This document shows, in pieces, positions 1-38,025 of a stretch of DNA of 38,025 nt (position 1 is its first letter; each line of letters starts with the position of its first letter). This DNA comes from Planctomycetota bacterium. GTDB taxonomy: Bacteria > Planctomycetota > B15-G4. Position numbers and translations under genes: made by a program. The stretch is taken from contig JAJDER010000117.1 in the NCBI GenBank assembly GCA_029259725.1, positions 1 to 38,025 on the forward strand, in the 5' to 3' direction. The notes below the pieces were generated by a model. The model was not told the DNA's origin, made no database searches, and saw nothing but the letters and a program-made list of their open reading frames with translations.

Positions 1-283
1 ACAGCCGACCGCGCTCGTCGAAGGCGATCTGGACCGGGTCCTCGACCAGGGGTTCGGCGGCGACGAGTTCCACGCGCAGGCCGTCGGCCACGACGAAGGA
101 CCGCAGCGCCTGCTCGGGAGTCAGCACCGGCGCGGGCGGCACGCCCAGTCCGTCCGGCAGCGGCGTCTGGACGGTGCCTTGGGGATCCTTCTCGTCACCG
201 GCCTGGGCGGCCACCGGCGCGGCGAGCAGCGCGAAGACGAGACTCGCCGTGAGCGTCGCGATCGACGCGCTTCGACCCGTCAG
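1..283 (-). CDS. PVC-type membrane-bound dehydrogenase-like secreted protein, N-terminal part (runs off the window)
   Basis: Only the first 94 or so codons are inside the window. The frame opens with a good signal peptide (hydrophobic stretch SLVFALLAAPVAAQA) and then an acidic/proline linker. Next comes LTPEQALRSFVVADGLRVEL followed by VAAEPLVEDPVQIAFDERGR. That pattern is typical of the first propeller blade of the planctomycete and verrucomicrobial PVC-type membrane-bound dehydrogenases, which often carry a C-terminal heme-binding CxxCH domain not visible here. No ATG, GTG or TTG lies at a sensible place. The best start is a CTG at 283-281 that overlaps the TGA stop of the upstream sulfatase as CTGA, which would couple translation of the two genes. 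A neighbouring secreted sulfatase suggests a joint role in periplasmic breakdown of sulfated polymers. The family call rests on a short fragment. Confidence 0.6.
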   Translation of the reverse strand, partial: MTGRSASIATLTASLVFALLAAPVAAQAGDEKDPQGTVQTPLPDGLGVPPAPVLTPEQALRSFVVADGLRVELVAAEPLVEDPVQIAFDERGRL

Positions 284-2064
284 GATCCGAGGATCTCGCT
301 GATGCCGGACTTGAGCGCCTGGTAGGCCGCTAGCGCGTCGACGTCCAGGGCGCCGCCGAGGAGCAGGTCGGTGAGTTCGAACGGGTCGGCCAGCAGATCG
401 TAGAGCTCTTCGGTGTTCAGCTTCACGCCGCCGATGACGTTGGTCCTGCGGATGTACTTGAACCGCTCGTCACGCAGCATGCGCTTGTTCTTGGGCGGGT
501 CCTCGAAGGCCAGCGCGACGCCGTTGCTCAGCTCCCACCCCGGGTTGCCCGCGGCGATGAACTGCATGTAGAGCGAGTACGGCACGCCGAACGGCGCCAG
601 CCCACCCTCGATCGGCAGCACGATGCGCCCCTGCGCGTCGGTGACCAGCGTCAGGAAGACGAGGAACGGCAGCTCCGGGACGAGCGCGCCGCCGGCGAAG
701 GGCAGCGGGTCGGCCGACAGGGCGATGGCCAGGAACGTCGGCACATTCGGCATCCCGCTCTCGAAGGTGAGCGTGGACTGGCCGTTCTCGTTGAGCCGGT
801 CGCCGCACACGCGCAGGTTCGTGGCGCCGTTGCCGAAGCCGACGTCCAGTTGGCAGAAGGGCTGGCCGAGCGGCGTGCCGTCGGTGTTCGGGTAGTACCA
901 CTCCGAGAAGGCCTCGGTGCGGCGCGTCGGAAGGCTCGGCGTGCTGAACCACGGTGTCAGGGTGTCGCCGTCGAGGGTGGTGTGCGCCAGTTCGGTCTGG
1001 GCGTCGACTCCGAGGAGCTCGGTGATGGTGGGGAACAGATCGACCACGTGCACGAACGCGTCGGCGTTCTCGCCGGCAGCGACGTTCGGGCCGGCCACGA
1101 TCAGCGGCACGTGGACGCCACCCTCGTAGACGGTGCCCTTGGCGTGGTCCGGGGAGAAGGGCGGGACCGCCGCCTGGTTCGGCGTGCCGTTGTCGCCCAC
1201 GAAGACGATCGTGGTATTGGCCAGCACGGCCGGGTCCATGCTCGTGAGCAGCCGCCCGAGCTCGGTGTCGAGCGCCTCGACCATCGCGTTGTAGATCGGG
1301 CGCGGGTTGGTGTCGGGGTCGCCGCCCGTGGTGTCCACGGTGTAGAGGTGTTCAGGCGGGAGCTGGAAGGGGATGTGCGGCGCGCTGAACGCGAGGTAGC
1401 AGAACCACGGCTCGCGTGCGGTGTCGATCCAGTCCAGGGCCGCATCGACCTGCGCGGTGGTGGCGTACTCGTTGCTCGTCGTCTTGACGCCGTTGACGAC
1501 GTGGTGCCACTGGTAGTAGTCGAGCGAGCCGTTCTGGTAGAGGTTGTAGAGCGTGCCGTCGTAGTGGTCGAAGCCGTTCACGTTCGGTGCGAGCAGGCCG
1601 CCGCCGACGTTCTCGGTGGACAGGTGCCACTTGCCGATGGCCGCCGTCTCGATCTGCCCTTCCGAGGCCTGCGCCAGCACCTCGGGCAGCGTGGTCTCGG
1701 CGTCGGGGAGCGCGAACGTCTCCCAGGGCTGCAGGCCGCTGCCGAGGTGGTGACGGAACGGGTAGCGGCCGGTGAGCATGGACGCGCGCGACGGCGAGCA
1801 GTTCGGACTCGCGTAGGCCTGGCGGAAGACGACGCCGTTGGCGGCGAGGACGTCGATGACCGGAGTGGGCGGTGCGTCCGGCCCGGGTGTGTAGATGCCG
1901 AGGACATCGGTGCCGAGGTCGTCGGCGATGACGAGCAACACGTTGGTCGGCGGATCGCCGCGGCCGTGTGCCGAGAGGGGCGCGAGCAGCAGGGCCCAGG
2001 CGGCGGCCAGCAACGGCAGCAGGCGGGGGCAACGGGGCCGACGACAGCGGGGGCGCAGGGGCAT
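280..2064 (-). CDS. Secreted type I (formylglycine) sulfatase with an inserted secreted-protein domain
   Basis: The protein has 594 residues from ATG 2064. Residues 1-33 form an Arg-rich n-region plus a hydrophobic signal peptide. The sulfatase fold begins at NVLLVIADDLG, whose Asp48-Asp49 are expected calcium ligands. The active-site signature CSPSR holds Cys89, the residue oxidised to formylglycine, followed by the usual LTGRYPFR. GKWHLS, SAPHIPF and FVGDNGTP supply the other catalytic and metal residues. These enzymes hydrolyse sulfate esters, often of algal polysaccharides, after export. The unusual part is residues about 395-520, a block with PFAGGALVPELPF, TDAQG, LYMQF and SNGVALAF placed before the final KRMLRDERFKYIRR sulfatase segment. 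The same block forms the C-terminus of two other secreted proteins in this window (2362-3915 and 18266-19843). The gene is divergent from the dehydrogenase-like gene at 2362. Confidence 0.92.
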   Translation of the reverse strand: MPLRPRCRRPRCPRLLPLLAAAWALLLAPLSAHGRGDPPTNVLLVIADDLGTDVLGIYTPGPDAPPTPVIDVLAANGVVFRQAYASPNCSPSRASMLTGRYPFRHHLGSGLQPWETFALPDAETTLPEVLAQASEGQIETAAIGKWHLSTENVGGGLLAPNVNGFDHYDGTLYNLYQNGSLDYYQWHHVVNGVKTTSNEYATTAQVDAALDWIDTAREPWFCYLAFSAPHIPFQLPPEHLYTVDTTGGDPDTNPRPIYNAMVEALDTELGRLLTSMDPAVLANTTIVFVGDNGTPNQAAVPPFSPDHAKGTVYEGGVHVPLIVAGPNVAAGENADAFVHVVDLFPTITELLGVDAQTELAHTTLDGDTLTPWFSTPSLPTRRTEAFSEWYYPNTDGTPLGQPFCQLDVGFGNGATNLRVCGDRLNENGQSTLTFESGMPNVPTFLAIALSADPLPFAGGALVPELPFLVFLTLVTDAQGRIVLPIEGGLAPFGVPYSLYMQFIAAGNPGWELSNGVALAFEDPPKNKRMLRDERFKYIRRTNVIGGVKLNTEELYDLLADPFELTDLLLGGALDVDALAAYQALKSGISEILGS

Positions 2065-2361
2065 GGGGGGCCGGTGGAGGGGAGGGAGAGCGGGGAACCG
2101 GTCCAAGGGCCGTGGGTGCACACGGCGAAGAGGAAAGGTTAACCGTCGATCCCGCGCGCGCCAAGCCGGGGAGGTTGCCCCGGCCGCGTTGCGGAGCGGG
2201 GCCCTCGCCCGCCGGCGCGCCAGCCGACTGTTGGGACCCGTGGTACGCTCACGATCGATGGTCTGCGGCGGAGAAACGCCGGATACGCGGCTCTCACGGC
2301 ACGGATCCGGGAATCGGCCGCGCGACGCTGATCGACCGACGGCCCCCGGCGAGAACCCCAC

Positions 2362-3915
2362 ATGCTCGGTACCTCCACCACCCGCGCCCTGCTCGGCATG
2401 GCCGCCCTGGCGTCCCTGGCCCCCTGCGTGTCGGCCCAGACCTTCACTTCCGTCCGCGTGACCGGCCAGATGCTCGAGCCCACCGCGCTCGCCGCGCCGA
2501 CGGGCGAGACCGACCGGATCTTCGTCACCAGCAAGAAGGGCACGGTCAAGCTGTTCAAGTCCAGCACGGGCAACGTGACCGAGTTCCTCGACATCAAGGA
2601 CGACGTCTTCACCGGGAACGAGAGCGGCCTGCTGGGCATCGCCTTCCATCCGGACTACGCCAACAACGGCAAGTTCTACCTGTCGTGGACCACCAACGAC
2701 TCGATCAACGGGGACTCGGTGATCTCGCAGTTCAACGTCTCGGCCACCGACCCGGATCTCGGCGACCCGCTCAGCCGCGTCGACATCTGGGGACCGCTGC
2801 CGCAGGTGCACACCGGCCACAAGTCGGGCGACATCGAGTTCGGCCCGGACGGGCTGCTGTACTTCGCGCTGGGCGATGGCGGGACCAGCTTCGACCCGTT
2901 CCACAACGCGCAGAACCTGCTCGACCCGCGCGGGAGCATCCTGCGCTTCGACGTGGACCTGCCCTTCCCGCACATCCCACCGACCAACCCCTTCGTCGGT
3001 GACCCCAACGCGCTCGACGAGATCTACCACTACGGCGTGCGCAACCCGTACCGCCTGGGCATCGATGACCTGACCGGCGACATCTGGATCGGCGACGTCG
3101 GCCAGAGCGACCGCGAGGAGATCAACTTCGCGCCGGCGGGCGTGGCGCCGATCAACTTCGGCTGGCGCTGCTACGAGGGCGAGATCTGCACCGAGAAGCC
3201 GGGTTGCCCCGACTGCGCCACGCCGGGCTTCACCGAGCCGGTGCACGCCTACAACCACGACTTCGGCTTCGGCTGCGCGGTCATCGGCGGCACGGTCTAC
3301 CGTGGCGACGCGATCCCGGCCATGCAGGGCCGCTACATCTTCGCCGAGCACTGCACCGACCACGTCTGGTCCTTCGAGCTGGTCGGCGGCGTGAAGACCG
3401 ACTTCCGCGAGCACACCGAGGAGCTGTTCCCCGACGACGGCACCTCGCTGAACTCCTGTTCGGGCATCGGCTACGACGGCGTGGGCGAGCTCTACCTGCT
3501 CGACTTCTTCGGCGACGAGATCTTCAAGATCGTGCCGGTCATCGGCTTCAAGCCGCTGTCGGGCGCGCTGGCCGGGACGAACGGCGAGCCGGTCCTCGCG
3601 GGCAGCGGCGACCTGATCGGTGGGCAGGACGTGACGCTCTCGCTGAGCAGCGCGCTGGCGAACAGCGCGGCCACGCTGGTCGTCGGACTCGATCGCGCCG
3701 ACCTGCCCTTCAAGGGCGGCGTGATCGTGCCCGACCCGGCGCTCTTCGTGCCCGGGCTGCCGACGGACGGTGCCGGCACGCTGGACCTCGTCGGGCTCTG
3801 GCCCGTGGGGCTGCCCCCGGAGTTCCAGCTCTACCTGCAGTTCTGGGTCGTCGATCCGGGAGCGCCGAAGGGGTTGTCCGCGAGCAACGCGCTGCTCGCC
3901 GTCACGGCTCCGTAG
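2362..3915 (+). CDS. Secreted glucose/sorbosone dehydrogenase-like (PQQ-type) six-bladed propeller protein
   Basis: The protein has 517 residues and a clear signal peptide ending near SAQ (residue 26). The body matches the soluble aldose sugar dehydrogenase (GSDH) family. Visible features are LLGIAFHPDYANNGKFYLSW, HTGHKSGDIEFGPDGLLYFA, LGDGGTSFDPFHNAQNLLDP, RNPYRLGIDDLTGDIWIGDV and GQSDREEIN. Family enzymes oxidise sugars with PQQ; many environmental homologues have unknown substrates, so activity is inferred. Four Cys in the CYEGEICTEKPGCPDC segment suggest disulfides outside the cytoplasm. Residues from about 404 to the end are an added C-terminal domain (LPFKGGVIVPDP, GLPTDGAGTLDL, LYLQFWV, ending SASNALLAVTAP) shared with the sulfatase and the FG-GAP protein. 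The 297-bp gap to the divergent sulfatase must hold promoters for both genes; I saw no strong palindrome in it. Confidence 0.9.
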   Translation: MLGTSTTRALLGMAALASLAPCVSAQTFTSVRVTGQMLEPTALAAPTGETDRIFVTSKKGTVKLFKSSTGNVTEFLDIKDDVFTGNESGLLGIAFHPDYANNGKFYLSWTTNDSINGDSVISQFNVSATDPDLGDPLSRVDIWGPLPQVHTGHKSGDIEFGPDGLLYFALGDGGTSFDPFHNAQNLLDPRGSILRFDVDLPFPHIPPTNPFVGDPNALDEIYHYGVRNPYRLGIDDLTGDIWIGDVGQSDREEINFAPAGVAPINFGWRCYEGEICTEKPGCPDCATPGFTEPVHAYNHDFGFGCAVIGGTVYRGDAIPAMQGRYIFAEHCTDHVWSFELVGGVKTDFREHTEELFPDDGTSLNSCSGIGYDGVGELYLLDFFGDEIFKIVPVIGFKPLSGALAGTNGEPVLAGSGDLIGGQDVTLSLSSALANSAATLVVGLDRADLPFKGGVIVPDPALFVPGLPTDGAGTLDLVGLWPVGLPPEFQLYLQFWVVDPGAPKGLSASNALLAVTAP

Positions 3916-3919
3916 GGCC

Positions 3920-3944
3920 GGGGCGCGGGGCGCGGGGCGCGGGG
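3920..3944 (+). repeat. Four tandem GGGG runs (7-bp repeat, G-quadruplex motif) just after a stop codon
   Basis: Five bases after the stop of the dehydrogenase-like gene the plus strand reads GGGG, CGC, GGGG, CGC, GGGG, CGC, GGGG. This is a perfect G4-N3 array on the non-template strand, so it would also appear in the mRNA. It could act as a 3' end or pause signal, or be a slippage-prone microsatellite. Confidence 0.75.
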
Positions 3945-4094
3945 CGCGCGGCACGCGTCGACTCCGATCCAGGGGGCCGGGACCCGCGCAAGCACTGCTC
4001 TGGTCCTCCCCGACTCTCACCCCGAACTGATAAGGTCTCCGGGCCGGTGAGCGAACCCGCCGAGCCGAGACCAGGGCAGTCATGGGGAGGGATC

Positions 4095-6020
4095 ATGGTG
4101 CGTACCAAGGTGGCCTTGGCGGGCCTCACGCTGTTCGTCGCGTCGGTGGGCTGCGGTGCTCCTGACATCGTGACCAAGCAGCGCGACTGGAGCGGCTACA
4201 CCGGGCCCGGCGCCGCCGTGCTCAACCAACCCGAGGTGCCGTTGCCCAAGGTGTCCTGGGATCCGAACGAGCCGCTCAACCGTGACCTCGAGGCGTTCAA
4301 CCAGGACGCGGTGGAGTACGCCGTCGGGCCGGCCACCTACGGCTGGCGCTCGATCACGCCGAAGGACGGCCGCAAGCGTCTCGACATGGCCTACACCAAC
4401 CTCGGCTTCCCGCGCCGCGCGGTGAACGAGATGATCCAGGGCGAGTGGGATCACGCCGGAACCGAGACGGTGCGGTTCCTGGTCAACACCACCGTGGGCC
4501 TGCTCGGATTCTTCGATCCCGCCGAGAGCTGGGGCTTCAAGGCGCCGGCGGCCGAGGACACCGGTCTGACCATGGAGAAGGCCGGCTGGCGCGAGAGTGA
4601 CTACCTCTTCATTCCCGTGCTCGGACCGAGCACCACGCGTGACCTGGTCGGCAAGATCCCCGACACCCTGCTGGACATCTCCTTCTGGATCGGCGGCTGG
4701 GTGCCCGTCTTCCTGTCCTTCAACCAGGCCAGCGACCTGGTTCCGACCTACGAGAGCCTGGTCGAGACGCAACAGGATCCCTACGTGCTGATGCGCATGG
4801 TCTGGAGCGTCCTGCGCGACGCCTCGGTCGCCGACTTCAGGTACGTGGTGGACGACGGCGTGGCCGACCAGACGCTCGAGGCCGTGTTCATGGTCCCCTC
4901 GGACCCGAACTTCTTCCGCAAGAGCACGGGCGGCAAGGTGGCCATGCCGACCACGGGCAAGCACCTTCCGTACGAGTTGTGGATGCAGCCCGAGCCGGCG
5001 CCGATGGCGTACGTGATCCCGGGTCTCGGCAGCCATCGCCTGTCCAGCCAGCCGGTGACCCTGGCCGAGTCGCTCTACAACGGCGGCTGGTCGGTCGCGG
5101 TGATCAGCAGCGCGTTCAACTTCGACTTCATCGAGAACGGCAGCAGCGCTCCCCTGATCGGATACACACCGATCGATGTGGACGACATCCACACGGCCTT
5201 CGACCTGATCGACCAGCACGTGGTGGAGACGTACGGCGAGAGCCGCATCACCGGCCGCTCACTCCAGGGCATCTCGATGGGCTCGTTCCACACCGCGTTC
5301 CTCGCCGGCATCCAGGGCATGGGCGTGGCGGATCACCGCGTCCGGTTCGATCAGTTCGCTTCCTTCGCGCTGCCCGTCTCGCTCCACCACGGCCTGACGG
5401 TCCTCGACGACTACTACCGTGCGCCCATGCAGTGGCCGGCCGGCGAGAGGGAAGACCGCATGGTGGCCACGGTGCGCAAGGCGCTCCAGTTGGGCGACGG
5501 CACCTTCCGCCCGGGCACGCCCTTGCCCTTCAGCGACTTCGAGGCCGAGTACCTGATCGGCTTCGCCTTCCGCCTGACGGTGATGGACCTGATCTGGACC
5601 ACGCAGCGTCTGGACAACCGCGGCGTGCTGCTCACCGAACTCGATCCCGAGTACCGCAGCCCGGCGTACTGGGAGATCCTCGAGTACGGGTGGGCGGAGT
5701 ACTTCTACGCGTTCGTGCTGCCCTGGCTGAGCGAGCAGGGCCTGGCGATGACCGAGGAGGCCGCGTTCGCAGCGGCGGACCTGCACTACGTCGAGGCCGG
5801 CCTGATGGGGAACGACAAGCTCTGGGTCTATGGCTCGGAGAACGACTTCCTGCGCCGACCCGAGGACAACGCGTGGCTCACCGGCCTGCTGCCGCCGGGA
5901 CACGTGACCCTGTCGGAGAAAGGGGGGCACCTCGGCAACGCATGGAACCCGAAGTTGCGCGAAGACGTGCTGGCCCAGCTGAAGGCGCAGCTGGAGGGAA
6001 CCCCAGTCCCGGTCAAGTGA
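4095..6020 (+). CDS. MlaA (VacJ)-like lipoprotein fused to an alpha/beta hydrolase
   Basis: The protein has 641 residues. ATG 4095 is chosen because a GGGAGG Shine-Dalgarno sits about 5 bases upstream and a lipoprotein-like leader follows (hydrophobic to ASVGC, Cys20; the lipobox is imperfect). Residues about 45-265 are MlaA: DPNEPLNRDLEAFNQ, then AYTNLGFPRRAVNEMIQGEW, RFLVNTTVGLLGFFDPAESW and DYLFIPVLGPSTTRDLVG. MlaA is the outer-membrane component that removes misplaced phospholipid from the outer leaflet. From residue 304 an alpha/beta hydrolase follows: MAYVIPGLGSHR, nucleophile elbow GISMGS with Ser394, a late VYGSENDF acid candidate and a KGGHLGNAW His candidate. The simplest inference is extraction of a lipid coupled to cleavage or acyl transfer. 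A possible -10 (TAAGGT, 4031-4036) lies upstream. The gene stands alone. Confidence 0.88.
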   Translation: MVRTKVALAGLTLFVASVGCGAPDIVTKQRDWSGYTGPGAAVLNQPEVPLPKVSWDPNEPLNRDLEAFNQDAVEYAVGPATYGWRSITPKDGRKRLDMAYTNLGFPRRAVNEMIQGEWDHAGTETVRFLVNTTVGLLGFFDPAESWGFKAPAAEDTGLTMEKAGWRESDYLFIPVLGPSTTRDLVGKIPDTLLDISFWIGGWVPVFLSFNQASDLVPTYESLVETQQDPYVLMRMVWSVLRDASVADFRYVVDDGVADQTLEAVFMVPSDPNFFRKSTGGKVAMPTTGKHLPYELWMQPEPAPMAYVIPGLGSHRLSSQPVTLAESLYNGGWSVAVISSAFNFDFIENGSSAPLIGYTPIDVDDIHTAFDLIDQHVVETYGESRITGRSLQGISMGSFHTAFLAGIQGMGVADHRVRFDQFASFALPVSLHHGLTVLDDYYRAPMQWPAGEREDRMVATVRKALQLGDGTFRPGTPLPFSDFEAEYLIGFAFRLTVMDLIWTTQRLDNRGVLLTELDPEYRSPAYWEILEYGWAEYFYAFVLPWLSEQGLAMTEEAAFAAADLHYVEAGLMGNDKLWVYGSENDFLRRPEDNAWLTGLLPPGHVTLSEKGGHLGNAWNPKLREDVLAQLKAQLEGTPVPVK

Positions 6021-6194
6021 TCGACGGGATGGCCGCCGTGGACGAGACTTCCGGGGTACCGGCCCACGCCGGATGGAGCCACGGCCCGGCCGTGAACACG
6101 GGGACTCCGTGCGGTCGCTCCCGAATCTCCGCTCAGGAACGGAGAGGAGCGGGCGCCCCCCTGCGGCGTGGAGTTGCGCCCTTGCGGGTGAGCC

Positions 6195-8792
6195 ATGAGC
6201 AGCAGTGACAGACCTCCGTCGGCGGACGAGCAGCCCGAGGACCGCGATCCGGTCTCGGCGATCGTGGAGGAGTTCGCGTACCTGTGCGCGGAGCGGGGCG
6301 GAGTCGATCTGGATGACTTCTGCGGGCGCTGGCCCGACGCGCTGCGGCCGGAGATCCGGCGCCGGTGCGAGGATGCCCTGGCCGTGCAGTCGTTGCTGGG
6401 GCAATCGGAGTCGCCGGCGTCGGCGGTTGCGACGCCGCGGCGGATCGGTGAGTTCGAGATCGTGCGCGAGCTCGGGCGCGGCGGCATGGGTGTGGTCTAC
6501 CTGGCCTTCCAGGAGTCGCTGCGGCGCGACGTGGCGCTCAAGGTCCTCGCCCTGAACCCGGCCATCGGCGCGCGCGCCGTGGAGCGCTTCCGCCGTGAGG
6601 CGCGCTCGGCGGGGCGGCTCGTCCATCCCGGCATCGTGCACGTGCTCAGCGTCGGCGAGGCCGAGGGTTCGATGTACATCGCCATGGAGTACGTCGAGGG
6701 CGCGACGCTGGCCGAGCACCTGCGCGTGCCCGCGCGCACGGCGATCCCCGGCTGGCAGCTCGGCCAGGTCCGCGACCGCGGCTATCCGGCGCGCGTCGCG
6801 GGCCTCGTGGCCGAGGTCGCCGACGCGCTCCACTTCGCCCACCAGAACGGCGTGATCCACCGCGACATCAAACCCGGCAACGTGCTCATGGATCCCCAGG
6901 GCCACCCGCACGTGCTGGACTTCGGCCTGGCCAAGGACCTCGGGGACGCGAGCATCTCGCTCCCCGGCGACCTGGCCGGCACGCCCTACTACATGAGCCC
7001 GGAGCAGGCGCTGGCCAAGCGCATCGGTGTGGATCATCGCACCGACGTGTACTCCCTCGGCGTGGTGCTGTACGAGCTGCTCACGGGCGCGCGGCCGTTC
7101 GAGGGCGACTCGCTGGAGAAGATCCTGTTCGCGATCTCCTTCGGCACTCCGCGCCCGCTGCGTCGCCTCAACCCGCGCGTGCCGCGGGACCTGGAGACGA
7201 TCTGCCAGACCGCCATCGAGAAGAACCCGGCGCACCGCTACGACGACGCGGCGGCCATGGCCCGGGATCTGCGGCATTTCCTCGACTACGAATCGCTCGA
7301 GGTCCACCCGCCGGGGCCGGCCCGGCGGCTGTGGCGCCTGGCCGTGCAGCGCCGACGGGAAGTGGTCACGGCGCTCATGGCGGCGGTGGTCGTGGCGTTG
7401 GTCGCCGGGATGATCTCGCGCGTGCGCCGGAGCAGCGACCTCGACGACGCCATGCGTGAAGTCCGCCTGGCCTCGGCGGGCGAGCTGGCCGAACAGGATG
7501 CACTCCAGTTGCGCGACCTGAGGCGGTCCCTCGCCGAGCTGCTGCAGCAACCCGATCTCGACGCGGGGCGGGCCGAGGAGCTGGCCGGCATCGACGCGCG
7601 CGTCACCGCCGAGGCCGTGGTCCGCCGCGATGAGGCCGTGACCGGATTCTACGCCGAGCTGGATTCGCTGCAGACGGCGCCGCGACCGGACGGCGTGCTC
7701 GACCTGCTGGGAAGGCTGGGAGACCTCGAACAGGCCGCCTGGCTGCTTCCGGAGGACGAGCAGATCGCGGCCCTGCTCGGCGAGGCCCTGCCCCTTCCGC
7801 GTCTCACCGTCAGGGTGGATCCGCTCTACGACGGTGCGCGCGTCTTCGCACGACTCATCGATCCCTTCACCGGCGACCTCGGGCCGCGCCTCGAGCTGGG
7901 GACCGCGCCGCTCGTCCGAGCCGTCGTGGACCCGGGCTTCTACCGCATCGTCGTCGAGGAGCCGACGATCGGGTTCGCCGAGTGCACGCGCATGTTGCCG
8001 TTGGGTCTCGAGGAAGTCGTGCACGCCTGGATCCGGCCCACGACCACCCTGGTGGCGGACATGGCCGAGATCGAGGGCGGCCGCTTCGTGTTCGGCGACG
8101 ACGACGCCGGACACCTGCCGATGCAGCGCCACGAGAGGGGCATCGACGCCTTCCGGATCGATGTCGACGAGGTCACCGGCGCCGAGTACATGGAGTTCCT
8201 CGACGCGACGGGCTGGCCGCCTCCGCTGCAGTGGGGCGGCGAACGCGACCCGCGCCTGGCTGCGCTGCCCGTGTCGGCCCTGTCCTTCGAGGATGCACGC
8301 GCCTACGCGGAGTGGAGCGGAAAGCGCCTGCCCACGATGTTCGAGTGGGAGCGCGCGGCGCGTGGCACCGAGGGTCGCCTGTTTCCGTGGGCCGACGGTA
8401 TGCCCGCCGTGCTCACCGACTGGGCCAATGTCCAGGTGGCGCAGGCCTCGGAGGCGGGCGGCGACCTGTACGCGGGGATCCTGCGCGACCACCTGGCCCA
8501 CGCGCGCCCGCCCGGCTGGGCGCCCGCCGAGGCGGCGACGCCTGAAGGCGTGCGCGACCTGCTGGGCAACGTCTCCGAATGGACCGAGAGCATGCCGGTG
8601 GAGAGCATGCCGAACGGCACCGGCGAGCGGCTCGTCGCCAACGAGACCGAGCGCGTGATCAAGGGCCTGAGCTGGGCGGTGGGGCCGATCCAGCTTGCCC
8701 CGCGCTACGGCGTGGTGCCCACCATGATGGTCTCGCGCGGCGTCATCAGCCCGATGGCCGGGTTGCGCTGTGCGAAGAGTGTGGAACCCTGA
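6195..8792 (+). CDS. Transmembrane Ser/Thr protein kinase with extracytoplasmic FGE-sulfatase-like domain
   Basis: The protein has 865 residues. After an acidic N-terminal region that includes a Planctomycete-type helical segment (VEEFAYLCAERGG), a complete Hanks kinase begins near residue 86. It has the glycine loop LGRGGMGVVY, Lys116 in VALKVL, HRDIKPGNVL with Asp224, DFG at 242-244, the APE-like segment TPYYMSPEQ, and DVYSLGVVLYELLTG. A single membrane helix lies at about 390-411. Residues about 430-610 are helical and then beta-rich and not recognised. From about 621 to the end is an FGE-sulfatase/SUMF1-like domain (RIDVDEVTGAEYMEFL, GKRLPTMFEWERAARG, LLGNVSEWTE, AGLRCAK). The active-site cysteine pair of true formylglycine-generating enzymes is absent around GLSWAVG, so I read this domain as a sensor rather than an FGE. 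Substrates are unknown. Confidence 0.9.
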   Translation: MSSSDRPPSADEQPEDRDPVSAIVEEFAYLCAERGGVDLDDFCGRWPDALRPEIRRRCEDALAVQSLLGQSESPASAVATPRRIGEFEIVRELGRGGMGVVYLAFQESLRRDVALKVLALNPAIGARAVERFRREARSAGRLVHPGIVHVLSVGEAEGSMYIAMEYVEGATLAEHLRVPARTAIPGWQLGQVRDRGYPARVAGLVAEVADALHFAHQNGVIHRDIKPGNVLMDPQGHPHVLDFGLAKDLGDASISLPGDLAGTPYYMSPEQALAKRIGVDHRTDVYSLGVVLYELLTGARPFEGDSLEKILFAISFGTPRPLRRLNPRVPRDLETICQTAIEKNPAHRYDDAAAMARDLRHFLDYESLEVHPPGPARRLWRLAVQRRREVVTALMAAVVVALVAGMISRVRRSSDLDDAMREVRLASAGELAEQDALQLRDLRRSLAELLQQPDLDAGRAEELAGIDARVTAEAVVRRDEAVTGFYAELDSLQTAPRPDGVLDLLGRLGDLEQAAWLLPEDEQIAALLGEALPLPRLTVRVDPLYDGARVFARLIDPFTGDLGPRLELGTAPLVRAVVDPGFYRIVVEEPTIGFAECTRMLPLGLEEVVHAWIRPTTTLVADMAEIEGGRFVFGDDDAGHLPMQRHERGIDAFRIDVDEVTGAEYMEFLDATGWPPPLQWGGERDPRLAALPVSALSFEDARAYAEWSGKRLPTMFEWERAARGTEGRLFPWADGMPAVLTDWANVQVAQASEAGGDLYAGILRDHLAHARPPGWAPAEAATPEGVRDLLGNVSEWTESMPVESMPNGTGERLVANETERVIKGLSWAVGPIQLAPRYGVVPTMMVSRGVISPMAGLRCAKSVEP

Positions 8793-8894
8793 GGGCGTGT
8801 CCTCGCGCGTGACCGACTCGGGGGTGAGTCGAGCACGAGGGGCGGCACGTGGACATCGACGACGCAAGTCACCAACTGCAACAAGGGGGGACGT

Positions 8895-9335
8895 ATGGGC
8901 ATCATCATCATCGAGGCCAAGGTCGTGGTGCAGTTCCGCATCGACGGCTTCGAGCGTGACACCTGGTCCACGGCGCGCCGACACTTCGTGCCGAAGCTCG
9001 GTCAGGAACCGGGGATCAAGGAACATCTCGACGCGTGGAGCAGCGTGTCCATCGAGTACGACGACACGCTCGACGAGCCGACGCGCCACCCGCGCGAGAT
9101 CCTGGCGGAGCAGCTCGTGCTGGTGAACGGGATCCGCTTCGGCAAGCACCCCGAACTCGAATTCGGCCCGATGATCGGCGGCTGCATCCGCGTGGGGGGC
9201 GTCCATTACTGCACGTTCGGGTACCGGCTGCGCATGAAGGGTGCGGGGGACCTGACCTACGAGGATCCGACCACGCGCCGGTCGGTCAGCGTGGACATGG
9301 CGCTCTCGTGGGAGTCGCAGGGTTCCCACCACTAG
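8895..9335 (+). CDS. Hypothetical protein, 146 residues
   Basis: I do not recognise the family. A strong Shine-Dalgarno (AAGGGGGGAC) ends 4 bases before ATG 8895, which supports a real gene. The product starts with a short beta-like segment (MGIIIIEAKVVVQF) and has no signal peptide or membrane span. It is mixed alpha/beta by composition, with two Cys in the segment GGCIRVGGVHYCTFGYRL, and ends in HH. It follows the receptor kinase by 102 bp on the same strand, so it may be co-transcribed. The gap between them holds nothing I recognise. Codon use and GC match the neighbours. Confidence 0.75.
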   Translation: MGIIIIEAKVVVQFRIDGFERDTWSTARRHFVPKLGQEPGIKEHLDAWSSVSIEYDDTLDEPTRHPREILAEQLVLVNGIRFGKHPELEFGPMIGGCIRVGGVHYCTFGYRLRMKGAGDLTYEDPTTRRSVSVDMALSWESQGSHH

Positions 9336-9384
9336 GCGCGCGCGAGCGGGACCCGGCCATCCGGTGAAGTGCTACGCTGAGCCC

Positions 9385-10137
9385 ATGGACGTGCCACGCG
9401 GACTGCCCGGAGGCGGCGCCCCGCTCGGGGGCACGGGGGTCACGGCCGCCGACGAGGTCGTGCTCACGCAGGTCCTGCTCGAGGACGAGGCGGCCGCCGC
9501 GGCGGTGGACCCGCTGCTCGCACCGGACGAGCGCGCGCGCGCCGGCCGCTTCGTGTTCCCGGTCCACGCGCGACGCTTCGTGGTCGCGCGCGGGGCGCTG
9601 CGTTCGATCCTCGGCGCGTTGCTGGACGTGCCGCCGGCCACGCTGCGTCTCGACTACGGCCCGCAGGGCAAGCCGTACCTGCCCGAGGCGCCCGAGGTGT
9701 CGTTCAACCTGACGCATTCCGCCGACCGGGCGACCGTGGCCGTGGCCCTCGGCCGCCGCGTCGGTGTCGACATCGAGGCACCCCGCGGCGTGCGTGACCC
9801 GCTGCGGCTGGCCCGGCGCTTCTTCGCGCCGGGTGAGATCCAGGAGCTCGCCCAGCTCGACGAGGGTCGGCGGCTGGCCGGCTTCCTGCACGGGTGGACG
9901 CGCAAGGAGGCGTTTCTCAAGGCCGTCGGCAGCGGGCTCAGCGGGGGCCTGGACAGTTTCGACGTGTCCCTCACGCCGGGGGTGCCGGCCGTGTTCCGTC
10001 GACTCGGCCCGGACGCCGAGGGCGCCGAGTGGCAGCTGCACGACCTGCCGCCGGCCGCGGGGTGGTTCGGCGCGCTCGTGGTGGAGGGCGGCCCCGTGCA
10101 GGTGCGACAACGGAGCTGGGAGCCCGGTTCGCCGTGA
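9385..10137 (+). CDS. 4'-phosphopantetheinyl transferase, Sfp/AcpT type
   Basis: The product has 250 residues from ATG 9385; an in-frame GTG at 9364 is an alternative start seven codons upstream. It transfers phosphopantetheine from CoA to a serine of acyl or peptidyl carrier proteins. Family motifs are present in order: YGPQGKPYLP at about 91-100, SFNLTHS at 106-112, VGVDIEAPR with Asp129 and Glu131 (magnesium ligands), then FLHGWTRKEAFLKAVG with Trp171, Lys174, Glu175 and Lys179. Length and motif order fit the longer Sfp-like class. No carrier-protein gene is visible in the window. Its stop TGA overlaps the GTG start of the LigD-like gene as GTGA, so the two are probably translated together, an odd pairing of lipid/polyketide priming with DNA repair. 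Confidence 0.93.
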   Translation: MDVPRGLPGGGAPLGGTGVTAADEVVLTQVLLEDEAAAAAVDPLLAPDERARAGRFVFPVHARRFVVARGALRSILGALLDVPPATLRLDYGPQGKPYLPEAPEVSFNLTHSADRATVAVALGRRVGVDIEAPRGVRDPLRLARRFFAPGEIQELAQLDEGRRLAGFLHGWTRKEAFLKAVGSGLSGGLDSFDVSLTPGVPAVFRRLGPDAEGAEWQLHDLPPAAGWFGALVVEGGPVQVRQRSWEPGSP

Positions 10138-12413
10138 CTCCGAGGGCCGGACGTGTGGGGGATGGCGGCGTCGGTGGCAGCGGCAGCGGCAGCAGCAGCG
10201 GCGGTGGCAGCGGCAGCAGCAGCAGCAGCGGCGGCAGCAGCGGCGGCGGCAGTGGCGGCGGCAGTGGCGGCAGCGGCCGGGGCCGCCGTGCCGGCCGGGA
10301 GACTCGCGCCAAGGACATCGACGCGTATCGCGAGAAGCGCGACTTCGCGTCCACGCCCGAGCCGCCGCCCGACCGGTCCACCGAGGGGCCCGGCGACGGC
10401 GAGCGCGATGCGCGTCCGGTCTTCGTCGTGCACCGACACGACGCGCGTCGCCTGCACTACGACCTGCGCCTGGAGATGGACGGCGTGCTCACCAGCTGGG
10501 CGGTGCCCCGGGGCTTCTGCTACGACCCGGCCGAGAAGCGCCTCGCGGTGCGCACCGAGGACCACCCCATGGAGTACGAGCACTTCCACGGTGTGATCCC
10601 GCCCGGGCAGTACGGCGCCGGCACGATGACGATCTGGGATCGGGGTCGTTACGAGATCCTGCAGGCCGACACGGGCCGCAGGGCCCTCGCTTCGGGCGAG
10701 GTCAAGGTGCTCCTGTCCGGGCGGCGCCTCCGCGGTGAGTGGCACCTGGTGCGCACCGATGTCGAGGCCGACCACTGGCTGCTGTTCAAGAGCCGCGATC
10801 TCTACGCCGGGCCGCCACGCGATTCGGTGCTCGGCGTGGACCTGTCCGCAGCGCTCGAGCGCGCGCTGCCGCGCACGGTGCGCCTGGCCGAAGCGGCGGG
10901 CGAGGCGTTGCTCGGCGACCCCGGCTGGGTGCACGAGATGTCCTTCGCCGGCCGCCGACTGCCGGCCGAGAAGCAGGGCGACGTCGTGCGTCTGCGCGGT
11001 CTGAGGCGCTCGCTCTCGAAGCACCCACAGCTCCACGACGAACTCGCGGCCCTGCGCGCCTCCACCGCCCTGCTCGACGGCGTGCTGGTCGCGCTCGATC
11101 CGGCCGGACGCCCGTGCCCGGAGACGCTGGAGCGACGGCTGGCCGGCGAGGCCGACGGCCCGCTCTGCTACTACGCCTTCGACCTGCTGCACTGGGACGA
11201 CTTCGACCTGCGGCCCCTCCCCCTGCGCGATCGCAAGTCCGCCCTGCGCGCGATCCTGCCGGTGGGGGCGACAGCGCTGCTCTACGTCGACCACGTGGCC
11301 GGCGACGGTGCGGCTCTGCTCGAAGCCGTGGCCGACGCGGGCCTGCCCGGCATGATCTCCCGGCGCGTCGATGCGCCCTACCCCTCCGGGCGCTCGGCGG
11401 ACTGGGCCTTCACGGGTGTCGATGACCGGGACCCCGAGGTCGCGGCCGCCCCCGGGACCACCCGCTCCGCGCCGCGTGCCGCGACGGTCGGAGAGGCTCT
11501 CGCCGAGCGCGCGCGGGGGCGTCGGCAGACGGTGCGCGTGACCCACCCGGCCAAGATCTTCTGGCCGGCCGAGGGGTTCACCAAGGCGGACCTGGTCGGG
11601 TACTACGATCGCATCGCCGAGACCCTGCTGCCCTACCTCGCCGATCGCCCGGTGCACATGAACCGCTTCCCCGACGGCATCGAGGGCGAGTCCTTCTACC
11701 AGCGTCAGGCCTACCACCCGCTGCCGGATTGGGTCGAGACCGAACCGGTCGCCTCCAGCCGGAGCGCGGAGCCGATCCCGCACGTGGTCTGCGGGAGCCG
11801 CGCGACCCTGCTGTGGATGGCCAATCTCGGCTCGATCGACCTGCACCCCTGGCTGTCGCGGCGCGGACATCTGGACGAGCCGGACTGGGCGCTGATCGAC
11901 CTGGACCCGAAGGACGCGCCCTTCAGCGACGTGCTGGCCATCGCCCGCGCCACCGGGCGGCTGCTGCACGGCATCGGCCTGCGCCCGGTGCTCAAGACCT
12001 CGGGCAAGACGGGGTTGCACATCGTGGTGCCGTTGCAAGCCGGGTACAGCTACGACCAGAGCCGGATGTTCTGTGAGCTCGTCGCGCGGCAGGTGTGTCG
12101 TGAGCTCCCGGAGATCGCCACCGTGGAGCGCATGCCGGCGTCGCGCGGCGGGCGCGTCTACATCGACTTCCTGCAGAACCGGCGCAGCCAGACCGTGGTG
12201 CCTCCGTACAGCGTGCGTCCGGTGCCCGGCGCGAGCGTCTCCACTCCGCTGCACTGGCACGAACTCGACGGCGATCTGCATCCGTCGCACTTCACGATCC
12301 TGGGCGTCCCCTCGCGCGTCGAGCAGCACGGCGACCTGTTTCGCGGCGCTCTCGACGATCCCCAGGACCTGCTCCCCGCGCTGGCGGCGCTCGAGGCCCG
12401 GATCCGCGGTTGA
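10134..12413 (+). CDS. ligD: LigD-like NHEJ protein: 3'-phosphoesterase, degenerate ligase, primase-polymerase
   Basis: The frame is open far upstream, but the start is best placed at GTG 10134 (GTGA overlap with the transferase stop), giving 759 residues. Residues 11-50 are an almost pure Gly/Ser linker. Residues about 60-225 are the phosphoesterase domain: FVVHRHDARRLHYDLRL with His102, His108 and Asp110, then FCYDP, HPMEYEHFHGVIPPGQYGAG and GEWHLVR. Residues about 255-450 resemble the ligase adenylation domain, but motif I reads HEMSFAGRR (268-275) where KxDG is expected. The nucleophilic Lys is Ser270 and the Asp is Ala272, so it cannot self-adenylate. Residues about 465-755 are the LigD polymerase (AEP primase) with IDLDPKD (Asp589, Asp591) and YIDFLQN (Asp678) intact. 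It would trim and fill DNA ends and hand them to the separate ligase at 13657. Confidence 0.92.
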   Translation: MTPRAGRVGDGGVGGSGSGSSSGGGSGSSSSSGGSSGGGSGGGSGGSGRGRRAGRETRAKDIDAYREKRDFASTPEPPPDRSTEGPGDGERDARPVFVVHRHDARRLHYDLRLEMDGVLTSWAVPRGFCYDPAEKRLAVRTEDHPMEYEHFHGVIPPGQYGAGTMTIWDRGRYEILQADTGRRALASGEVKVLLSGRRLRGEWHLVRTDVEADHWLLFKSRDLYAGPPRDSVLGVDLSAALERALPRTVRLAEAAGEALLGDPGWVHEMSFAGRRLPAEKQGDVVRLRGLRRSLSKHPQLHDELAALRASTALLDGVLVALDPAGRPCPETLERRLAGEADGPLCYYAFDLLHWDDFDLRPLPLRDRKSALRAILPVGATALLYVDHVAGDGAALLEAVADAGLPGMISRRVDAPYPSGRSADWAFTGVDDRDPEVAAAPGTTRSAPRAATVGEALAERARGRRQTVRVTHPAKIFWPAEGFTKADLVGYYDRIAETLLPYLADRPVHMNRFPDGIEGESFYQRQAYHPLPDWVETEPVASSRSAEPIPHVVCGSRATLLWMANLGSIDLHPWLSRRGHLDEPDWALIDLDPKDAPFSDVLAIARATGRLLHGIGLRPVLKTSGKTGLHIVVPLQAGYSYDQSRMFCELVARQVCRELPEIATVERMPASRGGRVYIDFLQNRRSQTVVPPYSVRPVPGASVSTPLHWHELDGDLHPSHFTILGVPSRVEQHGDLFRGALDDPQDLLPALAALEARIRG
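10164..10277 (+). repeat. Low-complexity GGC/AGC trinucleotide tract encoding a Gly/Ser linker
   Basis: About 114 bases are almost entirely GGC, AGC and GGT codons within the start of the LigD-like gene, encoding residues 11-48 (Gly and Ser only, bar one Val). The other two frames read as poly-Ala and as Gln/Arg-rich runs, a sign of simple-repeat expansion. The tract is likely to vary in length between strains. Confidence 0.85.
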
Positions 12414-12415
12414 CG

Positions 12416-13660
12416 CTACTCCTCGGCGCCCTCGAGTCGCGCGCGGACCTCGCGCGCCGACAGCCCGTGCGGGTCCTGCTCCAGGTAGTGTCGCCAGTGT
12501 TCGCAGGCGCCGGCGCGGTCGCCCTGGCCGGCCAGGGTCTCGGCCAGGTTGTAGTGGGCGTCCGCGTAGCCGGGTGCCGCGTCGAGCGCGCGGCGGTAGG
12601 CGTCCACGGCCTGGTCGATGCGGCCGAGATCTCCGAGCACCACGCCCAGGTTGTTCCAGGCCTCGGCGTAGACCGGGTCGAGTGCGATGGCCCGGCGGAA
12701 CGAGGCCTCGGCGGCGTCGGCGCGGCCGAGAGCGAAGAGCACGTTGCCGCGGTTGAAGCAGAGGTCGGGTTGCTCGCCGCCGAGGAGTTCCGCGTGGGCA
12801 TAGGCACCGAGGGCGTCGTCGAGGCGATCCTCGGCTTCGGCACGCAGGGCCGCATCGAACCAGGCGTCGATGTCGAGTGACCTGGTGGCGCGCGCACCAG
12901 AGGCGGCGCCCGGGTCGCGGGCGGGGTCGAGGGCGTGTTCGGTGGCGCCGCCGAGGGGCAGGACCAGCGGCGGCTCGTGCGTCGGCCCGGCCTGGTTGTC
13001 ACCGAACCCGAAGACGAGTTGGCCGCTCGGTTCGGCCAGACGGCCGTCGGGCATGCGCACGACCAGGGTCCGGCCGCGCTCGAGGAGTTCCAGCTGGGCG
13101 AGACTGCGGCCGCCGTCATCGAGCCAGTCGGAGAGCTGGCCCAGGCTGCGACGCAAGCGCGCCGGCGTGACGCCCGAGCGCGTCAGGTTCAGCAGCGTGC
13201 GCGCGGCGGAGACCTCGGCGAATCCGAAGAACAACAGTCGACCCACGGTGCGCGCCGGCGTGATCAGGCCCGCGTGGACCCAGCGGCGCACGCGGCTGGC
13301 GGGCACGCCGAGAATGCGGCCCAGGTGCGCGATCGTGTAGAGCCGGTGCAGGTCCGCCTGTCGGTCGTGCAGACCGAGGCGCTGCAGGAAGACCTCTTCG
13401 GGCACGATCTCGAGCGCGGCGCCCCGACCCTGCAAGTGCCGGGCCTCGCGCAGGCTGGCCGTGAGCCGGCCGTCCTCTCCGAGCGGCGGGCCGCCGCGGC
13501 CGACGACGAGCAGCGCCGTGCTGGCCGTGGGCAGCACCACCGGGCGCGCGCCGGCCCGCTCCAGCCGACGCACGGCCTCGGCCCGCGGCATCGACGCGAG
13601 ACGCCCGGTGATCGCCACCTCCAGGCCCTGCCAGTCGGTCGTCGCCTTCGCGTCCGTCAT
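12416..13660 (-). CDS. BRCT - MerR-type HTH - TPR protein of the NHEJ locus
   Basis: The protein has 414 residues from ATG 13660, which overlaps the ligase stop as ATGA. Residues about 10-95 look like a BRCT domain (LEVAITGRLASMPRAEAVRR, then ERAGARPVV, TALLVVGRGG). Residues about 110-180 look like a MerR-type helix-turn-helix (LYTIAHLGRILGVPASRVRR, WVHAGLITPARTVGRLLFFG). Residues about 275-400 are TPR repeats (FNRGNVLFALGRADAAEASF, AWNNLGVVLGDLGRIDQAVD, HYNLAETLAGQGDRAGACEH). BRCT domains bind phosphopeptides or other BRCT partners in repair, MerR domains bind DNA, and TPRs assemble complexes. Coupling to the ligase suggests an NHEJ scaffold or a locus regulator. I know of no assigned function for this architecture. 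It ends 2 bases from the convergent LigD-like gene. Confidence 0.85.
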   Translation of the reverse strand: MTDAKATTDWQGLEVAITGRLASMPRAEAVRRLERAGARPVVLPTASTALLVVGRGGPPLGEDGRLTASLREARHLQGRGAALEIVPEEVFLQRLGLHDRQADLHRLYTIAHLGRILGVPASRVRRWVHAGLITPARTVGRLLFFGFAEVSAARTLLNLTRSGVTPARLRRSLGQLSDWLDDGGRSLAQLELLERGRTLVVRMPDGRLAEPSGQLVFGFGDNQAGPTHEPPLVLPLGGATEHALDPARDPGAASGARATRSLDIDAWFDAALRAEAEDRLDDALGAYAHAELLGGEQPDLCFNRGNVLFALGRADAAEASFRRAIALDPVYAEAWNNLGVVLGDLGRIDQAVDAYRRALDAAPGYADAHYNLAETLAGQGDRAGACEHWRHYLEQDPHGLSAREVRARLEGAEE

Positions 13661-14586
13661 TCGTCCCCGTCGATGATCAGATCCACGAACACGGGCGCGC
13701 GCAGGCGCCCCTCGCGGGTGTACTCGAGGAAGTCGACCACGCAGAAGAGACCGGCCTCCACCCAGCGGGCCCGCTCCGGACACGGCACCAGGGGCGTGCT
13801 CCTCGGTCTCTGGTCCAGCTCCTCGAGCAGCCTGCTGCGCATCGCCTCGGTGAGTCCGCTGCCCACCCGGCCCACGTGACGCAGCGCGCCGTCGGCATCC
13901 GGCGCGCCGATCACGAGGCTGGAGACATCGCCGGTGTCGTCGGGCATCCAGCCGAGGATCACCGCATGCAGGCGCCGCGTCGTCTTGACCTTGGTCCAGG
14001 CGTCACTGCGTTTCCCGGCCAGGTAGCGGCTGTCGAGTCGCTTGGCGACCATGCCCTCCAGCTCGCGGGCGGCGGCCTGCTCGAAGAAGGAGCGACCCGC
14101 GCCGACGACGCCCGACGAGAGCACGACGCGGTCGTTCTCGAAGTCACCGAGGAGCGCCTCGAGTCGCGCGCGGCGTTCGCGCAGCGGTAGCTGGGTCAGG
14201 TCCTCGAAGTCGAGGGACAGCAGGTCGAAGACCACGTAGCTGGCGGGCAGCTCGGAGGCGAGGCGCGTGATCGTCGCCGCGCCGCGGGCTTGCTGGCGCG
14301 ACATGACCGAGGGGAAACTGGGTCGGTCGTCGCGCAGCACGACGAGTTCGCCGTCGAGCAACGTGCCCGCCGGTAGGTCGGCCAGCCGGGCGAGTTCCGG
14401 GTAGAGCGCGAGGCACTCGCGGCGGTGGCGATTCACGAGCCGCGTCTGATCGCCGTCCACGTAGGCGAGGGCGCGGACACCGTCCCACTTGATCTCGAAC
14501 AGGTGCTCGTCCGAGTCGAACGGGCGCTTCCCGAGCACGGCGAGCATCGGGGGCACGAAATCGGGCAGGGTTCGGGGCGCGGACAT
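13657..14586 (-). CDS. Stand-alone ATP-dependent DNA ligase (LigD ligase-domain type)
   Basis: The product has 309 residues. It seals nicks and ends with ATP through a Lys-AMP intermediate. Motif I is intact: FEIKWDGVRAL with Lys33. Motif Ia follows (NRHRRE), then LLDGELVV (motif III region), YVVFDLLSLDFEDL, EGMVAKRLDSRY (motif IV) and WTKVKTTR (motif V). The OB-fold part includes GAPDADGALRHVGRVGSGLT, typical of LigD C-terminal ligase domains. It therefore supplies the activity missing from the decayed ligase domain of the LigD-like protein at 10134. It lies 150 bp downstream of Ku on the same strand, and its stop overlaps the BRCT-MerR-TPR start. The 150-bp gap is G-rich; a weak promoter-like pair on minus (TGTGAC and GACAAT) is possible but not convincing. 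Confidence 0.93.
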   Translation of the reverse strand: MSAPRTLPDFVPPMLAVLGKRPFDSDEHLFEIKWDGVRALAYVDGDQTRLVNRHRRECLALYPELARLADLPAGTLLDGELVVLRDDRPSFPSVMSRQQARGAATITRLASELPASYVVFDLLSLDFEDLTQLPLRERRARLEALLGDFENDRVVLSSGVVGAGRSFFEQAAARELEGMVAKRLDSRYLAGKRSDAWTKVKTTRRLHAVILGWMPDDTGDVSSLVIGAPDADGALRHVGRVGSGLTEAMRSRLLEELDQRPRSTPLVPCPERARWVEAGLFCVVDFLEYTREGRLRAPVFVDLIIDGDE

Positions 14587-14736
14587 CGAACCGGCGATTG
14601 TCGCACTCCGGGGTCGATCTCGTCACACCCCGCGTGTGTGCGCGGGTCGGAGCGCGGAGGCGCCGGGGGACTGCGGGGACCAGGGGGACCGACCGGGGGG
14701 GGACCGGTTCCCGTGCGGAGGGGGCCGTGGTGGCGC

Positions 14737-15681
14737 TCAGCCGCTCTTGCGCTTCCTGGTCGCCGGCTTCTTGCGGGAGGCGCTGGGGGCCAGCTTCGGA
14801 GACGGCTTGGTGCTCGCCGCGGTCTTCCTGGCGGGCGTCTTGCGGGCGCCGGCGCCGGCGGCCTTGCCGGTCTGCTTCGCCGGCGCAGCGCCACCCGCCG
14901 CCTGGGCCGCCGCGACGGACTGCTTGAGCGCGTCCATGAGGTTGATGATCTTCGGCTCCTCGGGGTCGGGCGCGGCCACGACCTCCTGACCATCGATCTT
15001 CAACTGGATCAGCTCGCCGAGCCGTTCGACGTACTCGTCCGTGTAGTGGCCGTAGTCGAACTCCTCGATCGTGGAGGCCTCGATCAGGGTCTGCGCCAGC
15101 GATCGCTCCTCGTCGGTCGTGTCGGCCGGAGGGGCCTCGTCGGCGAAGACGTCGGCGCCCTTCACCTTCTTCGCGACGTGCAGCACGGTCAGCATCAGCA
15201 TGTCGCCGCGCGTCCGCACCAGCACGAGTTGTTCGCGGCCCGACAGGATGATCTTCCCCAGCGCGTGGACGGCGAGATCCGCCATGCCCTGCCGCAGCAG
15301 CGCGTAGGGTTTCTTTCCGGCCACGCCGTCGGGGAGCAGGTAGTAGGTCTTGCCCGCGTGGTAGATCGGATCGACCTCGTCGACCGACACGAACCCGGCG
15401 ATCGACACCGAGCGGTCCGACTCCTTCCGCAGCTTGTCGAGCTCGTCCGGTTCGATGACGACGTACTGATCCTTGGCGTACTCGTACCCGCTGATGATCT
15501 CGTCGCTCTTCAGCTCGCCGTGCTCCTCGCAGATCTTGCGGTAGCGCACGCGCGCGTGGCAGTCCTTGTGCAGCTGGTTGAGCCGGATCTCCTCGGTGGT
15601 GTTGTTCGCGGTGAACGCCTTCACCGGGACCGAGACGAGGCTGAGTTTGAGGAAACCCTTCCAGCTGGAGCGGGGAGCCAT
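14737..15681 (-). CDS. ku: Ku, NHEJ DNA end-binding protein
   Basis: The product has 314 residues from ATG 15681, with a GGGAG-like sequence nearby. Bacterial Ku forms a homodimeric ring on double-strand ends and recruits LigD. The start SSWKGFLKLSLVSVPVKAF is diagnostic of the family, followed by LNQLHKDCHARVRYRKICEE, ISGYEYAKDQYVVIEPDELD, HYTDEYVERLGELIQLKI and the usual late helix. Residues about 260-314 form a Lys/Ala/Pro-rich histone H1-like tail (KTPARKTAAS and SRKKPATRKRKSG). Such extended basic C-termini in other bacterial Ku proteins aid DNA binding and threading. It is the first gene of a minus-strand set (Ku, ligase, BRCT-MerR-TPR). A GTTC-N7-GTTC repeat lies 168 bp upstream. Confidence 0.96.
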   Translation of the reverse strand: MAPRSSWKGFLKLSLVSVPVKAFTANNTTEEIRLNQLHKDCHARVRYRKICEEHGELKSDEIISGYEYAKDQYVVIEPDELDKLRKESDRSVSIAGFVSVDEVDPIYHAGKTYYLLPDGVAGKKPYALLRQGMADLAVHALGKIILSGREQLVLVRTRGDMLMLTVLHVAKKVKGADVFADEAPPADTTDEERSLAQTLIEASTIEEFDYGHYTDEYVERLGELIQLKIDGQEVVAAPDPEEPKIINLMDALKQSVAAAQAAGGAAPAKQTGKAAGAGARKTPARKTAASTKPSPKLAPSASRKKPATRKRKSG

Positions 15682-15787
15682 GGTGATCGATCCTGCGGGT
15701 TCTCCGGGCGCGCCCGGCGGGGTGTTCGCGTGGCCTGCCACCGACGCGGCGGGGACCCGGCATTGCAGCACATCGGTGCGATCCCGG

Positions 15788-15803
15788 CCGGGCTTTGGCC
15801 CGG
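15788..15803. terminator. Perfect GC-rich hairpin between the HupE-like gene and Ku
   Basis: Arms CCGGGC and GCCCGG enclose a TTTG loop, giving a perfect 6-bp stem 76 bases past the stop of the minus-strand HupE-like gene. No T tract follows on either strand, so termination is only a possibility. Confidence 0.35.
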
Positions 15804-15849
15804 AGCCCGGAAGTCCATCGGTTCGTGCGCCGCCCGCGCTGAAGCACCC

Positions 15850-15864
15850 GAACAAAGAGCGAAC
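15850..15864 (-). promoter_or_regulatory. GTTC-N7-GTTC direct repeat upstream of Ku
   Basis: On the minus strand GTTC, seven bases (GCTCTTT) and GTTC lie in the gap between the HupE-like stop and Ku. This is the form of the LexA box known from Alphaproteobacteria. It sits about 170 bp before the Ku start, so it could make the NHEJ set damage-inducible. No lexA gene is in the window and a chance match is possible. Confidence 0.35.
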
Positions 15865-15878
15865 ACGAGACGCGACGC

Positions 15879-17081
15879 TCAGATGCGCGCGAAGAACCAG
15901 AAGAGGCCGAGCACGGCGATGGCGGCGGATCCGAAGCGTCGCAGGACCCAGGGAGCGAGGAAGTCGCCGACGGGAGTCGGAGTCGAGGGCCCGCCCGTCG
16001 TGCGCGGCGGAGCCTCGGGCGCCGGCCCCACGCGTCGGAGCACGGCCAGCGACGCGACGAGCGCGAACACGACGCCGATCTGTCCCGCCTCGACGCCGAC
16101 GTTGAACGAGAACAACGCGATGGCCTGGTTCGGTTCGCTCACCAGCGACAGGCGCAGGAAGCTCGCGAAGCCGAGGCCGTGCACGAGGCCGAAGGCGAAG
16201 GCCTCGATCCAGCGGCTGCGGCCGGCGTTCGGGTGCAGTGCCGTGTCGGCCGCGACGTAGGCGATGGAGAGCGCGATGAAGGCCTCGATGGCGGTCGACC
16301 ACGCCGACACGTCGACGTAGTCCAGGGCCGCGAGGGCGAGCGTCACCGAGTGGGCCAGCGTGAACGCGGTGACCACGCCGAGCAACGAGCGCAGCCGACG
16401 CGACGCGAGCACCAGCGCGAGCACGAACGCCAGGTGGTCCCAGCCCGACAGGATGTGACCCCAGCCCAGGCGGAAGAACGCGACGAAGGCGCCCTTGCCC
16501 GTCGGGTCGCTGCGCCCGCGCGGCTCGCGCGCATCGAGGCCGAACGACTCGGTGCCCTGCCCGACCCACTCGATGGCGAGCAGGTCCACGTGGTCCGGAC
16601 TCGTGTCGAGGAAGAGGTCCATCTCCACCAGCAGGTCGGTGACCGGCTCGGCCGCCGCGTAGTGGAACACGGCATCGACGGCGCCGGCGGAGAAGCCGGC
16701 GTTGCCCTCCTCGAGCAGCTTCTCGGCGCGCGAGAGCGTGAGCGGCGACAGGATCAGGCGCTCGCCGCCCTCGCGGTCCCGATCGCTCCCGACGAACAGC
16801 CGGTACTGGCGCCCCAGGTAGTCGAACACCGCGTCGCGGCTGCGCTGGATCTCGGCCGGGGTGACCACGCCGTCGCCGTCGGCGTCGAGGTCGGGGATGA
16901 CCTCCATCAGGCTCAGGACCTGGCACCGCTGCGTGAGCAGGATCTCGGTGCCGTCGACGCGGATGCGCGTCGAGCTGATCGAGTTGGGATGCAGCGCGAC
17001 GGCGGGCGTCGGTGGCGGCTCGAGACCTGCCGGCATCGACGGGGCGAGCCCCACCAGGGCCATCCACAACAGGGCGATCAC
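15879..17081 (-). CDS. HupE/UreJ_2-family membrane protein with an EF-hand-like loop
   Basis: The product has 400 residues from GTG 17081 (ATG five codons later is possible) with a signal-like start. Residues 66-77 (DADGDGVVTPAE) form a textbook EF-hand loop with Asp at positions 1, 3 and 5, Gly at 6 and Glu at 12, so calcium binding is likely. The second half is membrane-embedded and carries the family signature GWGHILSGWDHLAFVLALVL, then FTLAHSVTLALAAL, FIALSIAYVA, FGLVHGLGFASFLR and NVGVEAGQIGVVFALV. HupE/UreJ relatives are proposed nickel or other metal permeases. The UreJ_2 branch is not characterised, so transport is an inference. It follows the metallo-hydrolase gene by 31 bp and is probably in its operon. 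Confidence 0.85.
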   Translation of the reverse strand: MIALLWMALVGLAPSMPAGLEPPPTPAVALHPNSISSTRIRVDGTEILLTQRCQVLSLMEVIPDLDADGDGVVTPAEIQRSRDAVFDYLGRQYRLFVGSDRDREGGERLILSPLTLSRAEKLLEEGNAGFSAGAVDAVFHYAAAEPVTDLLVEMDLFLDTSPDHVDLLAIEWVGQGTESFGLDAREPRGRSDPTGKGAFVAFFRLGWGHILSGWDHLAFVLALVLASRRLRSLLGVVTAFTLAHSVTLALAALDYVDVSAWSTAIEAFIALSIAYVAADTALHPNAGRSRWIEAFAFGLVHGLGFASFLRLSLVSEPNQAIALFSFNVGVEAGQIGVVFALVASLAVLRRVGPAPEAPPRTTGGPSTPTPVGDFLAPWVLRRFGSAAIAVLGLFWFFARI

Positions 17082-17112
17082 GTCAGGTCGGCCGGCCGGC
17101 GAGCGCTGGTGC

Positions 17113-18120
17113 TCAGGGACCGTTCCAGGTGATCCCGCACAGGTAGACCGGGTGGATCACGAACTCGGGGAAGATCTCGCACTGCGGGTTGGCGCCCTGG
17201 CCCTGCGCGGCCGCGAGCACGTCCGCGAGCACCGAGGGCAACATCTCCAGCGGCGCCTCGTTGGGCGCGACGGGGGCCGCCCACGGGTAGGGCTCGCCGG
17301 GCGTGGTGCTGTACTCGATGTGGCAGCCCATGACCCACTCGACCGGGTTCTGCTGCGCGAAGTTGACCAGGCGCTGCAGGCTGTCGACGAAGTCGAACCA
17401 CTCGCCCGGCGAGAACACGAAGAGGTGCCCCGGGTAGACGATGTCGGCGGTGATCAGCAGGTGCGTGTTGTGGTCGTACAGCGTCAGGCTCACGGGCTGG
17501 TGGCCCGGCGTGCCGAGCACGTCGATGACGCGGCCACCGAGGTCGATGACCTGGTCGTCGAGGGGGAAGTTCTCGAAGCCCCAGAACTCGACCACCTCCT
17601 GGAGGGTCCAGCCGACGAGTCGCTCCACGATCGGCCGCGCCACGAACTGCTGGTCGCCGGCCGTGTGGTCGCCGTGGCTATGGGTGTGCGCGACGATGAG
17701 CGGGATCGAGTCGCGCTCGTTGCGGTCGAGCCATCCGCGGATCACGCCGAGCACCGTGCCGTAGACGTCGTCGTTCGGGTTGGACCCGGTGTCCATGAGC
17801 AGCACCTTGTCGTCGCCGAACAGCAGGTACAGGAACGGGCCTTCGCCGGTGGAGCACTTGGACTGGCGGATGATGTAGGTGTTCGGGTTGTACTCGTGCA
17901 CCTGGAAGATCGGGTCGCTGCCGCAGTTGGCGCCGTGGATCCAGCCGCTGGGCGGGGGCGGGAAGCTGCCCGGTTCCGGTGGCGGGTTGCCCTCGCGCAG
18001 GGCCATGATCTGTTGCGCGACGACGGCGGGGGAGGCGCCGGCCGCAGCCTCGACCGCGCGATGCGCGCCGAAGAGGCCGAGAACGAGGAACACACAGGCG
18101 AGCAGGGCACGGGAGTTCAT
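17113..18120 (-). CDS. Secreted metallo-beta-lactamase-fold hydrolase
   Basis: The product has 335 residues from ATG 18120, with a signal peptide ending near VEAAAG (residue 27). The zinc motif HTHSHGDH (145-152) supplies the family HxHxDH residues His147, His149, Asp151 and His152. Further metal ligands are expected in VLGTPGHQPVSLTLYD and in the segment LLITADIVYPGH. An N-terminal extension (30-90) with two Cys precedes the fold. MBL-fold enzymes span lactamases, glyoxalase II, lactonases and others; this sequence does not tell me the substrate. The cell exports it, and its operon partner is the HupE/UreJ-like protein. It is divergent from the FG-GAP gene, with an AT-rich inverted repeat at 18181-18200 between them. 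Confidence 0.87.
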   Translation of the reverse strand: MNSRALLACVFLVLGLFGAHRAVEAAAGASPAVVAQQIMALREGNPPPEPGSFPPPPSGWIHGANCGSDPIFQVHEYNPNTYIIRQSKCSTGEGPFLYLLFGDDKVLLMDTGSNPNDDVYGTVLGVIRGWLDRNERDSIPLIVAHTHSHGDHTAGDQQFVARPIVERLVGWTLQEVVEFWGFENFPLDDQVIDLGGRVIDVLGTPGHQPVSLTLYDHNTHLLITADIVYPGHLFVFSPGEWFDFVDSLQRLVNFAQQNPVEWVMGCHIEYSTTPGEPYPWAAPVAPNEAPLEMLPSVLADVLAAAQGQGANPQCEIFPEFVIHPVYLCGITWNGP

Positions 18121-18180
18121 CGAGCGGATCCGGTCGGAGCGGGGAGCGAGGGCGGCGCGAGCACCACGCCTCGTCCGAAG

Positions 18181-18200
18181 TATGCATGATAAGGTGCATA
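18181..18200. promoter_or_regulatory. AT-rich inverted repeat (operator candidate) between divergent genes
   Basis: Perfect arms TATGCA and TGCATA flank 8 bases (TGATAAGG). The element stands out from very GC-rich surroundings. It overlaps a plus-strand -10-like TAAGGT (18190-18195), 71 bases before the FG-GAP start, and lies 61 bases from the minus-strand hydrolase start. A dimeric regulator could control both genes. Confidence 0.5.
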
Positions 18201-18265
18201 TGTGCGACCTCGCCCGCCGCCCCGCGGGCCGCTGCTCCCCGCCCTCTCCGTCTCCGAGATCCCCG

Positions 18266-19843
18266 ATGCTGCCGGGCTCACAGTCTGTCCTCCGTGGCGC
18301 CCTGGCGCTCCTCGTTGGCGTGCTTCCCGCGTCCGCGCAGATCGAGCTCGGCACGCTTCGCGTCGACGACGGTTCGACGCTCGACCTGGCCGGCGCCGCC
18401 GTCGCCGCATCCGGTGACCTCGTGGTCGTCGGTGCACCTGAGGACGACGAGGGCGGCGAGCCCACCGGCGCGGCCTACGTCTACCGCCGCACGGGGACGA
18501 CCCTCGCGCTGGAGCAGAAGCTCACCGGCTCGACCTCGAACCCGCGCGACGCCTTCGGCACCTCGGTGGCCGTCTCCGGCACCTGGATCGCCGTCGGCGC
18601 GCCGGATGACGACGACACGGGCCCGCAGGCGGGGACCGCGTTCCTGTACCGGCACGATGGCGTGAGCTGGGTCGAGGAGCAGATCGTGACCTCCGACGAC
18701 GGCACGCAGCGCGCCGGCTTCGGGACGTCGGCGGCCATGCAGGACGACGTCCTGGTGATCGGCGCGCCCGGCGACTCCGAGCCGCAACTCGGGCGCGGTT
18801 CGGCGACGGTCTTCCGCCGCGCGGGCGGGATCTGGGCCAGTGAGCAGGACCTGATCGCGCCGGACGGTACGGGCCAGGACAACCTGGGCGCCTCGGTGGC
18901 CGTGTCCGGTGACGTGATCGTCGTCGGCGCGCCCGGCGACCAGGACCTGGGCAGCTATTCGGGCTCGGCCTACGCGTTCGGTTTCGACGGGGCCAGCTGG
19001 AGCGTCGTCGCCAAGCTCCGCTCGCCGGGCAGTGTCAACGCCGACTTCATCGGGATCTCCGTTGCCATCTCCGGGGACGTGATCGCGGTGGGAGCGTCGC
19101 AGGACGACACCGTCGCGCACGACGCCGGCGCGGTGGCGACGTTCCGCTTCGACGGCGCGAGCTGGCTCTTCGAGCAGGAGCTGATCCCGTCGGCCGGCGA
19201 GCCGAACGGTCAGTTCGGTCGCAGCCTGGCCTTCGGAGGTGAAGACCGGCTGTTCGTCGGCGCTCCGTATGCGGCCACGACCGGCACCGTCTCGACCTGG
19301 GCCCACGACGGGGCGAGCTGGAACGAACAGGCCACGGCGGGCCCGGCGGACGGGGCCGGCACGCGCGATGTCTACGGCTGGTCGCTGGCGATGGCCGACG
19401 GCGGCCTCGTGGTCGGTGCCACCGGAGACTCCGTCCAGGCGCCGAGCGCCGGCGCGGCCCACGTCATCGCCACGGACTGGAACGAACTCGCCGACGCCCT
19501 GGCGGGCACGCACGGCGACCCGCGCCTGATCGGCGCCGGTGGCCTGGAGGGCGGCGGCAACGTGGCCCTGGGACTCACCAACGCGCTGGAGAACAGCAGC
19601 GCGGCATGGGTGGTGGGACTGGCCGAGCTCGGTGCCCCGCTCAAGGGCGGCGTGCTCGTGCCCGACCCGTTCCTGGTCATTCCGGGCCTGCCTACCGATG
19701 CGTCCGGCTCGCTCACCGTGGGTGCCGGCTGGCCGCCGGGCGTGCCGTCGGGCACGATGCTCTGGTTCCAGGCCTGGGTCGCCGATCCCGCCGGGCCGGC
19801 GGGCTTCTCCGCCAGCAACGGGTTGAGCGCCACCGCGCCGTGA
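18266..19843 (+). CDS. Secreted FG-GAP repeat beta-propeller protein
   Basis: The product has 525 residues from ATG 18266. In-frame ATGs at 18182 and 18200 lie inside the promoter palindrome and would bury the signal peptide, so the later start is preferred. After the signal (ending PASAQ) come about six FG-GAP-type repeats of 50-55 residues, with forms such as AFGTSVAVSGTWIAVGAPDD, LGASVAVSGDVIVVGAPGDQ and FIGISVAISGDVIAVGASQD, alternating with FRFDGASW-type strands. FG-GAP propellers are extracellular and often bind calcium and ligands; no enzyme activity is implied. Residues 411-525 are the extra C-terminal domain (APLKGGVLVPDP, IPGLPTDASGSLTV, LWFQAWV, end SASNGLSATAP) also found in the proteins at 280-2064 and 2362-3915. 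It is convergent with the gene at 19955; the 111-bp gap shows no clear terminator. Confidence 0.88.
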   Translation: MLPGSQSVLRGALALLVGVLPASAQIELGTLRVDDGSTLDLAGAAVAASGDLVVVGAPEDDEGGEPTGAAYVYRRTGTTLALEQKLTGSTSNPRDAFGTSVAVSGTWIAVGAPDDDDTGPQAGTAFLYRHDGVSWVEEQIVTSDDGTQRAGFGTSAAMQDDVLVIGAPGDSEPQLGRGSATVFRRAGGIWASEQDLIAPDGTGQDNLGASVAVSGDVIVVGAPGDQDLGSYSGSAYAFGFDGASWSVVAKLRSPGSVNADFIGISVAISGDVIAVGASQDDTVAHDAGAVATFRFDGASWLFEQELIPSAGEPNGQFGRSLAFGGEDRLFVGAPYAATTGTVSTWAHDGASWNEQATAGPADGAGTRDVYGWSLAMADGGLVVGATGDSVQAPSAGAAHVIATDWNELADALAGTHGDPRLIGAGGLEGGGNVALGLTNALENSSAAWVVGLAELGAPLKGGVLVPDPFLVIPGLPTDASGSLTVGAGWPPGVPSGTMLWFQAWVADPAGPAGFSASNGLSATAP

Positions 19844-19954
19844 CACGAGAAACACGGCCGGACCGGAGGTGGGACCCGATCCGACCGTGAGGGGGGTCGC
19901 GACCGGGCCGGGAACAGCACGGCGACACGGTCACGAGCGGGAGATCTGTCGCGG

Positions 19955-20719
19955 CTACTCCTCGTCCTCGGACGCGGTGAACGTGCTCGCGATGAGGACC
20001 AGCTTCTCACCGGGGCCCTTGGCCTTGCCGAAGCCGACACCCGGCGCGTACCACTTCTTCTCCTTGGCCTTGGGGTCGAGGTCCGTCGTCTCCTGCACGA
20101 GGATGCCGCCCTCGAACTTCTCGGCGGGCGTCTTGAACTTCACGTCCTCCTTGAGCACCTCGACGGTCTCGTCGACGAGCGGGAACAGATCCTCGGGCTT
20201 CCAGGTGTCACCGACCTCCGGGTCCGCGGGCATGAACACGGCGGGCACGAGCGCGGTCGCCGTCTCCTCCGGGTCGCCCTTCTGCGGTCCGCCGACGAGC
20301 CAGCTGCCCTCGTGGTCCTCGATCTCGCCGTCGTCGTAGTTGTCGACGACTTCACCGAAGTAGTAGACGGTGCCGTCGTCAGCCTGAGCGAACCAGTTGA
20401 GTGAGATCTCGGCCAGCTCGCCGTCCTCGAACTCGGTCTCCTGGAGCAGCGCGCACTCGACCATGCTTCCGCCCACGTCGAACATGCGGGTCTCGGTCGA
20501 GTAGAGATCGACGACGACGGTCTTCGCGCCCTCGTCCTTGCCGGTGTAGACCTTCACGCCGCCGGGCGTGAACGGGAAGAACTCGTTGTCGAAGACGAGC
20601 GGGTTGCTGAAGATCGGGCCTCCGAGCAGGGCGGTCGTGGTGGGTGCCACGGCGGCGGAAGGCACGGCGAGGAGAGCCGTGGCCAGCAGCGTGCACAGCG
20701 ATGTGATCAGGGTCTTCAT
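19955..20719 (-). CDS. Secreted protein, paralogue of the product at 23148-23900
   Basis: The product has 254 residues with a signal peptide (MKTLITSLCTLLATALLAVP to about residue 24). I recognise no named domain. It aligns along its whole length with the 250-residue product at 23148. Shared landmarks in order are GP, then FxxGxVKVxxG, TRxFDxxG, LQExEFxxGxLxEI, AQxDxGxVxxFGEV, SWxxGG, DPEE/DPAG, MPAxPxxGD, FP, WxxPGVGxxK. It is acidic, ending ASEDEE. Two such paralogues flank the two-component system, and both appear to have promoters with the same repeat layout. The inferred role is a secreted output of that system. The PGVG ending and all-beta look recall secreted planctomycete proteins of unknown function. 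Confidence 0.82.
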   Translation of the reverse strand: MKTLITSLCTLLATALLAVPSAAVAPTTTALLGGPIFSNPLVFDNEFFPFTPGGVKVYTGKDEGAKTVVVDLYSTETRMFDVGGSMVECALLQETEFEDGELAEISLNWFAQADDGTVYYFGEVVDNYDDGEIEDHEGSWLVGGPQKGDPEETATALVPAVFMPADPEVGDTWKPEDLFPLVDETVEVLKEDVKFKTPAEKFEGGILVQETTDLDPKAKEKKWYAPGVGFGKAKGPGEKLVLIASTFTASEDEE

Positions 20720-20752
20720 GGGTGATCTCCGGTACGTGTGTCGTGAACCGAA

Positions 20753-20808
20753 AACCTATCCCTGCAGCCGCTGGCGTTGTTCACCACAGCATGACCGGGA
20801 CGTTATGC
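20753..20808 (-). promoter_or_regulatory. Candidate activator-dependent promoter of the 19955-20719 gene
   Basis: On the minus strand GCATAAC (20808-20802) and CGGTCAT (20797-20791), then a weaker TGGTGAA (20786-20780), lie exactly 11 bp apart. Then 21 bases separate them from a -10-like TAGGTT (20758-20753), with no TTG-type -35 (AACAAC there). The half-sites match CCGTAAY only 5, 5 and 3 of 7; the case rests on spacing shared with the sites at 23054 and 35363. Confidence 0.4.
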
Positions 20809-20834
20809 GAGGATGATGAAGGGGCCTGCCCGCA

Positions 20835-20863
20835 TTGCGCCTCCAGCGAGACCCGCGTAGGTT
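20835..20863 (+). promoter_or_regulatory. Sigma70-like promoter for the response regulator gene
   Basis: TTGCGC (20835-20840), a 17-bp spacer and TAGGTT (20858-20863) precede the response regulator start by 19 bases. Unlike the proposed target promoters it has a -35, so the two-component pair may be made at a basal level. Confidence 0.5.
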
Positions 20864-20882
20864 TCGAGGGAAGGAAAGACCC

Positions 20883-21560
20883 ATGCGAATCCTCCTCGTC
20901 GAAGACAGCCTACGTCTCGCCCAGTCCGTGCAAGCGGGTCTCCGCAAGCTCGGACACGCGGTCGACGTCGTGCACGAAGGTCTCAAGGGGCTCTCGTACG
21001 CACGCTTGAACCCGTACGACCTGCTGATCCTCGACATCATGCTGCCGGGGCTCGACGGCCTCTCGATCCTGCGCGAGCTGCGCGGCGAGGGGCGCGACAC
21101 GCACGTGCTGCTGCTCACGGCCAAGGACACCGTGGAGGATCGCGTCGGCGGGTTGCAGACCGGCGCGGATGACTACCTGATCAAGCCGTTCGCCTTCGAC
21201 GAACTCGCCGCGCGCGTGGATGCGCTCGGCCGACGCGTACGCGGCCCGTCCACTCCGGTGGTCGAGATCGGCGACCTGTCGCTGGACACCGGCGCGCGCA
21301 CCGCGGTGCGCGGTGAGCGCCTGCTGGATCTCTCACGACGTGAGTACGCCCTGCTCAGGTACCTGGCGTCACGCCCGGGCGAGACCGTGTCGCGCATCGA
21401 GATCGAGGACCACCTCTACGACGAGGACACGTTGCCGCTCAGCAACGTGGTGGCCTCGACCATCTGCGCGCTGCGCGACAAGCTCGAGCAGGACGGGGGC
21501 GAGCGACTGATCCACACGCGACGTGGACTCGGTTACGTGCTCTCCGAGACGACATCGTGA
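20883..21560 (+). CDS. OmpR/PhoB-family response regulator
   Basis: The product has 225 residues from ATG 20883, preceded by GGGAAGGAAAG. The receiver domain (1-115) has the acidic pocket in LLVEDS, phospho-acceptor Asp51 in LLILDIMLPGLDG, LLTAKD and the conserved Lys in DDYLIKPF. The winged-helix domain (about 130-222) has LDLSRREYALLRYLASRPGE, a recognition-helix region LSNVVASTICALRDKL and the wing HTRRGLGYVL. It is partner to the histidine kinase at 21557, whose GTG start overlaps its stop as GTGA. Members of this family bind 7-bp direct repeats with 11-bp periodicity. Such repeats stand before the genes at 20719 (minus), 23148 and 35487, so these are its proposed targets. Confidence 0.95.
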   Translation: MRILLVEDSLRLAQSVQAGLRKLGHAVDVVHEGLKGLSYARLNPYDLLILDIMLPGLDGLSILRELRGEGRDTHVLLLTAKDTVEDRVGGLQTGADDYLIKPFAFDELAARVDALGRRVRGPSTPVVEIGDLSLDTGARTAVRGERLLDLSRREYALLRYLASRPGETVSRIEIEDHLYDEDTLPLSNVVASTICALRDKLEQDGGERLIHTRRGLGYVLSETTS

Positions 21561-23059
21561 ACTCGATCCGGCGTCAACTCACGCTCTCCTTGCTGATCGG
21601 CTCGGTCGTCGTGCTCGGCGTGGCCGGGGTGATCCTGCACGGATCGGTGGGCGATGCGCTGGTCGATCAGTTCGACGTCGGCATGCATGCGCGGGCCCGG
21701 GCACTCGGCGCGCTCGTGGAGCGCGAGGGCATCTACGTCGAGTTCAACTACTCCGAAGAGACCCTGCCCGAGTACGCCGGCGGCGACGACCCGTCCTACT
21801 TCACCTTGTGGCTCGCCGATCTGCCCGATGCGATGACGTCGCCGACGCTGGCCGGCGTGGCGTTCGAACGCCACTCGGGCCCGACGGACGCGCCGGCCTT
21901 CTGGGACCTGGACCTGCCCGACGGCCGCCCGGGCCGGGCGATCGGCATCGATCTCCCGGTCGTGCTCGAGGACGACGACGACGACGACGATGAGGACGGG
22001 GAGGGCGCGCTGCTGGATTCGGCGACCGCGGCCCAGGCCGATCTCCACGTCACCGTGCTCGTCGCGGCCTCGCGCGAGAAGCTCGATGAACAGCTTGCGG
22101 CCCTGGGCGGCGGGCTGCTCTTCGCCGGCGCCACGGCGCTGCTGTTGCTGCTGCTGGGCGTGACCCTGGCCGTGCGCCGCGGCTTGAAGCCCATCGACCG
22201 CCTGGCCAAGGCGGTCGCGGCCGTGGACGCCACCTCGCTTTCGACACGAGTGGGTTCGGACGGCGTGCCCGAAGAGCTGCGCGCGTTCACCGTCACCCTG
22301 GACGAGCTCTTCGAACGGCTGGAGGCGTCCTTCGCGAAGGAGCGGCGCATGACCGCGGCCATGGCCCACGAGCTGCGCACGCCCATCGCCGAGCTGCGCA
22401 CGGCGTCCGACGTGGCGCGCACCTGGCCCGACGACGACGCCATGGTCGACGAAGTCGTGGCCACCGCCGGCGATGTGGCCCAGCGCATGGGAGACTCGAT
22501 CGAATCGCTCATGCGCTACTGCCGGCTGGAGGCGGGGCAGGCACGACCCGAGATCGAGGACGTCGCGCTGCACGCGCTGCTCGACGAGTGCTGGAAGCCC
22601 TACGCCGAACTCGCCGACGAGCGCGGCGTGCGTTTCCTGAACGAGGTGGGCGCCGACGCCGTCGTGGCCTCGGACCGCGGGCTGCTCGGAGTCGTCTTCG
22701 GCAACCTGTTGCACAACGCGGCCAGCTTCGCGTCCGGCGGTGTGATCGTGGCCGCGGTCGACCAGGAGCACCGCAGCGTGACCGTGGTCGTCGCGAACCA
22801 CAGCGACGACCTCGAAGCCGGCGATCTCGAACACATCAGCGAACCCTTCTGGCGCAAGGATCACGCGCGCAGCGACGGCCGCCACAGCGGGCTGGGCCTG
22901 ACGCTCGTCTCGTCCATCGCGGCCGTGCTCGGCCACCGCGCCTCGTTCAAGCTCGAGGACGGCTGTTTCAGCGTGTCGATCCGATTTGATCCAGCCGCCC
23001 CGGCCGTCCCGGAACCGTCCGAGAACGGCCATTCTCGCCAACTCTCGGCCCGGCCGTAA
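21557..23059 (+). CDS. Sensor histidine kinase with a poly-Asp extracytoplasmic loop
   Basis: The product has 500 residues. The first membrane helix is at about 8-28 and the second at about 190-212. Between them is a periplasmic sensor of about 160 residues, starting with a helix (FDVGMHARARALGALVERE). Near its end (about 137-149) it has E, seven consecutive D, then E, D, G and E. A run of this kind points to sensing of divalent cations, polycations or pH; this is inferred from charge alone. A HAMP-like linker follows, then the dimerisation helix with His271 in MAHELRTPIAELR, and an ATPase domain with NLLHNAASFA (N box) and HSGLGLTLVSSIAAVLG (G2 region). Its TAA stop falls within the first repeat of the downstream operator candidate. 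Confidence 0.93.
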   Translation: MNSIRRQLTLSLLIGSVVVLGVAGVILHGSVGDALVDQFDVGMHARARALGALVEREGIYVEFNYSEETLPEYAGGDDPSYFTLWLADLPDAMTSPTLAGVAFERHSGPTDAPAFWDLDLPDGRPGRAIGIDLPVVLEDDDDDDDEDGEGALLDSATAAQADLHVTVLVAASREKLDEQLAALGGGLLFAGATALLLLLLGVTLAVRRGLKPIDRLAKAVAAVDATSLSTRVGSDGVPEELRAFTVTLDELFERLEASFAKERRMTAAMAHELRTPIAELRTASDVARTWPDDDAMVDEVVATAGDVAQRMGDSIESLMRYCRLEAGQARPEIEDVALHALLDECWKPYAELADERGVRFLNEVGADAVVASDRGLLGVVFGNLLHNAASFASGGVIVAAVDQEHRSVTVVVANHSDDLEAGDLEHISEPFWRKDHARSDGRHSGLGLTLVSSIAAVLGHRASFKLEDGCFSVSIRFDPAAPAVPEPSENGHSRQLSARP

Positions 23060-23099
23060 CGTGCCCGTAATCCTCGGCGCCTCCCGGTCGGGATACGCT
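23054..23099 (+). promoter_or_regulatory. 11-bp-phased direct repeat and -10 box before the 23148 gene
   Basis: CCGTAAC (23054-23060), 4 bases and CCGTAAT (23065-23071) are followed by 22 bases and a -10-like TACGCT (23094-23099). The -35 position reads TCCTCG, so an activator is probably needed. The 7+4 layout is that of PhoB/OmpR-type sites. Part of the first repeat is the kinase stop codon, which limits its weight. Confidence 0.6.
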
Positions 23100-23147
23100 G
23101 TTCAACAGACCACCCCATCTCCGCAGCCCTGCCCAGGAGCCGCCTCG

Positions 23148-23900
23148 ATGCTCACACGCACCGTCATCGCTACGCTGCTCACCTGCACCCTGTCCGCCGC
23201 AGACCTCACCGCCGGCGATCCCGTGCCGACGTTCAGCGGCCCCACCACCATCACCAACGTCTACGCGCCCTTCGAGGTCGGGACGGTGAAGGTCTTCCAC
23301 GGCCGCTCCGCGGGTGAGCGCACGACCACGGTCATCGCGCACGCGGAGGACACCCGGACCTTCGTCTTCGATGGCGAGGAGGTGGTGTGCTGCATCCTCC
23401 AGGAGAAGGAGTTCACCGCCGGCGCCCTGGTCGAGATCACGACGCACTACCTGGCCCAGGACGACGCCGGCAACGTGCGCGCGTTCGGTGAGGTCTCGAT
23501 CGAGATCGAAGCGGGTGTCGTGATCGGCGCGGAGGAGGACAGTTGGATCCTCGGCGGCGCGACGCTGCCGACCGACCCGGCCGGGGTCTACAACGCCGAG
23601 ACGCCGCAGATGTACATGCCCGCCAACCCACAGCTGGGCGATGTGTTCGATCAGGAGGCCTTCCCGCATTCCAGCGAGAGCCTGACGGTCGTCGGCGTGG
23701 GCAACAAGGTGAAGGTCCCGTCGGGCAAGTACGGCTGGTCGCTCAAGCTCAAGGAAACCGGCGAGGAAGAGGAGGACGACGACGACGGACCTGAGTACCG
23801 TTGGATCGTTCCCGGAGTGGGCGAAGTGAAGAGCAAGTCGTCCAAGTCCAAGTCGCGCCTGTTCGACACCTCCCTGCTCCAGACCGATCTCGGCGGCTGA
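23148..23900 (+). CDS. Secreted acidic-tract protein, paralogue of the product at 19955-20719
   Basis: The product has 250 residues. ATG 23148 is chosen for its AGGAG Shine-Dalgarno (about 9 bases upstream) and the signal peptide it creates (to about residue 20-24). No known domain is recognised. Landmarks shared with the gene at 19955 include FEVGTVKVFHG, TRTFVFDGEEVV, LQEKEFTAGALVEI, LAQDDAGNVRAFGEV, MPANPQLGD and WIVPGVGEVKSK. It differs in a striking acidic run near residues 205-213 (five Glu then five Asp with small breaks) and a Ser/Lys-rich stretch (KSKSSKSKSR). It lies 88 bp after the histidine kinase behind its own repeat-containing promoter, and 52 bp before the PepSY-like lipoprotein. 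The acidic run suggests cation binding outside the cell. Confidence 0.85.
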   Translation: MLTRTVIATLLTCTLSAADLTAGDPVPTFSGPTTITNVYAPFEVGTVKVFHGRSAGERTTTVIAHAEDTRTFVFDGEEVVCCILQEKEFTAGALVEITTHYLAQDDAGNVRAFGEVSIEIEAGVVIGAEEDSWILGGATLPTDPAGVYNAETPQMYMPANPQLGDVFDQEAFPHSSESLTVVGVGNKVKVPSGKYGWSLKLKETGEEEEDDDDGPEYRWIVPGVGEVKSKSSKSKSRLFDTSLLQTDLGG

Positions 23901-23952
23901 GCCGCAGACCGAACCCGCTCGCGCGATCCCGCGCGTCCCCGAGGAGAGTCCG

Positions 23953-24381
23953 ATGTCCCCAGTTCGCTGGAGCACCCTGTTCGTCGCCCTGCTCGCCGGT
24001 CTCGCCGCCCTGTTGACCGGCTGCTACGGCAGTCCCGTCGCGAGCGAGGTCGAGATCACCACCGGTGATGCGGTGGTCGCAGACGGCGGCGCCGTGGCCA
24101 CCCCGGCCGCCATGCGGGTCGACGATGACGACGGTGACGGCGATGACGGTGACGAGGACGAAGACGAGATCGAGGAGGAGATCGCCCTCGACGCCATCCC
24201 CGCGGCGGTGCTGGATGCGGCGCTGGCGCGCCTGCCCGGGCTGGTCGTGGAGCAGGCCGAGATCGAGCACACCTCCGCCGGCCCGATCTACGATCTCGAA
24301 GGCACCATCGATGGGGTGGCCTGGGAGATCGAGGTCACGCCCGCCGGTGAGGTCGTCGAGGTCGAGCAGGACGACGGCTGA
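23953..24381 (+). CDS. Acidic PepSY-like lipoprotein
   Basis: The product has 142 residues with a strong GAGGAG Shine-Dalgarno. The leader ends in a good lipobox (ALLTGC, Cys24), so it is a lipid-anchored exported protein. Residues about 55-80 are almost all Asp/Glu with a few Gly. The C-terminal 65 residues look like a PepSY-type fold: IPAAVLDAALARLPGLVVEQ, an acid-rich strand, then YDLEGTIDGVAWEIEVTPAG and EVVEVEQDDG. PepSY and PepSY-like proteins are often found beside two-component systems and may bind or inhibit proteins or ligands at the envelope. It is probably co-transcribed with the gene at 23148. Together with the sensor loop this is the third acidic tract in the cluster. The exact function is unknown. 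Confidence 0.82.
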   Translation: MSPVRWSTLFVALLAGLAALLTGCYGSPVASEVEITTGDAVVADGGAVATPAAMRVDDDDGDGDDGDEDEDEIEEEIALDAIPAAVLDAALARLPGLVVEQAEIEHTSAGPIYDLEGTIDGVAWEIEVTPAGEVVEVEQDDG

Positions 24382-24389
24382 CCGGCTGA

Positions 24390-24408
24390 CCCGCCCCTTG
24401 GTGGCGGG
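24390..24408 (+). terminator. Hairpin just after the PepSY-like gene
   Basis: CCCGCC and GGCGGG arms flank a 7-base loop, starting 9 bases after the stop. No U tract follows, so it is a plausible but unproven terminator. Confidence 0.45.
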
Positions 24409-24458
24409 CCGCTGAACACCGCGAGCGGTTCCGGCTTCGCGCCGGCGCTGAGGGGCGT

Positions 24459-24477
24459 ACACGCCGAGACGGCGTGT
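24459..24477 (+). terminator. Second hairpin between the PepSY-like gene and the symporter
   Basis: A perfect 7-bp stem (ACACGCC and GGCGTGT, loop GAGAC) lies 42 bases before the symporter start. It could end read-through from the cluster or sit in the symporter leader. Confidence 0.45.
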
Positions 24478-24518
24478 TCGGCCTTGACCGGGGCTTCGTC
24501 CCGGCGACCCTGGGCGGC

Positions 24519-25973
24519 ATGGAACGCGAAACCGCCATCCTGCTCACCCTGGTGGCCTACAAGTTGGTGCTGCTGGGCCTGGGGCTCGTCGGGCGTTCGC
24601 GCACGTCCGACGCGCGGGACTTCTACCTGGGCGGGCAGCGGCTCGGCCCGGTCGTGGCCGCGGTCAGCGCGGCGGCGAGCTCGTCGTCGGCCTGGACGCT
24701 GCTGGGTGTCAGCGGGGCAGCCTACGCGTGGGGGCTCTCGGCGGTCTGGATCTTCCCCGCGTGCGTCGGCGGCTTCGCGCTCAACTGGTACGTGCTCGGG
24801 CCGGGCCTGCACCGTCTCGCGCACCGCGACCACTCGCTCACCGTCGGCGACGTGCTTGCGGGCGAGCCGGGTCGCCCGCACGCCGACCTGATCCGACGCA
24901 TCTCGGCCGTGATCATCCTGGCCTCGCTGGGCACGTACGTGTGTTCCCAGATGCAGGCGGCAGGCAAGACCTTCGAGAGCACCTTCGGCCTCGGCGCGGC
25001 GGAGAGCATCGCCATCGGTGCCGGCATCGTCGTGCTGTACACGCTGCTGGGCGGCTTCTGGGCCGTGAGCCTGACGGACACGCTGCAGGGCCTGCTGATG
25101 GCCGTCACCTCGATCGTGCTCCCGTGGGCGGCGGTGATCGAGGTGGGCGGACCCGCCGCGCTGCTCGAGTCCCTGCAGGGCCTCGACATCCCGGGCTTCG
25201 CCGATCCGTTCGGCGATCGCACGCTCCCCCTGGCCGCCGGCTTCATCGCCGGTCTGCTCGGCATCGGTCTCGGGTATCCGGGACAGCCGCACGTGGTCAA
25301 CCGGCTCATGGCCCTGCGGGACGACGCGGGCCGCGCGCTCGTCGTCGGCCGCCGCGTGGCCATGGCCTGGGCCGTCGTCGTCTATGCCGGCATGCTCGTG
25401 CTCGGCTGGTGCGGCCGGGTGCTGGCGCCTGCGCTGGGCGACAACGAGACCGTGTTCATCGCCGCCACGAACCTGCTGTTCCCGCCGGTCGTCGCGGGCG
25501 TGATGCTGGCCGCCGTGCTGTCCGCGGTCATGTCGACCGCGGACAGCCAGCTCCTCGTGGCCGGATCCGCGGTGACGCATGACCTGGGCTGGAAGGGCGC
25601 GACGCCGGCGGCGACGTTGCGCCGCGCCCGCCTGGTGGTGCTCGCGCTCAGCGCCGTGGCCGCCGTGGGCGCGGCGACGACCGACGCGTCCATCTTCGAC
25701 CGCGTGCTCTTCGCCTGGGGAGCGATGGGCGCGGCGTTCGGGCCGCTGTTGCTCTGGACCGCGTGTCGCGGGGCGGTGCCACCCGGACGCACGGTGGTGG
25801 CCATGCTGCTCGGCGCGTCGGTGAGCGTGGCGGCGTTCTTCGTGTTCACGGACGCGGACGACAAGTGGATCGAGCGGGTCGTGCCCTTCGCGCTGGTGCT
25901 GGGAGTGATCGCGTTGGGGTGGCGTCAGCCCGCGCCGGCCTCGTCGTCTTCGGCGGACCACCAGTCTCCGTAG
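24519..25973 (+). CDS. Sodium:solute symporter (SSS family, PutP-like)
   Basis: The product has 484 residues from ATG 24519; an in-frame GTG at 24474 would start inside the hairpin region. About 12-13 membrane helices are visible. Family landmarks are DFYLGGQRLGPVVAAVSAAA followed by SSSSAWTLLG, the segment VLYTLLGGFWAVSLTDTLQG, LGYPGQPHVVNRLMALRD and AVLSAVMSTADSQLLVAGSA. The arrangement most resembles sodium/proline symporters. The true substrate cannot be told from sequence; proline or another small organic solute is likely. Its 3' end overlaps the convergent DinB-like gene by 49 bp. Confidence 0.92.
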   Translation: MERETAILLTLVAYKLVLLGLGLVGRSRTSDARDFYLGGQRLGPVVAAVSAAASSSSAWTLLGVSGAAYAWGLSAVWIFPACVGGFALNWYVLGPGLHRLAHRDHSLTVGDVLAGEPGRPHADLIRRISAVIILASLGTYVCSQMQAAGKTFESTFGLGAAESIAIGAGIVVLYTLLGGFWAVSLTDTLQGLLMAVTSIVLPWAAVIEVGGPAALLESLQGLDIPGFADPFGDRTLPLAAGFIAGLLGIGLGYPGQPHVVNRLMALRDDAGRALVVGRRVAMAWAVVVYAGMLVLGWCGRVLAPALGDNETVFIAATNLLFPPVVAGVMLAAVLSAVMSTADSQLLVAGSAVTHDLGWKGATPAATLRRARLVVLALSAVAAVGAATTDASIFDRVLFAWGAMGAAFGPLLLWTACRGAVPPGRTVVAMLLGASVSVAAFFVFTDADDKWIERVVPFALVLGVIALGWRQPAPASSSSADHQSP

Positions 25974-26491
25974 CGCTCGGCCATGCGCGCGTTCGTCGCG
26001 TCCGATTCACCGGGCGGGATGCTCAACGAGACCCACGCGTCGCCGGCGTGCGTGCGCGCGAGCTGCACGATCTGGCCGACGTGGTAGGTGGTGTGGTTCA
26101 GGCTGCGCAGGAGCGCCTCGACCAGCAGGTGCGGTTGGCCCCGGATGGTGATCGTGCGCTCGAGGTCGTCGGGCGTGAGCGCCTCGAGCGACGCACGGAG
26201 CACGGCCCACCCCCGCTCCCACGCGGCGAACACGTCGGCCTTGCTCTCGCCCTCGGTGGTGAACTCGGTCTCACGCTGTCGGTCACGCTTCTCGCCGTCG
26301 GTGGTGAGCACGTCACGCCAGCGTGAGCGCAGGTTGCCGCCGACGTGCTTGAGCTGCACGGCCAGGCTGTGCGGGGTCCCCGCGGGGTCGAAGAACTGCT
26401 CGTCGGTGACCTGCGCCACGGCGCTCTCGGCCATCTCCTTGAAGGCGCCGTACAGGGCGATGACCTGGATCAGGAATCGGCGGTCGTCCAT
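25925..26491 (-). CDS. DinB/DUF1572-like four-helix metal-binding protein
   Basis: The product has 188 residues. It fits the DinB superfamily of four-helix bundles. The three expected metal-binding His are His49 (LAVQLKHVGGNLRSRW), His133 and His137 (LNHTTYHVGQIVQLAR). SLEALTPDDLERTI is also typical. Members include damage-inducible proteins and thiol transferases using mycothiol or bacillithiol; most, including this branch, have no known substrate. It is last in a tight minus-strand set: hydrolase (27308), PhyH (26497), then this gene 5 bp later. Its last 49 bases overlap the end of the symporter gene on the other strand. Confidence 0.87.
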   Translation of the reverse strand: MDDRRFLIQVIALYGAFKEMAESAVAQVTDEQFFDPAGTPHSLAVQLKHVGGNLRSRWRDVLTTDGEKRDRQRETEFTTEGESKADVFAAWERGWAVLRASLEALTPDDLERTITIRGQPHLLVEALLRSLNHTTYHVGQIVQLARTHAGDAWVSLSIPPGESDATNARMAERYGDWWSAEDDEAGAG

Positions 26492-26496
26492 CGGAG

Positions 26497-27288
26497 TCAG
26501 CCTTGCTGGTCGGCGGTGGGGCCGTGGATCGGCGGTAGATCGAGCACGAAACGCTGCGGCTCGGTGACGTGCGCGGGCGCGGTGCTGGGCAGGTGGGTGA
26601 GTCGCGGGAGTTCACGCGACAGGTACTGGAGCTGGAGCACGCGGCGCGGCGCGCCCGACTCGTTGCGCGTGCCACTGTGGAGCAGGTGGCCGTTGAAGAC
26701 CAGCACGGTGCCGGCTGGGGTGGTGACGCGCTGCTCGTCCGGGTGGACGACATCGGGCTGGCGCATGGGCTTGCCGAGTTCCTCGAAGCTGCGGTGACTG
26801 CCCGGGACGACGCGCGTCGGGCCGTTGTCCGGCGTGAAGTCGTCGAGGATCCAGAGCGCGGTGACGACCACGTCGGGATCGCCGGGTCGTCGTGGCCGCC
26901 AGTCCTGGTGCAGCCCCTGGGCGCCATGGCCGCGCCCCGGGTCACGGCCGCTGAACTGGAACAGGCGGAACGGGCGGCCGAGGACGTGCGCCACGGCCGC
27001 CAGGACGCGTGGGTGGGTGGCCAGGCCGTCGAGTCGTGGATCGATACCGAGCAGCCCGTTGGCGTGGCGTGTCCCGTCGCCGTGGTTGGTGGGATCGGTC
27101 GATGCATCCAGCTCGAACAGCTCGCGGACGACCTGCACCTCGTCGGCGGAGAGCACGCCGTGCATCACCGCGTAGCCGGCCCGATCGAGAGCGGACCGCT
27201 CCGCGACGGTCAGCGACCCGGGACCGACGCCGCACCCGCGCAGGGCCGACTCCATCGCGTCAGATTGCGCGTCAGGTTGCACGTGCAT
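26497..27288 (-). CDS. Phytanoyl-CoA dioxygenase (PhyH)-family Fe(II)/2-oxoglutarate oxygenase
   Basis: The product has 263 residues from ATG 27288. The PhyH pattern is clear: AERSALDRAGYAVMHGVLSA at the start, iron ligands His127 and Asp129 in LHQDW, NGPTRVVPGSH, then PAGTVLVFNGHLLHSGTRN with His204 as the third ligand, and an Arg soon after (GAPRRVLQLQYLSR) suited to 2-oxoglutarate. These enzymes hydroxylate lipids, halogenate or demethylate varied small molecules; the substrate here is unknown. It starts 19 bp after the hydrolase stop and ends 5 bp before the DinB-like start, so the three are probably one transcript. Confidence 0.9.
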   Translation of the reverse strand: MHVQPDAQSDAMESALRGCGVGPGSLTVAERSALDRAGYAVMHGVLSADEVQVVRELFELDASTDPTNHGDGTRHANGLLGIDPRLDGLATHPRVLAAVAHVLGRPFRLFQFSGRDPGRGHGAQGLHQDWRPRRPGDPDVVVTALWILDDFTPDNGPTRVVPGSHRSFEELGKPMRQPDVVHPDEQRVTTPAGTVLVFNGHLLHSGTRNESGAPRRVLQLQYLSRELPRLTHLPSTAPAHVTEPQRFVLDLPPIHGPTADQQG

Positions 27289-27307
27289 GCCCGCATCGTA
27301 CCGCCGC

Positions 27308-28363
27308 TCACTTGTGCTGCCAGCGGTCGGCGTCCTCGAGCACCGTGCGCGGGCCCTCGCCGTCGAGCCAGGCGCGGGCGTCCTCGTCGCCGCGCAAGGA
27401 GGCATCCCAGAAGGCCGTGCTGAGGGCGAGGATCACGCGGTGGTGGTTGGGGTTGCGTGGCTGGCTGTCGCCGGGGAGCGCGCTCTCGGTGAAGGCGGAG
27501 TGTTCGGCGCGGTCGAGGACGAGCTCGTACTTGCGGCCGGGCGGAAGCGCCGGATAGACCGCGAGGCGTGACTCGATCGTGGCCGAACCGACCATCGCCA
27601 GGTCGTGGGTGCCGGTCATCAGCAGCCAGGGGATCTCGACCGAGCCGAAGGCGGACTCGGGGTCCCCGAGGCGCGGAATGCTCGGCGACATGGGCAGCGC
27701 CGCGTCGACGCGCGGATCGGTGGAGGTCACGCGTCCACCCCACGAGGTCTGCCCGCTCAGCGCCTGGGTGGTGACCGCCCCGAAGGAGTGACCCGACATG
27801 CCGACGTGCTCGAGATCCAGGAGCCCGGCGAGCGGGTGGCCGCGCTCCGCGTTCCAGGCCTCGAGTTGATCGAGCACCGCCGGAACGTCGGCGACCCGCA
27901 GCAGGTAGTTCTCCAGACTGGCCTCACGCTTGAAGGCCCCCAGGCGCTGGAGCAGTGGCACGTCCTTCCAGATCGCATCGTCGCTGCCCGGGTGCTGGAG
28001 GAACACGCACACGTAACCGCGGGCTGCCCAGTGTCGGCCGAGGTACGCGCTGCCGTGTCGCGAACCGCCGAGTCCATGGCTGAAGAGCACGACGGGCGCG
28101 GGGGTCGCGGCCGTGCGGGTCGCCCCGGGTGCGGGCAGATGGACGAGCACAGGCACGTCGCGTTCCCGCTCGAGGTCGTGAACGACGAGTTCGAGCACGT
28201 CGCGCTGCTCGTCTTCCGCGGCGGACGCAGCCGTGACGTCCGGGAGGGCCAGGGGGTCATAGGTCGCCTCGATCCGTGACTGCGTGACGAGCGCAGCGAT
28301 GGCCTCGGGCGCGAGCGGCGAGCCGAAGCAGGCGAGGGCGGCGACCAGACCGACGATCCGCAT
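27308..28363 (-). CDS. Secreted alpha/beta hydrolase (PAF-acetylhydrolase/dienelactone-hydrolase-like)
   Basis: The product has 351 residues from ATG 28363, with a signal peptide (to about residue 23). Oxyanion segment VVLFSHGLGGSR (His96 to Arg102) is followed by LQHPGSDD and the nucleophile elbow GMSGHSFGA with Ser193. A late acid (MTGTHDLAMV) and His (LDRAEHSAFTE) complete a likely triad. The layout is like platelet-activating-factor acetylhydrolase and related esterases that act on short-chain esters; the substrate is not known. It is the first gene of the minus-strand set with the PhyH and DinB-like genes. Confidence 0.87.
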   Translation of the reverse strand: MRIVGLVAALACFGSPLAPEAIAALVTQSRIEATYDPLALPDVTAASAAEDEQRDVLELVVHDLERERDVPVLVHLPAPGATRTAATPAPVVLFSHGLGGSRHGSAYLGRHWAARGYVCVFLQHPGSDDAIWKDVPLLQRLGAFKREASLENYLLRVADVPAVLDQLEAWNAERGHPLAGLLDLEHVGMSGHSFGAVTTQALSGQTSWGGRVTSTDPRVDAALPMSPSIPRLGDPESAFGSVEIPWLLMTGTHDLAMVGSATIESRLAVYPALPPGRKYELVLDRAEHSAFTESALPGDSQPRNPNHHRVILALSTAFWDASLRGDEDARAWLDGEGPRTVLEDADRWQHK

Positions 28364-28397
28364 GGGGTGGCTCCCTGAGGGGGCGAGAACGGTGCCG

Positions 28398-28417
28398 AGG
28401 TGCGTGTCCACGCGCCT
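28398..28417. promoter_or_regulatory. Near-perfect 20-bp palindrome between two minus-strand genes
   Basis: AGGTGCGTG and CACGCGCCT are reverse complements except for one base, with only two bases between. It lies 35 bp upstream of the hydrolase start and 60 bp after the lipoprotein stop. The short spacer suits an operator better than a terminator. Confidence 0.35.
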
Positions 28418-28476
28418 GAGGTGACACCCGATGCCGCGGTGCCCCGGTGCCGGATCTTCACGTCGGGACCCTGCGC

Positions 28477-29694
28477 TCACCAACCGCTGAGCAGCGACCC
28501 CACCTTGTTCGGCTTGCTCTTCGACGAGCTCCGGAACCCGGCGATCTGGACGATCGCGAGTTGCGTGAACTGCGAAGCCGCCTTGGCCTTCTTCGACAGG
28601 GGGAACGGACTCGTCTTGCCCTTGGCGAGCAGCTTGTCCCCCTGCGCCTTGGCCTTCTCGGCCAGCTTGAGCGCCTTGCCGGCGGACTTGAGCGCGCGCT
28701 CCCCTTCGGTCACGGCCTGGAAGCCGGCCACGCCGTCCGCCGCGCCGAGTGCCGCCTCGATGTCCGCGACGGCCAGCACCAGCGCCACGCGTGCATCCTC
28801 TATGGACGCGGTGGCCGTGAACAGGTCGAAGGCGAACAGTGGCGAGGCGTGGAACGCGGCGTCATACGCGCTGGAAAGGGTCGACGCGATCGACGTCTCG
28901 GTCACGCCGATGGCAGGGGACGCGCCGCCCAGGAACAGCTGGTTGACGAAGAACGTGCCCTGCTTGCCGAGCCCGTCGACGCCCCAGGCCACCGTGCGCA
29001 GGAACGGGACGCCGTCCGCGATCGGCTCGCTGTGGATCTGGATCGGCGTGTAATCGAAGGGCTCCGGGCCGTTGGTCGGGCCGGCCTCGAGGACCAGTGC
29101 AGCGCCGATGTCGCGGAACTGGAGCACGACCTCGGTGGCGCCGGGGAAGAGCGTCGGCGTGCCGAGCGGCGAAGTCCCGTCGGTGGCCTGCACGAGCGGC
29201 CCGCCGCTGCCCTCGTCGAAGACGGCCTCGAGCTTGCGGAAGGGCACGCCTCCGTCCGCACCGCCCTGGGTGTCGAGCACCAGCTCCAGGAAGGCCAACG
29301 AGGTGCCGTCCACCAGGCCCTTGGTCTTGGCCGGGTCGAAGGCGACACGGGCGTGGATCGTCGCGTTCGTGGCGATGAAGTCGCGCTCCAGGACGGCGCG
29401 CAGCGCGGCGCCGTCCTGCTTGGCCTTCAGCTTCAGGCGCTTGTCGCTCTTGCCGTCGAGCGAGGCCGTCTTCGGCGGGTATTTGCTCTTGGAGCTGTAG
29501 AGCACATCCTTGGAGTTGCCGTCGTCCTCGATCAGGACGGGCACCACCTTGGGGTTGAGATCCTCGATCAGCAGGCTGCTGGATCCGCCACCGTCGGGCG
29601 GGTAGGCGATGCACGCGGGCATGACGAGCAGCGCGAGCAGCCCGAGCAGCAGGCCGAAGGGCGCGGCGTAGCGTGCGGACGTGGCGGTCGGCAT
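28477..29694 (-). CDS. Hypothetical exported (possible lipo)protein, 405 residues
   Basis: No family is recognised. The leader (LLLGLLALLVMPAC, Cys28) may be lipidated, though the residues before Cys are not ideal. The middle (about 45-275) is beta-rich with statements such as FDPAKTKGLVDGTSLAFLEL and PTLFPGATEVVLQFRDIGAA, resembling a jelly-roll or carbohydrate-binding shape. The last 110 residues are an Ala/Lys-rich helical segment (KSAGKALKLAEKAKAQGDKL) that recalls helical tails of other planctomycete surface proteins. It lies 57 bp after the DUF1501 gene on the same strand, so it may belong to that transcript. Confidence 0.75.
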   Translation of the reverse strand: MPTATSARYAAPFGLLLGLLALLVMPACIAYPPDGGGSSSLLIEDLNPKVVPVLIEDDGNSKDVLYSSKSKYPPKTASLDGKSDKRLKLKAKQDGAALRAVLERDFIATNATIHARVAFDPAKTKGLVDGTSLAFLELVLDTQGGADGGVPFRKLEAVFDEGSGGPLVQATDGTSPLGTPTLFPGATEVVLQFRDIGAALVLEAGPTNGPEPFDYTPIQIHSEPIADGVPFLRTVAWGVDGLGKQGTFFVNQLFLGGASPAIGVTETSIASTLSSAYDAAFHASPLFAFDLFTATASIEDARVALVLAVADIEAALGAADGVAGFQAVTEGERALKSAGKALKLAEKAKAQGDKLLAKGKTSPFPLSKKAKAASQFTQLAIVQIAGFRSSSKSKPNKVGSLLSGW

Positions 29695-29751
29695 CGGGCG
29701 ACTCCCGGAGGTGTGGTGTGGGTCACACCGATGCTAGGGGGCGGCGCGGAC

Positions 29752-31035
29752 CTACGCCAGCAACTCGCCGCGCACGTTGCCGAAGACGTCCGTCAGCCGG
29801 AAGTCGCGGCCCTCGTAGCGGAAGGCCAGCCGCTCGTGGTCGATGCCGAGCAGGTGTAGCAGCGTGGCGTGCAGGTCGTGCACGTCGATCGGCGTCTCGG
29901 CGATGTTGTAGCTGTAGTCGTCGGTCTTGCCGACGACGGTGCCTGCGGCCACGCCGCCCCCGGCGAGCCAGATGCTGAAGGCGCGCGGGTGGTGGTCACG
30001 TCCGTAGTTGGTCTCGGTCAGCGCGCCCTGGCTGTAGACCGTGCGCCCGAACTCGCCACCCCAGATCACGAGCGTGTCGTCGAGCAGGCCGCGGCGGCGC
30101 AGGTCCTCGAGCAGCGCGGCCTGGGGTTGATCCACGGCCTCGGACTGTGCCTTGATCTCGGTGGGCAGGTTGTTGTGCGCGTCCCAGCCGCGCATGTAGA
30201 GCTGGATGAAGCGCACGCCGCGCTCCGCCAGTCGGCGCGCCAGCAGGCAGTTGGCGGCGAAGGTCCCGGGCTTGCCGACCTCGGGCCCGTAGAGTTCGAG
30301 GGTCTTGGCGTCCTCGTCCGAGAAGTCGACCAGATCCGGCACCGACATCTGCATGCGGTAGGCCATCTCGGCCTGGGCGATGCGCGCCTGGATCTCCGGG
30401 TCGAGCGAGCGCGCCAGCTCGCGCTCGTTGAGTTCGCCCACCAGGTCGAGCATGCGGCGACGGTCCGCGCGGGTGACGCCCGGCGCGTCCTTGAGGTACA
30501 GCACCGGGTCGCCGGTGCTGCGCAAGCGGCAGCCCTGGTGCTCCGCGGGGAGGAACCCGCTGCCCCAGAAGCGCGAGGACAACGCCTGCATGTTGCCGAA
30601 GCCCTGGGTGATCAGCACCACGAACGCGGGCAGATCCTGGTTGCTGCTGCCCAGGCCGTAGCTGAGCCAGCTGCCGAAGCACGCGCGCCCGGGCTGCTGG
30701 TTGCCGGTCTGGAAGAAGGTGATCGCCGGCTCGTGGTTGATCGCCTCGGTGTGCATCGAGCGCACGTAGCAGATGTGCTTCGACATGCGCCCGGTGTGGG
30801 GCATCAGCTCGCTGACCCAGGCGCCGTCCTGGTGGTTCGCGTGGCGGGAGAACTCGAACACCGACGGCGCGACGGGGAACCGCGACTGCCCGCTGGTCAT
30901 GCCGGTCAGGCGCTGGCCCTGGCGGATGGAATCGGGCAGGTCCTCGTCGAAGCGCTCGCGCAGATTCGGCTTGTAGTCGAACAGGTCGAGCTGGCTGGGC
31001 GCGCCCTCCATGTGCATGTAGATGACGCGTTTCAC
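29752..31035 (-). CDS. DUF1501 protein, body separated from its Tat signal by an in-frame amber codon
   Basis: The open part has 427 residues from GTG 31035. It is a typical DUF1501 (sulfatase-fold-related) planctomycete protein: [81 protein letters not shown] and [17 protein letters not shown]. The reading frame is open upstream of the GTG for a further 33 codons (including GAPHFAPKV, normal for the family) until a TAG at 31137-31135. Before that TAG, in the same frame, lies a Tat signal starting at ATG 31257. So this looks like one gene with a nonsense codon. From the GTG start the protein would have no export signal. Its partner is the DUF1549/DUF1553 gene, which ends 2 bp before ATG 31257. 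Confidence 0.88.
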
Positions 31036-31134
31036 CTTGGGCGCGAAGTGCGGGGCGCCCAGGGCGCCGGCGCCTGGCCGGGCGCAGGCGTGCCCCGCGC
31101 CGTTTCCTGGGCCGGCGGGGCCGCGCGCGAACGG

Positions 31135-31257
31135 CTAGGCCGCCCCGAGCAGCGAGCCGAGGGCCGCCGTGCCCAGTGCGCCGGACAGACCGCCGGCGGC
31201 CGCCTGGAAGAAGCGGCGACGGGTCATGCCGAGCTGGCGTTCCTGCAGCGGATCCAT
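31135..31257 (-). pseudogene. Tat-signal leader of the DUF1501 gene, ended by TAG
   Basis: Forty residues: MDPLQERQLG, then MTRRRFFQAAAGG and an Ala/Gly/Leu-rich hydrophobic run ending LGSLLGAA, then TAG. The twin-arginine signal is normal for DUF1501 proteins. The TAG is exactly 34 codons ahead of the downstream GTG 31035, in the same frame. A CAG (Gln) to TAG change would explain it. Sequencing error, real decay and read-through are all possible. Confidence 0.8.
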
Positions 31258-31259
31258 GG

Positions 31260-34200
31260 TCAGTCCTGGGTCACCGTCTCGTGGAGGTTCAGCACGGCAC
31301 TGGCCAGCATCGTCCACGCGGCCAGCTCCGCCCGGCCGGCGCCCATCGGCACGGGTGCTTCGCCGACTTCGAGCAGCGCGTTCGCCGCGTCGAGGTCCTC
31401 GGCATACCGCGCCCGGTAGGCGGCGAGGGCGTCGCCGAGCAGCGCGAGTTCGTCGCCGTCCGGGGTTCGCGACGTGCACGCCCGGAGCAGCCAGGCCAGG
31501 CGGTCGTCGTCCGCGTCGATGTCGCCGCCGAGCTGCAGCGCCCGCGCGGCCAGGGCGCGGGCGGCCTCGACGAACTGCACGTCATTCCAGAGCACCAGCG
31601 CCTGCAGAGGCGTGTTCGTCGGGCTGCGGCGGATCACGCACGACTCGCGCGTCGGGGCGTCGAAGGTCTGCAACGAGGGAGGCGGTACCGCGCGCTTCCA
31701 GTAGGTGTAGAGGCTGCGGCGCCACAGCTCGTCGGGCTCACCACGCATGAACGTGCGCGTGTTCGAGTTGAGCATGGACACTTCCTGCCACAGGCCCTCG
31801 GGCTGGTAGGGCTTCACCGACGGGCCGCCGAGGACCTCGATCAGCAGGCCCGAGGTGGACAGGGCCAGATCGCGGATCTGCTCCGCCTCGAGCCGTCGTC
31901 TCGGATAGGCGGCCAGCCAGCGGTTGTCGGGGTCGCGAGACGCGAGGTCGGGACGCGCGGCCGAAGACTGTCGGTAGGTGTGGCTGGTCACCATGAGGCG
32001 CAACAGTCCGTGCAGGTCCCAGCCCGATTCGCGGAACTCCACCGCGAGCCAGTCGAGCAGCGCGGGGTGGCTGGGCCAGTCGCCCTGGTGGCCGAAGTCC
32101 TCGGCCGTGCGCACGAGGCCGTGGGCGAACAGGATCTGCCAGAACCGGTTCACGGCCACGCGCGCGAAGAGCGGGTTCTCGTCGGCGACGAGCCACTGCG
32201 CCAGGCCGAGACGATCGCGCGGCGCGTCCTCCGGCAGGGCCGGCAGGAACTCCGGGACGCGGCGGTCGACGGGCCGACTCTCGTCGGGGTGGTCGTACTG
32301 CCCGCGCATGAGCACGTAGGTGGGCTTCGGCTCGTCGCGCTCCTGCATGACCATCGAGCGTGGAATGGAGGAAGACACGGTGGCCCGCTCGGCCTCGACC
32401 GCCACACGCTCATCGTCGAGCGCGCGCCAGTCCTCGAAGAAACGCCGGCGCCAGGCCAGGGTCAGGTCCGCCTGTTGGACCTCCGAGAGGGCCTCGTCCG
32501 GCAGCAGCATCGACGGGAGCTCGCCGACCATGACGTGCTCGGCGGGCCGCGGCCGGAACGCGTAGCCGCCCGGACCGCCGGTGTTGATGAGCTTGTAGAC
32601 CAGCGCATTGGCGCCGGCGCGCAGGGGGAGCGTGGCTTCGTCCTGGTCCATCGCCACGCCGCGGTCCACCCGGTTCTCGGCGACCAGCTCGCCGTTCAGG
32701 TAGAGCTGGAACCCGTCGTCGCTGCCGAGCGACACTTCCAGCTCGCGCGCGTCGGGCGACCACAGCGTGCGCCCGACGTAGCCCGCGCCCGGATCGTCGA
32801 ACAGCGTCACGGTGCGGTCGTCGGCGAGGGCGGCGTCGAAGGTCCAGGTGGGCTGTCCGTCGCCGAAGGTGTCGCGGGCGTCGACGCGCGTCAGGGTCTC
32901 GGGTCCGAAGGCGACGTCATAGGCCGCGTCCCGCTCCCCGCCCTCGACGCGGAACGGCTGCGCCTTGTACCAGCGCCCGGCGGCCACTGGCAGCTGTGAC
33001 GTGCCGCTCATGGGCGAGACGCGCAGGCGCACCCGACCCAGCGAGTGCTCGCTGTAGACCGAACGATGAGCCAGCGTGATGCGCAGGTCGGTGCCGCCCT
33101 CGAAGCCGAAGCTCTCCTCGGCCAGCAGCAGCAGGTTGCGCTCACCGGCGTTCGCGTTGCCGTCGGCGGCCCAACCCAGCGTGTCGGTGCGGTCGAGGAC
33201 GTTGCCGGCCTCGAAGTCGCCGTTGGTCTGTCGATGGTCGGACCAGGCCCAGATCAGCGGAACCTCGGTCCACGGCGCGCTCCCGTCGCTCGGACGCGCC
33301 TGCACCTCGATGCCGGTCACCACCGCGTTGCCGTGGCTCGCGCGTCCGGCGCCCTGCGACTCGATGTCGGGCGTCCGCAGCGCCTCGACGAGGATCGCGC
33401 GCAGAGCGTCGGCCTCGCTGCGCAGCTCGAGGGTGTAGTCCTCGAAGGCGGGCATGCGGCCTCCGGCCAGGATCGACCCGTCGTCCTGGGTCGTCAGCGA
33501 CACGTCGTCCTCGGACGACCACGCGGCGAGCACCTCGGGCAGGCTCCAGTCCAGGCCGGCGCGCGCGGCGGCGTTGGCGATCGACTCGGCCCGGCGCTGC
33601 TCCTCGCCGGGCAGGGGCTCGTCGAGCCGGAGCACGAGGTCGGCGTGCTGCTCGTCGAGAGCATCCAGCTCGGCCAGCTGCGCGGGGCTCGGAACCTCGA
33701 TGAAGGGCTCGTAGGCGCGGTTCGGGTCGTCGGTCTGCGTGTAGAGCCCGGGCTCCTCGATCGAGTTGAAGAAGGCCATCATCCCGTAGAACTCCGCCTG
33801 GCTCAGCGGATCGAACTTGTGGTCGTGGCAGCGTGCGCAGCCCGTCGTGAGCCCGAGGAACACGGAGCTGGTCGTGACCACCCGGTCCGCGGCGTACTCG
33901 ACCAGGTACTCCTCGTTGATCGCGCCGCCCTCGTCGGTGATCACGTGGTTGCGGTTGAAGCCGCTGGCCACGATCTGGTCCGTCGTCGCGTCGGGCAGCA
34001 GGTCGCCGGCGATCTGCTCCACCACGAAGCGGTCGTAGGCCATGTTGTCGCGGAACGCGGCCAGGACCCAATCGCGCCAGGGCCACATCTGCCGGCCGTT
34101 GTCCATGTGGATGCCGCTCGTGTCGCCGTAGCGTGCCGCGTCCATCCACGGCGTGGCGAAGCGTTCGGCCATCCGCGTGCGGTAGGGCTCGGTGCCGAAC

Positions 34201-34970
34201 AGGTCGTCGACGACGCGCTCGTAGGCACCCGGCCGCGTGTCCGCCAGGAAGGCGTCCAGCTCCTCGACCGTCGGCGGGAGTCCGGTCAGGTCGAGGAAGA
34301 CCCGGCGCAGGAGCGTGGCGCGATCGGCGTCGGGAGACGGTGCGACGTCTTCACGTTCGAGGTTGGCGAGGACGAAGGCGTCGATCGGGTTGCGGACCCA
34401 GGCGGCGTCGTCGGGCGCCGGGGGGGCCGGCCGCGCGGGCGGGACGAACGACCAGTGCTCCTCGTACTCGGCGCCCGCGTCGATCCACCGGCGCAGCGTG
34501 TCGAGCTCCTCTTCGGTGAGCGCGCGTTTCTTCGCGTCGGCCGGCGGCATGGCGTCGTCGGGGTCCTCGGTGGTCAGCCGGCGCCAGACCTCGCTGGCCT
34601 CGGCATCTCCGGGAACCAGGGCCGCGTAGCCGCCGCGATCGGCGTGGGCCTCGGTGGGCAGGTCCAGGCGCAGGTCCGCCTGGCGCGCGCCGGAATCGGC
34701 GCCGTGGCACTGGAAGCAGCGGTCCGAGAAGATGTGCCGCACGTCGCGCCCGTAACGCGGCGCCACCGGATCCGTCTTGGGGTCGGTTGGCGGGGCGGTG
34801 GTCGGGTCGCCGGGACGCGGCGTGGCGACGGGGTCGGATGCAGCCGGGTCGGACACGAGCACGGCGGCCAAGGCGAACGCGACGCGCAGCACCGCGCACG
34901 CGGAGCGTGGGGACGGCCGAGGCGGGGACGGCCTCGGGCGCTCGGGGGAGGCGACAGTCGGGCGAGTCAC
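31260..34970 (-). CDS. PSCyt1-DUF1549-DUF1553 planctomycete surface cytochrome-like protein
   Basis: The protein has 1236 residues from GTG 34970. The frame is open further up, but only this start gives a signal peptide (RSACAVLRVAFALAAVLVSD, about 22-41). The PSCyt1 domain begins RHIFSDRCFQCHG with Cys85, Cys88 and His89 as a heme c or CxxCH site, then AMPPADAKKRALTEEELDTL and EEHWSFVPP. DUF1549 follows (NPIDAFVLANLEREDVAPSP, VFLDLTGLPPTVEELDAFL, PWMDAARYGDT), then a second CxxCH (GCARCHDHKFDP). A beta-rich insert (about 560-880) resembling a laminin/PA14-like region contains FQLYLNGELVAENR. DUF1553 closes the protein (VNRFWQILFAHGLVRTAEDF, TSHTYRQSS). The role is inferred as envelope electron transfer or polymer binding with DUF1501. 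It is head of the operon with the DUF1501 gene. Confidence 0.92.
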   Translation of the reverse strand: MTRPTVASPERPRPSPPRPSPRSACAVLRVAFALAAVLVSDPAASDPVATPRPGDPTTAPPTDPKTDPVAPRYGRDVRHIFSDRCFQCHGADSGARQADLRLDLPTEAHADRGGYAALVPGDAEASEVWRRLTTEDPDDAMPPADAKKRALTEEELDTLRRWIDAGAEYEEHWSFVPPARPAPPAPDDAAWVRNPIDAFVLANLEREDVAPSPDADRATLLRRVFLDLTGLPPTVEELDAFLADTRPGAYERVVDDLFGTEPYRTRMAERFATPWMDAARYGDTSGIHMDNGRQMWPWRDWVLAAFRDNMAYDRFVVEQIAGDLLPDATTDQIVASGFNRNHVITDEGGAINEEYLVEYAADRVVTTSSVFLGLTTGCARCHDHKFDPLSQAEFYGMMAFFNSIEEPGLYTQTDDPNRAYEPFIEVPSPAQLAELDALDEQHADLVLRLDEPLPGEEQRRAESIANAAARAGLDWSLPEVLAAWSSEDDVSLTTQDDGSILAGGRMPAFEDYTLELRSEADALRAILVEALRTPDIESQGAGRASHGNAVVTGIEVQARPSDGSAPWTEVPLIWAWSDHRQTNGDFEAGNVLDRTDTLGWAADGNANAGERNLLLLAEESFGFEGGTDLRITLAHRSVYSEHSLGRVRLRVSPMSGTSQLPVAAGRWYKAQPFRVEGGERDAAYDVAFGPETLTRVDARDTFGDGQPTWTFDAALADDRTVTLFDDPGAGYVGRTLWSPDARELEVSLGSDDGFQLYLNGELVAENRVDRGVAMDQDEATLPLRAGANALVYKLINTGGPGGYAFRPRPAEHVMVGELPSMLLPDEALSEVQQADLTLAWRRRFFEDWRALDDERVAVEAERATVSSSIPRSMVMQERDEPKPTYVLMRGQYDHPDESRPVDRRVPEFLPALPEDAPRDRLGLAQWLVADENPLFARVAVNRFWQILFAHGLVRTAEDFGHQGDWPSHPALLDWLAVEFRESGWDLHGLLRLMVTSHTYRQSSAARPDLASRDPDNRWLAAYPRRRLEAEQIRDLALSTSGLLIEVLGGPSVKPYQPEGLWQEVSMLNSNTRTFMRGEPDELWRRSLYTYWKRAVPPPSLQTFDAPTRESCVIRRSPTNTPLQALVLWNDVQFVEAARALAARALQLGGDIDADDDRLAWLLRACTSRTPDGDELALLGDALAAYRARYAEDLDAANALLEVGEAPVPMGAGRAELAAWTMLASAVLNLHETVTQD

Positions 34971-35039
34971 GGTCCCAGCATCGGTGGAGACGGCGGCCGT
35001 GGCAAGCGCGGGCACGGGTCGGCTGTATCTTGGGGGTCT

Positions 35040-35345
35040 ATGTCCGACGAGGACCTGTTCGACCGCTCTCTCGATCAGGCGTTGGCCGGGGACTCCGAGA
35101 ACCCGGACGCGTTTCTCGCCCGGGCTCCCGGCTCGGCGAGGACCGCCTGATCGGGCCACTCGGTGGAGGCGGCATGGGGTTCGTCGTCGTCGCCGAGCAC
35201 GAGACCCTCGGCCGGCGCGTGGCGCTCGTGATTCTCCGGCCCGAGCTCGTGGCGTCGGCCACGGCCGTCGAACGTGTCCGGCGTGGCGCGTGCGCGGTCG
35301 CGAAGCTGCGGCAACCGGGCGTGACGACCGCAAGACCGAGCGCGC
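35040..35345 (+). pseudogene. Decayed, truncated Ser/Thr kinase gene remnant
   Basis: ATG 35040 opens 36 codons (MSDEDLFDRSLDQALAGD...) like the start of many planctomycete kinases, then hits a stop at 35148-35150. From about 35124 another frame continues as LGEDRLIGPLGGGGMGFVVV, then HETLGRRVALVILRPEL and VRRGACAVAKLRQPG. This is a Hanks kinase N-lobe with a frameshift, the catalytic Lys replaced (VALV for VALK) and everything after the C-helix lost. The likely promoter -10 TATCTT (35025-35030) is still visible. Nothing else of the kinase follows; the adjacent sequence is the repeat-bearing promoter of the next operon. Confidence 0.8.
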
Positions 35346-35350
35346 CATCA

Positions 35351-35407
35351 CCGTACCGCCGCCCGTAACCCCGCCGTAACCCGACCCGCCGCGCAGCGCG
35401 ATAGTCT
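35351..35407 (+). promoter_or_regulatory. CCGTAAC direct repeats and -10 box of the VTC operon
   Basis: CCGTACC (35351-35357), CCGTAAC (35363-35369) and CCGTAAC (35374-35380) are followed by 21 bases and TAGTCT (35402-35407). The last two copies are 11 bp apart; the first is 12 bp away. The -35 position (ACCCGA) is non-consensus. Word and spacing match the site at 23054, suggesting control by the regulator at 20883. Confidence 0.6.
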
Positions 35408-35486
35408 TCCGTGAAGAACGCGTTGGCCGCGGATGAAGGTCTGTCGAGATCCCCGGCCGCCCCCCGCGTTCAGCGAAGGCGGAACG

Positions 35487-36317
35487 ATGGCCGGCAAGAC
35501 TCCAGACACGGGGTTCGACACGACGTTGACGTCACGGTACGAGTGCAAGTACCTGATCGACGAGTTCACCGCCGCCGCCCTGAGGCGCTACCTGGCGAGC
35601 CACGCGAAGCTGGATCCCTACTCCGCGGCGTCTGCGGATCACCGCTATCGAGTGCTGAGTCTGTACCTCGACACCCCGGGCCTGCGGCTCTACCGGGACA
35701 CGGCCCAGGGTGTGCGCAACCGGTACAAGCTGCGCCTCCGGTACTACGCCGAGGAGGGCGACGGCCCGGTGTTCTTCGAGGTCAAGAAGCGTGCCGACGT
35801 GATCGTCCGCAAGAGCCGCGAGCTCATGAGTCGAGAGCAGGCCCAGGACTTCCTGCTGCACGGGTCCTGCCATCGGAATGCCCGGAACGGGGATGACCTG
35901 GACCAGTTCCTGGATCGCTGCCGGGAGATGGGGGCCGTCCCGGCCCTGCGCCTGCGCTACTGGCGCGAAGCGTGGGAGTCGCGGGCCTCCGACCCGGTGC
36001 GGATCACCTTCGACACCACGGTCGAGCACTGCATGCTCTCGGCCCCCGGCCTGGTGGAGACGCGCCCCGCGTGGCGACGGACGGGCTTCGGCGCGCCCGT
36101 GATCCTGGAGGTCAAGTTCACGGATCTGCGGCCGCGCTGGCTCGACCAGATGCTGCAGCACTTCAACCTCGACAAGGTCTCGGTGGCGAAGTACGCCGAG
36201 TCGATCGAGGAGATCCTGCGGGCAGGGCGCCTCTCCGTGCTCGAAGCCCGCATGGGACTGGGGCTGCACGGTCTCGACGGGGGCGCCACGGCGGTTCCGC
36301 GCGGGCGGGCGTCGTGA
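35487..36317 (+). CDS. VTC-domain (polyphosphate-polymerase-like) protein
   Basis: The product has 276 residues from ATG 35487 (Shine-Dalgarno AAGGCGGA); ATG 35433 is an in-frame alternative. The fold is the VTC/triphosphate-tunnel type: SRYECKYLID with Glu19 and Lys21, RVLSLYLDTPGLRLYRD, NRYKLRLRYY (Lys81, Arg83, Arg85), FFEVKKR (Glu98, Lys100, Lys101), RKSR, then LRLRYWREAWES, RITFDTTV and ILEVKFTDLRPRW. The basic and acidic tunnel residues that handle phosphate chains and metal are kept, so catalysis is plausible. Yeast Vtc4 makes polyphosphate from ATP. Bacterial VTC proteins next to DUF4956, often with CotH kinases, have no proven reaction to my knowledge. It is first gene of an operon and its stop overlaps the DUF4956 start (GTGA). 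Confidence 0.9.
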   Translation: MAGKTPDTGFDTTLTSRYECKYLIDEFTAAALRRYLASHAKLDPYSAASADHRYRVLSLYLDTPGLRLYRDTAQGVRNRYKLRLRYYAEEGDGPVFFEVKKRADVIVRKSRELMSREQAQDFLLHGSCHRNARNGDDLDQFLDRCREMGAVPALRLRYWREAWESRASDPVRITFDTTVEHCMLSAPGLVETRPAWRRTGFGAPVILEVKFTDLRPRWLDQMLQHFNLDKVSVAKYAESIEEILRAGRLSVLEARMGLGLHGLDGGATAVPRGRAS

Positions 36318-37000
36318 ATCCGCTCGACGACCTCTTCGCGCGCAACCCCGGCCTGGCGCCGGACATGGGCGCGCGCGCCATGCTGCTCTCGCTGTTGCTC
36401 GCGTTCGTGCTCGGTCAGCTGATCGCGTGGGTCTACAAGCGGACCCACAGCGGGCTGTCGTACTCACGCTCGTTCACCGAGAGCCTGGTGCTGATCACGA
36501 TGGTCGTGTCGCTGGTGATGTTCGTGATCGGCGACAACATCGTGACCGCGTTCGGGCTCATCGGCGCCCTGGCGATCATCCGCTTCCGCAACGTGCTCAA
36601 GGACACGCGTGACACGGTCTTCGTCTTCATCGCGCTCGTGCTCGGCATGGCGCTCGGCTCGCAGCGCCACGGCCCGGCGATCCTGGGCACACTGGTCCTG
36701 CTGGGCGCGACGGTGTACCTGCACTGGACGCGCTTCGGGACCAACGGGTTGTTCGACGGCCACCTCAGTTTCCGGGCCGGAGAGCACGTCCAGGAGAGCG
36801 AGACGCGCGCCATCCTGCAGCGCTTCTGCCGGCGCTTCAACTCGCTCAGCGTGCGCCGTGGCCAGGGCGTCACCGAGTACGTCTTCGTGGTCAGCCTGCG
36901 CGACACGACGCGGGGCCACGAGATGTTGCGTGACCTCGAGACGTTGGATGACGTCGGTCAGGTGGCGCTCGTGCTCCAGGACGAGTTGTCGGAGGTGTGA
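36314..37000 (+). CDS. DUF4956 integral membrane protein
   Basis: The product has 228 residues from GTG 36314 (GTGA overlap). Four membrane helices are visible in about residues 18-140 (MLLSLLLAFVLGQLIAWVY, VLITMVVSLVMFVIG, the FGLIGALAIIRFRNVLKDTR region, and FVFIALVLGMALG with ILGTLVLLGATVYL). The motif GLIGALAIIRFRNVLKDTRD is the hallmark of DUF4956. A soluble C-terminal domain of about 80 residues follows, ACT/ferredoxin-like in look (EYVFVVSLRDTTRGHEMLRD). These proteins occur beside VTC genes and probably form the membrane part of the same machine, for example exporting or anchoring its product. The molecular role is unknown. Confidence 0.88.
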   Translation: MNPLDDLFARNPGLAPDMGARAMLLSLLLAFVLGQLIAWVYKRTHSGLSYSRSFTESLVLITMVVSLVMFVIGDNIVTAFGLIGALAIIRFRNVLKDTRDTVFVFIALVLGMALGSQRHGPAILGTLVLLGATVYLHWTRFGTNGLFDGHLSFRAGEHVQESETRAILQRFCRRFNSLSVRRGQGVTEYVFVVSLRDTTRGHEMLRDLETLDDVGQVALVLQDELSEV

Positions 37001-37002
37001 GC

Positions 37003-38025
37003 GTGGACATCCGAGGCGAGATCTCGACGCCCCTGGGGCAACGGCTGAGTCGCGCGCGCGTGGGATCGCTGCCGCTGCTGGTCTGGATCGGCGGCGTGTT
37101 CCTGGCCCTGGATCTCTGGCTCGACGAACCGCGCACGTCGACCTACCACGGCCTGGCCCACGTGGACGAAGTGGCCGTGTCGTGCCCCGTCGACGGGCAG
37201 CTCGTGCGCCTGCTCATCGGTCTCTATGACACCGTCCAGGCCGGGGATCCGCTGGCCACGCTCGACGACGCCGGACTGCTGGCGCGCATCGAGACGGCGC
37301 GCGCGGAGCTCGGACAACTCGCGGCGGAGCTCGAGGCGCAGCGGGCACGGCTGGAATTCGAGGACCAGATCGCGCGCGCTGAGGTGTCCGCGACGGCCCG
37401 CCTGGAGTACCCGGCCGAACTGCGCGCCTTCCACGCCGACGAGGCCCGCCTGGAGCTGGAGCTGTTGCAGACGCGGCTCGACATCGCCACGAGCGAGCTG
37501 CGCGCCGACCGTTTCGAGGTCGAAGTCCATCGGTTCGAGACCCTCGTCCGGCAGGAGATCGCGACGCCGGCCGAGACCGAGGACCTCGTGTTGCAGCATG
37601 AGATCGAGCGTCAGCGCATCGAAGGCCTGCGTCGGATCGAGACCGATCTGCTGGCCGACCTCGACGACGCGCGCGCTCGTCGACGGGCGCTGGCGTCCGG
37701 CTACCAGGCCCCGGCGGGCGGCATCTTCGCGCCGGCCGGACTGGAGGCGCGGCTCAGTGGCTGGAAGGCCGCCCTCGTCGTGCAGCAGAAGCGTCTCGAT
37801 GAGCTGGACCTCCTGCGCCGCGCGCACGTCCTGCGCGCGCCGGTCTCGGGGCGCGTGGCCACGCTGATGGCTGACGAGGGGCGCTACCTGCTGGCCGGGG
37901 AGACCGTGCTGCTCCTCGTGGATCCCGAGACCACCGCGGTGGCGCTCTGGCTGCCGGAGGCCACGCGGGTGCAGCCGCGTCTCGGCGATCGGTTCGTCGT
38001 CACGCACCAGCTCGACCCGCGCGAC
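37003..38025 (+). CDS. HlyD-type membrane fusion (adaptor) protein, 3' end beyond the window
   Basis: 341 codons are visible from GTG 37003, two bases after the DUF4956 stop, with no stop before the window ends. One membrane helix lies near residues 23-40 (LPLLVWIGGVFLALDLWL). A first half-lipoyl segment follows (VAVSCPVDGQLVRLLIGLYD, then TVQAGDPLATLDD), then a long coiled coil (about 95-270, rich in Glu, Leu, Arg and Ala). A second half-lipoyl segment (LRAPVSGRVATLMADEGRYL, then LAGETVLLLVDPE) leads into the beta-barrel start. Such adaptors link an inner-membrane pump to an outer-membrane exit. In this operon it suggests that the VTC/DUF4956 product, or a related factor, is exported. Confidence 0.88.
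   Translation, partial: MDIRGEISTPLGQRLSRARVGSLPLLVWIGGVFLALDLWLDEPRTSTYHGLAHVDEVAVSCPVDGQLVRLLIGLYDTVQAGDPLATLDDAGLLARIETARAELGQLAAELEAQRARLEFEDQIARAEVSATARLEYPAELRAFHADEARLELELLQTRLDIATSELRADRFEVEVHRFETLVRQEIATPAETEDLVLQHEIERQRIEGLRRIETDLLADLDDARARRRALASGYQAPAGGIFAPAGLEARLSGWKAALVVQQKRLDELDLLRRAHVLRAPVSGRVATLMADEGRYLLAGETVLLLVDPETTAVALWLPEATRVQPRLGDRFVVTHQLDPRD

Follow-up and report, generated by a model that had tools for sequence, protein, structure and literature searches.

The window, that is, the whole 38,025-nucleotide stretch analyzed here (contig JAJDER010000117.1 of a Planctomycetota bacterium, assembly GCA_029259725.1), encompasses a block of five intact genes. A response regulator (RR) and a histidine kinase (HK) are flanked by two paralogous secreted proteins, denoted P1 and P2, and a PepSY-like lipoprotein follows, a layout proposed in an initial sequence-only reading of this region and confirmed here. 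The genes and the shorter features, with their positions in the window, are:

19955..20719, minus strand: P1, 254 aa, secreted protein with a Sec-type signal peptide, predicted to be all-beta; intact ORF, divergent from RR
20799..20817, minus strand: 19-bp element ATCATCCTCGCATAACGTC in the divergent intergenic region between P1 and RR; putative RR autoregulatory site
20883..21560, plus strand: RR, 225 aa, OmpR/CopR-type response regulator
21557..23059, plus strand: HK, 500 aa, membrane sensor histidine kinase, with a GTGA overlap with RR
21971..21991, plus strand: Asp7 run within the HK periplasmic loop, read directly
23055..23071, plus strand: CGTAAC-N5-CGTAAT direct repeat with an 11-bp period, upstream of P2
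23148..23900, plus strand: P2, 250 aa, secreted paralogue of P1 with a signal peptide
23763..23786, plus strand: Glu4-Asp4 run in P2, read directly
23953..24381, plus strand: PepSY-like lipoprotein, 142 aa, lipobox LTGC, second gene after HK; acidic tract at about residues 57-76, PepSY-like region at residues 85-129

In Pfam searches, the RR matched Response_reg (7e-25) and Trans_reg_C (3.7e-19), and the HK matched HisKA (4.2e-9) and HATPase_c (2e-9), with the HELRTP box kept. The best NCBIfam match of the RR was TIGR01387 (cztR_silR_copR), at 209 bits against a cut-off of 279.2, and the HK scored 180.2 bits against TIGR01386, for which the cut-off is 292.55; with both scores under the curated NCBIfam cut-offs, the pair was not assigned to the CzcR/SilR/CopR and CzcS/SilS/CopS heavy-metal two-component systems. 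The single PepSY-like region of the lipoprotein also scores under the Pfam cut-off (E=0.0056), which is why a search of the whole genome with PF03413 missed this protein. DbfQRS-like PepSY two-component modules encode an exported PepSY protein no more than four genes from RR/HK, and this is the arrangement found in the window, the PepSY score being below the cut-off. Elsewhere in the window, positions 14737-15681 (minus strand) encode a Ku-domain protein (PF02735, 1.3e-41).

P1 and P2 share 37% identity over nearly their full length (E=1.5e-34), and neither they nor any of 28 relatives reached a Pfam or NCBIfam family, in agreement with their initial description as full-length paralogues of no recognized family. 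Scanning genome contigs with an alignment of the classical members as the query, we confirmed at least 576 P-family loci, those listed spanning archaea and many bacterial phyla; on plasmids, there were only two partial matches, and no match was found in PHROGs. The same genome contains two further distant paralogues on other contigs (C164:34062-34637 and C80:33604-34161, the latter at a contig end), with no RR or HK found in the sequence examined around them. Genomes of the same family hold a related unlinked set (L044, L046, L048). In a tree of 111 P domains, P1 and P2 fall within one clade of 13 (SH-aLRT 96), where P2 clusters with the P2 genes of the same family (SH-aLRT 99) and P1 clusters with copies from a neighboring family (SH-aLRT 82). 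Three tandem P domains occur in one polypeptide in L052 (7355-9400) and in L054 (about 7700-9830), from another planctomycete family; no RR or HK was detected within about 8 kb of the L054 copy.

The AlphaFold2 model of P1, built from the family alignment, consists of strands throughout (pLDDT 90.3, pTM 0.83), and the P fold is accordingly predicted to be all-beta. Its best PDB match was the lipoprotein BDI_3050 (4fvs), with a Foldseek E-value of 3.5e-6 and a probability of 1.00, although the TM-score was low (0.39-0.47) and the rmsd was 13 Å. In profile searches, 4fvs and 3fzx, the latter representing the YmcC fold of DUF3108 proteins (PMC4364669), matched P over the same C-terminal stretch as each other, which spans about 50 residues. 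A weak match to PF21347 was seen in 2 of 30 P members (best 0.017), without reaching the Pfam gathering score. Judging from the model and these profile matches, the P proteins are probably remote relatives of the YmcC/DUF3108-like envelope lipoproteins, from which they differ in the low TM-score, the short span of sequence similarity and scores below the family threshold. The third-ranked fold match to P1 (E=0.017, TM about 0.33), without detectable sequence similarity, was EipB (DUF1849), a periplasmic beta-spiral protein required for envelope integrity in Brucella (PMC10787603). A fold search in BFVD yielded no significant match.

Scattering of the paralogues away from two-component genes in related genomes had been set beforehand as an outcome that would speak against a module. 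Instead, the linkage recurs: within the P1/P2 clade, an OmpR-type RR/HK pair adjoins all 12 members with readable flanks, and the 13th (L041) has its start 727 bases away from the end of its contig. For the wider family, we examined 80 named loci, the best 80 of at least 576 by identity to a member that lacks a linked kinase, so that these loci were not selected for linkage. At 36 of the 80, from at least nine phyla (Planctomycetota, Actinomycetota, Pseudomonadota, Chloroflexota, Nitrospirota, Hydrogenedentota, Verrucomicrobiota, Acidobacteriota and Thermodesulfobacteriota), an RR/HK pair lies within 1.5 kb, compared to 2.6% of the control positions, which were taken from the same loci at distances from P above 6.5 kb. 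The corresponding binomial p (about 1e-35, or about 1e-15 with the background set at 10%) presumes independent loci and, because these are not independent, is only indicative. The linked state clusters on the tree, with 23 changes versus 37 when the labels are shuffled. For about half of the wider family (44 of the 80 loci, plus the two distant copies in this genome), no kinase lies next to P, and hence the P proteins cannot need this system everywhere; kinase linkage is a repeated, not a universal, feature of the family.

The arrangement of the linked genes varies. The commonest layout of the 36 loci is divergent, with P and RR transcribed away from each other (14), followed by P before RR-HK (11), RR-HK before P (9) and a convergent order (2); divergent gene pairs are typical of targets with a common control region. 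Among planctomycetes, the order RR-HK-P2 is found in L043, L045 and L047, all of the same family as the window, and RR-HK-P is found in L036. Other orders are P-RR-HK-PepSY (L042), RR-HK-P followed by a triple P and PepSY (L052), and PepSY-RR-HK divergent from P (L055), and the complete genome of the planctomycete Pla86 (L099) carries the same four-gene block as P-PepSY-RR-HK. In L037 and L038, two divergent RR-HK-P units enclose a PepSY-like gene. The simplest history of the window would be that P1 is the remnant of a second, divergent unit of this kind that has lost its kinase pair.

PepSY genes, detected with a home-made profile and Pfam, are present at no fewer than 7 planctomycete loci, the window included, and among the named loci they lie nearby in 10 of the 36 linked but only 2 of the 44 unlinked cases. 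A PepSY-like gene is located downstream of P in L043, L045 and L052. Several related modules contain Pfam PepSY matches above the cut-off (L052, 2.5e-9; L055, 1.8e-7; L042, 3.3e-11), and two or more PepSY regions occur in L042, L043, L114 and L143. Furthermore, the home-made profile, with no Pfam PepSY call, located PepSY inside histidine kinase ORFs in L114 (12113-13792) and L143 (12473-14188), the former also with a 2CSK_N sensor, and fused to P in L053 (7757-8785, minus strand). Gene fusions usually join parts that act together.

The upstream regions of these genes share sequence elements. Conservation of the 19-bp element upstream of RR extends over four genomes of the same family, and a leave-one-out PWM placed the element at rank 1 in the window and in two of the three relatives, and at rank 2 in the third. 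Upstream of P2, it ranked first in L047 and second in L045 but was weak in the window (rank 6) and in L043 (rank 8). Located between P1 and RR, the element could, from its position, serve both genes. Upstream of P2 in the window is a perfect CGTAAY-N5-CGTAAY repeat, one of only two in the 4.79-Mb genome, and the same repeat is found upstream of RR and P in L037 and L038. In 358 kb of loci, we counted 7 copies of the shorter form, GTAA-N7-GTAA, five of these upstream of module RR or P genes, including P2 of the window, compared to zero occurrences at the other spacings from 3 to 13. Plain 7-mer direct-repeat scans returned mostly GC-rich chance matches, and the GTAA-spaced repeat was the sole one to be distinguished from other spacings. 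An 11-bp period is expected for an OmpR-type dimer. These common upstream elements suggest that RR regulates its own operon and controls the P genes, and we consider this regulatory wiring, as read from the DNA, to be reasonably supported. The second perfect repeat in the genome, at 35364-35380, precedes a VTC-domain gene (35481-36317) by about 100 bp, and DUF4956 and HlyD-like genes come next; this repeat is a possible further target of RR, with a possible tie to polyphosphate-type metabolism.

Acidic tracts in exported parts had been put forward as a feature shared by HK, P2 and the lipoprotein, and this holds; P1 has no tract of this sort. The initial charge counts are nearly right. The seven consecutive Asp residues in the HK loop are real, and the genome contains just one further (GAY)7 run besides the one encoding them. 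The run in P2, reported as of a Glu5/Asp5 type, consists of Glu4-Asp4, and in the lipoprotein, to which an Asp/Glu stretch of about 25 residues had been ascribed, 16 of 20 residues are acidic. In a set made up of the window and eight loci related to it, 15 of the 29 module proteins contain a 20-residue segment with 10 or more acidic residues, versus 4 of the 78 exported-like neighbors (p=2e-7), and 11 of the 29 reach 12 or more, versus 0/166. The strongest tracts are in PepSY proteins (18 of 20 residues in L038; an Asp tail in L055), followed by the HK loops of the same family, where the periplasmic loop is acidic in four of four orthologues. The tracts differ in length and position, and the loop tract does not extend to HKs of modules further removed from the window (L052, L055 and those on the minus strand in L037 and L038), so that the acidic signal is not universal. 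The PepSY-like gene of L038 (10204-10605) encodes a long Asp tail; in L037 (10530-10865), the Asp tail is out of frame, owing to a frameshift or an assembly error.

Known systems resemble parts of this module. According to the DbfQRS report (PMC12714742), PepSY two-component modules are widespread, and in Vibrio cholerae, the periplasmic PepSY protein DbfQ binds the sensory domain of DbfS with a Kd of 30 nM and shifts it to phosphatase activity, the system being activated by outer-membrane damage or polymyxin B and responding to LPS defects. DbfQRS and BqsRS with PA2658/PA2659 (Pseudomonas aeruginosa) likewise combine a small exported PepSY protein, an RR and a membrane HK, in a variable gene order that includes opposite strands, as in the modules described here; the window differs from DbfQRS as presented there in having, as its PepSY protein, a lipoprotein that bears an acidic tract, and in the addition of beta-proteins of the P family. 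UipA of Microbacterium, which is adjoined by UipRS, and LanP are also acidic PepSY proteins that bind metals through acidic residues (PMC8963506, PMC11845868). These contain tandem PepSY domains, however, whereas the window lipoprotein has one and a separate acidic stretch, which places it outside the UipA type. Finally, in the periplasmic sensor PhoQ, the acidic cluster EDDDDAE serves to detect divalent cations and cationic peptides (PMC8534201). In our model of the HK sensor (pLDDT 84.7), the acidic loop is disordered, and the folds closest to the model by TM-score (0.48-0.51) include the sensor domains of PhoQ and WalK, a resemblance that is non-significant by E-value (0.37-0.7); by sequence, the HK best matches CzcS/QseC models. 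PhoQ, the metal-binding UipA and LanP, and DbfQRS with its response to polymyxin B put the proposed sensing of cations, polycations or pH on a better footing than the initial reading could give it, although it is still a guess, plausible for cations or polycations; nothing speaks for the buffering that was proposed with it.

Several other explanations of this gene block have to be considered. The vicinity of unrelated genes by chance, for which nothing speaks except the existence of unlinked P copies, is refuted by the 36 of 80 loci against a 2.6% background together with the 12 of 12 in the clade of P1 and P2, and we regard it as extremely improbable. In another explanation, the P proteins would be secreted proteins with a structural or surface role of their own that happen to be regulated by an ordinary two-component system, with no common sensing role. 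This would fit the 44 family loci without a linked kinase and the tandem multi-domain copies in L052 and L054, which look structural; the cross-phylum linkage with its differing gene orders, together with the PepSY-P fusion in L053, favors a common role, and we consider such independence unlikely.

The remaining alternatives concern the signal. A metal-stress module similar to CzcRS or UipRS would sense a specific metal (Fe, U or lanthanide-like, Cu or Zn), which the acidic PepSY protein and the beta-proteins would sequester. The heavy-metal subfamilies TIGR01387 and TIGR01386 are the best scores of RR and HK, UipA and LanP bind metals, UipA being encoded beside UipRS (PMC8963506, PMC11845868), and the PepSY-HK fusion of L114 contains the 2CSK_N sensor. 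Nevertheless, both subfamily scores are sub-threshold, clustering of the neighbors of kinase-linked members recovered no recurrent efflux or transport partner, and inspection by eye identified no Cys/His-rich motif in P or in the HK loops, making this explanation quite unlikely. Somewhat less unlikely, in our estimation, is a pure envelope-damage sensor of the DbfQRS type, in which the acidic tracts would be solubility or electrostatic features with no ligand role. Its PepSY and two-component architecture is the same as that of DbfQRS, which answers LPS defects and polymyxin B (PMC12714742), and the tracts are not constant in length or position and do not extend to distant members; however, they occur in three different exported proteins of the module, always in exported parts and far above the level in neighboring proteins.

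On balance, we consider it fairly probable that this gene block is a two-component module of the PepSY type for envelope sensing, joined to a family of secreted beta-proteins, in which a cation, polycation or damage signal causes RR to drive P1 and P2. In this five-gene module, HK would be an inner-membrane kinase whose periplasmic domain carries the disordered acidic loop, and the acidic PepSY lipoprotein, similarly to DbfQ, would probably bind that domain and tilt the balance between kinase and phosphatase, a role to which the natural PepSY-HK fusions of L114 and L143 lend indirect support. The signal would be the state of the envelope acting on the acidic surfaces of HK and the PepSY protein: a change such as loss of bound cations, exposure to cationic peptides or outer-membrane damage would lead HK to phosphorylate RR. 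Phosphorylated RR may then bind the repeats of 11-bp period that precede its own operon and P2, and reach P1 through the common divergent region, so that the secreted beta-proteins would be produced as the response. By comparison with YmcC/DUF3108-like proteins, P1 and P2 might have a function in the envelope, either as effectors or in feedback co-sensing. We also put forward, tentatively, the more general possibility that the P family is a hitherto unrecognized, dedicated partner, either co-sensor or principal response protein, of a large class of PepSY-type two-component systems in at least nine phyla, forming with them a triad that reads envelope-bound cations or polycations.

The initial proposal of a linked envelope-sensing module is thus well supported by the linkage within and beyond planctomycetes, the fusions and the upstream elements. 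Its description as undescribed stands in part: the combination of PepSY with a two-component system is known from DbfQRS and BqsRS (PMC12714742) and from UipRS (PMC8963506), whereas the P1/P2 family as a recurrent partner appears to be undescribed. Among open-licence papers, we found none on the P family itself or its partnership with PepSY two-component systems, on the fusions, or on a planctomycete PepSY two-component system. The linkage to an OmpR-type two-component system and PepSY provides the first functional context for a family that has no Pfam or NCBIfam model and encompasses at least 576 loci, extends DbfQRS-like signaling to planctomycetes with an added component, and offers concrete candidate regulator sites that are open to test. 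The P family is probably a functional component, so far overlooked, of an envelope-sensing system that is widespread among bacteria.
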